Below, piece after piece: positions 1 through 64,000 of a DNA stretch of 64,000 nucleotides. Under the pieces are notes generated by a model. That model saw nothing but the letters and a program-made list of their open reading frames with translations. It did no database searches and had not been told where the DNA came from. The position numbers were made by a program, and so were the translations under genes. This DNA is from Mollicutes bacterium (GTDB lineage Bacteria > Bacillota_I > Bacilli_A > Izemoplasmatales > Izemoplasmataceae), in contig PUOX01000024.1 of NCBI GenBank assembly GCA_003552925.1, forward strand, positions 1 to 64,000, read 5' to 3'. Each line of letters begins with the position of its first letter. Position 1 is the first letter of the stretch.

Positions 1-695
1 GAGTTGATGAAGAAGTTGGCTGCGGAGTCGATGTTGATGATTGGCAAGTCGGTAAAATCAGCACCGCCAGTAACCAATTCGTCTTTGGCGGCTTGATCCC
101 ACTCGATGTCGGCCGCGATTTCTTCAATCTCGTCCCAAGTAATCGCTTCGTCCATGCTGAATTCATAGCCGAAATAATCGAAAACATCTTTGTTGTAGAC
201 AACCATCTCGGTAGACTTCGCGAACGGGAGCGAATATTGATAGCCGTCAAGATATTGTTGGTTTTCATCTAGGAAGCCTTGCACAAAGTCGTCGATGTCG
301 GTGCTCCACTCTTCATGAGCGATGTACTCATCAAGTGGAACAAGGGCGTTACCGTTTAGATATTCCACGAAGTGGTCGGGATAGCCCATAACGATATCCG
401 GAGTCGTACCGGAGACAATACCTTGGATGGTGGATTCGCGGAGTCCGTCATAACCGCCTTGTGGGAGTTGTTCGATGCTTACGTTCGGATACATTTCTTC
501 GAAATCATCGAACATTTCCTGGAGCAACGCCATGTTGTCGTCGCCAAAAGCGTGCCACATCTCTAAAGTGATTTCTTCTTCAGGAAATTCATCGGGGATG
601 TTGACATCAACTTCTCCTTCGCCTGCGCCACCAAAGCACGCGGCCAAGACAAACACTGATGTCAAGGATAAAAATAGAGCAAATACCTTTTTCAT
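1..695 (-). CDS. ABC transporter extracellular sugar-binding lipoprotein (3' end truncated by window edge)
   Basis: Reverse translation from ATG at 695: MKKVFALFLSLTSVFVLAACFGGAGEGEVDVNIPDEF...; signal peptide with lipobox LAAC; next to MalF/MalG/MalK-type genes. Confidence 0.85.
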   Translation of the reverse strand, partial: MKKVFALFLSLTSVFVLAACFGGAGEGEVDVNIPDEFPEEEITLEMWHAFGDDNMALLQEMFDDFEEMYPNVSIEQLPQGGYDGLRESTIQGIVSGTTPDIVMGYPDHFVEYLNGNALVPLDEYIAHEEWSTDIDDFVQGFLDENQQYLDGYQYSLPFAKSTEMVVYNKDVFDYFGYEFSMDEAITWDEIEEIAADIEWDQAAKDELVTGGADFTDLPIINIDSAANFFIN

Positions 696-824
696 TGTAA
701 ATTTCTCCTCCTTATTTTTTGTTTCTTATGTAACTCCTTCGTGTCGTTCAATCATATTATACCACGAAGGTTGCTCTCGAGAAAATTTTGATACTGTCTT
801 ACTTTAAGTTGCATAGAAAACTCG

Positions 825-1715
825 TTAACCTTTGATACCGCTTCTTGATACACCGCGCATAATGTATTTTTTGAGCATGATGAATACGATAATCAACGGT
901 ACGGTAACAATCAGGGCGGCGGCCATCTGTTCGTGGTACATGATGACGCCGGCGGTGTCGTCGAATGCGTCACGCAGACCGTTGGAGACTAGCTGGAATC
1001 GTACTTGCTGTGAAACCAGGCGCGGCCAGATGTAGGCGTTCCAAGTGTTCATGGCGTTCAAAATGGTGATGGTGGTGATGGTCGGAAGCGCCACAGGAAC
1101 CATGATGCGCCATAGATATTGAAAATCCGTCTTACCGTCTACCTTGGCGGCGTAATAGAGTTCATCGGGAACTTGTTTAAATGCCTGGCGAAGGAAGAAC
1201 ATATAAAACACGCTGGTCATAAACGGAACGGTCATGGCCAAAATGGCGTCTAGGTATGTTTGTTCGCGAATCCATCCGAAACGGACGACGGTTAGGAAGT
1301 TCGTGATAACGAAGATTTCGCCGGGAATCATCATGGTCGCAATCAAAATCATAAACAGCACATCTCGCCCTTTGAAATTCAAACGCGCAAATGCGAATGC
1401 GGAGAGAACCGTTGTGATGATGGTCCCTAATGTCGATATCACCGCAACCACAACGGTGTTGACCGTGTAACGCAAGAACGGCGCCTGCTCAAGGGCGGCG
1501 GAAAAGTTCGCGAACTGCCAGTTGGCCGGGGAAACCCACAGCAAAGGCGGCGAACGGAAGACTTGGTCGTAGGACTTTAACGCGGTCAAAATCATCCAAT
1601 AAAACGGAATGATGATAAAAATCGCGAAGAAGACGACCAAAGCGTAAACAATAGCCAATCGGATGCGTTGTTTTCTTTTTATCTGTTTCTCGTTACCATA
1701 TACAGCTTCTTCCAT
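825..1715 (-). CDS. Carbohydrate ABC transporter permease, MalG/UgpE type
   Basis: ORF 296 aa; multiple TM segments; EAA-like motif (ELYYAAKVDGKTDFQYLWRIMVP). Confidence 0.9.
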   Translation of the reverse strand: MEEAVYGNEKQIKRKQRIRLAIVYALVVFFAIFIIIPFYWMILTALKSYDQVFRSPPLLWVSPANWQFANFSAALEQAPFLRYTVNTVVVAVISTLGTIITTVLSAFAFARLNFKGRDVLFMILIATMMIPGEIFVITNFLTVVRFGWIREQTYLDAILAMTVPFMTSVFYMFFLRQAFKQVPDELYYAAKVDGKTDFQYLWRIMVPVALPTITTITILNAMNTWNAYIWPRLVSQQVRFQLVSNGLRDAFDDTAGVIMYHEQMAAALIVTVPLIIVFIMLKKYIMRGVSRSGIKG

Positions 1716-1728
1716 GGTCGATCAGCTC

Positions 1729-2646
1729 CTAATAGTGCACTCGTTTTTTACTAACTTGAAGATTCACGAAAGTAAAAACGAGTGTCACTGCGAATAGAAT
1801 TAGTGCCGCGGCGGCGGCCTCACTAAGGGCGCCTGGCACGCCTGAGCGGTCCAAAGCGTCGTAAACAAGTGCAACAATTGTAATCATCGAACGGTCATCA
1901 CCGGCGGGGCCGAGACGTTCGCCGAACATACCGATAACCTCGGTATACGCTTTGAAAGCGCCGATGAACGACGTGACCGTGATGTACATAATCATGGGCG
2001 AAAGCAAAGGCACAGTAATACGTTTGAAAACGCGGGAGCGTGAAGCGGAGTCCACACGGGCGGCTTCATAATACTGCTTATCGATGCCCTGCAGGCCACT
2101 TAGGAAAACCATAATCTTAAAGGCAAGACCCAGCCACGTGATGTAGACGAGTAGGCTGAACATGGCCCTGCCCCAACTGGCGCCCATTCCGACCCAGTTG
2201 ATAGGGCTTATGCCCAAAAGTCCTAAGAACCAGTTTATCAGACCGTAGTATTGATTGAACAAAAACGCGAAAGCCATACCGATGGCGATGGCGTTGGTTA
2301 CATAGGGGAGGAAGAAGACAGTCTGAAAAAACCCTTGAATCTTCTTCACGGGAATCGCGTTCAACCAAACGGAAATAAGCAAAGCGATGATAACGGACAG
2401 AGGAACCGAGACGAAGGTGATGAGCATAGTGTTCAGCATCGCCATCGAGAAGTTCGGGTCTCTAAGCACGTAACGGAAGTTTTCCGTCAGAGTGAATCCG
2501 TCGTGCGTACCTTGCAAATAGTTGAAGTCTTTGACGAATACAAGGAAAATAGCGTTGAATATCGGATAAAAGATGAAGATGGATAGCAAAATCAGTGCCG
2601 GTGCGAGGTAGAACCAGGATTTTATATTTTGTTGTTCTTCTAGCAT
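1729..2646 (-). CDS. Carbohydrate ABC transporter permease, MalF/UgpA type
   Basis: ORF 305 aa; EAA-like motif (YYEAARVDSASRSRVFKRITVPLL). Confidence 0.9.
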   Translation of the reverse strand: MLEEQQNIKSWFYLAPALILLSIFIFYPIFNAIFLVFVKDFNYLQGTHDGFTLTENFRYVLRDPNFSMAMLNTMLITFVSVPLSVIIALLISVWLNAIPVKKIQGFFQTVFFLPYVTNAIAIGMAFAFLFNQYYGLINWFLGLLGISPINWVGMGASWGRAMFSLLVYITWLGLAFKIMVFLSGLQGIDKQYYEAARVDSASRSRVFKRITVPLLSPMIMYITVTSFIGAFKAYTEVIGMFGERLGPAGDDRSMITIVALVYDALDRSGVPGALSEAAAAALILFAVTLVFTFVNLQVSKKRVHY

Positions 2647-2647
2647 G

Positions 2648-3859
2648 TTAGACTAGTTCTCCGGTTTCCTTGTTGAAGACATGCATTTTGTGCGGTTTGA
2701 CGGTGAACTTCACGGTATCGCCTGGTTCAACACCGTAGTCTGCATCCACTATCGCACGGAATGTCTTGGCTTGCTGAACTGATTGCTGAGGAATGTCGAT
2801 GCCTGCCATCTTGGTGTCGTCAACCTCTTCACCGAGTTCTTCGGCAACTTCTTGAGCGAAAGCCGCTTGTTCTTCTTCTGTGTTTTCTTCTTGCTCGGGG
2901 TCTTCGAAGCTTTCTTGGACTTCGACATCAGGATGGCGAATGATCAACGTGGTGTCGCGACCGATGGTTTCAACGAACTCGACTTCAACTTGGAAGCTGG
3001 AGCGTTCAACAATTTTGAAGCCTTCCGGGCGAATGCCGACAGTGACTTCTTGGTCTTCGGCGTCGGATTTACCGATGGCGACGTCGCCAATCATGATTTT
3101 TCCATCTTCAATGCGACCATCAAAAATGTTGATTGGTGGCGTGCCAAGGAACTTCGCAACGAAAAGGTTGTTTGGCTTGTCGTAAACGCGTTGAGGCTTG
3201 CCGACTTGTTGTGTGACGCCTTCGTCGAGAACCACGATCTCATCGCTGATACTCATTGCTTCTTCTTGGTCATGCGTAACGAAAATCGTCGTAATGCCGG
3301 TTTCTCTTTGGATACGGCGAATTTCCTCACGTGTTTGCAGACGCAAACGCGCATCCAGGTTCGAAAGCGGCTCGTCAAGCAAAAGCACGCGTGGTGACTT
3401 GACAAGTGCGCGGGCGATGGCAACACGTTGTTGTTGACCACCAGAAAGCTGGGCTGGCTTACGGTTCATCAAATGACCGATACCGACAAGGTCGGCAATT
3501 TCCTGGGCTTTTTTGAGCCCTTCCCTTTTGTCCATCTTGATGTTTTCAAGCGGGAACATGATGTTCTGCTTGACCGTCATGTGTGGATAGAGGGCGTAGT
3601 TTTGGAAAACAAGACCTATGCCGCGATCTTCGGGAGGAACGGGGGTAACGTCTTCATTTCCAAAATAGATTTTCCCAGATGTTGGTTTCAACAAACCGGA
3701 AATCATGAACAATGTCGTCGACTTACCGCAACCCGAGGGACCTAGCAACCCAAACAGTTTTCCCGACGGAATTACGATGTCTAGATTGTCAACGGCAACA
3801 ACTTCATCTTCCCGTTTTGACTGGAAGATTTTGGTCAGATTCTGTAATGTAATCTCCAT
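2648..3859 (-). CDS. Carbohydrate ABC transporter ATP-binding protein, MalK/UgpC/MsmK type
   Basis: Walker A GPSGCGKST, signature LSGGQQQR, Walker B VLLLDEP, C-terminal TOBE-like region. Confidence 0.93.
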   Translation of the reverse strand: MEITLQNLTKIFQSKREDEVVAVDNLDIVIPSGKLFGLLGPSGCGKSTTLFMISGLLKPTSGKIYFGNEDVTPVPPEDRGIGLVFQNYALYPHMTVKQNIMFPLENIKMDKREGLKKAQEIADLVGIGHLMNRKPAQLSGGQQQRVAIARALVKSPRVLLLDEPLSNLDARLRLQTREEIRRIQRETGITTIFVTHDQEEAMSISDEIVVLDEGVTQQVGKPQRVYDKPNNLFVAKFLGTPPINIFDGRIEDGKIMIGDVAIGKSDAEDQEVTVGIRPEGFKIVERSSFQVEVEFVETIGRDTTLIIRHPDVEVQESFEDPEQEENTEEEQAAFAQEVAEELGEEVDDTKMAGIDIPQQSVQQAKTFRAIVDADYGVEPGDTVKFTVKPHKMHVFNKETGELV

Positions 3860-3971
3860 AATTTATTCTCTCCTAAACCTAAAGTTTATTAGTATATCTT
3901 AAATCGGCATAATGTCGCGCGAAACTAAATTCAGGCAACAAAAAAAACAACCAATTTTTTTCTAACAGTTT

Positions 3972-4000
3972 AGTATACAACATAATAAAAGCGTTTTCCA
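3972..4000 (-). promoter_or_regulatory. Promoter of sugar ABC operon with cre-like palindrome over the -35
   Basis: Minus strand TGGAAA (3995-4000) - 17 nt - TATACT (3972-3977); GGAAAACGCTTTTA overlaps the -35. Confidence 0.5.
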
Positions 4001-4081
4001 CTTTTTGCAGGAAATTTTCTTCTTTTCATTCATTTACATAATGGTCATGCAAAAAAGACGTTGCTTATTGATTGAAAAGGT

Positions 4082-4372
4082 TTAGCCAATGATTCCTTGG
4101 TTGTAAAGCAGCCAAAGTCCGAATAAAATAGCGATGACAATCAACAGTTTCAGCATCTTGCGAACCAAGGAAACGACCCCTAAAATGACGATGAGCGCAA
4201 GAAGAATGGAGAACGCCAGCTGTTCGCCAAACGAAAGGTCCGTGGCAAAATCGTATGCACGGTCAATCGCCGAGCCAATCGGAATAAGATCTTCGATGAA
4301 CCTCAACACTGGACCGATAATCGGTAAGTCCGACAGCAAATACCCTGATGCTCCAATCAAGTTTAACATCAA
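4082..4372 (-). CDS. Small hypothetical membrane protein
   Basis: 96 aa ORF with hydrophobic C-terminal segments. Confidence 0.55.
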   Translation of the reverse strand: MMLNLIGASGYLLSDLPIIGPVLRFIEDLIPIGSAIDRAYDFATDLSFGEQLAFSILLALIVILGVVSLVRKMLKLLIVIAILFGLWLLYNQGIIG

Positions 4373-4507
4373 AAAATCCCCCTTATGTTTGGACTGTCTT
4401 TACCTACATTATACCGAAAAAGACTGAATAAATACATAGGCAAGTTTGTGAATATTAAACTAGGATAGTGCGAGAAAGTATACAACCCTACATCGTTTAA
4501 GGACGGG

Positions 4508-5119
4508 TTAGAATTTTTTTCGACCTTCAAGCGCTTTGTTCAAAGTGATTTCATCGGCATACCCGATATTTCCTCCGGCCGGCATACCGTAAGCGATTCT
4601 GGTCAACAACAAATCGGTATCCTTGAGGAGCCTTTGAAGATACAAGGCCGTGGTTTCTCCTTCATCACTGAGATTGGTGGCGAGAATGACTTCTTTGTGA
4701 CGGTTGTCTTTGAGGCGCGCAAGTAGCTCTTTCACCCGCAGTTCTTCGGGCCCGATACCGTTACTTGGAGAAAGAACGCCGCCCAAAACATGATAAAGTC
4801 CGTCATAAGTCCCGGTTTTTTCCACTACAATTACGTCTTTGCTTTCTTCAACGACCAATATTTTGGAAGCGTCCCGAGTTTTGTCAGAGCAAATGTCGCA
4901 ACGTGTTTTGTCGCTCAGGTTGCCGCACAACTCACAAGGTTTTATCTCTTGGCGGACTCTATGAAGCGCGTCGATGAAGTTGTCGAAATCTTCATCCTTG
5001 AAACTCGATACGCTATGCAATGCAAAGCGTTCCGCCGTTTTTTTTCCCACGCCGGGATAGCGCATGAATTGCTCAATCAACAAATTCAACGCTTCTGGGT
5101 ATCGAGCTTTTATCGTCAA
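4508..5119 (-). CDS. recR: Recombination protein RecR
   Basis: RYPGVGKKTAERFALH, CELCGNLSDKTRCDIC zinc motif, Toprim domain; TTG start overlapping ybaB stop. Confidence 0.95.
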   Translation of the reverse strand: MTIKARYPEALNLLIEQFMRYPGVGKKTAERFALHSVSSFKDEDFDNFIDALHRVRQEIKPCELCGNLSDKTRCDICSDKTRDASKILVVEESKDVIVVEKTGTYDGLYHVLGGVLSPSNGIGPEELRVKELLARLKDNRHKEVILATNLSDEGETTALYLQRLLKDTDLLLTRIAYGMPAGGNIGYADEITLNKALEGRKKF

Positions 5120-5418
5120 AACATCCCAGGCATGCCCTGGGTGTATTTCCCAAGGGTTTCTTGCGTTTCTTCGTCAATCTTTTTCATGCAGTCGTTGACG
5201 GCGGCGATGATTGTGTCTTCAAGCATGTCGTAATCGTCGGGCAATTCGAAAGCCTCCCGGTTGATTTTGATACTTTGCATTTCTTTGGCGCCATTGAACT
5301 CGACTTCGACCGTTTGGCCTCCGGCTTGGCCGTAGAATACGGATTGTTCGAGTTGTTCCTGCGCTTCTTTCATTTCTTTTTGCATTTGCTGAAGCTTCTT
5401 GATCATGTTTTGATTCAT
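5116..5418 (-). CDS. YbaB/EbfC family nucleoid-associated protein
   Basis: MNQNMIKKLQQMQKEMKEAQEQLEQ...; between dnaX and recR. Confidence 0.93.
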   Translation of the reverse strand: MNQNMIKKLQQMQKEMKEAQEQLEQSVFYGQAGGQTVEVEFNGAKEMQSIKINREAFELPDDYDMLEDTIIAAVNDCMKKIDEETQETLGKYTQGMPGMF

Positions 5419-5420
5419 GG

Positions 5421-7364
5421 TTAATCTCCTTTCTTCACTTTCACGACATCGTCTCCGAAAATGTCCTTGGCTTCTTTGACACTGTCGCTGGCAACGTCGT
5501 CGTAATTTTCTTCGGTATCGGGAATTTCCACAAGTCGCGGATGGTCGATGGGTGTCAAACGGATAAACTCGTTCTCGTTTTTACGATTGCGGAATTTTTT
5601 GATGAACTCATCCGAAATCCGTTCCCAGACGCTTTCCGGTAGCGCCAAAAACATCGACGGTCTCTCGAAGTACGCCTCTAGGATTTCGACAATGTGTGAT
5701 TTCACCTGCGGCTTCATCAAGCGGTTGCACACAACGGGGTTGTCGTATGTGACAATCATCATGACGCCGTTGGTCGCCACCAAGTTGCCATCGGTAATCA
5801 TCTTGGCGTACTCAAGCTTTTTGTCGTCGACAAAACGCTCGATGTCGTACCATTTTTTGACCATCTCGATTTTAACACCACGGTCGGCGGTGTTCAAGAC
5901 GTCTTCAACAAAACGGATGTCGAACGTTTTGTATTTCTTTTGAGAGTATTTATCGTAGAGAAAACGGTAGCGGTCCTTGTCGTCGGGTTCTTCGGAAGGC
6001 TTATCCGTTGTTTCGGTTGAATCTTTTTTCTCTTCGCTCTTTTCGGTCGGTGCCTCATCGTCGTTCTCCGAAGAGCTTTCTTCTTTTGAATCCGTCTGGG
6101 ATTCCCACTCGTAGCGATCGAACACTTCATCGGCGGGCGTTTTCTCTCGAGGTGCGGGTTCTTTTTGTCCGGAAGTTTCCGACAAGGTCAGGATGTCTTT
6201 TTCAAGATTTTCCACTTTGTGTTCGACTTCTGAGAACTCTTCTCGCAAGGATTGGATGGTTTCCAGTGTTTTCGGACGGTCTTTCAAATCGTCGTCGACC
6301 ATTTTGATGAAAGCCAGCTCCAAAAACAGTTTACCTTGTGAAGCGTAACGCATTTGCTGCTTGGTCTGGCTTAGTATGTCAATGTAATGGAAAAGCAACG
6401 GATTGGAAAGTTCTTCGGTCAATGTCAAAAAACCCTTTTTCTCGTGAAGAGACTTTTTCGTCTCCACTTCGGCGTTTTTGACCAGCAACACATCGCGATA
6501 AAACGTCATCAAATCGTCCACAATCCTATGGCTTTCCTTGCCCTCTTCCAACAGACGCTCAAGGGCGTTCAACGCTTTGACCACGTCGTTGTTTTTTAGG
6601 GCTTTGGCGATGTCCAAGACCACATCGTGCGAGATGGACCCTTTGATGGCGTGGACGTCCGAAACCGCAATGGTATCGTCGCTGTAGGATACGACTTGGT
6701 CCAACAAACTGATGGCGTCGCGCATCCCGCCTTCGGCCGATTCCGCGATATGGACAAGCGCTTCTTCGCTGGCTTCAATCGATTCTTTGGAGACAATCTC
6801 CTGAAGTTTTGCGAGAATTTCTTTTTTGCCGATGCCGCGAAAATCAAAACGCTGGCACCGAGAATGGATGGTGGAAGGGATTTTGTGGGGCTCTGTCGTC
6901 GCTAAAATGAACATTACATGCTTAGGAGGTTCTTCAAGCGTTTTAAGCAAAGCGTTGAAGGCCCCGATGGAAAGCATGTGCACCTCGTCGATGATGTAGA
7001 CTTTGTATTTGCCGACTCCGGGTAGGTACTTGACTTTGTCACGGAGCTCGCGAATCTCGTCGACACCGTTGTTGCTGGCGGCGTCGATCTCAATCACGTC
7101 GTGGATGGTGTTTTTGTCAATGCCGCGGCAGATGTCACATTCGTTGCACGGGTTTTCAACCGGTGCTTTTTCACAGTTCACCGCTTTTGCGATAATTTTC
7201 GCAACACTTGTCTTTCCGGTGCCGCGGGGACCGCTGAACAAATAAGCATGAGAAAGCTTTTCATGCTTCAAGGCGTTTTTGAAGGTTTTCGTGATGTGTT
7301 CCTGGCCGGCGACTTCGTCAAAGTCTTTCGGCCGATATGTCCGATACAGTGCCTTATAGGCCAT
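5421..7364 (-). CDS. dnaX: DNA polymerase III subunit gamma/tau
   Basis: MAYKALYRTYRPKDFDEVAGQEHI, GPRGTGKTS, CNECDIC zinc module. Confidence 0.96.
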   Translation of the reverse strand: MAYKALYRTYRPKDFDEVAGQEHITKTFKNALKHEKLSHAYLFSGPRGTGKTSVAKIIAKAVNCEKAPVENPCNECDICRGIDKNTIHDVIEIDAASNNGVDEIRELRDKVKYLPGVGKYKVYIIDEVHMLSIGAFNALLKTLEEPPKHVMFILATTEPHKIPSTIHSRCQRFDFRGIGKKEILAKLQEIVSKESIEASEEALVHIAESAEGGMRDAISLLDQVVSYSDDTIAVSDVHAIKGSISHDVVLDIAKALKNNDVVKALNALERLLEEGKESHRIVDDLMTFYRDVLLVKNAEVETKKSLHEKKGFLTLTEELSNPLLFHYIDILSQTKQQMRYASQGKLFLELAFIKMVDDDLKDRPKTLETIQSLREEFSEVEHKVENLEKDILTLSETSGQKEPAPREKTPADEVFDRYEWESQTDSKEESSSENDDEAPTEKSEEKKDSTETTDKPSEEPDDKDRYRFLYDKYSQKKYKTFDIRFVEDVLNTADRGVKIEMVKKWYDIERFVDDKKLEYAKMITDGNLVATNGVMMIVTYDNPVVCNRLMKPQVKSHIVEILEAYFERPSMFLALPESVWERISDEFIKKFRNRKNENEFIRLTPIDHPRLVEIPDTEENYDDVASDSVKEAKDIFGDDVVKVKKGD

Positions 7365-7379
7365 CGTTAAACACCTCGC

Positions 7380-7880
7380 TTACTGATGGCGGATTTTCTT
7401 TTCACGGAGTTTCTTAGTTTCGTCGATTACGATAGCACCGGCCTTTTGGACCAAATCGCTTTTTTTGGCGTCAAGCTTGCTTTGAAGCGCCGCATAGTTT
7501 TTTTCTTCGCCCTCGCCGTCGCGATAAACCAAATAGGCGTCTTTCATAACTGCTTGGAACGTCGCGTCGTTTCGAAGCGACAACGCTTGTTCTTCATTGA
7601 TTTTTAAGCGATCTTTGATCAAGCGGGACATGTGCACGATGAATTCCCGTTCTTCGGTGGCGCTTTCTAAACCGGAAAAGAGTTTCTCCCGAATGAAGTT
7701 GTAAGCCAAAAAGGCGAATGTTATAAGAAAGGGCAAGGACCAAAACCGGTCCAACACCCCAAAAAAAGATTCATCTCGGAAAAAGTGCATGAACGCCGCC
7801 AGCAAAATCACGGTTATGACCGACGATAGAAAAACCCTAGTGTAATAGCGTACATCTTTCTTTCTTTTTATTCTAATCAT
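7380..7880 (-). CDS. Hypothetical membrane protein
   Basis: 166 aa ORF; two N-terminal TM segments and a charged C-terminus. Confidence 0.55.
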   Translation of the reverse strand: MIRIKRKKDVRYYTRVFLSSVITVILLAAFMHFFRDESFFGVLDRFWSLPFLITFAFLAYNFIREKLFSGLESATEEREFIVHMSRLIKDRLKINEEQALSLRNDATFQAVMKDAYLVYRDGEGEEKNYAALQSKLDAKKSDLVQKAGAIVIDETKKLREKKIRHQ

Positions 7881-7949
7881 TTTTAACCACCTATTCCGTA
7901 TTATACTATAAAAGCGCCGATTATGATATAATTAATTTGGGTGATACCT

Positions 7950-9299
7950 ATGAGTAAAGACACTATAGTCGCCATTTCCACGGCCCTCGGCAAAAGCGCC
8001 ATCAACATCGTCCGCATGAGCGGTGACGATGTTTTTCGGATTGCCGACTCCATATTCAAAGGCGCTTCATTGCGCGATGCGCACTCACACACCATCCACT
8101 ACGGAAAAATTCATGACAACGGCGCTTTGATCGACGAAGTGCTGGTTAGCGTCTTCAAAGCGCCAAAAACATTCACGCGGGAAGACATGGTCGAAATCAA
8201 CTGCCACGGCGGTGCGTTTGTGACCCAAAAGATTTTGGAGCTGATTGTTTCAAAAGGTGCGCGCATGGCGGAAAAAGGCGAGTTCACCGAACGAGCGTTC
8301 TTAAACGGCCGCATCGATTTGACACAGGCCGAAAGCGTGATGGACATCGTCGAAGCGCGAAGCGAGTACGGGTTGCGCCTTGCCGGCAAAGGCTTGCAAG
8401 GTGAAGTTAGAGATTTGATTCAATCGCTGCGTGATGCCTTGATGGAGATCATCGCCCACATCGAGGTGCACATTGACTATCCTGAGTACGACGACGTCGA
8501 CGAACTTACTGCCGATGTCCTTATTCCCAAAACCGAAGCTTTGCTCAATGAAATCGGCAACATCCTGAAGCGCGCCTCGACAGGAAAAGTACTGCGAGAA
8601 GGCATCAAGACGGCCATCATCGGCAGGCCCAACGTCGGAAAATCCAGCGTGCTAAACGCACTTTTGAAAGAAGAAAAAGCGATTGTTACCGAAATCAAGG
8701 GCACCACTCGAGACGTTGTGGAAGGCCAAATCAACATCGGAGGAATCGTGCTCAATCTCTTCGATACCGCCGGCATTCGCGATTCGGACGATTTGATCGA
8801 AAAAATCGGCATCGACAAAACCAAAAAAATCATTGAAGAGGCGGAACTCATTCTTTATGTCCTCAACAACAACGAGCCCTTAAGCCAAGAAGACGAGCGC
8901 CTCTTAGAGATGACCGACCATAAAAACCGCGTCGTCATCATCAATAAGATAGATTTGGAAAGCAAAATCGACCGCACCTTCGAAGAGAGCGTCCATATCA
9001 GCGCTTTGAAAAAAACCAATATTGAAGCCCTGGAAAAAAAGATTAAAGACATGTTCCTGCAAGAAGAAATCGATTTTTCAGGACAGACATACTTGGCCAA
9101 CGCCCGGCACATCGCCAAGATGCGCCAAGCGGATGCAATGCTCAAAGAGGCTCTGCAAGCTGCACACAATCGGTTGCCTGTGGACATCATTGAAGTGGAT
9201 TTGAAAAACGCCTGGGAAGCTTTAGGCGAAATCATCGGCGAATCGGGCGACAACGAACTCATCGATACGCTGTTTTCACGATTTTGCCTCGGAAAGTAA
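7950..9299 (+). CDS. mnmE: tRNA modification GTPase MnmE
   Basis: GRPNVGKSSVLNALL, DTAGIRDSDD, C-terminal FCLGK; start moved to ATG 7950 behind a GGGTGAT RBS. Confidence 0.95.
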   Translation: MSKDTIVAISTALGKSAINIVRMSGDDVFRIADSIFKGASLRDAHSHTIHYGKIHDNGALIDEVLVSVFKAPKTFTREDMVEINCHGGAFVTQKILELIVSKGARMAEKGEFTERAFLNGRIDLTQAESVMDIVEARSEYGLRLAGKGLQGEVRDLIQSLRDALMEIIAHIEVHIDYPEYDDVDELTADVLIPKTEALLNEIGNILKRASTGKVLREGIKTAIIGRPNVGKSSVLNALLKEEKAIVTEIKGTTRDVVEGQINIGGIVLNLFDTAGIRDSDDLIEKIGIDKTKKIIEEAELILYVLNNNEPLSQEDERLLEMTDHKNRVVIINKIDLESKIDRTFEESVHISALKKTNIEALEKKIKDMFLQEEIDFSGQTYLANARHIAKMRQADAMLKEALQAAHNRLPVDIIEVDLKNAWEALGEIIGESGDNELIDTLFSRFCLGK

Positions 9300-9302
9300 C
9301 CA

Positions 9303-10103
9303 CTACTTGTCAAAACGGTGTTTTTTGCCGTCTTTTTCCCAGCCCAGCACATAATCCAAATTAACATTCGCCGCCGAGCGGAATATGCATTTTTCAATGT
9401 CTTTGTGCATCTTTTTTAAAGAGGTCAGCAGTTCTTTGATTTCTTGGCGTTTCGAGGGCATTTCCCCCGAAGCCACCGTGCAACCGCAATCCAGCGTGTC
9501 GATGTTGTTGCGCTGGGTGATTTTTTTTACCGCTTCTTCTCGAATAAAATAAAGCGGACGTATCAATTCGATTCCTTCGAAGTTGTCCGCCTTTACTTTC
9601 GGCAACATCGTTTTGAACGTACCGGAGAAAAACATGTTCAAAAGCGTCGTCTCAATCACATCGTCGTAGTGATGGCCCAAAGCGAGTTTGTTGCACCCGT
9701 GTTTTTCAGCCAGAGCGTAAAGCGAGCCCCGTCGCATTCTAGCGCATAGGTAACATGGGTTGTCGGGCGCTTTTTCGCCGACGACTTTGAAAATGTCTTT
9801 GCGTTCGACCACTACGTCCAATCCGAGTGTCTTGGCGGTTTCACGGATTCGTCCGACATCGCCCGGAGCGTATCCCGGGTCCATCGCAATCACCACTATG
9901 TCAAAGTCGACCAATGGATGTCTTCTGAGTTCGCTCAACATTTTCGCCATCAAAAACGAGTCTTTCCCGCCGCTTAACGCGACCGCAACGCGATCGCCGT
10001 CTTCAATCAAAGAATATTGTTTGACGGCGCGGATGAACTTCGACCAAACATCGCCACGGTAACGCTTGATTATATCTTTATGATAATCCTGCTTTGTTGT
10101 CAT
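9303..10103 (-). CDS. TtcA-family tRNA thiolation PP-loop protein
   Basis: SGGKDS PP-loop, PCYLCARMRRG cysteine pair. Confidence 0.85.
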   Translation of the reverse strand: MTTKQDYHKDIIKRYRGDVWSKFIRAVKQYSLIEDGDRVAVALSGGKDSFLMAKMLSELRRHPLVDFDIVVIAMDPGYAPGDVGRIRETAKTLGLDVVVERKDIFKVVGEKAPDNPCYLCARMRRGSLYALAEKHGCNKLALGHHYDDVIETTLLNMFFSGTFKTMLPKVKADNFEGIELIRPLYFIREEAVKKITQRNNIDTLDCGCTVASGEMPSKRQEIKELLTSLKKMHKDIEKCIFRSAANVNLDYVLGWEKDGKKHRFDK

Positions 10104-10183
10104 ATACATCCCTCCGAATTATGTTATACTATATCAAAAGTAGCGGTGATTGCAATATGAACAAAAATAATTTAAATAATATA

Positions 10184-10212
10184 TTGAATTTTATGAATAA
10201 AACGTATACAAT
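10184..10212 (+). promoter_or_regulatory. Sigma-A-type promoter of the 10242-12712 cluster
   Basis: TTGAAT - 17 nt - TACAAT. Confidence 0.6.
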
Positions 10213-10241
10213 TGAATTATCAAGATACGGAGGTGAAGCTC

Positions 10242-10628
10242 ATGAGCTTTGAATGGGCATCGCGCAAGCCTCGTGAGGGCCTAGCCACTCTTTACGAGTC
10301 CAACATAACCTTGAACAAAAGCGCCAGTTCGCATTTCGACAGCGCATACAGCGTCTTGTTAGGTCTTGACCGAGAGAAAAAACGCATCGCCATCAAGCCC
10401 ATCACCAAACAAGAGTTTCAAAGGGGCACCATACCTGACGAAAAACGTCATAAAATCACCGTGCGTCCCAGTTACGCCCGGGTATGCAACAAGAAGTTCA
10501 TTCAAGATGTGGTCGAGATTGCTGGGCTGAACTTGAAAGACAACAACGCACTCAAATTCAAAACCACCTGGAACCCCCAGGAAAAAGCCTTAATCATCGA
10601 TCTCAACAACGTTGAGGAGGAATTGTAA
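10242..10628 (+). CDS. Uncharacterised protein
   Basis: 128 aa from ATG 10242 (RBS GGAGGTGAAGCTC); coupled to NfeD ORF; no family recognised. Confidence 0.7.
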   Translation: MSFEWASRKPREGLATLYESNITLNKSASSHFDSAYSVLLGLDREKKRIAIKPITKQEFQRGTIPDEKRHKITVRPSYARVCNKKFIQDVVEIAGLNLKDNNALKFKTTWNPQEKALIIDLNNVEEEL

Positions 10629-11068
10629 TGGAATCAATCGATATTATTTTCATGGTACTATGGTTTTCCATCATATTGTTTGCGGCATTCATTGAAGTGG
10701 TCACGATGGATTTGACGAGCCTCTGGTTCAGCATTGGGGCTGTTGTCTCGTTCATTTTGGCCGTTTTGGGACAATCCATCATTGTCCAAATTGTCGTGTT
10801 CATCGTCATCTCAATTTTCCTTTTGCTGAGTGTACGGCCTTTGGCAAAGAAGTATTTCCGAACCAACATCATAGGCACAAACGCAGACCGTTTGGTAGGC
10901 AAAGTAGCGGTCTGCACGAAACAAATCGACCCGGGCGTGCGCGGTGAAGTCAAAGTGGACGGTAAGTATTGGACCGCCATTTCCTCTGGAAACGACGCCA
11001 TCGAAGTCGATGAAAAAGTTGAAATTCTCTCGATTGAAGGCGCCAAGCTCATTGTGGTGAAACTATGA
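10628..11068 (+). CDS. NfeD-family membrane protein
   Basis: N-terminal TM segments plus C-terminal OB fold (GTNADRLVGKVAVCTKQIDPGVRGEVKVDGKYWTAISSG). Confidence 0.85.
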   Translation: MESIDIIFMVLWFSIILFAAFIEVVTMDLTSLWFSIGAVVSFILAVLGQSIIVQIVVFIVISIFLLLSVRPLAKKYFRTNIIGTNADRLVGKVAVCTKQIDPGVRGEVKVDGKYWTAISSGNDAIEVDEKVEILSIEGAKLIVVKL

Positions 11069-11667
11069 CCGCTAGCGGTTTTAAACGTTTCGCCAGTTTT
11101 ATCATTGACTTCACCATCATCATCGCATTGGTCTTCACCTCGTTTCGCATCGTCGGCAATCCGCTCCTCCGAGAGGCAACGGGTTACGACGAAGAACAAT
11201 GGAATCTCGACTGGGCGGTCGCCGCACGGGAACTCAACGAGGAACGGGATCGTTTAGCGAGACGATTAGAAGAAGAAGACACCTACACTCGTGCAGACTA
11301 TGAGAGGGACCTTCAAGAATTGGAAGACGAATACAACGAAGAATACGCCGCGGTTGTGCCTTATCTAATGAGCGTCGTGCTGTATTTCTACGCCGCATGG
11401 GTTGTTGGAAACTATATTTACCAAGGCCTGATGAAAGGCAACACCTTTGGCCGGAAGTGGATGGACATCGAACTTAGCGGCAGAGTGAACTGGTGGTCGC
11501 TCTTCATGCGGGAAGTGCTTTGGAAAGGCTTTTTCTGGGCCTTTACACTAAGCATCGGCATCTGGATCGATTTCTTGTTCATCGCGTTCACGAAAGACCG
11601 GAAAACCCTGCGCGACCATATCTCCGGTTTGAAAGTCATCTACATCGATGTCCCCTACCCCATTTAA
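11065..11667 (+). CDS. RDD-family membrane protein
   Basis: FKRFASFIIDFTIII, TFGRKWMDIELS, RKTLRDHISGLKV. Confidence 0.75.
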   Translation: MTASGFKRFASFIIDFTIIIALVFTSFRIVGNPLLREATGYDEEQWNLDWAVAARELNEERDRLARRLEEEDTYTRADYERDLQELEDEYNEEYAAVVPYLMSVVLYFYAAWVVGNYIYQGLMKGNTFGRKWMDIELSGRVNWWSLFMREVLWKGFFWAFTLSIGIWIDFLFIAFTKDRKTLRDHISGLKVIYIDVPYPI

Positions 11668-11734
11668 CAGTAGAAACAAGACACCTTGGTGTTCTCTATA
11701 AAAAACTATTTCTTAATCTAAGGAGGATTTGTGT

Positions 11735-12712
11735 ATGCCAACCATTGGCGTCATACTCATCATTGCTGTTGTAGTCATCATCCTGATTTATTTGGCAACC
11801 CGTTTCACTATCGTTACCCAGGCCAACCGTTTCATCGTCGAACGACTCGGTGGCTACTACACAACTTGGGATGTGGGCATTCATTTCTTGCTCCCTTTCA
11901 TTGACAGGGTCAAACTGAAAGTCTCCATCAAAGAGCAAGTGGTCGACTTCGACCCACAACCCGTCATCACCAAAGACAACGTCACCATGCAAATCGACAC
12001 GGTCGTGTTCTTCCAAATCACCGACCCGAAACTTTACACCTACGGTGTCAACTACCCCATCAAAGCGATAGAAAACATCACCGCAACAACCCTCCGTAAC
12101 ATCATCGGTGATCTTGAACTCGATGAATCTTTGACATCACGCGATTACATCAACGAGCGCATGCGTACGATTCTTGACGAAGCCACCGACCCTTGGGGCA
12201 TCAAGATCAATCGTGTCGAAGTCAAAAACATCATCCCGCCGAAAGACATTCGCGAAGCGATGGAAAAACAAATGCGCGCCGAACGTGAAAAGCGCCAATC
12301 CATCCTTATCGCCGAAGGGAACAAACGCTCCTCCATCCTCAACGCCGAGGGTGAAAAAGAGGCCCGCATTCTGCGCGCCGACGGTGAGCGTCAAACCCGT
12401 ATCCTTGAGGCCGAAGGTCAAGCTGAAGCGATCTTGAAAGTCCAAAAAGCGACCGCGAAAGGTATCGAACTCATTAAAGCGGCCGGTGCGGACGAAGCCT
12501 TCCTCCGTCTTGAAGCGTACAAGGCGATGGAAAAAGTGGCCGAAGGTCAGGCGACCAAGCTTATCATTCCTTCCGATATGCAAGGCATGGTCGGACTCGC
12601 TTCAACTCTTTCCGAAGCGTTCAAATCCACGCCTCAGCTGTCAAAAGCGACCAAGGAATCTCTCGACGAAGTTACCAAAGGGACCAAAGCCTCCAAAGGA
12701 AGCAAGGACTAA
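11735..12712 (+). CDS. SPFH/stomatin-family protein (slipin/QmcA type)
   Basis: TQANRFIVERLGGYYTTWDVGIHFLLPFIDRV...; C-terminal ILxAEGEKxAR repeats. Confidence 0.92.
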   Translation: MPTIGVILIIAVVVIILIYLATRFTIVTQANRFIVERLGGYYTTWDVGIHFLLPFIDRVKLKVSIKEQVVDFDPQPVITKDNVTMQIDTVVFFQITDPKLYTYGVNYPIKAIENITATTLRNIIGDLELDESLTSRDYINERMRTILDEATDPWGIKINRVEVKNIIPPKDIREAMEKQMRAEREKRQSILIAEGNKRSSILNAEGEKEARILRADGERQTRILEAEGQAEAILKVQKATAKGIELIKAAGADEAFLRLEAYKAMEKVAEGQATKLIIPSDMQGMVGLASTLSEAFKSTPQLSKATKESLDEVTKGTKASKGSKD

Positions 12713-12715
12713 TCA

Positions 12716-12749
12716 AAAGAGCTTCGGGGCTCCCCGAAGCTCTTTTTCC
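12716..12749. terminator. Bidirectional intrinsic terminator (SPFH gene / asnS)
   Basis: AAAGAGCTTCGGGG-CT-CCCCGAAGCTCTTTTT. Confidence 0.85.
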
Positions 12750-12754
12750 ATTTT

Positions 12755-14140
12755 TTAAAACTCGCAGTTTTTCGGAGTGCGCGGAAACGGGATAACGTCA
12801 CGAATGTTCGCAACACCGGTAATGTACATCAGCATCCGATCGAAGCCAAGTCCGAATCCTGCGTGCGGCGTCGTACCGTATTTGCGAAGATCAAGATACC
12901 ATTTCAACTCTTCGCTGTCGACGTTCATCTCTTCCATGCGTTTCAATAGTACATCATAGCGTTCCTCTCTTTGCGAACCGCCGATGATTTCACCGGATTT
13001 CGGCACGATCAAGTCCATGGCGGCGACTGTTTCTTTGTCGTCGTTTAACCTCATGTAAAACGCTTTGATATGCTTGGGCCAATCGGTGACGAACACCGGA
13101 GCGTCGAAGTGTTTGGCCAAATGCTTCTCATGTTCCGTTGCGAGATCCCTGTCGTAAGAAGGCTCGTTCTCGAACGCCACTTTGGCTTGTTTCAAAATGT
13201 CTATCGCTTCACGATGCGTAATACGCGCGAATTTTGATTGCATCACGTTTTGTAGTTTGTCGAGCAACCCTTTTTCGACGAACTTGTTCAAAAACGCCAT
13301 TTCTTTCTCCGCATGCTTCATCACATAGCCAATGATTTCTTTGACCATCTCCTCGGCGAGGTCCATGTCGTCTTCCAAATCGGCAAAGGCGATTTCCGGC
13401 TCAATCATCCAAAACTCGGAAGCATGAGTGGCGGTATGAGACTTCTCTGCCCTAAACGTCGGCCCAAAGGTATACACGTCGCGGAACGCCTGGGCGAATG
13501 CTTCGGCTTGAAGCTGACCGGACACCGTCAAGTTCGCTTTGCGGCCGAAGAAATCTTTGGAATAGTCGACGGCTTTCTCGGATTTGGGCGTGTTCTCAAG
13601 ATCGAGAGTCGTCACTTGAAACATCTCGCCGGCGCCTTCGGCGTCGCTTGCGGTGATAATCGGGGACGCCAAATGGATGAAGTCGCGGTCTTGAAAGAAT
13701 GTGTGGATTGCATGCGTCAATAGGCTGCGAATGCGAAAAACCGCCGTAAACAGGTTCGTACGGCTGCGCAAATGCGCGTGTTCACGCAAAAATTCACGGG
13801 AATGGCGCTTCGGCTGAATCGGATAATCCTCTTCGGAATCTCCGACGATTTCAATGCTTCTGGCCTTGATTTCAAAGGGTTGCGGCCGGTTTGGGGTGGC
13901 TTCGACAACGCCTTCAACCCGCAAACTTGCGCCGATGCGGGTTTTGCGAATCTCTTCGAAATTCTCCAAGTGATCCGCCTCATAAACAACTTGAATGGTT
14001 TCGAAAAACGTTCCGTCGTTCAGGTTGATAAAGCCGAACGCCTTCTGCGAACGATGGTTTCGGACCCATCCGAACAGCGTGATTTTCTTATCCGTTTGGG
14101 TTTCATACGTTTCATACAATCTTTTTACGGTCATTTTCAT
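12755..14140 (-). CDS. asnS: Asparaginyl-tRNA synthetase
   Basis: Class II aaRS motifs ([50 protein letters not shown]); start ATG 14140 behind GGAGG. Confidence 0.93.
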
Positions 14141-14167
14141 AAGCGAAGCCTCCCTATATCCATAAAA

Positions 14168-14373
14168 AACGCCCTTACGTTTAAGGGCGAACAATGCCGC
14201 GGTACCACCTTAATTCCTAAGCACTCTCGCTTTTAACGCAAGCATACGGATGGGTCTACTAAAGTTCTTCCATCTCTCCCGGTGTTGTTCGCTCGTCTGT
14301 CATTTTCCAGCTCTCACCATCCTGGAATCGCTACAAAGAGGGAGACAAGCGATGCGTCCGTTCTTCGATTTAT
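14168..14373 (-). promoter_or_regulatory. T-box riboswitch (Asn) upstream of asnS
   Basis: Minus strand AAGGTGGTACCGCGG T-box followed by GCCCTTAAACGTAAGGGCGTTTTTT terminator; GAAC-AAC-ACC specifier loop. Confidence 0.92.
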
Positions 14374-14379
14374 AATTCA

Positions 14380-14407
14380 ATTATATAGCAAATCCATAGA
14401 TTGTCAA
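14380..14407 (-). promoter_or_regulatory. Consensus sigma-A promoter of asnS T-box leader
   Basis: TTGACA (14402-14407) - 16 nt - TATAAT (14380-14385), minus strand. Confidence 0.85.
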
Positions 14408-14434
14408 CCGATTAAACGCCAGGAGGCTTACACC

Positions 14435-16408
14435 ATGCTAAAGCTGCAAAACACCTACAAGACCTACAAAAACGGGGATGAACTCTTGCATGCGTTGCAC
14501 GATGTCACTTTGGAATTCCATCAAGGGGACTTCGCGTTTTTGCTTGGAGAAAGCGGAAGCGGAAAAAGCACGCTGCTCAATGTGCTAAGCGGTCTAGACG
14601 TTCCTTCGAAAGGGTCCGTCTTCATAGAAGGAACCGACACTCGCACATTCTCCAAAAAGGACTACGCGACGTTCCGAAACAACCATGTCGGCTTCATCTT
14701 CCAAGAATACAACCTCATCGATCACCTCAGTGTGCTCGATAACGTTACGCTTCCACTTTTATTTCAAGGCGTCGACAAAAAAGAAGCCAAGGAACGTGCC
14801 CGGAACGAACTGGAAAAAATCGGCCTAAAAAAACACGTCGCCAAGAAACCGCAACAACTCTCCGGCGGGCAGCAACAACGGGTTGCCATCGCCCGCGCGT
14901 TGGTGACAAACCCCAAAATTATCCTTGCCGACGAACCGACGGGATCCCTCGATGAAGCGATGGGCGAAAAGACCATCGCCTACTTGAAAAAACACGCCCA
15001 AGACAAGGTCGTCATCGTCGTCACCCACAACGAAGAGTTGGCGGAGAAGTTCGCCAACCGAACCATCCGCATTCAAGACGGAAAAATTTTGGACGATTCA
15101 AAAGAAGAAACGAACGAAACAGCATCAGTCGATGAAAAAACCTTGAACATCAACCCTCCAAAAGTTCCGTTGGGCATATTGTTCAAGTTTGCGAAAAACA
15201 ACGTGTTTTCCCGCATCTTTCGTACGTTTTTGACATCGGCGATTGTGGCGATCGGTTTTGTGGCCATATTGCTGCTGACGTTCATTGTTTTGGGCATTCG
15301 CGGCTCGTTAAGCGACGCCGTCGCTTCTTTGATTCCACCCGATGAATACCAGCTCCATCCTATCGAAGACACCTTCATCGATAGCGACACTTTCAACCGC
15401 GTGCGGGACCACGAGCATGTAGAGGACTTGCGCTACAACATCCGCTTGAACATCCCAAGCCGTTACCGCACTTTAGCCGAAAATACCCATGAACTTACAT
15501 ACCTCGCGGTGCCTTTCGATCCGTTCGCGTTTGAACGCGACGGAACGTTGCACGGGCGTCTCCCGGAAAACGAGAACGAGGTTGTCATCAGTTTGCGCAC
15601 CGCCTTGTCGCTTCGCGAAATGGACATGGTGGATGAGGAATCCTACGGCTACGTTTTCGATTTGGTGGAAGGCTACGACATTCGCGCCGACCATTTGAAC
15701 AGTGATTTTAGCGAAAGCAAGCGCTTCACCATCGTCGGCATGTCGGAAGAGACGCAGCCGCAAAATGTTTACCTTTCCTACGACGCTTTGTTAAAATTGG
15801 CCGAACAGAGGTTGGACGAAAAGGAATACAAAACTAGCGCTATCGCTTATCTAAGCACGAGCGACGATGGGGACATCGATGCCTTGAGGCGCGATCTTCG
15901 TGACGATGAGGGGTTGGTGCTCCGCAATGTATTTGGAGAAATCACTACACAAATAGACGATGTTATGTTCACCGCTTTGCAATGGTTCGTCGGGATTTCT
16001 TTGATCAGTCTGGTTGTTGCCGGCATCCTAATCGGTCTGGTCATTTATACTTCTGTGCTGGAAAGAGTTCGAGAAATCGGCATATTGACGGCCCTTGGCG
16101 CAAGAGGGTCGAACATAAGAGGTATCTTCTTGATTGAAAGCGGCATCGGAGGGCTTTTAAGCGGTACCATCGCCGCAGTAGCGGCCGTCTTTATCGCCTT
16201 GGGGCTAAACCGCCTGTTCAACAATTTCATTGAAGCGCCTCTCAACTTGCTGACCGGAGGAAATCTCGACATTACGCTTCTGGATGTGTCGATTCCCGCA
16301 ATAGCCTTAGTGTTGGTCGCCGGAGTGCTTTACGCCATGTTGAGCGGATGGATCCCCTCCAAACATGCCACAAAACTGAACGCCGTCTCCGCGCTTAGGA
16401 AGGAGTAG
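14435..16408 (+). CDS. ABC transporter ATP-binding/permease fusion (MacB/FtsX type)
   Basis: N-terminal LolD-like ATPase ([24 protein letters not shown]) fused to FtsX-type permease; start ATG 14435 behind AGGAGG. Confidence 0.9.
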
Positions 16409-16413
16409 TTCCC

Positions 16414-18639
16414 ATGATTAAACTGCATGAAATTCATAAGATATACACACAAGGAAAAACCGGATTTCACGCCCTTAAAGACGTATCGCTGTATTTTGAA
16501 AAAAACGAAGCTGTGTTCGTCTACGGAAAAAGCGGATGCGGAAAAACAACGCTGCTCAACCTGATTGCCGGCTTGGACCAACCTTCTAGCGGAGAGATGG
16601 CCATCAACGGAAAACTGACTTCGCAGTTCAAAGAAAGCGAATGGGACTATTTCCGCAACCACAACATTGGGTTTATCTTCCAACAGTTCAACTTAATCGA
16701 ACAACTCCCGGTGCTTGAAAACGTAGCCATCAATGCGAAAATAAGTGGAAACAGCCACACCAAAAGCAAGAAGATGGCGCTGGAGATGTTGAAAAAAGTC
16801 GGTTTGGAAAAACACGCGAAAAAAACTCCCCGAGAACTCTCCGGAGGAGAAAGACAGAGAGTGGGCATTGCTCGCGCACTTATCAACGACCCCGACATCA
16901 TATTGGCCGACGAACCCACCGGTGCGCTTGATAAGAAAACCGGCACTGAGATTATGGACTTGATCAAGTCGATTTCCAAAGGCAAACTTCTCATCGTCGT
17001 CACCCACGATTTGTCCATGGCCAAACGCTACGCTACGCGGATGATTGAGCTTCGCGACGGTAAAGTGGTGAGCGACAGCGAGCCCAAAGACCAAAAAGTG
17101 AAACTGACGTTCAAAAGAGAAAAACATCGAAAATCCTTGTCGTTCAAAGAAGGGATACGCCTTGCCTTTTTCAACATGAAAGCGCGGGCATGGCGAAGCA
17201 CACTCGTCGCCATGGGCCTTGCCATCGGCATCATCGGGTTGATTCTTATCAACTCCTTGTTCATCACCATCCGAACATCGCTCACCGAACAAGGCGAACT
17301 TTTACGCGACAACCCAGAACTCACTATCTTGTATCGTGATGACAGTTTCTCTTCCCGCGAAGAATTTGTCGAAACCTTGAAAACCGATTATCCATATTGG
17401 AGCGACATAAGTTACAGCCCCAACTTTTCCCTTTCCATCGTGGAAAACGAGACCACTCAAAATCCCTTGATCAACCCCTTGAACCTCTCTCGTCTCACCG
17501 CTACGCCACAAAGTGCACAAATACGCAGTCTTTACGACGATTTCATCGGAGACGGGCGCTTTCCGGAAAACGAATCCGAGTTTGCGCTGACCCTGTCGCA
17601 AGCCCAAAACCTCTTTTCTCCCGACGCACGCTTGACCAGGAATGAGATTTGGGAAAGAGTCCAAGGCAACGAATACAAAATCGCCACAAATTTCCAATAC
17701 CGTCCGGACGAAAGCATGATGGACGCCAATGAATGCCAATTTGTTGAAGATTGGGACGGCGAAGAGGCAAGTTTGCCGGAAGGGTTTTTTGAAGATTTCG
17801 AAAATTCCTCCGACCTCGAATCGCATATGGAGACGTTGTCTATCTATAGAGACGAACCCATAGAATTCCAAAACCGCACGTATTTTTGCGACGATTACAC
17901 GCAGGTTCTTTGGCACAACGACTACAACAACCCAACGAATTTCGAGACGTTGACGTTGGTGGGCATCATCGATGAAGGGGTTTTCGGAAACGCGCTGTTT
18001 CACGAAGATTTCCTGATGTCCATCGACACACAAGAACATTATTATGAAATGCAATTCAAGGCAATCGGTTATTTGGATAGCGAACACATCGATGAAAAAG
18101 CCTCCATCATTCGCTCGATTGAAGACGACGGGTTCCTCGTTCGGGAGACCACCACACCACAGTTTAACCTTTTGTCGGGATTGAGCGTTCTCTTCACCTA
18201 CATCATCCAGTTCGTCTTCAGCGCTATCGCCGCCATTGCCGTCATCACGGCGGGGCTCATGCTTTTAATGATTCTTTACATATCCGTCCTTGAGCGAACC
18301 CGTGAAATCGGTTTGATTCGCTCCTTAGGCGGAACACGCAAGGACGTTCGCAACATTTTTGTCGGTGAAACGACGATGATTGGCCTTTTTGCGGCGCTCA
18401 TAAGCATCGCTGTGAGCTTGATCATCATTCTCTTCAGCAACGTTGTCTTCCCCGAGCAACTGTTCAACTTCTTGTCCCAATACTACCGGAATCTTCCAGA
18501 AGGACCGCTTTTCACCGTCAACATCCGATTGATGGCATACGCCATTGTGGGCAGTGTCGTCATTGCGGTCATCAGCGGCTTGATCCCTTCAATCATAGCT
18601 GGAAAAAAACAACCCATAGAAGCATTAAGAAACGATTAG
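16414..18639 (+). CDS. ABC transporter ATP-binding/permease fusion (MacB/FtsX type)
   Basis: GKSGCGKTT, LSGGERQRVGIARAL, C-terminal FtsX domain (VLERTREIGLIRSLGGTRKDV). Confidence 0.9.
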   Translation: MIKLHEIHKIYTQGKTGFHALKDVSLYFEKNEAVFVYGKSGCGKTTLLNLIAGLDQPSSGEMAINGKLTSQFKESEWDYFRNHNIGFIFQQFNLIEQLPVLENVAINAKISGNSHTKSKKMALEMLKKVGLEKHAKKTPRELSGGERQRVGIARALINDPDIILADEPTGALDKKTGTEIMDLIKSISKGKLLIVVTHDLSMAKRYATRMIELRDGKVVSDSEPKDQKVKLTFKREKHRKSLSFKEGIRLAFFNMKARAWRSTLVAMGLAIGIIGLILINSLFITIRTSLTEQGELLRDNPELTILYRDDSFSSREEFVETLKTDYPYWSDISYSPNFSLSIVENETTQNPLINPLNLSRLTATPQSAQIRSLYDDFIGDGRFPENESEFALTLSQAQNLFSPDARLTRNEIWERVQGNEYKIATNFQYRPDESMMDANECQFVEDWDGEEASLPEGFFEDFENSSDLESHMETLSIYRDEPIEFQNRTYFCDDYTQVLWHNDYNNPTNFETLTLVGIIDEGVFGNALFHEDFLMSIDTQEHYYEMQFKAIGYLDSEHIDEKASIIRSIEDDGFLVRETTTPQFNLLSGLSVLFTYIIQFVFSAIAAIAVITAGLMLLMILYISVLERTREIGLIRSLGGTRKDVRNIFVGETTMIGLFAALISIAVSLIIILFSNVVFPEQLFNFLSQYYRNLPEGPLFTVNIRLMAYAIVGSVVIAVISGLIPSIIAGKKQPIEALRND

Positions 18640-18649
18640 GAGGCTACTC

Positions 18650-19327
18650 ATGGAATACAAAAAATTCGTCAAGGGCGAACGCGTCGTCGCCGTCATACTG
18701 GATTTCATTTTTTATCAAATTGCCATCACCATAAGTTCTTTGTTCGCCGTTCCGTTTTTCGGCTGGCAAGCGTTCATGGAGTTTACTTGGAATGGAGAGG
18801 TTGGCGGCATCGGTGAGTTCACCGAAGAACTCATCGGCTACATGATTTTATCCGCTATTATTAGTTTGATTCTCGGCATATTCTATTACGTTTACGTCCC
18901 TTACAAAAAAGATGGGAAAACGTTGGGAAAAGTCATCTTGAGAATCAAAGTCGTTGACGACATCGGCCAAAACCCTCCATTCAAGGTGCATTTCATCCGC
19001 AGCATTGCCATGTGGGGCACATATTTGCTGACACCGATAACTTTTGTCATACTGTTCAATCCCTTCGCCTACACAGTGCTGTCGGGAGTGATAGGCTTTG
19101 CGATGTTCATGCTGACCCTCATCGCGTTCCTCATGATTTTGTTCCGACAAGACGAGCGAGGCTTGCACGACTTGATTGCAAACACCTACGTGGTGGACGA
19201 TCGCTATGATCCGGATTTGAAAGCCGTCGAGGCCGCCACGCAAGCCAAGGATTGGGCGCAACTAGAAGACGGTGAAGACGACGACTTCATGAAGGATTAC
19301 GACAAAGACGATCCCTGGTCCAAATAA
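18650..19327 (+). CDS. RDD-family membrane protein
   Basis: KDGKTLGKVILRIKVVDD, FRQDERGLHDLIANTYVVD. Confidence 0.8.
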   Translation: MEYKKFVKGERVVAVILDFIFYQIAITISSLFAVPFFGWQAFMEFTWNGEVGGIGEFTEELIGYMILSAIISLILGIFYYVYVPYKKDGKTLGKVILRIKVVDDIGQNPPFKVHFIRSIAMWGTYLLTPITFVILFNPFAYTVLSGVIGFAMFMLTLIAFLMILFRQDERGLHDLIANTYVVDDRYDPDLKAVEAATQAKDWAQLEDGEDDDFMKDYDKDDPWSK

Positions 19328-19353
19328 AAAAAGGTCGTACGACCTTTTTTTAA
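19326..19353. terminator. Intrinsic terminator
   Basis: AAAAAAAGGTCGTACGACCTTTTTTT. Confidence 0.8.
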
Positions 19354-19361
19354 TGGATTCA

Positions 19362-20339
19362 TCAATTGTTGGAGTCTGCTTCTTTGGGCTCAAACAAACT
19401 ACTCAGCGGTTTGTCGTATATGATGTTGAGGATGCCTTGTCCAAACAACGGCCCAACGCTCAACTGAACCACTTTATCGGATTTTTTGTCTTCGGATAAT
19501 TCAATGGTGTTCGTACAGACGATTTCTTCAATGTCGCTTGCGTTGATGCGTTCAATCGCCGGATGGGAAAAGACAGGATGCGTACAAGCGGCGTAGACTT
19601 CTTTGGCGCCGGCCTCTTTCAAAGCTTTCGCCGCCGTGCCTATCGTGCCGGCCGTATCGATTAAGTCATCGATGATGATGGCTATTTTTTCGCGGACATC
19701 GCCAACGATATTCATGACTTCCGATTCGTTCGGCCGCGGTCGACTTTTGTCGATTATCGCAATCGGGGCGTGCATGGCGTTGCCCATGATTCTTGCCCTC
19801 ACCGCTCCGCCGTGATCCGGAGAGACAATGACCAAATCCTTGCCGTTAAGTTTTTTGCGGAAGTAATCAACCAAAATCGGCATCGCGAAAAAGTTGTCGA
19901 TTGGAATGTCGAAAAATCCTTGAATTTGGCCTGCGTGCAAATCCATCGATAAGACTCGGTTGGCACCGGCTTTCTCGACCAAATTTGCCACAAGCTTCGC
20001 CGAAATCGGTTGCCGTGCGGCCGACTTGCGATCTTGACGGGAGTACCCGTAGTAAGGCATCACAACGTTCACGCTCTTTGCGGAGGCTCTTTTGACCGCA
20101 TCAATCATAATGAGAAGTTCCATGAGATGTTCATTAACCGGTGGTTGTGTGGGCTGGACGATGAACACATGATGGCCACGAACCGTCTCCTCAATGTCCA
20201 CGCCTATCTCACCGTCCGCAAAACGCTTCAGTTCGCAATGGCTCAAAGGAATTTTAGTAAACTCCGAAATCTCCTGCGCCAGTTTTTTGTTGGCGCTTAA
20301 GGAAAACAACTTAACTTTTTCACCGCTTAGTGTCGCCAT
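19362..20339 (-). CDS. prs: Ribose-phosphate pyrophosphokinase
   Basis: DLHAGQIQGFFDIPIDN, VSPDHGGAVRAR, IIDDLIDTAGT; start ATG 20339 behind GGAGGG. Confidence 0.96.
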   Translation of the reverse strand: MATLSGEKVKLFSLSANKKLAQEISEFTKIPLSHCELKRFADGEIGVDIEETVRGHHVFIVQPTQPPVNEHLMELLIMIDAVKRASAKSVNVVMPYYGYSRQDRKSAARQPISAKLVANLVEKAGANRVLSMDLHAGQIQGFFDIPIDNFFAMPILVDYFRKKLNGKDLVIVSPDHGGAVRARIMGNAMHAPIAIIDKSRPRPNESEVMNIVGDVREKIAIIIDDLIDTAGTIGTAAKALKEAGAKEVYAACTHPVFSHPAIERINASDIEEIVCTNTIELSEDKKSDKVVQLSVGPLFGQGILNIIYDKPLSSLFEPKEADSNN

Positions 20340-20401
20340 AATACCCTCCAAATCCATTATTTCAGCTTCATGTAGTTATTATAATAGAAATTTATCCAAA
20401 A

Positions 20402-20432
20402 GAAAATGCAACTGTGTCGCGAGTTGCATTTA
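20402..20432 (-). terminator. Intrinsic terminator of spoVG
   Basis: Minus strand AAATGCAACT-CGCGACAC-AGTTGCATTT-TCTTTT. Confidence 0.7.
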
Positions 20433-20440
20433 ATGTATTG

Positions 20441-20776
20441 CTATTCTTCTTCGGACTCTTCGGTCGCTTCATCGGAAGCTTCTTCAGCTTCCTCTTCTTG
20501 CTCTTTTTCTTCTTTTTCCTTGTCCAAAAGTTCTTGGTAGGCTTTGATAACTACACCTTCGATGTAGTCGCGAGTTTCTTGATTGATAGGGTGCGCGACG
20601 TCTTTGAACTCGCCGTTGGGCATCTTACGGCTAGGCATCGCGACAAACAACCCGTCTTTCCCATCGATGACGCGTAATTCATGAACCACGAAACAATCAT
20701 CAATTGTAATTGCGGCAATCGCTTTCAGACGATTTTCCTTGTCGAACTTCTTCACACGAATGTCAGTAACTTCCAT
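20441..20776 (-). CDS. spoVG: SpoVG regulatory protein
   Basis: MEVTDIRVKKFDKENRLKAIAAITIDDCFVVHELRVIDGKDGLFVAMPSRKMPNGEFKDVAHPI. Confidence 0.96.
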   Translation of the reverse strand: MEVTDIRVKKFDKENRLKAIAAITIDDCFVVHELRVIDGKDGLFVAMPSRKMPNGEFKDVAHPINQETRDYIEGVVIKAYQELLDKEKEEKEQEEEAEEASDEATEESEEE

Positions 20777-20821
20777 TGTTCCACCCCACATATTTTTAGG
20801 CTCTTCCTTATTATATCGAAG

Positions 20822-20850
20822 ATTATATCATAGGATTAAAACGTTTTCAA
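20822..20850 (-). promoter_or_regulatory. spoVG promoter with cre-like palindrome over the -35
   Basis: TTGAAA (20845-20850) - 17 nt - TATAAT (20822-20827); TTGAAAACGTTTTAA overlaps the -35. Confidence 0.6.
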
Positions 20851-20876
20851 ACAATATTTCCCATTTAGGCGCTAAA

Positions 20877-21725
20877 TCAAAGTATTTTTGTCATGTGTGT
20901 GTAATATTCTTCCTTCAACGCTTCACGAATCTTGTTCAACACATCCCGTTCTTTGTTGATGACGAAAAACGTAGGACCGGAGCCGCTCATCAAAAACCCT
21001 TTGGCCCCTATCTCGGACAGCTTGTCATGCAACCCCTTCACCTCGGGAAACAAAGCGTAAGTATAAGGGGAGAGTGCATTGTGCAAGCTACGCACCAGTA
21101 ACTCGCAGTTCCGATTGTAGATGGCGTTTGTCATCGAAGTAATTTTTACATTGCGAATTTCTTTCATATCCAACGCTTCATAGACTTGTTTTGTGCTTAC
21201 TTTTATACCTGGAGAAACCAAAAGCAGAGGAACGTTCAACTTTTGTTTCAAGAAAAACAGTTTTTCGCCTTTTCCCCGTGCGATACAGAGTTTGTTGTAG
21301 ATGCAAAAAGGAACATCCGCGCCAAAAGATTCGCCAATTTCTGAGAGTTTTTCCTTGGTCAAACGAAGATGGAAAAGGTCATTGATGCCCCGCAAGGCGG
21401 CAGCGCAGTCTGCGCTTCCGCCCCCTAAGCCGGCCGCTATGGGGATGTTTTTTTGGATATGAATCTCCATTCCGTGCTTGAGTTTGTAGTTTTCCATCAT
21501 GTGCTTGGCGGCTTTGAAAACGATGTTGTCTTCAATGCTCTCTGTAATCGTCTTTGAAGTCGTAAGCCGAAGTTCATGATCCTTGCGCTTTTTGATTGTT
21601 ACGACGTCATGCATTGCAATAGGTGCCATGACCATTTCCAAATCATGGTACTGATCCGGGCGCTTCCCCAAAACATCCAGAAACAGATTCACCTTGGCAT
21701 ACGCAATTTCTTTGACCAATGCCAT
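20877..21725 (-). CDS. ispE: 4-diphosphocytidyl-2-C-methyl-D-erythritol kinase
   Basis: AYAKVNLFLDVLGKRPDQYHDLEMVM, PIAAGLGGGSADCAAALRG, MSGSGPTFF. Confidence 0.95.
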   Translation of the reverse strand: MALVKEIAYAKVNLFLDVLGKRPDQYHDLEMVMAPIAMHDVVTIKKRKDHELRLTTSKTITESIEDNIVFKAAKHMMENYKLKHGMEIHIQKNIPIAAGLGGGSADCAAALRGINDLFHLRLTKEKLSEIGESFGADVPFCIYNKLCIARGKGEKLFFLKQKLNVPLLLVSPGIKVSTKQVYEALDMKEIRNVKITSMTNAIYNRNCELLVRSLHNALSPYTYALFPEVKGLHDKLSEIGAKGFLMSGSGPTFFVINKERDVLNKIREALKEEYYTHMTKIL

Positions 21726-21740
21726 CGCCTCCCCCAGGCA

Positions 21741-21756
21741 TGTTCCACGTGGAACA
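21741..21756. other. parS-like site 1
   Basis: TGTTCCACGTGGAACA, perfect 16-bp palindrome; close to Bacillus parS consensus TGTTNCACGTGAAACA. Confidence 0.85.
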
Positions 21757-21848
21757 TTATTTCTTCTCTAAAAATATTTATGTTTAACGTGTCTTAATGC
21801 CTCATATAAACCTTTTTGTTTAAATACCCTTTTATGTAAAACCGTCAA

Positions 21849-21864
21849 TGTTTCACGTGGAACT
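21849..21864. other. parS-like site 2 (overlaps rsmA stop codon)
   Basis: TGTTTCACGTGGAACT. Confidence 0.8.
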
Positions 21865-22723
21865 ATAAGTATTTTTCTATGAATGTTTTTCCTAACTCGA
21901 TCAATTTCTTGGAAGCAATTTCCTCCGCCCTGATTTGTGTTCGATACCCGTGTTCTTGCAAGAACACTTGGAGCTCACTTTTTTCGATACCATACGCGAC
22001 ATGGAGATTGTTGGTTAGCGTCTTTCTTTTTTGTTTGAAACAAGCTTTGAAGAAACGAAGCAACTCCGGTGTTTCATGTGAAACATATTGATTGGGCTTT
22101 ACATCCAACGTTATGACGCCGCTATCTACTTTCGGGCGAGGGATGAACACAGTGTTTGGGACTGAAAACTCGAAAGTGGGCGTCGTCAAATAATGCATAA
22201 TTACGCTCAAAGCGTTGTAATCCTTTGTGCTTTTCGCAGCGGTAAGCCGCTTGGCAACTTCAAGTTGAACCATCAGCACATAGCGGTCAACCAAGCGAGA
22301 TTCTTCCAGCGCCTTCATAATGAACGGCGTTGTAATGTAATAGGGGAGATTCGCGACGACAACGACTTTTTCCACTTTACCATGGCGTTCTTTAATATCC
22401 TCATCGATGTCCCTTTTCAGTATGTCTCCCGCAATCAGTGTGAAGTTTTCGCGTTCTTTAAACATATCTTCCAATACTTCGACCAGTGATTCGTCAATTT
22501 CATAGGCCAATACATGAGCGGCCCGATTCAATAGATATTGCGTCAAGCTTCCTAAGCCCGGGCCGACTTCGAGTACTAAGGTTTCTTTGTCGATTTTTGC
22601 CGTGTTGACGATTTTTTGCAAGATTTTGTCGTCGATCAAATAGTTTTGCCCGAACCGCTTGCGCGCTTGCAAGTTTTGATTGTTTATGAGGGCGCGAACC
22701 TTTTTCGATGTGGAAACATCCAT
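21863..22723 (-). CDS. rsmA: 16S rRNA dimethyladenosine transferase
   Basis: KRFGQNYLIDDKILQKIV, LEVGPGLGSLTQYLL, VVANLPYYITTPFI; start ATG 22723 behind AGGTGATAGC. Confidence 0.95.
   Translation of the reverse strand: MDVSTSKKVRALINNQNLQARKRFGQNYLIDDKILQKIVNTAKIDKETLVLEVGPGLGSLTQYLLNRAAHVLAYEIDESLVEVLEDMFKERENFTLIAGDILKRDIDEDIKERHGKVEKVVVVANLPYYITTPFIMKALEESRLVDRYVLMVQLEVAKRLTAAKSTKDYNALSVIMHYLTTPTFEFSVPNTVFIPRPKVDSGVITLDVKPNQYVSHETPELLRFFKACFKQKRKTLTNNLHVAYGIEKSELQVFLQEHGYRTQIRAEEIASKKLIELGKTFIEKYL
22070..22085. other. parS-like site 3 (inside rsmA coding sequence)
   Basis: TGTTTCATGTGAAACA, perfect palindrome. Confidence 0.8.
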
Positions 22724-22727
22724 GCTA

Positions 22728-23645
22728 TCACCTTTGGCTGTCCTGATTCTGAAAATACTTCTTGCTCTTTTGGTTGATGATGATGCGAAGCGCTTGAGGA
22801 AGAATACGGACCTCAATGGGGCCCTTCGCACCACTTTCTCCGTCTATGGTCCATCGATAGGATGTGTCGACTTCGACACTGGCGTGTTCGACGACGTGCC
22901 TTTTTACGCCGGGAATGACTTTCGGGTCGAACAAGAACGATAGGACAAACATTATATTGTTCAAGAAAGGAATGTATCGATAAAGCACCACATCCAGTTT
23001 CCCATCATCCAATATAGGACGGTTGATGACCGGAAAACTGGCGACACGTTTGGAATTGACCAGCAACACCAAAGAGAAGCGCCCGTTATGGTTTTCGTCC
23101 GGCAAGCGTACTATCATGGGGATTTTCTTAATCCGAAAAAACTGTTTGACGCCGGCAAGAACATAGGCCAAATACCCTAAATTGTTTTTCCATGTTTCGG
23201 GTGTGGAGTAACTGATGTCTACGTAATTGCCGAGTGCGGCCACGTAGGAGAAATGCCCTTGCGTCGATGCTACGACGTCCATGGAAACTTCAAGCTTTTC
23301 TTGGATAATCTGCAGCGCTTTTTTGATGTTTTTCGGAATGCCGAGCGTTTTGGCCAAATCGCAGGAAGTTCCGGTTGGGATGTATGCAACAAGGGGCCTG
23401 TGCGAAGTCTTGAACATTCCGTTCAGACATTCGTTCATCGTCCCATCGCCGCCGGCTACCAAAAGCATGTCCACTTTTTGAAGGCAAGCTTCCTCGCTTA
23501 GAGAAATCGCATGTTGCGGATAATCCGAGCGTTTGACATCGTATTCATACTCCATGCTTTCAAGAGTGTTTGTGACATCGCGAATATGGGATTCGAATGT
23601 CCGCTTCCCGCTCACGGGGTTGTAGATGACGATGCATTTCGGCAT
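22728..23645 (-). CDS. Diacylglycerol/lipid kinase (DagK/YegS family)
   Basis: IYNPVSGKR, LLVAGGDGTMNECLNG, PTGTSCDLAKTLGIP. Confidence 0.9.
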   Translation of the reverse strand: MPKCIVIYNPVSGKRTFESHIRDVTNTLESMEYEYDVKRSDYPQHAISLSEEACLQKVDMLLVAGGDGTMNECLNGMFKTSHRPLVAYIPTGTSCDLAKTLGIPKNIKKALQIIQEKLEVSMDVVASTQGHFSYVAALGNYVDISYSTPETWKNNLGYLAYVLAGVKQFFRIKKIPMIVRLPDENHNGRFSLVLLVNSKRVASFPVINRPILDDGKLDVVLYRYIPFLNNIMFVLSFLFDPKVIPGVKRHVVEHASVEVDTSYRWTIDGESGAKGPIEVRILPQALRIIINQKSKKYFQNQDSQR

Positions 23646-23707
23646 AATTCCACCTTCTGTCGATGTGTGTTCCCACTCAGTAGTTTATAGGGGATTAACG
23701 GCTATGT

Positions 23708-23738
23708 AAAAGAAAAAGCCCGCTCGAACGAGCTTTTT
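23708..23738 (-). terminator. Intrinsic terminator of pta
   Basis: Minus strand GTAAAAAGCTCGTTCGAGCGGGCTTTTTC; GCTCG-AA-CGAGC core. Confidence 0.7.
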
Positions 23739-24690
23739 ACTCCATCACGCTTTGTGCCGCAGTGATGATGGCGGTGTTGTAGGCGTCTTCGACCGAGCAT
23801 CCACGGGATAGGTCGTTGACAGGCTTGTTGAGCCCGGCCAAAATGGGGCCCATGGCTTCGAAATTGCCTAGTCTTTGGGCAATTTTATATCCGATGTTGC
23901 CCGAATTCAAATCGGGGAAAATGAACGTGTTGGCCTTGCCGGCCACAGCACTTTCGGGGAATTTTTTCTCTCCGACGCTTTGCACAAACGCGGCGTCAAA
24001 CTGCATCTCTCCATCCACGGGGAACGGAGGATTCTTCTTTTGAGCCAATTCCACGGCTTTGACCACTTTTTTCGTGTCGTCCGTCACGGCGCTTCCGTTG
24101 GTGGAAAAGGACAACATAGCGACTTTCGGGTCCATGCCGAACATTTGGGCGGCTTTTCCGCTTTCAACGGCAAACTCCGCCAAATCGGCGGCTTCAGGTT
24201 CGGGGTTGATGGCGCAATCGGCCATGATATACTTCTCGTCGCCGCGGACCATGAGAAAATATCCGAACGTCTTAGAAACGTCGGGTTTTGTCTTGATAAT
24301 CTGCAGCGCAGGTCGAACGGTATCGCCCGTAGAGTGCGCCGCGCCGCTCACTAATCCTTCGGCACGGTTGGTATAGACCAGCATCGTACCAAAATAGTTC
24401 GGTTTCTTCAACAATTCTTTCGCTTCTTCATAAGTGCATTTTCCCGCACGTCTTTCAACCAGCGCTTGAACCAGCTCATTATAAAGTTCGGAAGTTTCCG
24501 GGTCGATCACTTCACACCCTGAAACATCTTCCTTAATCCGACTTGAATCTCCAATCAATATCGGAGTGAGGATTCCTTCGTCGGCAAGCTTTTTTGCCGC
24601 CTGCGCGATGCGCTTGTCTTCCGGTTCAGGAAACACAATGCGGATGCTTTTTCCTGCAATCTTGTCTTTTAATGTGTCGATAATAGCCAT
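23737..24690 (-). CDS. pta: Phosphate acetyltransferase
   Basis: GLVSGAAHSTGDTVRPALQIIKT, VDGEMQFDAAFV; start ATG 24690 behind AAGGAGTG. Confidence 0.94.
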   Translation of the reverse strand: MAIIDTLKDKIAGKSIRIVFPEPEDKRIAQAAKKLADEGILTPILIGDSSRIKEDVSGCEVIDPETSELYNELVQALVERRAGKCTYEEAKELLKKPNYFGTMLVYTNRAEGLVSGAAHSTGDTVRPALQIIKTKPDVSKTFGYFLMVRGDEKYIMADCAINPEPEAADLAEFAVESGKAAQMFGMDPKVAMLSFSTNGSAVTDDTKKVVKAVELAQKKNPPFPVDGEMQFDAAFVQSVGEKKFPESAVAGKANTFIFPDLNSGNIGYKIAQRLGNFEAMGPILAGLNKPVNDLSRGCSVEDAYNTAIITAAQSVME

Positions 24691-24794
24691 AACATCACTC
24701 CTTAACATACTTATTATAGTAAATTTTAGCCCTCTTTACAATCGTTAGTGTGACCTTTTCTTGTATTCGTGTTAGAATGATTACGGGTGATAAC

Positions 24795-25454
24795 ATGACA
24801 AGACTGAACACAATTCTATTCGACTTGGACGGCACCATTGTGGACTCGAACGAAATCATAATCCGCAGCTATGAGCATACCTATCGAACACATCTTCCCA
24901 ATCAATCCATTTCAAGGCAAACAATCATCGACCAAATCGGGCCAACCCTTGAAGATACGCTATCGCAATACGCCGATAACGAAAAAATGCTGAAAGACCT
25001 CATTGATAGTTATCTGTACTATTACCGCAAGCACGAACACGAGTATTTCAAACTTTACGAGGGGATCCTGCCCACGTTGAATACGTTAAAAAAAGAGGGG
25101 TACAATTTGGCCATCGTAACCAGCAAATTTGAAGAATCCGCCCTACCAAGCATACAACATTTCGGCTTGGACCACATTTTCGATTGCGTCGTCACGCTGG
25201 ACCAAGTCAACAAACCGAAACCCGAACCCGAAAGCGTCCACAAAGCGCTTCAATGTTTTACAACCTGCGAGAAGGCCATCATGATTGGCGACAACCCCGG
25301 CGATATAACCGCTGGCAAAAACGCCGGCATACTAAGCGCAGGCGTCGCCTGGAGCATCAAAGGTAGCGAAACACTGGAAAACGCCGGAGCGGACTACATA
25401 CTGGAAACTCCGGAAGATATATTCAACATCATTAAGAAAGAACAAGGGAGGTAG
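24795..25454 (+). CDS. HAD-superfamily phosphatase (PpaX/Gph-like)
   Basis: TILFDLDGTIVDSNEII, IVTSKFEESA, MIGDNPGDITAGKNAG. Confidence 0.88.
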   Translation: MTRLNTILFDLDGTIVDSNEIIIRSYEHTYRTHLPNQSISRQTIIDQIGPTLEDTLSQYADNEKMLKDLIDSYLYYYRKHEHEYFKLYEGILPTLNTLKKEGYNLAIVTSKFEESALPSIQHFGLDHIFDCVVTLDQVNKPKPEPESVHKALQCFTTCEKAIMIGDNPGDITAGKNAGILSAGVAWSIKGSETLENAGADYILETPEDIFNIIKKEQGR

Positions 25455-25457
25455 AAC

Positions 25458-25874
25458 ATGGATTGCATCTTTTGTAAAATCATCAAAGGGGAAATTCCCG
25501 CCTACAAACTCTATGAAGACGATAAGGTATTCGCGTTTTTAGACATTACCCAAGGAACGAAGGGGCATACGCTAATCGTGCCCAAAAAACACGTTAAGAA
25601 CGTCTACGACATGAGCGAAGAAGACGCTCAAGCCGTTTTTAGCCGTGTCCCCAAGCTTGCCAAGGCGTTGAAGAAAGCGTTCAACCCCATTGGTCTTAAC
25701 ATCATCAACAACAACGACAAACCCTTGCAAAGCGTGTTCCATTTCCATGTCCATTTAATACCACGTTACGAAAACGACGGCATGACGCTTACCACTGTGA
25801 ACAGGCAAGACGATTACGAAAAATCGGATTACCTGAACGTTCAAGACGCTATCGTCAAAGCATTGAACGAATAA
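25458..25874 (+). CDS. HIT-family (HinT-like) protein
   Basis: CIFCKIIKGEIPAYKLYEDD, SVFHFHVHLIPRY. Confidence 0.94.
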   Translation: MDCIFCKIIKGEIPAYKLYEDDKVFAFLDITQGTKGHTLIVPKKHVKNVYDMSEEDAQAVFSRVPKLAKALKKAFNPIGLNIINNNDKPLQSVFHFHVHLIPRYENDGMTLTTVNRQDDYEKSDYLNVQDAIVKALNE

Positions 25875-25900
25875 AAAGGCGGTTTCCCGCCTTTTTTTAT
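25872..25900. terminator. Bidirectional terminator (HIT gene / pepA)
   Basis: AAAAAGGCGG-TTTC-CCGCCTTTTTTT. Confidence 0.85.
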
Positions 25901-27270
25901 TGAAACATTTTGGCCAGTGTCTTGACCATGGCGCCACTAGCGCCTTTTTTCTCATTGTAAGCCGTTCCGGCGATGTCCAAATGGATCCACGGAATGTCGT
26001 TTTGGACAAATTTTTCCAAAAAAGCCGCCGCCACAGAAGCCGCTGCCATGCGGCCGCCGCTGTTTTTAATGTCGGCGTATTGGCTTTTCAAGGTGTCGTG
26101 GTGCGCCTTGTCAATCGGTAACCGCCAAATCTTTTCATCCGCTTGTCTGGCCGTTTTCGAAAGTGTATCGAAGTATTCGTCGTTGTTGCTGAATGCGCCG
26201 GTGTGGTAATTGCCCAAGGCCGCAACGACACCTCCCGTCAACGTTGCGACATCAATGATGCGACTTGCGCCTTGTTCTTGCGCGTACCAAAGAGCATCGG
26301 CCAAGGTGAGACGACCTTCGGCATCGGTTGAGATGATTTCAATCGTGTGCCCCGAAGCGGCCGTGAGGATGTCGTCCGGCACATGCGCGTTATCGCCGAT
26401 GCGGTTATCCGTAGCGGCGATCATCACGCTGACGTTGGCTTTATACCCCATTCGCGCAATGGCTTCGATTGCGCCCAATACAGTGGCGGCTCCTCCCATG
26501 TCGCATTTCATGGTCGGCATGCCTTGGGTGGATTTCAACGAATAGCCGCCGGTGTCGTACATGATGCCTTTGCCGATCAAAGCGGTTTTTTCCTTGTTTT
26601 CGGGATTGTTTTGGTATTCGACGTGAATGAATTTCGGTGCGTCTTTGCTGCCGGCGTTGACGCCGAGGTATGCGCCCATGTTTAGTTTTTCACAATCCTC
26701 TTTTTCTAGGATTCGCACTTTGACATGCTCAAAGCGTTCCAGTTCTTTGGCGTATGCGGCGAGCTTTTCAGCGTTCAAATAGTTATAAGGCGTGTTGACG
26801 AGTTCACGGGTGTTGTTGATGGCTTCACCATAGACCATTCCTTCGGCGACAGCTTCGTTGAGCGTGTCGGAGTGCGCGTAATGAAGGGTTGAAAGATCTT
26901 TTCTGTTCTTTTGTTTGAAACGATCAAAGCGGTAGCGGAAATAGAGGAGTTTTTCCACCACAAGCGCGACGGAATCTTTGGGAAACGTGTCCAAAAGCAC
27001 CAAAGCCTCTTCTTCAATGGCGCCGATTTTTTTGAGCGTCTTGTCACGCTTTTCCTTGTCTTTCAAGCTTTCCTCGCCAATTAGATACACCTTGTCCATG
27101 GACAGATGTTCGAGCGTGTAGACTGTGCTGATTTTCGTTTTGTCAAGGTTCGACAGTTTCCCGAGGAGTTTTTCGTCGATGTTTCGGAAAAGTTCAGAAT
27201 CCGAGTTTTGAAAAAGGACGATGTTTTTTGTTTCCGACGTAATGTCAAGATTGTTTTGTTTTTTAAGCAT
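25897..27270 (-). CDS. Leucyl aminopeptidase (M17)
   Basis: GKGIMYDTGGYSLKSTQGMPTMKCDMGGAATV, STDAEGRLTLADAL. Confidence 0.93.
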   Translation of the reverse strand: MLKKQNNLDITSETKNIVLFQNSDSELFRNIDEKLLGKLSNLDKTKISTVYTLEHLSMDKVYLIGEESLKDKEKRDKTLKKIGAIEEEALVLLDTFPKDSVALVVEKLLYFRYRFDRFKQKNRKDLSTLHYAHSDTLNEAVAEGMVYGEAINNTRELVNTPYNYLNAEKLAAYAKELERFEHVKVRILEKEDCEKLNMGAYLGVNAGSKDAPKFIHVEYQNNPENKEKTALIGKGIMYDTGGYSLKSTQGMPTMKCDMGGAATVLGAIEAIARMGYKANVSVMIAATDNRIGDNAHVPDDILTAASGHTIEIISTDAEGRLTLADALWYAQEQGASRIIDVATLTGGVVAALGNYHTGAFSNNDEYFDTLSKTARQADEKIWRLPIDKAHHDTLKSQYADIKNSGGRMAAASVAAAFLEKFVQNDIPWIHLDIAGTAYNEKKGASGAMVKTLAKMFQ

Positions 27271-27279
27271 GCTTACCTC

Positions 27280-28560
27280 CTATTTGATGACGTCCGTACC
27301 CATATAGGGCACAAGTGCCTCGGGCACTTTCACGGAACCGTCTTTTTGTTGGTTGTTTTCGAGGATGGCCACCACTGTGCGGCCAACGGCGAGCCCTGAC
27401 CCGTTCAAGGTATGAAGAAGTGCAGGTTTGCCGCCTTTTTCGGGACGATAGCGGATGTTTCCACGTCGCGCCTGGTAATCCTCGGCGTTTGAGATGCTGC
27501 CGATTTCGCGGTATGTGTCGTAGGAAGGGATGTAGACTTCGATGTCGTAGGTTTTGGCCATGGCGAAGCCGAGGTCTCCTGAACAAATTTCGACAACCCT
27601 GTAGGGAAGATTGAGCGCTTTTAAGACATTCTCGCTGTTTGCAAGCATGCCTTCAAGCTCGTCGTAGGATGTCTCCGGCGTCGCGAATTTGATGAGTTCG
27701 ACTTTGTTGAACTGATGTTGGCGGATGATGCCGCGTGTGTCCCTTCCGGCACTTCCCGCCTCTTGGCGGAACGCCGTGGTAAAGGCGACGTATTTGATGG
27801 GAAGTTCATCGGCCGACAAAATTTCGTCGCGGTGCATGTTGATGCCCGGAACTTCTGCGGTGGGGTTTAGGTAAAGACCACGTTCGTCGGTAAGCTTGAA
27901 GGCGTCTTCTTTGAACTTGGGGAACTGTCCGGTCGCCATCATGGACGTTTCGTTCACGATATAGGGCAAAAAGATTTCGCGATAACCGTGTTCTTTGGCG
28001 TGCATGTCCATCATGAAATTGATAAGGGCACGTTCCAAGCGGGCGCCTAAGCCTTTATAAACCACGAAACGACTGGCCGACATTTTTGCGGCACGGTCGA
28101 AATCCAGGATGTCCAAATCGACCGCGACGTCCCAATGAGGCTTGACCTCGAAATCAAACGAAGGTTTCTCTCCCCATTTACGAAGTTCGACATTCTCGCT
28201 GTCGTCCTTGCCGTAAGGAATGTCCTTGTGGGGAAGATTCGGAGTGTTCAACAACGTTTTGCGGATGTAGGCTTCGACTTCGTCAAGCTGTTCTTCCAGT
28301 TCACGAATCTTCTCCTTGCCGCTTTCCACTTCTTTGAGCAAGGGTTCTACATCCTTGCCTTCGCGCTTGTAGGCGCCGATTTTTTTGCTGACTTCGTTCC
28401 TTTTGGCCTTGAGGGTTTCAATCTCTGCGATATGGCTCCGCCTTTGTTCATCGGCCTTGATTAGATCTTTGAGGTGAGAATGGTCCTCGCCTCGCTTATT
28501 GAGTCTTTCGATCACATCGTTTAGATGTTCTCGTACGTACCGAATGTCCAGCATCGTCAT
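27280..28560 (-). CDS. serS: Seryl-tRNA synthetase
   Basis: [18 protein letters not shown]...; [43 protein letters not shown]. Confidence 0.95.
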
Positions 28561-28587
28561 TCCTCCTTTTATTTACCGGTTGTGAAT

Positions 28588-28803
28588 AAAAAAACTCGTC
28601 CCTTGAAGGGACGAGTCTTATACCCGTGTTGCCACCCCGGTTGATGCATCACGCATCCACTCTGTCGTGTTAACGGCACGAAACCGGGAAGTTTTGCTTC
28701 CGCTCCAAGGTAGATTTCGTCTTCCAACCTGCCGGTTCGCAGCGCCACCGGCTCTCTTTGGAGGTTTTATCGAAGACTACTTAGCCTTTTCGTCGCTTTT
28801 TGA
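28588..28803 (-). promoter_or_regulatory. T-box riboswitch (Ser) upstream of serS
   Basis: Minus strand CCGGGGTGGCAACACGGGT T-box; ACTCGTCCCTTCAAGGGACGAGTTTTTTT terminator; GAAA-UCU-ACC specifier loop. Confidence 0.9.
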
Positions 28804-28810
28804 TACGTAA

Positions 28811-28839
28811 AGTGTAGCAAATCCGCGGGGCTTTGTCAA
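28811..28839 (-). promoter_or_regulatory. serS promoter; -35 box in loop of gyrA downstream hairpin
   Basis: TTGACA (28834-28839) - 17 nt - TACACT (28811-28816); 28824-28831/28842-28849 perfect 8-bp inverted repeat. Confidence 0.75.
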
Positions 28840-28855
28840 TCGCCCCGCGTCTTCT

Positions 28856-31387
28856 CTATGAATCTTTTGGAATGTCTTCTATAAGAATCTCGGATGCGGC
28901 TTCGTCGGTCAGTTCGGGTTCGGAGGGTAGTGTTTTTTCAGCTTCTTCGTCGTCATGAGCCGGAACGACGGCGACGCTGGCGATGGTGTGCGCTTCGTGA
29001 AGACGCATCAGTCGGACGCCTTGAGTGGCTCGCGAACTACAGGATATTTGCGAAATCGGCAAGCGTATCATCGTCCCTTTGTCCGAGAAGAGGATCAAGT
29101 CCTCATCGCCCTGGACGCCTTTCAAGCGGACAAGTTTTCCGTTTTTCTCTGTAATGTTGAGGGTTTTGACGCCTTTTCCGCCTCGGTTTTGCGTGCGGTA
29201 CTCGCCAACTTCGGTCCGCTTGCCATAGCCGTTTTCCGTGACAATCAGTATCTCGCAGTTTTCGTTTTCGACCAAAGCGACCCCGACGACGTGGTTCTCG
29301 CCGACAAGTCGGATGCCGCGAACACCGGTCGCTACGCGTCCCATCGGGCGGACGTCTTGTTCGTTGAAGCGAATCGCTTTCCCGTTGCTCGCGCCGATGA
29401 CGATGTCCTGATCGCCCCGGGTGAGCTTCACATCCAGCAACTCGTCGTCTTCGCGCAAGTTGATGGCACGGATGCCCGAGGTGCGGATGTTTTTGTATTC
29501 GTGGGTGTTGGTTCGTTTGACCAAGCCTTGTTTGGTGACAAAAAAGAGGTATTGGTCGTCGTCAAAGCTTTTTATGGGGGCGACAGCCTGCAGTTTTTCG
29601 CCGTCTTCAAGCTCCAAGATGTTGACAAGTGGCAACCCTTTCGACGTGCGTCCGAAAACGGGAATCTTGTATCCCTTGATTTTGTAGACACGGCCGTAGT
29701 TGGTGAAAAACAACAAGTAATCGTGGGTGGAGGTGTAGACGATGTGCTCGACCGCGTCGTCTTCATGCATTTTGATTCCCGTCATGCCTTTGCCGCCACG
29801 GTTTTGCCTGCGGTACGTCTCGGCGTTCATCCGCTTGCAGTATTCGGCTTGGGTGATGGTGATGATGACGTCCTCTTCGGGGATGAGATCTTCGTCTTCT
29901 AGATCCAAATCCAGCGACAGCGAAATCGAAGTGCGGCGCTCGTCCCCGTATTGGTCGCGGATGGCGATCAAGTCTTCTTTGATGGTTTCGAGTTTTTTCT
30001 CCTCGCTTGCGAGGATGGCTTCGTACTCGGTGATTTTTTCTTTGAGCTCTTGCAGCTCTTGGTCGATTTTTTCGCGTTCAAGGCCGGTGAGTTTGCGAAG
30101 TCGCATCTCGAGAATCGCTTTTGCTTGCGCTTCGCTCATCGAAAATTTCTCCATCAGCTGCACTTCGGCATCGTCGTAGGCGTTTTTGATGACTTCGATC
30201 ACTGCGTCGATATCAGCTAGCGCACGCAACAGACCTTCAAGAATGTGCGCACGAGCTCGGGCTTTGTCGAGTTCGTATTTTGTTTTTCGGGTGAGAACTT
30301 CGACTTGGTGGTCGACATAATGGCGAATGGTGTCTTTCAGAGAAAGGACTTTGGGCTTCCCATCCATCAGCGCGAGCATGTTAATGCCGAACGATGTCTG
30401 CAAGGGGGTATGTTTGTAAAGGTTGTTCAGGGTGACTTCGGCGTTGACATCCTTGCGAAGTTCGATGATGATCTTGATGCCGTCGCGGTTGGATTCGTCG
30501 CGAAGGTCGGTGATGCCTTCGATGCGCTTTTCCTTGGCCAAATCGGCAATTTTTTCAATCAGTCGGGTTTTGTTGACTTGATACGGGATTTCGGTAACTG
30601 TGATGACTTGTTTCCCTGTCGGCGTTTTGGTGATGTCGGCTTGGGCGCGGACTTTGACCGAACCTGTGCCGTTCCGGTAGGCTTCGCGCAAACCGGAAAT
30701 TCCGGTCACCATGGCGCCTGTAGGAAAGTCCGGACCTTGAATGTGTTCCATCAAATCGTCCAGCGTCAAATCGTTGTCGTCGATATAGGCCAAAATGCCG
30801 TTGACGACTTCGGTCAAGTTGTGGGGAGGGATGTTGGTCGCCATGCCGACGGCGATGCCTGTTGCGCCGTTGACGAGAAGATTGGGGAATTTGGCGGGCA
30901 GGACCGCGGGTTCTTTCTCGGTCCCGTCGTAGTTCTCGACGAAATCCACGGTTTCTTTGCGGATGTCTTTGAGCATCTCGACGGAGATTTTGCTCATTTT
31001 CGCTTCGGTATAGCGCATCGCCGCCGCCCCGTCCCCATCGATGGACCCGAAGTTTCCGTGTCCGTTGACTAAAGGGTAGCGGTACGAAAAGATTTGGGCC
31101 ATGCGCACCATGGCGTCGTAGATGGCCAAATCGCCATGGGGATGGTACTTACCCATGACATCGCCGACGATGCGGGCCGATTTCTTGTAGGCTTTCTCGG
31201 GGTGCACGCCCAGTTCGTCCATGCCGTAAAGAATTCTCCGGTGAACGGGTTTCATGCCGTCACGCACATCGGGAAGGGCGCGAGAGACGATGACGCTCAT
31301 GGCGTAGGACATGAACGAAGTCTTCATTTCGCTGCTTATGTTGATGTCGTTGATTTTGTCGAAATCCGTTGGTTTCATTGCGTCCAT
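28856..31387 (-). CDS. gyrA: DNA gyrase subunit A
   Basis: [32 protein letters not shown]-terminal beta-pinwheel. Confidence 0.97.
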
Positions 31388-31399
31388 ATGCTTTCGCTC

Positions 31400-34380
<2,981 letters not shown>

Positions 34381-34388
<8 letters not shown>

Positions 34389-34602
34389 GACCGGCTTCGA
34401 TACGGAAAGACGTTTCGTCTTCCATCGTCACCACGGAACCGGGATAGAGTTTTCTTCCACGACGCGTTTCGATTTCCCCATCGACACGGATGCTTTGGGT
34501 TTGCAAAATGCTTTTGACTTCACCACCGGATGAAGCGATATCGATGTATTTTAAAAATTGCCCTAACGTAATGTAAGGCGTTGTGATTGTGACAATCTTC
34601 AT
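34381..34602 (-). CDS. yaaA: S4-domain protein YaaA/YlmH-like
   Basis: ITLGQFLKYIDIASSGGEVKSILQTQSIRVDGEIETRRGRKL; between dnaN and recF. Confidence 0.9.
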
Positions 34603-34639
34603 CCTACCACTCTTTCTTATATATTATTATGCTATATAT

Positions 34640-34668
34640 ATTATATAATATAGTAAAGAGAAAGACAA
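34640..34668 (-). promoter_or_regulatory. Promoter of yaaA-recF-gyrB-gyrA
   Basis: TTGTCT (34663-34668) - 17 nt - TATAAT (34640-34645), in an AT-rich tract. Confidence 0.55.
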
Positions 34669-34688
34669 CGCTCCAGCCTTGATTTGGT

Positions 34689-34718
34689 CAAAAAAAAAAC
34701 CACATTTCAGTGGTTTTA
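34689..34718 (-). terminator. Intrinsic terminator overlapping dnaN stop codon
   Basis: Minus strand TAAAACCAC-TGAAAT-GTGGTTTTTTTTTT. Confidence 0.75.
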
Positions 34719-35840
34719 GTCGGTTTTTACCGGTAGGACAAGCTGCAGCATGTCTTCGTCGTATTCACCCGTCATGACAAAGGGGCGGATTTCACCGGTA
34801 AACTTCACGGTCACTTCGCTGGAGTTGAAAACTTTGAGTGCTTCAAGTACGTATTTTGAGCTGAACGCGATTTTTATCGGCGAGCCGACAATCTCATCGA
34901 CCGGGTGAATCTCTTCGAGCACGCGACCGATTTCCGGTGAATTTGAGGAAATCTCCACGACGTTGTCCTTGCGGACGTTCAGTTTGACGATTGCGTTTTG
35001 GCCGTCGCGGCTTGAAAGGAGACTTGCACGTTCTATGGAGGTGATTAGCTGCTCTTTGTTGAATTTGATTTGCACCGGGTATTCTTGAGGAATCAGTTTG
35101 CCGGTTTCGGGGTAGTTCCCTTCCAAAAGTCTTGAAAGGAAGAGAACGTTGTTGTATTTGAAAAGCACACGGTTTTGGTCGAAGTGCACTTCGACTTCTT
35201 CTTGGTTGTCTTCCAGGATTTTCATGAGTTCTTCCAGGCTTTTTCCGGGAATGACGACGTTCATGGGGTCGTAGGTGTCTTCAAGGGCGATTTTTTTCTG
35301 GCTCAACCGGTAACTGTCCGTCGCAACGCCTTCAAGTTCTTGACCATCGATTGTAAAATTGACGCCGGTGAGAATCGGGCGGTTTTCAATAGAAGAAGTC
35401 GCAAACGCCGTTTGACGGATGATGGTCTTCAAGGTGCGAACTTTGATTTTGAGCACATCGTCTTTTTCCTTGAAGTGCAGTTCCGGATAATCTTCCAAAT
35501 CCAAAAGGTTTAGCGTAATGTCGGAGTGATCCGCTTCGATGCGTAATAGATTGTCTTCGCCTTCGGTTAGAGAGATTGTTTGTCCATCGAGTTTCCGTAC
35601 AATCTCTATAAAATATTTTCCAGGAACCAAGACTGTTCCCTCTTTTTCCACTTCCAATCCGTTGTCTTCAAGCTGGACTTTGATAGAAATGTCGGAGTTG
35701 CTGGTGGTCAAGACCATCGTTTCATCTTTTACTTCGAGTTTTATGCCTTGCAACGCGGGATTCGGTGTTTTGCTCGAAAGTGCCTTTTGAGCGATTAAAA
35801 GATGGTAAAGAAGCTTGTCTTTGTTTACCTGAATGCGCAT
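34716..35840 (-). CDS. dnaN: DNA polymerase III subunit beta (sliding clamp)
   Basis: MRIQVNKDKLLYHLLIAQKALSSKTPNPALQGIKLEV...; C-terminal LVLPVKTD. Confidence 0.97.
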   Translation of the reverse strand: MRIQVNKDKLLYHLLIAQKALSSKTPNPALQGIKLEVKDETMVLTTSNSDISIKVQLEDNGLEVEKEGTVLVPGKYFIEIVRKLDGQTISLTEGEDNLLRIEADHSDITLNLLDLEDYPELHFKEKDDVLKIKVRTLKTIIRQTAFATSSIENRPILTGVNFTIDGQELEGVATDSYRLSQKKIALEDTYDPMNVVIPGKSLEELMKILEDNQEEVEVHFDQNRVLFKYNNVLFLSRLLEGNYPETGKLIPQEYPVQIKFNKEQLITSIERASLLSSRDGQNAIVKLNVRKDNVVEISSNSPEIGRVLEEIHPVDEIVGSPIKIAFSSKYVLEALKVFNSSEVTVKFTGEIRPFVMTGEYDEDMLQLVLPVKTD

Positions 35841-35966
35841 GCGATCACCTCTACATTATTTCTTTTTGTTTTTATTATTGGTTATTAGGGACGGTGGAAA
35901 TGTGGAAAAAACTTCCCTTACCTTTCAATTATACCACAATTTAAGCGGTTTATGCGATGGAATTTG

Positions 35967-37355
35967 TTACTTTTCTCCACATTTATGCTTTAGTTTTTCG
36001 ACATCGACATGAACATTTTTGTCGAGTTGAAGATCGTTGCCGATTTTTTCGACGGAATGCATCACGGTGGAATGGTCACGATTGCTGAAGTAAGAGCCGA
36101 TTCGCTTATAGGGAAGATCGAACATTTCTTTGATTAAGTACATGGCGATTTGCCTGGGGTACAAATATTGGCGGGCGCGTTTTTTGGAAACGAGGTCGCT
36201 TGTGGAGATGTTGTAGTAGTCGCTGACGACGCTTAAAACATTGCGGACTTTGTCGCGGACAAAGTCTTGGTTGTTCCGTTTGGGTCGCACAAGATTCTCC
36301 AAGGCGATTTCTGCGTTTTTGATGGTAAAATCGTAATCGAACGCGGTACAGTAGAAAAGGACACGCTTCAACGCGCCTTCAAGTTCACGGACGTTGTTGT
36401 CGAAGACGCTGGCGATGTATTCGATCACTTTGGCGGGCATGAGGTTGGTTTCGCTTGTTTCCGCCATGAGTTTCTTTTCGAGGATTTTGATGCGGTGGTC
36501 CAAATCGGGCCGGTTGATGTCGACGGTGACCCCCCAAGAAAAACGCGACGTCAGGCGTGACATGATATCGCGTAAATCGGACGCTTTGCGGTCGGAAGTA
36601 ATTACGATTTGTTTTTGTTCGTTATGAAGTTGTTCGAAAAGCTTGAAAAATTCTTCTTGCGATTTTTCCTTTTTGGCCAAAAACTGAATGTCGTCAACCA
36701 AAAGGACGTCCACGTTTCGGTACATGGAGTTGAATTCGTTGTATTTTTTCTTGCTTGAATAGCGCACGTAGTCTTCCACGAACTGGTCGGCTTTCACATA
36801 CAAAACCCGCTTGTTGATGTCGCCTTCAAGGATGTAGTTGCCGACGCATTGCATCAAATGTGTTTTTCCTAGGCCGACATCGCCGAAAATGTAAAGAGGG
36901 TTGGCGACGATGCCCGGCTGGTCGGCGACTTTGATGGAGGAAGTGTAGGCCAAACGGTTGGAATTGCCAACAACAAAATTGCTGAACGTATAAGAGGGGT
37001 TTAGGTTCGAACGGACATACCGCTCTTTTTGTTCAACGTTTTCGGGCGTACGGATGTCATAGCTTTTTGCATTGTTCAGTTCTTCCTCTGCCTGCTCTTT
37101 GGTGATGATCCGATACTCGTAGCGCTCATCGACATAGTTTTCGAGCAAGCGATTCATGCGTTGCAAATAAAGCAGCTCGATCCGCCGCTTGATAAAATCG
37201 TTTTCTACGAGGAGGTAAATGAAGTTGTTTTTTACTTTGAAAACCGAGTCGACTGAATTGAATATCTCCTCGTAGGTGTTGTCTTCAAGCTGCATCTCCA
37301 GCTGCCCTTTGACTTCCTGCCATATATTCATATGTTCATGAACATGTTCTTGCAT
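35967..37355 (-). CDS. dnaA: Chromosomal replication initiator DnaA
   Basis: NPLYIFGDVGLGKTHLMQ, VDDIQFL, SYFSNRDHSTVMHSVEKI. Confidence 0.98.
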   Translation of the reverse strand: MQEHVHEHMNIWQEVKGQLEMQLEDNTYEEIFNSVDSVFKVKNNFIYLLVENDFIKRRIELLYLQRMNRLLENYVDERYEYRIITKEQAEEELNNAKSYDIRTPENVEQKERYVRSNLNPSYTFSNFVVGNSNRLAYTSSIKVADQPGIVANPLYIFGDVGLGKTHLMQCVGNYILEGDINKRVLYVKADQFVEDYVRYSSKKKYNEFNSMYRNVDVLLVDDIQFLAKKEKSQEEFFKLFEQLHNEQKQIVITSDRKASDLRDIMSRLTSRFSWGVTVDINRPDLDHRIKILEKKLMAETSETNLMPAKVIEYIASVFDNNVRELEGALKRVLFYCTAFDYDFTIKNAEIALENLVRPKRNNQDFVRDKVRNVLSVVSDYYNISTSDLVSKKRARQYLYPRQIAMYLIKEMFDLPYKRIGSYFSNRDHSTVMHSVEKIGNDLQLDKNVHVDVEKLKHKCGEK

Positions 37356-37655
37356 GGTGGATCACCCCCGTTAACGTGTTTCTATTCTAGCACACCGATT
37401 TGAGAAAAAAAACAAAAATTTATCAACAAAAAATGTGGAAAACTTTCTGTATCCACATAGATTTTCACAACATCGTATCATCAATAAATGGCTTTGATGC
37501 TTGCAAAAACATGTATTGAACATTTCCACAAAACCCTTTAATCTACATTTTCACATTTCCACATTCGCGAATGTAGAAAGGTTGAGATTATGCCGTTTTT
37601 GAATGTGGAAAACTACTTTGAAATCTTTACAATCCGGAAGGACAAGAAAAATCGG
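37356..37655. other. Putative oriC with clustered DnaA boxes
   Basis: TGTGGAAAA at 37434 and 37604; GTATCCACA at 37449; ATTTCCACA at 37522 and 37555; AT-rich tract 37400-37433; dnaA/rpmH flanks. Confidence 0.88.
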
Positions 37656-37684
37656 TTGACACACGAAGAGGAATTGTATATAAT
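37656..37684 (+). promoter_or_regulatory. rpmH promoter
   Basis: TTGACA - 17 nt - TATAAT, fully consensus. Confidence 0.88.
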
Positions 37685-37723
37685 TTGAAAGCGTGGTTTT
37701 TATTGATGTTAGGAGGTGCCCTC

Positions 37724-37858
37724 ATGAAACGCACATATCAGCCAAACAAGCGTAGAAAAAACAAAAAGCACGGCTTTCGCAAAAGAATGTCCTCTCCTAG
37801 CGGGAAACGCATTCTCGCAAGACGCCGCAGCAAAGGTCGCACCCGTCTTTCGGCCTAA
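37724..37858 (+). CDS. rpmH: 50S ribosomal protein L34 (absent from supplied ORF track)
   Basis: [53 protein letters not shown]. Confidence 0.98.
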
Positions 37859-37892
37859 AAACGAATCCTTAAAACTTTAATCTTACACCTGC

Positions 37893-37929
37893 AAACACCT
37901 GAAAAGATTCGTTTTTAGGTGTTTTTTTA
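37893..37929 (+). terminator. Terminator-like hairpin between rpmH and rnpA
   Basis: AAACACCT (37893-37900) / AGGTGTTT (37917-37924) followed by a T-run. Confidence 0.6.
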
Positions 37930-37952
37930 TTCCGATGAGGACGTGATGGAAC

Positions 37953-38288
37953 TTGAAGAATAAGTACCGAATCAAAAAAAACGATGAAATCAAAGCGCTC
38001 CTCGACCAACGACGGGTGCGGAAAAATGCGTATTTCAGCGTGTATGCCTCGAAAAACACGCTTTCGCATTTCCGTTATGCGCTCAGCGTCTCGAAAAAGC
38101 TAGGCAAAGCCGTGAAGAGGAACTTGATCAAACGCAGGCTTCGCATGATTGTTCACGAAGCCGACATCCAAGAGAACACGGACGTTTTCATTATCGCGCA
38201 CGTCCAAGCCGCGAAGCTATCGTATCGCCAAATGAAACAGGAATTGTACAAACTGTTTAGAAAACACAATATAGGAGTGAAAAAATGA
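37953..38288 (+). CDS. rnpA: Ribonuclease P protein component
   Basis: MKNKYRIKKNDEIKALLDQ...LSVSKKLGKAVKRNLIKRRLRMIV; TTG start. Confidence 0.93.
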   Translation: MKNKYRIKKNDEIKALLDQRRVRKNAYFSVYASKNTLSHFRYALSVSKKLGKAVKRNLIKRRLRMIVHEADIQENTDVFIIAHVQAAKLSYRQMKQELYKLFRKHNIGVKK

Positions 38289-39142
38289 AACGAACAACGA
38301 AGATTTTCATGATGGTCGCCGTCATGTTCATGGTGCTGACACTATCAGGGTGCGACACCGAACACTACAACATGCCGATTGGTGAAGGCGGAGGGTTCGG
38401 TTGGGTGCAATGGATCGTCGCCCGAATCGCCGATCTCATCTACAACATCAGCCAAGCCGCGGGTGGGCATTACATCGTAGGCTTGCTTGCCGTCACAATC
38501 CTGATTCGTGTTGTCGGTTGGCCGATTTATTCGAAGAGCACCGCCATGAGTGCCAATATGCAAATCGCTCAGCCGGAAATCGAACGGCTCAAAGAGAAAT
38601 ACCAGGACAAAAAAGACGAAGCCAGCCAACGCAAAATGCAGCAAGAAATGTTGGAGATTTACCGCAAGTACAACATTAACCCTCTAGGCTGCTTGCTTCC
38701 GTTTTTGCAGATGCCGATCTTCATCGCGATGTACCAAGTCGTTCGCCGAATCACTATGACCGACGCATACGCAAACTTGAACTACCAGTTCCTTTGGTTT
38801 GATTTCGAGGCGAATCCTGAAGGATTCTCGCTCATGCAAAACTGGCAATTCTTCCTGATGGCCGGCCTGGTCGGGATAACGATGTTCTTTTATCAGCGTT
38901 ATGCCATGAAACGCCCCGAGTATTTGCAAAACAAGAAGTATCAGTCCGCCCAGCAAGAACAGACCCAAAAAACGATGAAATATGTCATGTATTTCATGGT
39001 CATCATGCTGACAAGCATCGCGTTCACCAACTTGGGCATCGCCTTTTACTGGGTAGTGGGGAACCTCTTCCAGTTCTTACAAACGAGCGTCAACCGAAAA
39101 CAGCAGTACAAGAAATTCTTTGCCGATAAAGAAACGGCTTAG
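38285..39142 (+). CDS. yidC: Membrane protein insertase YidC/OxaA (lipoprotein type)
   Basis: Lipobox LTLSGC; NPLGCLLPFLQMPIFIAMYQVVRR. Confidence 0.95.
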   Translation: MKRTTKIFMMVAVMFMVLTLSGCDTEHYNMPIGEGGGFGWVQWIVARIADLIYNISQAAGGHYIVGLLAVTILIRVVGWPIYSKSTAMSANMQIAQPEIERLKEKYQDKKDEASQRKMQQEMLEIYRKYNINPLGCLLPFLQMPIFIAMYQVVRRITMTDAYANLNYQFLWFDFEANPEGFSLMQNWQFFLMAGLVGITMFFYQRYAMKRPEYLQNKKYQSAQQEQTQKTMKYVMYFMVIMLTSIAFTNLGIAFYWVVGNLFQFLQTSVNRKQQYKKFFADKETA

Positions 39143-39150
39143 GAGTGGCC

Positions 39151-39765
39151 ATGATGAAAACTGTAACCTTTGAAGCCAAAAGTCTTGAAGACGCAAAACA
39201 ACAAGCGGAAGGGCTTCTCCGCGTGCAACGCGATTACATTGACCTCGAAACGGTTGAAAAACGAGGCATGTTCGGGTTCAAAAAGACCTATCAAGTGAAA
39301 GCCTTTATCAACGTCGAGCCCGCAACGTTCGGGCAAGACTTGCTTCAAACACTCTTTTCCGACATGGGCATCGAGGCGACCATTGAAGTCGAGACCCCCA
39401 ACGAAAACGAGGTTCGTTTTCAAATCGACACCGAAGCGAACCCCGTCTTAATCGGCAAAAACGGCAAGACGCTCGACAGCCTTCAAATCTATATGCGAAA
39501 TTTGTTGAACCTTTTCACCGACAGCCGTTTGATCGTGTTTGTCGACATCGGCGGATACAAGGAAAACCGGCGGCGGCAACTAGAGATTCTCGCCACGAAA
39601 ACCGCGAAGGAAGTCGCCAAAACCAAAACGTCCGCCAAGCTCGACCCGATGAACGCTTACGAACGCAGAATCATTCACACCAAGCTTGCCGATTGGCGTG
39701 ATGTGGTTACCAAAAGCGAAGGCGAACGCCAACAGCGTTACGTCGTCATCAAACCCAAAGAGTAA
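39151..39765 (+). CDS. jag: Jag/KhpB RNA-binding protein (Jag-N, KH, R3H)
   Basis: LIGKNGKTLDSLQIYMRNLLN KH motif; PMNAYERRIIHTKLADW R3H; downstream of yidC. Confidence 0.94.
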   Translation: MMKTVTFEAKSLEDAKQQAEGLLRVQRDYIDLETVEKRGMFGFKKTYQVKAFINVEPATFGQDLLQTLFSDMGIEATIEVETPNENEVRFQIDTEANPVLIGKNGKTLDSLQIYMRNLLNLFTDSRLIVFVDIGGYKENRRRQLEILATKTAKEVAKTKTSAKLDPMNAYERRIIHTKLADWRDVVTKSEGERQQRYVVIKPKE

Positions 39766-40313
39766 TGAAACTGATTGTCGGTTTGGGCAACCCCGGCAGG
39801 AAATACGCCCGCACTCGCCACAACATCGGCTTTCTCTGCGTAGAAGCGTTCGCCAGTCAACACGGTTTGACGTTCAAGCGCCAAAAGAAAGTTTTCGGCG
39901 AAGTGGCCACCTACAAAAACGCGATCCTGCTCAAGCCAAAAACCTACATGAACAATTCCGGAAACAGCGTCCAATCCGCCATGCGCTATTACGACATAGA
40001 TGTCGACAATCTTCTCGTCGTATACGATGATTTGGACCTTCCGACCGGAAAACTGCGCTTGCGTCCCCAAGGCAGCGCAGGCGGGCATAAAGGCGTCCAA
40101 TCCATCATCGCACACCTAGGCACGGACGCTTTCAAAAGAGTGCGCTTCGGCATTGGCTCTCCCGAAAACGCAGACCCCCGCAATTACGTATTGAGCCGGT
40201 TTCACAAAGAAGAAGGCGATGAGGTCATCGAGAGCATCAACACCGTAAAAGAGATCATCGCCAAGTTCGCTGAAGGCGAACTGTTCAACGCCATCATGAA
40301 CACGTTCAATTGA
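39765..40313 (+). CDS. pth: Peptidyl-tRNA hydrolase
   Basis: MKLIVGLGNPGRKYARTRHNIGF, KPKTYMNNSG, YDDLDLPTGKLRL. Confidence 0.97.
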   Translation: MKLIVGLGNPGRKYARTRHNIGFLCVEAFASQHGLTFKRQKKVFGEVATYKNAILLKPKTYMNNSGNSVQSAMRYYDIDVDNLLVVYDDLDLPTGKLRLRPQGSAGGHKGVQSIIAHLGTDAFKRVRFGIGSPENADPRNYVLSRFHKEEGDEVIESINTVKEIIAKFAEGELFNAIMNTFN

Positions 40314-40384
40314 CAACGGAAAACCGCAAACACGCGAACACCCCCGCCTATCGGGGTTGTTCGCTTGCGTGCGTGGAGGAAATT

Positions 40385-43300
40385 ATGGACCACTTGCTTG
40401 CACACTTGAAAGAGACCGAGTACTTTCAAACGCTTTTGCGCAAGGTTCGTTCCAAAAGAACCGTCGAACTCTCCCATGCGACCGACGCCCTGGGTGTTTT
40501 TCTCGTGTACGCGCTTTTCAAAGAACTCAACCGGGACGTGTTGGTTGTGAACCACAACCTTTATCACGCGCAAAAAACCTACGACATCTTAAACGAGCTC
40601 AACAACGCCGCGGTGTCGTTTTTTCCGCAAGATGAGTTTTTGACCACCGACATGCTCGCGATGAGCGAAGACTTGAAATTTCAAAGGCTCGACACCATCA
40701 AAACCTTGTTGGGGCAAGAGAAAAATTTGGTGGTGACGCACACCACGGGGCTTCTTAAGTACATGCTTCCGAAAGAAACGTTCGCGGAGTCTTACAAGAC
40801 TTACCGGGTCGGAGACGACGTCAACTTTGAAGCGTTCATGAAAACTTTGACCCAATTGGGCTATCAAGCGGCATCCAACGTCGAAAAGGCCGGGGATTTC
40901 GCGCAAAGAGGAAGCATTGTGGATCTGTTCCTTCCGGGGCATACGCATCCTGTGCGCATCGACTTTTTCGACACGGAAATCGATTCCATCCGCACGTTCA
41001 ACGTCAACACGCAACGTTCGTTAGACAAGATCGAATCGTTCACCGTCGTTCCCCGGGCCGAGTTTTTTTACGACGAGACTACGCTATCCACCATAGAAAA
41101 AAACGTTCAAAGCGCTCTCAACAAGGGCGAATACTCCGAAGCCACCATCCGGCGGGTGCAAGAGGAGCTTGAAGATCTCAACCACTACAACAACCTCGAC
41201 AAACTCGCTAGGTACATGGCCTTTTCCGACAAAACTCCGGTCACCATTGCCGACTACTTGCACGAGCCATTGCTGATTACCGTCAATCATGAGCGCATCG
41301 AAGCGTCGTACGCGCAAATTCGTGAGGATCTCGCATCGTGGATGGTTGAAAACGGCGATTACCCCAAGCTCGGCTTCTCGTTCATGAAAGATTTGGACCG
41401 GATTCCTTACGAAAAACGTGTGGCCATCAATCCGCTGCCAATGCGCGCCACCTCGCAGGAAACCTTTTCCTTGCGGGCGAAAGAAAGCATTCGTTACGGC
41501 AACGATGTACGCATGCTCATCAAAGACCTGAAACGCTACGAAGGGCACGTCACGGTGCTCATCACGTTGAGCGACGGGAAACGGATGGAAAAGCTGAGCG
41601 ACGTATTGGAAGGAAAAGTGTCTTTCAAGATTCTCGGCGCTGAAGACCCTCTCTTTGAAAAAGCCATCAACCTCACGGTTTCGGAAAATCCTTTGTCTTT
41701 CGAATGGTTCGACACATCGTTCGTCCTTCTTTCCGACCGTGACATTTATAAGGAAATCACGCCCACTCACAAAAAGAAACGGCGCAAAGTCTTTAAAGAC
41801 AGCGAAACCATCTCCTCGGTCAAATCTCTAGAAAAGGGCGATTTGATCGTTCACTACGACCACGGCATCGGACGCTTTCTCGGTGTTGAAACGATGGAGG
41901 TCCAAAACACCACCAACGATTACATCGTCATCGCCTACCGCGGTGACGACAAACTCTACATTCCCGTAGAAAGCGTGCACTTGATTCAAAAGTATGTCTC
42001 CCACGAAGGCGTAACCCCGCGACTCAACAAACTAGGCAGCGCCGAATGGGCAAAAACTAAACGCCGGGTTCGTAAAAAGGCCAAAGACATCGCCAAACAC
42101 CTCATCGACCTCTACGCCAAGCGGCAAAAGGCCCAAGGCTTCGCCTACAGCGAAGACAGCGATCTCATGAGCGCTTTCGAAGCGGAGTTCCCCTACGAGG
42201 AAACCGAAGACCAGCGCCAAGCCATCGAAGAAGTGAAACGGGATATGGAAAGTCCACAACCGATGGACCGCCTCATTTGCGGAGATGTTGGCTATGGTAA
42301 GACGGAAGTCGCTTTGCGGGCCACCTTCAAAGCGGTTTTGGACAACAAACAGGTCGTGTATCTTGCGCCTACGACCATTCTCTCGCGTCAGCACTACTAC
42401 ACCTTCAAAAATCGTTTGGAACAACACGGCATCAAGATCGCCCTGCTTAACCGCTTTGTGCGGAAGCAAAAACAAAACGCCTTCCTCGAAGGGATTGAGA
42501 AAGGCTCCATCGACGTAGTCATCGGAACGCATCGCTTGCTTTCAAAAGACATCAAATACAAAGACTTGGGCCTTTTGATCGTCGATGAGGAACAACGCTT
42601 CGGCGTTGAGCACAAAGAACGCATCAAGCAATTGAAAACCCAAGTCGACGTGCTTTCTTTGTCGGCCACGCCCATTCCGAGAACGTTGCAAATGGCCATG
42701 ACCGACGTCAAGCAAATGAGTTTGATCGAAACACCGCCAAAAGACCGTTTTCCCGTTCAAACCTACGTGTTGCGCCGAAACGACCACGTCATCAAAGATG
42801 CCATCGAACGGGAACTCGCAAGAAACGGGCAGGTCTTTTACCTGTACAACCGTGTTGAGCGCATCGAAGAAATCGCCGACAAACTGCGACGTTTGGTTCC
42901 CGACGCCCGTTTTGGCGTCGCACACGGACAGCTGAACCGTATGCAGCTTGAAAAAGTGATGCGCGCGTTTTTGGATTACGAGTTCGATGTGTTGGTTTCG
43001 ACCACCATCATCGAGACAGGGCTCGACATCCCCAACGCGAATACGTTGATTGTCCACGATGCTGACCGTCTCGGCCTTGCGCAGCTATATCAGATTCGCG
43101 GACGCGTGGGCCGGAGCAACCGCATCGCCTACAGTTACTTGATGTATTCGAAGCGAAAACAGCTAAACGAAGAAGCCGCAAAGCGTCTGCAAGCCATCAA
43201 GGAGTTCACCGAACTCGGCAGCGGCTACAAGATCGCCCAACGCGACCTTGCCATCCGCGGCGCCGGCGATTTGCTCGGTACCGAGCAATCAGGCTTCATC

Positions 43301-43852
43301 GACAGCGTCGGCATCGATTTGTTTATGGAAATATTGCGCGAAGAAATCGACAAAGAACATAAACAACAAGAACAAGAAGAAAAAATTCCGGAAGAGAAAC
43401 GCCAATCACTCAAGCTCCAAGTTTCCCGCTCGATTCCCAAAACGTATGTACAAGACGACGACATGCGCATCGAGCTGCACAAAAAAATTGCGGCGCAAAA
43501 AAGCCGCGAGCATTACGAAGCGCTTGTTGAAGAGTGCAAGGACCGATTCGGTCCACTGCCCGAAGAACTTCGGCACTACATGCTCGAAAAGCTTTATGAG
43601 CACCTTGCCGTCAAGGCCGGGGTTGAAAAGACGAGAGATTCTTCCAGGCAAATTATGTTCATCCTAAGCGAAGAGGCTTCTCGTCACATTCATGGTGAGA
43701 TGCTCTTTGAAAAGGCGAACGAACTCTCTCGCTTCATCCATTTATCCTACAAGAAAAACCGCCTGCACATCATGATGGAAAAAGGCAAAATTGAAAGGCC
43801 TGTTCTGGATTTGATTGTGCCGCTATTGGAAAACATTCAGCAAAGAGCCTAA
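40385..43852 (+). CDS. mfd: Transcription-repair coupling factor
   Basis: CarD-like region GDLIVHYDHGIGRFLGVETM; helicase motifs CGDVGYGKTEVALRA, VDEEQRFGVEHKE; start ATG 40385 behind GGAGG. Confidence 0.96.
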   Translation: MDHLLAHLKETEYFQTLLRKVRSKRTVELSHATDALGVFLVYALFKELNRDVLVVNHNLYHAQKTYDILNELNNAAVSFFPQDEFLTTDMLAMSEDLKFQRLDTIKTLLGQEKNLVVTHTTGLLKYMLPKETFAESYKTYRVGDDVNFEAFMKTLTQLGYQAASNVEKAGDFAQRGSIVDLFLPGHTHPVRIDFFDTEIDSIRTFNVNTQRSLDKIESFTVVPRAEFFYDETTLSTIEKNVQSALNKGEYSEATIRRVQEELEDLNHYNNLDKLARYMAFSDKTPVTIADYLHEPLLITVNHERIEASYAQIREDLASWMVENGDYPKLGFSFMKDLDRIPYEKRVAINPLPMRATSQETFSLRAKESIRYGNDVRMLIKDLKRYEGHVTVLITLSDGKRMEKLSDVLEGKVSFKILGAEDPLFEKAINLTVSENPLSFEWFDTSFVLLSDRDIYKEITPTHKKKRRKVFKDSETISSVKSLEKGDLIVHYDHGIGRFLGVETMEVQNTTNDYIVIAYRGDDKLYIPVESVHLIQKYVSHEGVTPRLNKLGSAEWAKTKRRVRKKAKDIAKHLIDLYAKRQKAQGFAYSEDSDLMSAFEAEFPYEETEDQRQAIEEVKRDMESPQPMDRLICGDVGYGKTEVALRATFKAVLDNKQVVYLAPTTILSRQHYYTFKNRLEQHGIKIALLNRFVRKQKQNAFLEGIEKGSIDVVIGTHRLLSKDIKYKDLGLLIVDEEQRFGVEHKERIKQLKTQVDVLSLSATPIPRTLQMAMTDVKQMSLIETPPKDRFPVQTYVLRRNDHVIKDAIERELARNGQVFYLYNRVERIEEIADKLRRLVPDARFGVAHGQLNRMQLEKVMRAFLDYEFDVLVSTTIIETGLDIPNANTLIVHDADRLGLAQLYQIRGRVGRSNRIAYSYLMYSKRKQLNEEAAKRLQAIKEFTELGSGYKIAQRDLAIRGAGDLLGTEQSGFIDSVGIDLFMEILREEIDKEHKQQEQEEKIPEEKRQSLKLQVSRSIPKTYVQDDDMRIELHKKIAAQKSREHYEALVEECKDRFGPLPEELRHYMLEKLYEHLAVKAGVEKTRDSSRQIMFILSEEASRHIHGEMLFEKANELSRFIHLSYKKNRLHIMMEKGKIERPVLDLIVPLLENIQQRA

Positions 43853-43856
43853 AGAA

Positions 43857-43887
43857 AAGCCCTTCCGATTCGACTCGGGAGGGCTTA
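43857..43887. terminator. Bidirectional terminator (mfd / 43892 ORF)
   Basis: AAGCCCTTCCGA-TTCGAC-TCGGGAGGGCTT. Confidence 0.7.
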
Positions 43888-43891
43888 TTGT

Positions 43892-44407
43892 TTAGATCTC
43901 TAATTGAGCAAGCAATATGCTGGAGACAACGGTCAGACGGATGAAATAGAAGTAAATCATGGCTCCGAACAAGTAATGATGCATCGAAATCAAATCACGA
44001 CTGACAATGCTTCTTTTAATGAAGCGCCGCACGTAATAGACGAAAAACCATATGGCGGCCAAGAAAGCCGCGGTTTCAAACACAAAATACACGATTTCCA
44101 AAGCACCGGCGATGGCAAAACCGTCGGCAGTGCTCAGCGCCACGGTATAAGTCGTTGGGATAATCGCAAGCAGCAACAAAACCATCAATAGACAAAACGG
44201 CACTTTTTCAGCATTGGTGGAAAGTATAATCTTTCGACCGATGATGAAAAAGAGCAATGGATGGAAAATGTAGGTGTACAAGTAAATGGCGATGACGACA
44301 TTTTGCGCCCAATTGTCGTCGAACCGAAATTCGATGTAGATTCCGGACAAGAAGATAAGGACGCTGAAAACGATGGCGATGCGGGCGATGTTAAGGAATT
44401 TTCGCAT
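43892..44407 (-). CDS. Hypothetical multi-TM membrane protein
   Basis: 171 aa ORF with about five hydrophobic segments; RBS GGAGGAGA. Confidence 0.65.
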   Translation of the reverse strand: MRKFLNIARIAIVFSVLIFLSGIYIEFRFDDNWAQNVVIAIYLYTYIFHPLLFFIIGRKIILSTNAEKVPFCLLMVLLLLAIIPTTYTVALSTADGFAIAGALEIVYFVFETAAFLAAIWFFVYYVRRFIKRSIVSRDLISMHHYLFGAMIYFYFIRLTVVSSILLAQLEI

Positions 44408-44464
44408 GTAAATCTCCTCCGGAGGGGTAGGTGTTCTCCACTAAATTATAACACAGGTGTGGGT

Positions 44465-45472
44465 TTATGGGAAATGTTTGTTGTGTTTGTCGAATGCGTG
44501 CAACGAGCGGAGCAATTTCGCGAATCTTTTGGGTTTCAACGACTGAGCACCGTCACTGAGGGCTTGAAAAGGATTGGCATGGACTTCGATCATCAAGCCG
44601 TCCGCCCCGGCGGCAATGGACGCTCTCGACAAGCCTTCGACCAACCGATAGTCGCCGGCTGCGTGTGAGGGGTCGACAATGACCGGCAAATGCGTTGTTT
44701 GTTTGGCGGTAAGCATCCCGCCTAAATCAAGGGTGTGTCTCGATGAGGGTTCGAATGTGCGAATGCCGCGTTCACAAAGGATGATGCGGTCGTTGCCGTG
44801 CATCATCAAATACTCTGCGCTCAAAAGCCATTCTTCAACCGTGTTGGCGAACCCGCGCTTCAACAGCACAGGTTTCCGGCTTTTGCCAAGGGCTTTGAGG
44901 AGCGTGTAGTTTTGCATGTTGCGGGCTCCGACTTGGATGATGTCGACGGACTCTTCAAACAAAGGCAAATCCTCTTTGTCCATGATTTCGCTAACGGCAA
45001 ACAGTCCATGCGCTCTTGCGGCGTTTTTCAAGTGCATAAGCCCTTCTTTTTCGAGACCTTGAAACGAATGAGGGCTGCTTCTTGGTTTGAACGCGCCGCC
45101 CCGCAAGGCATGTGCCCCGGCCTCTTTGACTTTTTTGGCGATTTCCATGATCTGGTCTTCGGATTCGACGCTGCACGGACCGGCTATGTAAAATGGAAGC
45201 ATGGTGTCTAAAGATTGTTCGCCAATCAAAAACGGTCCGCTTTCACGGGGCTTGTTCACATAACGGTAAGGTTCTTTCGTGCGGATAACCTTCTTTACCC
45301 CCTCATGCGAGGAAATTGCTTGGGCTTCCAAGGCGTTGGTGTCGCCCACTACGTGCAGCAACACGTCGTCTCCGCCTTCAAGCGTGTGCACTTCGTAGCC
45401 TTTTTCATTCAAGTGGGCTTCGAGCGCGGAGCGCTCGCTATTTTTTTCCATTACGATAATCATGGCAACCAT
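44465..45472 (-). CDS. aroF: DAHP synthase (AroF/AroG type I-beta with N-terminal regulatory domain)
   Basis: IAGPCSVESEDQIMEIAKKVKEAGAHALRGGAFKPRSSPHSFQGL, PVIVDPSHAAGDY. Confidence 0.94.
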   Translation of the reverse strand: MVAMIIVMEKNSERSALEAHLNEKGYEVHTLEGGDDVLLHVVGDTNALEAQAISSHEGVKKVIRTKEPYRYVNKPRESGPFLIGEQSLDTMLPFYIAGPCSVESEDQIMEIAKKVKEAGAHALRGGAFKPRSSPHSFQGLEKEGLMHLKNAARAHGLFAVSEIMDKEDLPLFEESVDIIQVGARNMQNYTLLKALGKSRKPVLLKRGFANTVEEWLLSAEYLMMHGNDRIILCERGIRTFEPSSRHTLDLGGMLTAKQTTHLPVIVDPSHAAGDYRLVEGLSRASIAAGADGLMIEVHANPFQALSDGAQSLKPKRFAKLLRSLHAFDKHNKHFP

Positions 45473-45900
45473 TCCTTTTTCACATATTCTAATGCCTCGA
45501 CATAACTATCGAAGCCTTTTCCTTCGAAGACTTTTTCACAGGCGGTTCTGAGAACCGAACGATGCCGAAAGTCCTCTTCACGGTCTTTGAGGGCGGTCAG
45601 ATGGATTTCGACAACCGGCAAGGATATTGAAAGAATGGCGTCATAAAGCGCAAAACTATAGTGCGTGAACGCTCCGGCGTTTAAAAGGACAGCGGAGAAT
45701 CCCTCTTGTTCAGCCTCATGCAGCCAATCGATGAGGACGCCTTCATGGTTGGATTGGCGCATGTCAACGTCCAAATTCAAAGAGGTTGCGACGCTTGTTA
45801 CAGTCGTCCGCAAATCCTCATAGGTTTTCGTGCCATAGATTTCGGGTTGCCTATGACCCAGACGATTCAAGTTCGGTCCGTTCACGATCAAAATACGCAT
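45460..45900 (-). CDS. aroQ: 3-dehydroquinate dehydratase, type II
   Basis: MRILIVNGPNLNRLGHRQPEIYG, LLNAGAFTHYSFALYDAI, VEIHLTAL. Confidence 0.93.
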   Translation of the reverse strand: MRILIVNGPNLNRLGHRQPEIYGTKTYEDLRTTVTSVATSLNLDVDMRQSNHEGVLIDWLHEAEQEGFSAVLLNAGAFTHYSFALYDAILSISLPVVEIHLTALKDREEDFRHRSVLRTACEKVFEGKGFDSYVEALEYVKKEWLP

Positions 45901-47125
45901 CGAGGCCCTCCTGTATGCGGCGTAAAGTGACGCGCTCATCCCAAGTTGTTTTGGGAATCACGATATCGCTACAATGTTCGTAGAGTGGTTGGCGCTTGTT
46001 TTGAAGCGCTTGCAAATCCGAGAAACTTTTGATTAAAGGTCTGCCGTTCATGGTTTGCTTTTCAAGCAGGCGCAAGTCAAGGTCCAAAAAGACCAGGACG
46101 CCGTTTTGGGCGAGATTCTTCACGTTTTCACCGTCCAAGACCACCCCGCCGCCGGTCGCAAGGACTTGACCATGCTCTTTGCCGAGGGTTTCAACGGCAT
46201 TCTTTTCCAAACGGCGGAAAAAGGCTTCACCTTTTGTTTGAAAGAGTTCTTCGATCGAAGCGTTTTGTTCGGTTTCGATGCGGCGGTCCAAGTCGATGAA
46301 AGGCCTGTCATAAGCCTTTGACAAGAGTTTTCCAAAGTGCGTCTTCCCCGAAAAAGGAAGGCCGATGAGCACGATGTTCTTAAGCTCACGCTCGATACGA
46401 CCAGTCCATTCCGACGGATTGGTTTCCCTAGGCCCTTTCATCTTGAAGAGGGCCCGGCTTTCCAAGGCCTGACGGACGAGCATTTCAAGTCCGTTCACCG
46501 TTTTGACGCCCATAGATTTCGCCTCTAAAAGCAATCGGGTTTCGAAGGGGTTGTAGATTACGTCAAAGACCAGCGTCAAATTCGGAAGACTGTGCAAATC
46601 GACGGGCAACATTTGTCCGTTATTGGGGTACATGCCTACGGGAGTAGTGTTGATGAGAACTTGAACTTTGGAATCGATATGGTTGAAAGATTGTTCGTTA
46701 CTACGTGGATTGCGGGCGTATACGGCGATGTTTCGGTAGTCACTGCGTAAAAGCGCGTATTTCATAGAGCGCATCGTTGCGCCATTTCCCAGTATTCCGA
46801 CCAAGATGTCCTTGTCGCTTGGGAAGCGCCGTTTGACAATTTCCAACAACGCGAGACAATCGGTGTTGTACCCTTTCAAACCACATTTGGTACGTACGAT
46901 TGTGTTGACAACGCCCGCTTCTCGGGCGGTTTCGTCGAGCGCATCAAGGTGCTCAATTACTTCCTGTTTGTAGGGATGCGTGACGTTCATGCCTTTGAAC
47001 GAGACGGTTTTGAAAAAGTCGGACACGTCATCGGTTTCGTACAAACGATACTGCTCTTCGCCCATCTTTTCGTGAAGGCGTTTCGAGAAGCTGTGCGAAA
47101 GGTTTTTCCCTAATAGACCGTACAT
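45851..47125 (-). CDS. Bifunctional shikimate dehydrogenase / shikimate kinase fusion
   Basis: AroE: LSHSFSKRLHE, NVTHPYK, GYNTD, NTTPVGMYPN; AroK: GLPFSGKTHFGKLL, DLDRRIE, LATGGGVV, NGRPL, uninterrupted in one frame. Confidence 0.93.
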   Translation of the reverse strand: MYGLLGKNLSHSFSKRLHEKMGEEQYRLYETDDVSDFFKTVSFKGMNVTHPYKQEVIEHLDALDETAREAGVVNTIVRTKCGLKGYNTDCLALLEIVKRRFPSDKDILVGILGNGATMRSMKYALLRSDYRNIAVYARNPRSNEQSFNHIDSKVQVLINTTPVGMYPNNGQMLPVDLHSLPNLTLVFDVIYNPFETRLLLEAKSMGVKTVNGLEMLVRQALESRALFKMKGPRETNPSEWTGRIERELKNIVLIGLPFSGKTHFGKLLSKAYDRPFIDLDRRIETEQNASIEELFQTKGEAFFRRLEKNAVETLGKEHGQVLATGGGVVLDGENVKNLAQNGVLVFLDLDLRLLEKQTMNGRPLIKSFSDLQALQNKRQPLYEHCSDIVIPKTTWDERVTLRRIQEGLDAYFDRERTELESSGS

Positions 47126-47132
47126 CGCATCA

Positions 47133-47378
47133 CTACCCTTGCAGGCGCTTGCTTTCACGCAAGACGGTTTCAATGACTGCGGTTATGGCGTCCGAGTGTT
47201 TCGTGCTTTTTGCTTTATCAAAAATGGCATCTTCTCTAGCTCGATCGAGTACGGGGAGGTTATGCTTTGCTTTGTGCTCCTTGATTCTTTTGACGATGTC
47301 GAAGCGCTTTTCCAAAGTTTTCATCAACAACTCGTCTAGTTCGTCGATTTCCTCTCGATACGCTTTCAAAGCATCCAT
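47133..47378 (-). CDS. Chorismate mutase (AroQ-fold, monofunctional)
   Basis: MDALKAYREEIDELDELLMKTLEKRFDIVKRIKEHKAKHNLPVLDRAREDAI. Confidence 0.9.
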   Translation of the reverse strand: MDALKAYREEIDELDELLMKTLEKRFDIVKRIKEHKAKHNLPVLDRAREDAIFDKAKSTKHSDAITAVIETVLRESKRLQG

Positions 47379-48451
47379 TGGCATCCCTCTTTCCTGGTGA
47401 TAAGTTCGACTAAGGCGTAGGCCGTCAAGGCGTTGACCACCGGAACGGCCCTTGGAACGATGGAACCGTCATGCCTGGCGTTCCCTTTCCATTTGACGGT
47501 CTCGCCGGATTTCACGTTGATGGTGGTTTGTGGCTGTTGATGGGTTGGGGTGGGTTTGAACGCTGTTTCGAAAAGAACGGCTTCACCGGTTGTCAAACCA
47601 CCTAGGATTCCGCCCATGCGGTTTGAGTCGAAAACGACGTGTTCTTGTTCGTAAGCAAGAGCGTCGTTGCTTTCGCTTCCTTTTTTAGACGCCAGGGCGA
47701 AGCCCTCGCCAAAAGCGATTCCCTTGACGCCGGGGATGGCGTAGATCAAATGGGCGATTAAGCTTTCAAACGCGTCGAAAAAGGGTTCGCCAACACCAAC
47801 GGGCGGATTCTTGATGACGGTCTCAACGGTGCCGCCGGCACTTTCGCCTGAGTTTCTCAACTCGTTCAAACGTTGTTGAAACCTGTGGCCGTCTTCGTTG
47901 TGGAGAACTGGGAAATCGCTTGATAGTAGGCTTTTTAGCATTTCGTCATCAAGTGACATTTCACGAATTGAGGGGCCTTTCAAGGTATGAATGGTACGGA
48001 TTTGGGAAGCGACGAGGATGTTTTTCTTTGAGAGAAGATCGCTACAAATTTTCCCTAACAGAATCAAAGGGGCCGTCAAACGGCCGGAAAAATGTCCGCC
48101 GCCGCGATAATCATAGTTCTCGTGCCGTTTGTAGGCCGGATAATCGGCGTGGCCGGGGCGAACGAGTCCTTCGGTATAGTCTTCGCTTTGCTGGTTGCGG
48201 TTATGGATGAAAAACGTCAGCGGCGCGCCTGTTGTCTTGCCGCGAAAAACCCCGCTTTGGATGTCGAAATGGTCCGGTTCAATGCGTGCGGTGGAGAAGC
48301 TGTGTTTGGGTTTTCGCATGCTCAAACTTTGAGCCAGGGCATTTTCGTCGATTGTAAGACCGCTTGGAAGGTTGTGAATGGTGATGCCCACGCCCGGACC
48401 GTGGCTCTCTCCGAAAAGACTGATTTCTATGGCTTTGCCGAATGTGCTCAT
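47366..48451 (-). CDS. aroC: Chorismate synthase
   Basis: LFGESHGPGVGITI, RPGHADYPAYKRHENYDYRGGGHFSGRLTAPLILLG. Confidence 0.96.
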   Translation of the reverse strand: MSTFGKAIEISLFGESHGPGVGITIHNLPSGLTIDENALAQSLSMRKPKHSFSTARIEPDHFDIQSGVFRGKTTGAPLTFFIHNRNQQSEDYTEGLVRPGHADYPAYKRHENYDYRGGGHFSGRLTAPLILLGKICSDLLSKKNILVASQIRTIHTLKGPSIREMSLDDEMLKSLLSSDFPVLHNEDGHRFQQRLNELRNSGESAGGTVETVIKNPPVGVGEPFFDAFESLIAHLIYAIPGVKGIAFGEGFALASKKGSESNDALAYEQEHVVFDSNRMGGILGGLTTGEAVLFETAFKPTPTHQQPQTTINVKSGETVKWKGNARHDGSIVPRAVPVVNALTAYALVELITRKEGCQWML

Positions 48452-49461
48452 GAGCTTCTCCTTTCCTTGAAAAAGGCTTCGAGATCGTTCATGATAAATC
48501 TCTTTATATAGCCTTTTCCCGGTGTTTCCACTACCACAAGGTCGATCGAATCATCTCGTCGTTTCTTATCGAAACGGACCTGCTTAAGGAGTGTTTCGGT
48601 CGGAATGGAAATCTCTTCGTCCACCCCGTACAATTGTAACACTTTTTGGAGGCTTCGTTCATAAGGTTTGCTTCTGGCCATGATTTTCATGCCGGCTGCG
48701 ACGCAAAATCCGTGCAGGTATTCGTAATCGGTCACAGACTCAATCGCATGGCCGAATGTATGGCCGAAATTCAATAGCGCTCGTTCGTTGACATCACAGG
48801 GGTCTTGTTCGACCAGCTCGCGCTTCAAATCGACGGCACGGGCAATGACGGCGTCATCGTGAACAGATACGCCTTCACACAGTTTGCGGTAGAAATCCCC
48901 ATCACGTACTAATGCGATTTTGACGATTTCCGCCATACCGTTGGCCAAGTGTTCTTTAGGAAGCGTGCGCAAGGTTTCCGGATCGATGAACACGTGTTGA
49001 GGCGTGTAGAACGTTCCGATGCCGTTTTTGGATATCTTTGTATTCAAGGCGAATTTTCCGCCGATGCAAGCATCGGCCATCGACAAGAGCGTGGTTGGAA
49101 TCAGGATAAGCTCTACGCCGCGCTTGTAGGTGGCGGCTAAAAAACCTCCCAAGTCATTGATGACGCCGCCGCCCAAGGCGACGATGCGGCAATCGCGTCC
49201 AAGTTCGGCCTTTTCCATCTCGTGAACTAGTGCTTCATAGACTTTGAGGCTTTTGGCTTTTTCTCCGGCAGGAACGACCCGGGTGAGTTTCGGTTTTAGC
49301 GTATCCTTTGCGGTTTCAATGTATTGTGTGGGGATGCCGTCGTCGCTCAGCAAGAACGTCGGGCGGTCCGGTTTTAACGGCAAGCGCTTGAGAAGGTTTT
49401 CCTCGATACAAACTTCATAGGTGCCGCCGAGGCCTTTTACGCTAATTTTCATGAGGTTCAC
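48448..49461 (-). CDS. aroB: 3-dehydroquinate synthase
   Basis: ALGGGVINDLGGFLAATYKRGVELILIPTTLLSMADACIGGKFALN, LLNFGHTFGHAIE. Confidence 0.96.
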   Translation of the reverse strand: MNLMKISVKGLGGTYEVCIEENLLKRLPLKPDRPTFLLSDDGIPTQYIETAKDTLKPKLTRVVPAGEKAKSLKVYEALVHEMEKAELGRDCRIVALGGGVINDLGGFLAATYKRGVELILIPTTLLSMADACIGGKFALNTKISKNGIGTFYTPQHVFIDPETLRTLPKEHLANGMAEIVKIALVRDGDFYRKLCEGVSVHDDAVIARAVDLKRELVEQDPCDVNERALLNFGHTFGHAIESVTDYEYLHGFCVAAGMKIMARSKPYERSLQKVLQLYGVDEEISIPTETLLKQVRFDKKRRDDSIDLVVVETPGKGYIKRFIMNDLEAFFKERRSS

Positions 49462-50716
49462 CTTCTAAAATGACATTGCCGCCAAGCGCACGCAAGTCCT
49501 TGAAAAAGTCCGGGTACGATTTTTCAACACAGTGCGCATTGACAATCCGTACGGGGTTCTTGGCCATTGTGGCGGCGAAAGCAATCATCATCGCGATGCG
49601 GTGGTCTTGCTTTGCATCGATGTCGACACCGCCTGTAAGCGGTGGCGATTGCTCTTTGAGGATGATGGCGTCATGCGCATGCGAGGCGGAAGCGCCCAAG
49701 CGGTTCAAACTGTCCACAATCGCTTCGATGCGGTCGGATTCTTTCAAGCGCAGCCTGTCTACGTTAACAAGTACGGTCTCTTCGCGGGAAATGGCGCCAA
49801 GAAGAGCTAAAGGAGGCGCCAAGTCGGGGGTGTTGCCGATGTCTGCGGTGAATCCTGTGGTTCTTGTTTCACTGGTTTTGTAGCCGTTTTCCGTGTGGAT
49901 GATTTTTCCTCCGGAGTTGCGTATATGCTCAAGAATGGCTTGATCCGCCTGGAAAGTTCTATTTGGGAGTGGGAAACCCTCGATTCCGGGGTGCATGAGG
50001 CCGGCCACTAGAAATAGCGCCGCTTGTGAGAAGTCGCCTTCAATCGCATGCGTTCCCTTTCTGTAACGCTGGTGGCCTGGAATGGCAAAACCGTCGTTTT
50101 CTTCAATGATTTTGATACCGGAAGCGCGTAGGGATTGAAGCGTCAAATCCACATAAGGTTGGGAAACCGCTTGTTCAACATATAGTTTGGAGGCGTCTTT
50201 CAATAACGGCAAAGCGAAGAGCATTCCGCTTATGAACTGTGAGCTCAAGGTGGCGTCGATTCTATACTCTCCGGGTTTGAGTTGACCTTCGACGATCAAG
50301 GAGTTCCCATTTTTTGACAAAGCGTCGCCAAATAGTTTCTTATATGGGGAGAGAGGTCTTTTCGCCAATGTCTCATCCATTGTGAAAACGGCCTTCTTTC
50401 CGACTAGAAGCGCGAGGGGGATAAGAAAACGCAAAGTGGAGGCTGAAGCGCGAACATCAATCGGTTTCTTCGGGCGTTTCCATTTTGGACTTCCCTTGAT
50501 GAGCAACCCCTTTTTGCGGACTCTGTATTTGGCGCCAAACGCTTCGATGGCGTTGAGGGTCGCCTGAATGTCGTCGCTTTCGTAGTAGGGCTCAATGAGG
50601 GCCTTGGCTGGGCTTAAAGCCGCGCATATAATCGCCCTATGCAGCAAGCTTTTGGAAGGGGGGATGCGCAGCCTTCCTTGTAAAGTCGATGGGTGTATCA
50701 AGACGTCGTAGGGCAT
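49442..50716 (-). CDS. aroA: 3-phosphoshikimate 1-carboxyvinyltransferase (EPSP synthase)
   Basis: GRLRIPPSKSLLHRAIICAAL, RASASTLRFLIPLA, RLRLKESDRIEAI, DHRIAM. Confidence 0.94.
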   Translation of the reverse strand: MPYDVLIHPSTLQGRLRIPPSKSLLHRAIICAALSPAKALIEPYYESDDIQATLNAIEAFGAKYRVRKKGLLIKGSPKWKRPKKPIDVRASASTLRFLIPLALLVGKKAVFTMDETLAKRPLSPYKKLFGDALSKNGNSLIVEGQLKPGEYRIDATLSSQFISGMLFALPLLKDASKLYVEQAVSQPYVDLTLQSLRASGIKIIEENDGFAIPGHQRYRKGTHAIEGDFSQAALFLVAGLMHPGIEGFPLPNRTFQADQAILEHIRNSGGKIIHTENGYKTSETRTTGFTADIGNTPDLAPPLALLGAISREETVLVNVDRLRLKESDRIEAIVDSLNRLGASASHAHDAIILKEQSPPLTGGVDIDAKQDHRIAMMIAFAATMAKNPVRIVNAHCVEKSYPDFFKDLRALGGNVILEGEPHEN

Positions 50717-50886
50717 AGCGAAAACTCCTTTGAAAGACACGTTTTAAGCCACATTCCCATTATACACCATCGCCTATCAAAGCGATAGGGGGTGATTATG
50801 GAAGCGTTTGATTTTTGCATTGAAAACACAAGGTAAATGTGTGATAATAAAAAAAGAGTCAGCACAAAGAATGGAGGATTTCACAT

Positions 50887-52560
50887 ATGGAAAACCAAGA
50901 TTTAAAGATTGCTCAACAGGCTAAGATGAAAGACATCGGGGCCATTGCCAAAGAGTTGGGACTTAAGGAAGAGGACATCGAACGCTACGGCAACTACAAG
51001 GCCAAGATTAAACTTGAAGCGCAAGAACAGTTCAAGAACCCAAAAGACGGCAAAGTGATTCTCGTCACTGCCATCAACCCTACACCCGCCGGTGAAGGAA
51101 AATCCACAACCACCGTCGGTTTGGGGCAAGCTTTCAAAAAAGTCGGCAAGAATGCGATTGTCGCGTTGCGAGAACCGTCTTTCGGCCCGGTCATGGGTGT
51201 CAAAGGCGGCGCTGCAGGCGGCGGACACGCCCAAGTCGTGCCGATGGAAGATTTGAACCTGCACTTTACGGGTGACATTCATGCGGTCACGACGGCTACC
51301 AACGCCATCGCCGCCATGATTGATAACCATATCCATCAAGGCAATAAGCTCAATATCGACCCTAGACGCATCACATGGAAACGGGCTTTGGATATGAACG
51401 ATCGTGCGCTTCGCCAAGTCACCATCGGCTTAGGCGGCGTAGGAAACTCGCTTCCCCGAGAAGACGGCTTCAACATCAGCGTTGCCTCAGAAATCATGGC
51501 CGTCCTTTGTCTCGCCCGAGACATTCATGATTTGAAAGCGCGCATTCGCCGGATTGTTGTCGGCTATACTTACGACCGCAAAGTTGTCACGGTTGGCGAC
51601 ATCAACGCCGAAGGCGCCATAACGTTGATTTTGCGTGACGCCATCAAGCCGAACCTTGTCCAAACTCTCGAAAACACTCCGGCCTTGGTTCATGGAGGAC
51701 CGTTTGCGAACATCGCGCACGGTTGCAACAGCATCATCGCCACCAACATGGGCCGCAAGCTTGCCGATTATGTCATCACCGAAGCCGGTTTCGGAGCGGA
51801 TTTGGGGCTTGAAAAATTCATGAACATCAAATCCCGTCAAGCCGGGTTCGACCCTAGCGCGGTCGTCATCGTCACCACCATCCGCGCCCTCAAGATGCAC
51901 GGCGGCGTCAAGAAAGAAGACCTTGGCGAAGAAAACGTCGAAGCCTTGAAACAAGGTATTGAAAACTTAGAAAAACATCTCGAAACCATCCAAGAGTTCA
52001 ATCTGCCCTACACAGTCGCCGTCAACCATTTCGTCAACGACACCGACAATGAGATTTCCGCATTGACTGAATGGCTCGACCAAAACAACCACCCTTATTC
52101 GATTTCCAAAGTATGGGCCGAAGGCGGAGACGGAGCTGTCGATCTTGCCAACAAGGTTCTCGAGCAAATCGAAAACAACACGCAGACCTTCAAGCGTCTT
52201 TATGAAAACGAGGACTCGCTCGAAGACAAAATCAAGGCCATCTGCACCCGTGTTTACGGCGCCAAAGACGTCAATTTCGCCAAGAAAGCCCGCAATCAAC
52301 TGCGCCGCTACAAACGCGAAGGCTGGGACAATCTTCAAGTGTGCATGGCGAAAACGCAAATGTCGATTACTGACGACCCCAAAGAGTACGGTCGTCCGAG
52401 AGACTTCACCATTACCGTGCGTGAACTCAGCCCCTCAATCGGCGCCGGATTCATCGTTGCCCTTACCGGCAATATGATGACCATGCCCGGACTGCCCAAG
52501 CGACCGGCGGCCGAAGATATGGACATCGACGAACAAGGCAACGCCAAAGGGCTTTTCTAA
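50887..52560 (+). CDS. fhs: Formate--tetrahydrofolate ligase
   Basis: [60 protein letters not shown]. Confidence 0.97.
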
Positions 52561-52582
52561 ACCAAATTAAGGAGTTGGCAAT

Positions 52583-54085
52583 ATGAGCGATTTTGAAAGC
52601 TTCAAAGAATTGCAAAAGAAGCAAAAAGCGTACCAGCTCGTCTTGGGAATTGCCTCATGGGACTCTAACACCGAAGCGCCCAAAGCGTGTTTTCCTTACC
52701 GCTCGGAGATGCTCTCCATCATTAGCGGTGAACACTTTTCCCTCCAAACCAGCGATGAATACAAGAAACTTGTGAACGGTTTGTACGAAAATATGGAAGA
52801 CTTGAGCGACATTCAGAAAAAAGAGGTCCGAAAAGCCAAAAAAGAGCTCGACAAAGTCGACAAGATTCCGAAGAAGGACGTCGTCGAATACTCCAAACTC
52901 GTCAACATGTCCCAACGCGAGTGGGAAGAGGCGAAGGAAGAGGGCGATTACGAAAAGTTCAAACCGTACTTGGAAAAAATCATCCGCTTCAAGAAAAAAA
53001 TCGCCAAATACCGCAATCCCGATGAACACCCCTACAATGTCTTACTAGACGACTTCGAAGAAGAGATGACCATCGAGAAGTATGACGAGTTCTTTACCAC
53101 CGTCAAAGAAGAACTTGTTCCTTTTGTGAAAAAGATTCTTGCTGTCAAAGAGGACAAGACCCCTTCTTTCATCACCGCGAACTATCCCAAAGACAAGCAA
53201 AAACAGTTCGTTGAGTACCTGATGGACGTTTTCGGCTTTGACTACAACAAAGGCCTCTTGAAAGAAAGCGTGCACCCTTTCACTTGGAACACGCACTCGC
53301 AAGACGTTCGTTTCACGGTGCGCTATATGGAAAATTATGTCTTCTCCTCCATTTTTGCGGCCATCCACGAACTCGGTCACGCCTTATACGAACAGCAAAT
53401 CGACGACATGTTCGACATGACCAACTTAAAAAGCGGCGCGTCCATGGGCATCCACGAATCCCAATCCCGTTTTTACGAGAACATGATCGGCCGGAGCCGC
53501 ATGTTTTGGGAAGCCCACTATCCGAAACTTCAATCGATGTTTTCACCGCAACTCAAAAACGTCAGCCTCGACGATTTTTATCGAGGCATCAACCGTGTTG
53601 ATGAGACGTTCATTCGCGTCGAAGCCGACGAACTTACCTATCCGTTGCACATCTTGATTCGTTACGAGATCGAACGCATGATTTTTGAAGACGAAGCCGA
53701 TGTGGACGACCTTCCGGAGATTTGGAACAAGAAAATGAAACAATACTTGAACCTCGAAGTTGAAAACCACGCCGAGGGCATCTTGCAAGACGTCCATTGG
53801 AGCGCGGGCATGATGGGCTACTTCCCCACATACGCGCTTGGCAGCGCTTATTCCGCCCAGATTTACTATGCCATGCTCAAACAGCTCGACTTCGACGAAC
53901 TCGTACGAAACAACGACATCCAAACCATCAACAAATGGCTCCAGCAAAACATCCATTGTTTCGGCAAGAGCTTAACCCCAAAAGAAATTCTCAAACGGGT
54001 GACGGGCGAAGAGTTCAACCCGAAATACTACGTACAATACTTGAAAGAAAAATACAGCGAACTGTATTTGAACGACAAGGAGTGA
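52583..54085 (+). CDS. M32-family carboxypeptidase (Taq type)
   Basis: AAIHELGHALYEQ (HExxH), GIHESQSRFYENMIGRS, DVHWSAGMMGYFPTYALG. Confidence 0.95.
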   Translation: MSDFESFKELQKKQKAYQLVLGIASWDSNTEAPKACFPYRSEMLSIISGEHFSLQTSDEYKKLVNGLYENMEDLSDIQKKEVRKAKKELDKVDKIPKKDVVEYSKLVNMSQREWEEAKEEGDYEKFKPYLEKIIRFKKKIAKYRNPDEHPYNVLLDDFEEEMTIEKYDEFFTTVKEELVPFVKKILAVKEDKTPSFITANYPKDKQKQFVEYLMDVFGFDYNKGLLKESVHPFTWNTHSQDVRFTVRYMENYVFSSIFAAIHELGHALYEQQIDDMFDMTNLKSGASMGIHESQSRFYENMIGRSRMFWEAHYPKLQSMFSPQLKNVSLDDFYRGINRVDETFIRVEADELTYPLHILIRYEIERMIFEDEADVDDLPEIWNKKMKQYLNLEVENHAEGILQDVHWSAGMMGYFPTYALGSAYSAQIYYAMLKQLDFDELVRNNDIQTINKWLQQNIHCFGKSLTPKEILKRVTGEEFNPKYYVQYLKEKYSELYLNDKE

Positions 54086-54089
54086 GTGC

Positions 54090-54611
54090 ATGATTGACGC
54101 TTACCATGAACGCTTTCACGAACACAGCGAACTGTTTTTGCGCCAGCTCCCCAAAGGCGTCTTCATCACCACACGCGCTCAAGACGGCACGACGAACACC
54201 ATGACAGTTGCCTGGGGACATATCGGCGTGATTTGGGGACGGCCCGTCTTCATCGCCTATGTGCGCTATTCGCGTTACACCTACGACGTTTTATTGAATG
54301 CCGAAGACTATACGATCAACGTCCCCGCTGAAGGGACGATGAAAGAAGCCTTGAAAATTGCCGGTACGAAGTCCGGCCGCGACATCGACAAGTTCAAAGA
54401 GGCGAACCTCACGCTTCAGCCTGCGCGCAAGGTCAAAAGTCCAATCATCGCCGAATGCGCATTGCAGTATGAATGCAAGATGATCTACCAACAATCCCAA
54501 GAACCCGCTCTGATCGACGAAAAAATCAAAGAGCGCTATTATCCGAACCACGACACCCATATCATGTTTTACGGAGAAATCGTCGATTCCTACCGTACGA
54601 AAGGAGCTTGA
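54090..54611 (+). CDS. Flavin reductase-like (FMN-binding split barrel) protein
   Basis: PKGVFITTRAQDGTTNTMTVAWGHIGVIWGRPVFIAYVRYSRYTYDVLLNAEDYTINVP. Confidence 0.85.
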   Translation: MIDAYHERFHEHSELFLRQLPKGVFITTRAQDGTTNTMTVAWGHIGVIWGRPVFIAYVRYSRYTYDVLLNAEDYTINVPAEGTMKEALKIAGTKSGRDIDKFKEANLTLQPARKVKSPIIAECALQYECKMIYQQSQEPALIDEKIKERYYPNHDTHIMFYGEIVDSYRTKGA

Positions 54612-54615
54612 CACC

Positions 54616-55470
54616 ATGGCCGAAATCATTGACGGCAAGCAACTCGCCAAAGACATCCGCGCCAAAGTTACCGACCGCGTCGCCAAGATCAAAGAAGACT
54701 ACGGAAAGGTACCTCATCTCGTCGTAATTCTCGTCGGCAACAATCCAGCCAGCCAGTCTTACGTCAAGAGAAAAAAACGCGACTGCGAGCGCGCGGGCAT
54801 GAAAAGCACCATCCTGCACAGAGATACCGACATTACTGAAAAAGAACTCATCGAACTGGTTGAGGAACTTAACGACGACCGCGACGTTCACGGTATCCTC
54901 GTGCAGCTTCCCCTTCCCGACCATATCAACGAAAACATCGTCATCAACACCATCCGCCAGGACAAAGACGTCGACGGATTCCACCCCTTGAACATCGCCG
55001 CCATCCATACCGGCGAGCACGGCATCGTCCCGGCCACGCCCAAGGGCGTCATGACGATGCTTAAAACAACCGGCATCGACTTAGTCGGACAGGAAGCTTT
55101 TGTGATAGGGTGCAGCAACATCGCCGGGAAGCCCATCGCGATGCTTCTGCTTGAAGAAAAAGCGACCGTCACCATTGCCCATTCCAAGACGCGAGATTTG
55201 AAAAAGCACGCCAAAGAAGCGGACATCATCGTCGCCGCAGCCGGCGTTCCCAATCTTGTGACGCCGGACATGGTCAAAGAGGGAGCCGTCATTATCGACG
55301 TCGGCATCAACCGCGTGGATGGCAAACTGGTCGGCGATGTCGACTATGAAGGATTGTTGGAAAAAGCGTCCTACATCACGCCTGTTCCGGGCGGCGTCGG
55401 ACCGATGACCATCGCTTCGCTGTTGGAAAACACGCTCGAATGCTTTGAAACCTTAGAAAGCAAGCGATAA
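54616..55470 (+). CDS. folD: Methylenetetrahydrofolate dehydrogenase/cyclohydrolase
   Basis: ILVGNNPASQSYVKRKKRDCERAG, DVDGFHP, TPVPGGVGPMTIASLLENTL. Confidence 0.97.
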   Translation: MAEIIDGKQLAKDIRAKVTDRVAKIKEDYGKVPHLVVILVGNNPASQSYVKRKKRDCERAGMKSTILHRDTDITEKELIELVEELNDDRDVHGILVQLPLPDHINENIVINTIRQDKDVDGFHPLNIAAIHTGEHGIVPATPKGVMTMLKTTGIDLVGQEAFVIGCSNIAGKPIAMLLLEEKATVTIAHSKTRDLKKHAKEADIIVAAAGVPNLVTPDMVKEGAVIIDVGINRVDGKLVGDVDYEGLLEKASYITPVPGGVGPMTIASLLENTLECFETLESKR

Positions 55471-55496
55471 AGTGAGTCTTAACCGACTCACTTTTC
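55469..55496 (+). terminator. Intrinsic terminator after folD
   Basis: AAAGTGAGTC-TTAACC-GACTCACTTTT. Confidence 0.65.
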
Positions 55497-55527
55497 CACA
55501 TGCACCACTCCCTGAAAGGGGGATCTT

Positions 55528-56193
55528 ATGAAATTTCTACGCGTTTTGGTCTGGTTTTTCGTACCGGTCATTCTAGTGGTCATCGCCGCTTCGCTTCTCA
55601 CAAGCACCGCCTACATGAGATTGTCGGAAGGGCGCTATGCGTCGCACGAAGACATCGAGTTTGACCACACCTACGTCAGCCGCCAATTGATTCATTACCT
55701 CAATTATCGTCACGACGATTTGACGTTCGGTGCAAGCACTGATGACGAGGACCCGCTTCTAAGGGAGAGGGAAATCGTGCATATGGAAGATGTGCGCACC
55801 GTATATACGGCGTTGCGCATCCTTGCGGGTGTCGGTCTTGCACTGACGATTCTCTCCGCGCTTGTGATGTGGCGCAAGTCCAAAGACTATTTTTACCAGA
55901 CGTTTCGCGATTTGTTTTATTTTCCGACATTCTTCATTGTGTTCATCGGCGGCTGGTTGTTGATCGATTTTGGCAGTCTGTTCGTCGTGTTTCACGAATT
56001 TTTCTTCTTCTTTGACGAAGAGAGGAAATGGCAGCTCACCCCTGATGACGCCTTGATACAGCTGTTGCCGCAAGCTTTCTGGATGGTTAGCGGCATCATC
56101 ATACTTGTCTTCTTGGCATCGGGTATCGCCGTCATTTGGTGGCTGAACCGCCGCTTTGTCAAACCCCGTATACAAAAAGGAGGGCAACAATGA
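55528..56193 (+). CDS. Integral membrane protein, TIGR01906/DUF1461-like
   Basis: N-terminal TM and [19 protein letters not shown], further TM segments; recognised by general pattern only. Confidence 0.7.
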
Positions 56194-57434
56194 AAGCATT
56201 GAAAACGCAAGATCGAGAACTCTACGACGCGATGAACTTGGAAAAGGAAAGACAAGAAGGTCATCTTGAGCTCATCGCCAGCGAAAACTTCGTCTCCGAG
56301 GCCGTTTTGGAGGCCGATGGCAGCATCCTGACCAACAAATACGCCGAAGGGTACCCCAAAAAACGCTATTACGGCGGCTGCAAACATGTCGACACGGTTG
56401 AAAACCTGGCGCGCGAACGTGCAAAGAAGCTTTTCAACGTGAAATATGCCAACGTGCAGGCCCATTCGGGGTCGACCGCCAACATGGGCGCCTACAGGGC
56501 CATCCTGAAAGCCGGCGACAAAGTCTTAGGTATGAGTTTGGACCACGGAGGGCATTTGACCCATGGTCACCCGCTCAATTTCAGCGGCGTCGATTATGAG
56601 TTTTACAGCTACGGCGTAAGCGCGGAGGATGAAACGATCGATTACGAAGACGTCCGCAAAAAGGCCAAAGAGATCAAACCGGCGCTGATTGTGGCCGGAG
56701 CGAGCGCGTATTCAAGAGAAATCGACTTCAAGAAATTCCGTGAAATCGCGGATGAAGTCGGCGCTTATCTCATGGTCGACATGGCCCATATCGCCGGTCT
56801 TGTGGCGGCGGGCTTCCACAACAATCCTTGCGACCACGCCCACATAGTCACATCGACCACGCACAAAACTTTGCGAGGTCCCCGGGGCGGCATTATCCTG
56901 ACCAACGATAAAGACATCTACAAAGAAATCAACAAAACCATTTTCCCGGGCATTCAAGGCGGCCCGCTCATGCACATCATCGCCGCGAAAGCTGTCGCGT
57001 TTCAAGAAGCACTGTCCGAAGAATTCAAGGATTACCAGCGCCGGGTCATCGACAACGCGAAAGCCTTGGCGGACGAACTCATGAAACTCGGCTTCAAAGT
57101 CATCAGCGGCGGCACCGACAACCACTTGGTGCTTGTCGATGTCAAAACTCCGACGGGCCTGACCGGCAAAGACGCGGAAAACCTGTTGGAAAAAGTCAAC
57201 ATTACCTGCAACAAAAACACCGTGCCCAACGACACCGAAAAGCCGTTCGTCACCAGCGGCATCCGCCTCGGAACGCCCGCGCTCACCACGCGCGGCTTCA
57301 CCAAGGACGCTATGCGCGTCGTGGCAAAGCTGATCAACGACACATTGCGCAATCCCGATGACGAAAACACCTTGAATGAAGTCATCCGTCAAGTGGAGAC
57401 GCTCACCACCACCTATCCCCTTTACAAGCAATAA
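56190..57434 (+). CDS. glyA: Serine hydroxymethyltransferase
   Basis: [59 protein letters not shown] overlaps upstream TGA. Confidence 0.97.
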
Positions 57435-57481
57435 AAAAAGCCTTCCTTTCGCTCGCATGAGCCAAAAGGAAGGCTTTTTTC
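57433..57481. terminator. Bidirectional terminator (glyA / hslO)
   Basis: AAAAAAGCCTTCCTTT...AAAAGGAAGGCTTTTTT. Confidence 0.85.
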
Positions 57482-57484
57482 ATG

Positions 57485-58357
57485 TTATTTTTCCGATAGG
57501 TCGATGAGGTTTTTCACTTGTTCTTCGCCGAATTGGTACTTCGTCATGCAAAAGTGGCAGACGGTTTCAATGCCGCCATCTTTTTCGAGCAAGTCTTGAA
57601 GCTGCGCTTTTCCGAGCGACAAAAGCCCTTGTTCGAACTTCTCCCGACTGCAATCGCATTGATAGACCAAATCCATCGTATGGAGCATCTGATGGTCTTC
57701 ACCGGCGATTTCACGGATGATGTCCTCCGGGGTGTAGTCTTGTTCAAGCATTTCCGAAACGGAAGACAACCGCTCCAAACGGGTTTCAATCTCGTTGACG
57801 GTTTCTTCTTTGCAACCGGGCATGCGTTGGAGTATGAAGCCGCCGGCGTGTAGGACGGTGTTGTCTTTGTCGACGCCTACACCTAGTGCGACGGCCGAAG
57901 GTATTTGTTCGCTGGCGGTGAAATAATAGGCAAAGTCCTCTGCGATTTCACCGCTGGTCAAATCGACGCTGCCTGTGAAAATGTCGCGTACTTTCAAGTC
58001 CTTGGTCACATGCATTTTTCCGTGGCCAACGGCATGGGCGACCGGAAGGCTTTGCGTTTCGCTTTGCATGAACACGTGGGGGTTGCCCACATATCCGCGC
58101 ACGCCACCGTTCGCGTTCGTGGTGGCGACCATTCCTTCGATAGGCCCGTTCGAATCGATGCGTATGGTGAGTTCCTGATCGTCTTGGTACATGGCGCCCA
58201 TAATGACGCTGCCGGTCAGCAAACGGCCAAGCGCAACTGTTGCGGTCGGCCAAAGGTCGTGGATTTGTTGTGCTTCGTACACCAAAGCGGATGTACGTGC
58301 GGCGTAGATTCGCACCGTACCGTCGAAGGCGTACGCTTTTGCCAAATAGTCTTTCAT
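57485..58357 (-). CDS. hslO: Redox-regulated chaperone Hsp33
   Basis: CDCSREKF and CHFCMTKYQF zinc/redox motifs; RILLTGSVIMGAM-like region; start MKDYLAKAYAFDG. Confidence 0.94.
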   Translation of the reverse strand: MKDYLAKAYAFDGTVRIYAARTSALVYEAQQIHDLWPTATVALGRLLTGSVIMGAMYQDDQELTIRIDSNGPIEGMVATTNANGGVRGYVGNPHVFMQSETQSLPVAHAVGHGKMHVTKDLKVRDIFTGSVDLTSGEIAEDFAYYFTASEQIPSAVALGVGVDKDNTVLHAGGFILQRMPGCKEETVNEIETRLERLSSVSEMLEQDYTPEDIIREIAGEDHQMLHTMDLVYQCDCSREKFEQGLLSLGKAQLQDLLEKDGGIETVCHFCMTKYQFGEEQVKNLIDLSEK

Positions 58358-58458
58358 CTTTATCACCGCGCTTATTATAGCATGTTTGCCTTGAAAGAAA
58401 AACAGTTGCGCCAAAACTTCTTTTGTGGCAAAATAGGTGTGATTTGCGAGGTGATACC

Positions 58459-59427
58459 ATGTTGAAAATCGGAAATGTAACCATAGAGAACCCTGTAATC
58501 GTCGCCCCCATGGCCGGGTTGACGAACGCGGCGTTCCGCTCGATATGCCGTTCGTTTGGCGCCGGACTTTTGTATACGGAAATGGTCAGCGACAAGGGCA
58601 TCGAATATGGAAATGAACGAACGATTAAGATGACCCGGCTCGCTTCGGATGAAACGAACGTTGTTTTGCAGCTTTTCGGCAACGATCTCGAAGCGATGCG
58701 TCATGCGACTGAATATGTGGACCAAAACAGCGGTTGTGACATCATCGATTTGAACGCGGGCTGTCCGGTGCCTAAAGTGGTGAAAAACGGTGCCGGTGCC
58801 GCGCTCATGAAAACTCCGGAGTTGTTGTATGATTTGGTTAAAGCAATGGTTTCTGCAACAAATAAGCCCGTGACGGTGAAAATCCGCTCGGGCTGGGACA
58901 AGAAAAGTATCAACGCCGTAGAAGTCGCCCAAATCTGCGAGAAGGCCGGCGCCGCGGCCATAGCGGTGCACGGACGGACCAAGACCCAAATGTATAAGGG
59001 AAAAGCTGATTATTCCATCATCCGCGAAGTGAAACAAAACGTCAACATTCCGGTTATCGGCAACGGCGATGTGGAAACGCCGGAAGACGCCAAGCACATG
59101 TTAGAGGAAACCGGCGCCGATGCGGTGATGATTGGACGAGGCCTGCGAGGCAACCCCTGGTTGATCAAGCAGACGGTCGATTACTTACAAACGGGCTTCT
59201 ACGAATCCAAACCGAGCGCAGAGGAAATTGTCGATATGATCAAGAAGCACACGGAGCTGTTGTGTGAAGAGGAAGGGGAACCCCGAGCGGTCTTGGAAAT
59301 GCGCGCTCATGCCCCTTGGTATTTGAAAGGGCTGAAGCACAGTTCTGCACTGAAACGAAAAATCGTAAGGGCCAAAACACAAATTGAACTCTTTGCATTG
59401 CTGGACGATTACCTTGATACATATTAG
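58459..59427 (+). CDS. tRNA-dihydrouridine synthase (DusB-like)
   Basis: APMAGLTNAAFRSICRSFGAGLLYTEMVS, DLNAGCPVPKVVKNGAGAALM, IGRGLRGNPWL. Confidence 0.95.
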   Translation: MLKIGNVTIENPVIVAPMAGLTNAAFRSICRSFGAGLLYTEMVSDKGIEYGNERTIKMTRLASDETNVVLQLFGNDLEAMRHATEYVDQNSGCDIIDLNAGCPVPKVVKNGAGAALMKTPELLYDLVKAMVSATNKPVTVKIRSGWDKKSINAVEVAQICEKAGAAAIAVHGRTKTQMYKGKADYSIIREVKQNVNIPVIGNGDVETPEDAKHMLEETGADAVMIGRGLRGNPWLIKQTVDYLQTGFYESKPSAEEIVDMIKKHTELLCEEEGEPRAVLEMRAHAPWYLKGLKHSSALKRKIVRAKTQIELFALLDDYLDTY

Positions 59428-59434
59428 ACGCTTC

Positions 59435-59467
59435 AAAAAACGATACGCGCCCTGCGTATCGTTTTTA
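59435..59467. terminator. Bidirectional terminator (dus / hflX)
   Basis: AAAAACGATACGC-GCCCT-GCGTATCGTTTTT. Confidence 0.85.
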
Positions 59468-60706
59468 TATTTCATACGGTTTCAAGCGCTCTTTGATGGG
59501 CCTGGAAACTTTGGCTTTGATTCTAACGGTGCTGTCTTCATAGTCCGTATGGAGGATTTCAGCGTATTCGTTCAACAAATGGATGATGTCGCCGTCTTTT
59601 TGCGGAATGGCGTAGACCACGACGGTGTCGTCTTTGAAAAGCTTGTCGTTTAGGGTTTCAATCAAAGCGTCGATGTTTATGCCCTCTTTCAACGAAACTT
59701 TGATAGCGGGCGCGTAGGAAGGGGGAAGGATGTTGTTGGAAAGATCGATCTTGTTGAAGACGTAAAGCGTTTCGATTTCATCGGCGCCCAGTTCTTTGAG
59801 AACGGATTCGGTCGTTTGGATTTGGTCGAGGTAGTATGGGTGTGCGAAATCCACGACGTGAAGGAGCAAATCCGCTTCTTTGATTTCTTCGAGCGTGGCT
59901 TTGAAGGATTCGACCAGTTCGTGGGGAAGTTTGGAGAGAAATCCGATGGTGTCGGTGAGGGTGAACAGTTTTTTGTCCTTGAACTGGATTTGGCGGGTGG
60001 AGGTTTCCAAGGTCGCAAAGAGTTGGTCTTTGACGGGAGCGCTTTTGTTGTCTCCGTTTTTGCTGGCGTGAAGGAGCGTGTTCATCAGCGTGCTTTTCCC
60101 CGCGTTGGTGTAGCCGACGATGGCGACGTTTTTGATTAATGACTTGCGTCGTTTGTTGCGGTTGGTTTGCCGAACCCTCACGATGTTGCGGAGGGCTTTT
60201 TCTTGTTTTTTGATGTCGCGCTCGATTTTCCGGCGGTCGAGTTCGAGTTTCTTTTCACCGGGTCCTCGTTGGCCAATGCCGCCTTGTTGTTGCTCAAAAG
60301 AGTTCCGCATGGCGCTAAGACGAGGTTTTAGGTATTTGAGCTGCGCAATTTCGACCTGAAGCATGGCTTCTTTGGTTTTGGCGCGCTTTGCGAAGGTTTC
60401 GAGGATCAGCAGCTTGCGGTCAATGACCGCGACGTCCAACGCTTCTTCAAGATTGCGGATTTGCGAGTTCGTAAGTTCCTCGTCGAAGATGACATAATCG
60501 ACATGTTCGCGTTTCACCGCTTCTTGAATCTCTTGAAGTTTCCCTTCGCCGATTTTATAGGCTGGGGTGGTTTGCCGGGAAGGCTGGGTAAACGCTGCGA
60601 CCACCTCGATGTTCAAAGAGGCGGCGAGGTTTCTCAGTTCTTCCAGATAGTAATGAATCATGCCGGGCTTGTAGCGGTCGACTCCGACGACAAACGCTCT
60701 TTTCAT
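59465..60706 (-). CDS. hflX: GTPase HflX
   Basis: GGIGQRGPGEKKLELDRR, GYTNAGKSTLMNTLL, DTIGFLSKLPHELVESFKATLEE. Confidence 0.95.
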   Translation of the reverse strand: MKRAFVVGVDRYKPGMIHYYLEELRNLAASLNIEVVAAFTQPSRQTTPAYKIGEGKLQEIQEAVKREHVDYVIFDEELTNSQIRNLEEALDVAVIDRKLLILETFAKRAKTKEAMLQVEIAQLKYLKPRLSAMRNSFEQQQGGIGQRGPGEKKLELDRRKIERDIKKQEKALRNIVRVRQTNRNKRRKSLIKNVAIVGYTNAGKSTLMNTLLHASKNGDNKSAPVKDQLFATLETSTRQIQFKDKKLFTLTDTIGFLSKLPHELVESFKATLEEIKEADLLLHVVDFAHPYYLDQIQTTESVLKELGADEIETLYVFNKIDLSNNILPPSYAPAIKVSLKEGINIDALIETLNDKLFKDDTVVVYAIPQKDGDIIHLLNEYAEILHTDYEDSTVRIKAKVSRPIKERLKPYEI

Positions 60707-60752
60707 AGCATCACCTCACTTTCAGTGTATCATGTTTTGCAAACGCTATAAA

Positions 60753-60779
60753 GAAAAAAAGGCGCCGAAGCGCCTTTCT
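60753..60779 (-). terminator. Intrinsic terminator of nrdJ
   Basis: Minus strand AAAGGCGCTTCGGCGCCTTTTTTTC. Confidence 0.75.
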
Positions 60780-63306
60780 ATAGTCCGCATTTGAGTTGCG
60801 CGTTGCAGTTGGTGCAGGTGTGGCATCCTCCGAGGTCTTCGACAGTGCCTTCGAGGCAAATCGGACAGATGTCCCCGGCTTCGATGCCGATGTTTCGGTC
60901 TTGGCGGTCGCTGCGCAACCCTTTTGTTTTCGGCTCTTTTTTCGTTTTTTTCGGTTTTTCGTCGACGTCGAGGCCCAAATCCTTGATTTCGAGTTGTTTC
61001 GGTTTGCCGTCTTTGTCGTCGCGCGTGAGCGTGAGCACCTGTGCATCGCGGGAACCGTCGACATAAACGGTGCCGCCTTTTGCGCCTCCGTAATACAGCC
61101 GGCGGTAGACTTGTTCGACTTCTTCTACGCTATAGCCTTTGGGGGCGTTGACGGTTTTGGAGATGGAGGAGTCGACCCATTTTTGGATGGTGCATTGGAC
61201 GTCGACATGTTCTTCGGGCGTCAAGTCCATGGCGCTGACGAAAATGTCGGGAAGGTTTTCGGCGTCGTAGCCAGGATAAACTTTCAAGTAATCGTTGACG
61301 ATGGGGGCGTTGACTTCGATGAATTTTCCGAGGCGTCCGCTGCGGAAATAGGAAAAGGCGAAATAAGGTTCCAATCCTGTCGATACGCCGACCATGGTGC
61401 CGGTGGAGCCGGTTGGGGCGATGGTGAGCAGATGCGAGTTGCGGATGCCGTGTTCGAGAATGCTTTGGCGAAGGTCGTCGGACATTTTTTGCATGTATCC
61501 GCTTTGTACGAACTTTTCGCGGTTCTTTTGGGTTTTCAAGAAGGGGAAGGACCCTTTTTCCTTGGCGAGCTCCACACTGGTTTCATAGGCTTTTTTGCCG
61601 ATGAAGCCAAAGAGTTTGTCGATGAAAGAAAGTCCGTCTTTGGCGCCGTAACGACGGTTGCACCAGATCAACAGGTCGTGGAGGCCCATGACGCCGAGGC
61701 CGATTCGTCGTTCGCCAAGTGCTTGTTCTTTGTTTTCATCGAGGAAATAGTGGGTTTTGTCGATGACGTTGTCTTGCAGTCTGACGGCGGTTTCGATGGT
61801 TCGGCCCAATTTTTCGTAATCCACATCTTTCGTGTTTTCGTCGACCATGTTGGCGAGATTCAAGGCGGCGAGGTTGCACACTGAATAGGGCGCGAGAGGC
61901 TGTTCGCCGCAAGGGTTCGTGCAGACGACCTTCTGGTCGTAGCCGACGGCGTTCGTTTCAGCGTTGGCGTTGTCGATGAAGAAGATGCCCGGTTCGGCGG
62001 AATAGGTTGCGCAAATGTTGATGAGGTTCCATAGGTCTCTTGCGCGAATCTTGTAGTAAGTTTTGACGGGAAGACCCATTTCTTGCCACTCGCGCACATC
62101 GCCGACTTCGTGCCATTTCTCGTTGTAGATGCGCTTGTTTTCTCCGGTGTAGTTGTCGATGTCGGGAAAACGAAGATGGTACATTTCGTCGTTTTCGACA
62201 GCTTGCATGAAATCCTTGGTGATGGCAACGGAGATGTTGGCGCCCGAGAGGAACTCTTCGTCGTGAACTTCGTAGTGGCCGCCTTTGTTGAGACGTTCAA
62301 AGGCCTTGTCGACAATGCGTTTGGAAAACCGGTTTTCGTCTTTTTTCGCTTGTTCGAGGATGTATTCGTTGATTTCAATTTCGTCTTCGTTTAAGGGGAT
62401 GAATTTCAGTTTGTTTTTGGCGGATTTTTTGACTAGGGGATCGTCGATGGTGTCGATGAGGAATTGGAGGATTTTTGGGTTTTGCATTTTGGACACGATG
62501 AATTCGACGATGTCGGGGTGCCAGTCGGCAAGCATGATCATTTGCGCGCCGCGCCTTGAACCGCCTTGTTCGACAAGGTGGGTCAGTTCGGAGAGGTCGT
62601 TCAGCCAGCTCACGGCCCCGCTGGATTTCCCGTTGACACCTTTTGCAAGCGCATTTTTAGGCCTTAGGGTGCTGCCGTTGGTGCCCACGCCACCGCCTCG
62701 GGACATGATTTCCATGACTTGTTTGCGGTGGTCGCTGATGCCTTCGCGCGAGTCGTGCATGAAAGGCATGACAAAGCAATTGAAAAATGTAACTTCGGTT
62801 TGCGATCCCGCCCCGAACAAGATTCTTCCAGCGGGCACTAGGTTCAAACTCGACACCTCTTCGTAGAACCGCTGGCGGATTTCTTCGCTTTCGTCTTCGC
62901 CCAAATGCGCCGAGATACGTTTGGCAATCTGCTCGAAAAACAGCTCGAGGGGTTTGTCAATCTGGCGTTTCAAACGGCGAACGCAGCCTTCGCTGTCCGC
63001 ATCTTCGGTGTTGCCGAGGTAATCCGCATCGATTTTGATGCGCACTTCGTCTTCGTCTATGCTTTCAATTGTGCCTACGCCTCTTGCGGGGAATTTCGGG
63101 TCGTCGCGGACAATGGTCAAAACAATGTCCCCTTCGCGCAAGGTTTTTAGGTTCAAGTCTTTTTGGCTGTAACGGTCGAGCATGACCAACCTTGAAACGC
63201 CGGAAAAAGACTTCTCCATGGAGTCGGTTACGGGACTCAAATGAGGGAAATGCTGTTCAATATCCCTGTTTAAACGTTCAATGAAAGTGGCATCGTATTG
63301 CTTCAT
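60778..63306 (-). CDS. nrdJ: Adenosylcobalamin-dependent (class II) ribonucleoside-diphosphate reductase
   Basis: LVPAGRILFGAG, NPCGEQPLAPYSVCNLAALNL, PTGSTGTMVGVSTGLEPYFAFSYFR; C-terminal CPICLEG...CHTCTNC zinc-binding tail. Confidence 0.92.
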   Translation of the reverse strand: MKQYDATFIERLNRDIEQHFPHLSPVTDSMEKSFSGVSRLVMLDRYSQKDLNLKTLREGDIVLTIVRDDPKFPARGVGTIESIDEDEVRIKIDADYLGNTEDADSEGCVRRLKRQIDKPLELFFEQIAKRISAHLGEDESEEIRQRFYEEVSSLNLVPAGRILFGAGSQTEVTFFNCFVMPFMHDSREGISDHRKQVMEIMSRGGGVGTNGSTLRPKNALAKGVNGKSSGAVSWLNDLSELTHLVEQGGSRRGAQMIMLADWHPDIVEFIVSKMQNPKILQFLIDTIDDPLVKKSAKNKLKFIPLNEDEIEINEYILEQAKKDENRFSKRIVDKAFERLNKGGHYEVHDEEFLSGANISVAITKDFMQAVENDEMYHLRFPDIDNYTGENKRIYNEKWHEVGDVREWQEMGLPVKTYYKIRARDLWNLINICATYSAEPGIFFIDNANAETNAVGYDQKVVCTNPCGEQPLAPYSVCNLAALNLANMVDENTKDVDYEKLGRTIETAVRLQDNVIDKTHYFLDENKEQALGERRIGLGVMGLHDLLIWCNRRYGAKDGLSFIDKLFGFIGKKAYETSVELAKEKGSFPFLKTQKNREKFVQSGYMQKMSDDLRQSILEHGIRNSHLLTIAPTGSTGTMVGVSTGLEPYFAFSYFRSGRLGKFIEVNAPIVNDYLKVYPGYDAENLPDIFVSAMDLTPEEHVDVQCTIQKWVDSSISKTVNAPKGYSVEEVEQVYRRLYYGGAKGGTVYVDGSRDAQVLTLTRDDKDGKPKQLEIKDLGLDVDEKPKKTKKEPKTKGLRSDRQDRNIGIEAGDICPICLEGTVEDLGGCHTCTNCNAQLKCGL

Positions 63307-63540
63307 ATGCGACCCTCCGATTTTGTGATGAGTGTATCATTTAATTTTACTAATTCATAGGGGACTTGTGAAGCCTTGATTTTTTCAAGAATTTATGAAA
63401 TTAGAGCATCAAAGGAAAAAGAGGGAGAAATTTATTTCGAGATTGTTTTTCTATTCATGGTAGGATTTCATTACGCAACGTATAGGTTTATGTTATAATC
63501 AACGGTGTGAAACGCATTTTTCAGGAAGCGAGGTGAAGAC

Positions 63541-64000
63541 GTGAATCCAATCGAAACCTTTTTGGCGCAAATTTATTTGTTCGCCATTGTCGTCTTTGTG
63601 TCAAAGCCTTACGTTCATACGCATGTATACAGGGTTTTTCGGCTTGTGGCCGCTCTTTTTATCGCGGTTTTTTTCGCGCGCGTCTTCACGGGCGCTATGG
63701 TGGTTGAGTCATGGCCGCTTTTTGCGGTGCAAAGCGCTTCGCTTTTGTTGATTCTTTTCGTCGCCGTTAAACAAGAAGTCAAAAACCTGTTGATGTTGAT
63801 CGGCGTAAAAAGCGGGTTGCTGGTCTCAAACGCTATTGAGGACGAGGTCAAAGATGAACTCTTGCACAGTGTGAACTATCTTTCCCGTCATAAAATCGGC
63901 GCGTTGATCACGTTTGAGCGTTCCGATTCTTTAGAGGAGTATATAAAACATTCTTTCATTATTGATGCACCTTTGTCCAGCGAGTTGCTCTCAAGCATAT
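63541..64000 (+). CDS. cdaA: Membrane-bound diadenylate cyclase, CdaA type (truncated by window edge)
   Basis: GTG start behind GAGGTGAAG; three TM segments then SVNYLSRHKIGALITFERSDSLEEYIKHSFIIDAPLSSELLSSI (DAC domain N-terminal half). Confidence 0.82.
   Translation, partial: MNPIETFLAQIYLFAIVVFVSKPYVHTHVYRVFRLVAALFIAVFFARVFTGAMVVESWPLFAVQSASLLLILFVAVKQEVKNLLMLIGVKSGLLVSNAIEDEVKDELLHSVNYLSRHKIGALITFERSDSLEEYIKHSFIIDAPLSSELLSSI

Follow-up and report, generated by a model that had tools for sequence, protein, structure and literature searches.

A parS-like site cluster near the presumed origin of an Izemoplasma-like bacterium: a probable chromosomal ParABS centromere that seems to act without SMC

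ParB bound to its parS sites is usually viewed as having two jobs, serving ParA as a handle and SMC as a loading dock. The known systems nearest to the one studied here are Soj-Spo0J-parS of Bacillus subtilis, with its 16-bp parS consensus TGTTNCACGTGAAACA (PMC7022226), and the SMC-only segregation of Mollicutes such as JCVI-Syn3A, in which SMC is kept while ParABS and parS are absent (PMC13142093). We analysed a window of 64,000 nt (contig PUOX01000024.1, positions 1 to 64,000) from an uncultured Izemoplasma-like bacterium, and found that the system of this bacterium shares with B. subtilis the 16-bp consensus, the placement of the sites near the origin, a parAB pair within an mnmG-rsmG block, and a ParB carrying the motifs GERR and ENLQR as well as R173/G201. 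Unlike in B. subtilis, SMC was not found in the order, only three sites were found here, the block contains genes for two membrane proteins instead of a noc gene, and in contiguous relatives it lies about 100 kb from dnaA. Like JCVI-Syn3A, this is a lineage from the Mollicutes/Firmicutes neighbourhood using one of the two usual systems, but the choice is reversed, with ParABS and parS retained in the absence of SMC. The parS sites themselves are of a known kind, and the unusual part seems to be the order-wide combination of ParABS with missing SMC (SMC was searched in all three families of the order, ParABS in the first family only). Among open-licence papers we found none on SMC in Izemoplasma or on this arrangement; other bacteria with ParABS and no SMC may already be known.

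The three sites, none of them assigned to a strand, lie beside and within rsmA. Site 1 (21741-21756, TGTTCCACGTGGAACA) is a perfect palindrome located between rsmA and ispE, a short way 5' of the ispE start, site 2 (21849-21864, TGTTTCACGTGGAACT) shares two bases with the rsmA stop codon, and site 3 (22070-22085, TGTTTCATGTGAAACA) covers codons 213-218 of rsmA. The sequences and positions given in the first-pass annotation are exact, including the overlap with the stop codon and the location of the third site in coding sequence. It had also described both outer sites as perfect palindromes, which is correct for site 1 but not for site 3, because the central pair of the latter is T/G and not complementary, the minus strand of the site reading TGTTTCACATGAAACA. 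The CAYGTG centre of site 3 is seen again in relatives. Scanning the window with up to two mismatches yielded six strand matches (0.8 expected), a number attained in none of 100 shuffles. A scan of the whole host assembly (1.28 Mb in 76 contigs, 73% complete), as had been proposed, found no site with zero or one mismatch beyond these three, while sites with two mismatches are scattered and no more frequent than those of a reversed-pattern control. Given its incompleteness, the assembly may fail to show further parS sites or a second ParB. On sequence grounds, the three elements are almost certainly ParB docking sites.

The genes around the cluster are all encoded on the minus strand: rsmA/ksgA (21866..22723; TIGR00755, E 8.7e-77), which hosts site 3; ispE (20877..21725; TIGR00154, E 1.3e-70), downstream of sites 1 and 2; and a YegS/BmrU-type lipid kinase gene, here called dagK (22728..23645; TIGR00147). 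Together with rpmH, dnaA (35967..37355, minus strand; TIGR00362, E 2.5e-142) brackets the presumed origin, with DnaA-box-like words upstream of dnaA in the dnaA/rpmH gap (approximately 37.4-37.9 kb). The distance of about 15.5 kb to oriC, as claimed initially, therefore holds as a distance to dnaA/rpmH, where the origin is presumed to be. Elsewhere in the window, a T-box leader is located directly 5' of serS (28604-28802, minus strand; Rfam RF00230, 119.5 bits).

Comparison with relatives shows that the sites are conserved. One to three parS-like sites occur in 44 of the 49 genomes of the family, whereas any control match was found in just 9 of 49. The pta-dagK-rsmA-ispE stretch, which includes the rsmA-ispE junction that the first-pass annotation had suggested aligning, holds a site in 18 family genomes from seven genera, at 12-16 kb from dnaA in those genomes that have both on one contig. 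G004 and members of genera g2, g11 and g15 also have a site at the intergenic position of site 1, and G004 carries a site just after rsmA, comparable to site 2. A further set (genera g3, g12, g13 and g15) has a site beside mnmE; genera g8, g10 and g17 have their sites elsewhere, about 120-180 kb from dnaA as judged from two single-contig genomes. The codon position of site 3 is shared by the host (VSHET) and its relatives G002 (VSRET) and G005 (VPRET); the five-codon window over this site is the most conserved of 277 in rsmA in the comparison with G002, and with G005 all six third positions match, against an rsmA mean of 0.32. Similarly, ten genomes of five genera carry GGTT(T/A)CACGTG(T/G)AACA in frame at one codon position of dagK, with residue changes (F/Y, C/W) confined to the degenerate parS positions; the dagK of the host is without this in-frame site. 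In these alignments, the sites inside rsmA and dagK show constraint on the DNA itself, with changes in the encoded amino acids. In other Firmicutes, 76 of 80 named loci showed no parS site in the surroundings of rsmA, the exceptions being two izemoplasma records (L104 and L105, one site each), Bacillus pumilus (one site about 3 kb from rsmA) and Periweissella (a site with one mismatch). An rsmA-adjacent parS is thus a trait of the lineage. A relaxed parS pattern, applied to 12 genomes, gave too much noise to be of use.

The partners of the sites are encoded outside the window, as had been predicted from the lack of parAB in it. On contig C44 of the host assembly, parB (92335-93216) follows mnmG, rsmG, two membrane protein genes and parA in this order. 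Its product has PF02195 and HTH_ParB domains and intact GERR and ENLQR motifs, which are the CTP motifs of ParB (PMC8494293). Residues 173 and 201 set the choice between parS and Noc-site binding (PMC7383237); here they are R173 and G201, i.e. the parS type, which is found in nearly all ParBs of the family. Directly upstream, an intact ParA is encoded (KGGVGKTT, PF13614). The presence of both genes supports the proposed ParB centromere with parAB elsewhere. The pair is not displaced from the usual rsmG-parA-parB locus, as had been assumed, but still resides in the mnmG-rsmG block. This block is shared across the family, and in the contiguous relatives G017, G045, G046 and G048 it is found at about 87-103 kb from dnaA.

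Several variants of these proteins and of their surroundings are worth recording. The two adjacent membrane proteins between rsmG and parA (L007:10089-12502 on C44, about 400 aa each) have no Pfam or NCBIfam match, and their position, where Bacillus has noc, is conserved across the family. In G002 and G005, ParB (L050, L051) shows ETLQNK in place of ENLQR, with parA and parS retained; the ParB of G034 (L057) has an alanine at position 201, where a glycine is otherwise constant. Within what looks like phage DNA on contig C73, the host additionally encodes a protein that joins a ParB-like domain to a DNA methyltransferase (L008:4486-5775).

The first-pass annotation had regarded the cluster as a loading site for SMC, and our searches of the genome and its relatives do not support this: no credible bacterial SMC was found. 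The bacterial SMC profile TIGR02168, which is positive in control Firmicutes genomes, finds no match in 48 of the 49 family genomes and, for the order as a whole, in 89 of 90, including single-contig and closed ones; since the host assembly is 73% complete, the statement on absence rests on the relatives. The usual place of smc is before ftsY, and in the closed genome G046 an acetyltransferase gene and topA stand there instead, in front of ftsY-ylxM-ffh; no SMC-like ORF occurs in the 1.18 of its 1.88 Mb that were read. The single match is a full-length smc in G004, on a 4.6-kb smc-ftsY contig (C29) whose third-position GC of 0.43 differs from that of gyrB/gyrA in the same genome (0.61-0.63), so that this contig is probably a foreign contaminant. 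A weak SMC match in the host turned out to be an ABC transporter. One could still suppose that the sites load condensin as in Bacillus, namely an SMC diverged beyond detection or a MksB-type complex. Recruitment of SMC is usual for ParB-parS (PMC7333895), G004 does show a full-length smc, and the order-wide search consisted of the SMC profile TIGR02168. In view of the profile result, the gene order in G046 and the composition of the G004 contig, we nevertheless consider condensin loading unlikely, and judge that the ParABS centromere probably works without SMC.

Two further readings dispense with a chromosomal parS altogether. The palindromes might be operators of a transcription factor controlling ispE and rsmA, and sites 1 and 2 do lie in the gap directly 5' of ispE; but in relatives the motif sits within dagK, within rsmA or beside mnmE, i.e. 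at no fixed promoter position, and it is the ParB consensus, present in just one to three copies per genome, which makes regulation of these genes very improbable. That the sites are bound by Noc, or cluster by chance, can be practically dismissed. The top NCBIfam score of the ParB is indeed to the Noc model, but it stays under the cut-off of that model, and the protein carries the parS pair R173/G201, not the Q/R of Noc. Likewise, the sites fit the parS consensus, as originally claimed, and not the Noc site, while chance is hard to reconcile with a cluster that exceeds all shuffles and is conserved. Nucleoid occlusion by a Noc-NBS system, for which we looked for a Noc site together with Q173/K179/K184/R201, was not found here.

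Taken together, we consider it likely that the sites form a parS centromere near the origin, belonging to a chromosomal ParABS system that acts without SMC. In sequence the cluster looks like an ordinary parS centromere, and very probably it is one in function as well. We infer that a dimer of the ParB encoded on C44 would bind the three sites, close as a CTP clamp and spread onto the adjacent DNA, and that ParA would then move the ParB-coated origin region into the daughter cells. With bacterial SMC missing from the order, this complex would probably act via ParA, and via bridging by ParB itself, rather than by loading SMC.

A relative from the same genus as the host, G001, shows a coupled decay of the system. 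In this genome (96% complete) no parS was found within one mismatch, no parA lies between the membrane gene and parB at the locus, and no SMC was detected. In its ParB, GERR has become GEVR and ENLQR has become EILKRD, with the DNA-reading helix intact. As read from its sequence, parA at the locus, the CTP motifs of ParB and all parS sites appear to be gone together, and this joint loss suggests that the three are maintained only as a set. We lean towards a scenario in which Izemoplasmatales lost SMC ancestrally and came to rely on ParABS for segregation, the freed ParB/parS then decaying in single lineages such as G001. Retention of ParA, ParB and parS in an order with no detectable SMC would be a natural experiment in which the handle and the loading-dock role of parS-bound ParB come apart.
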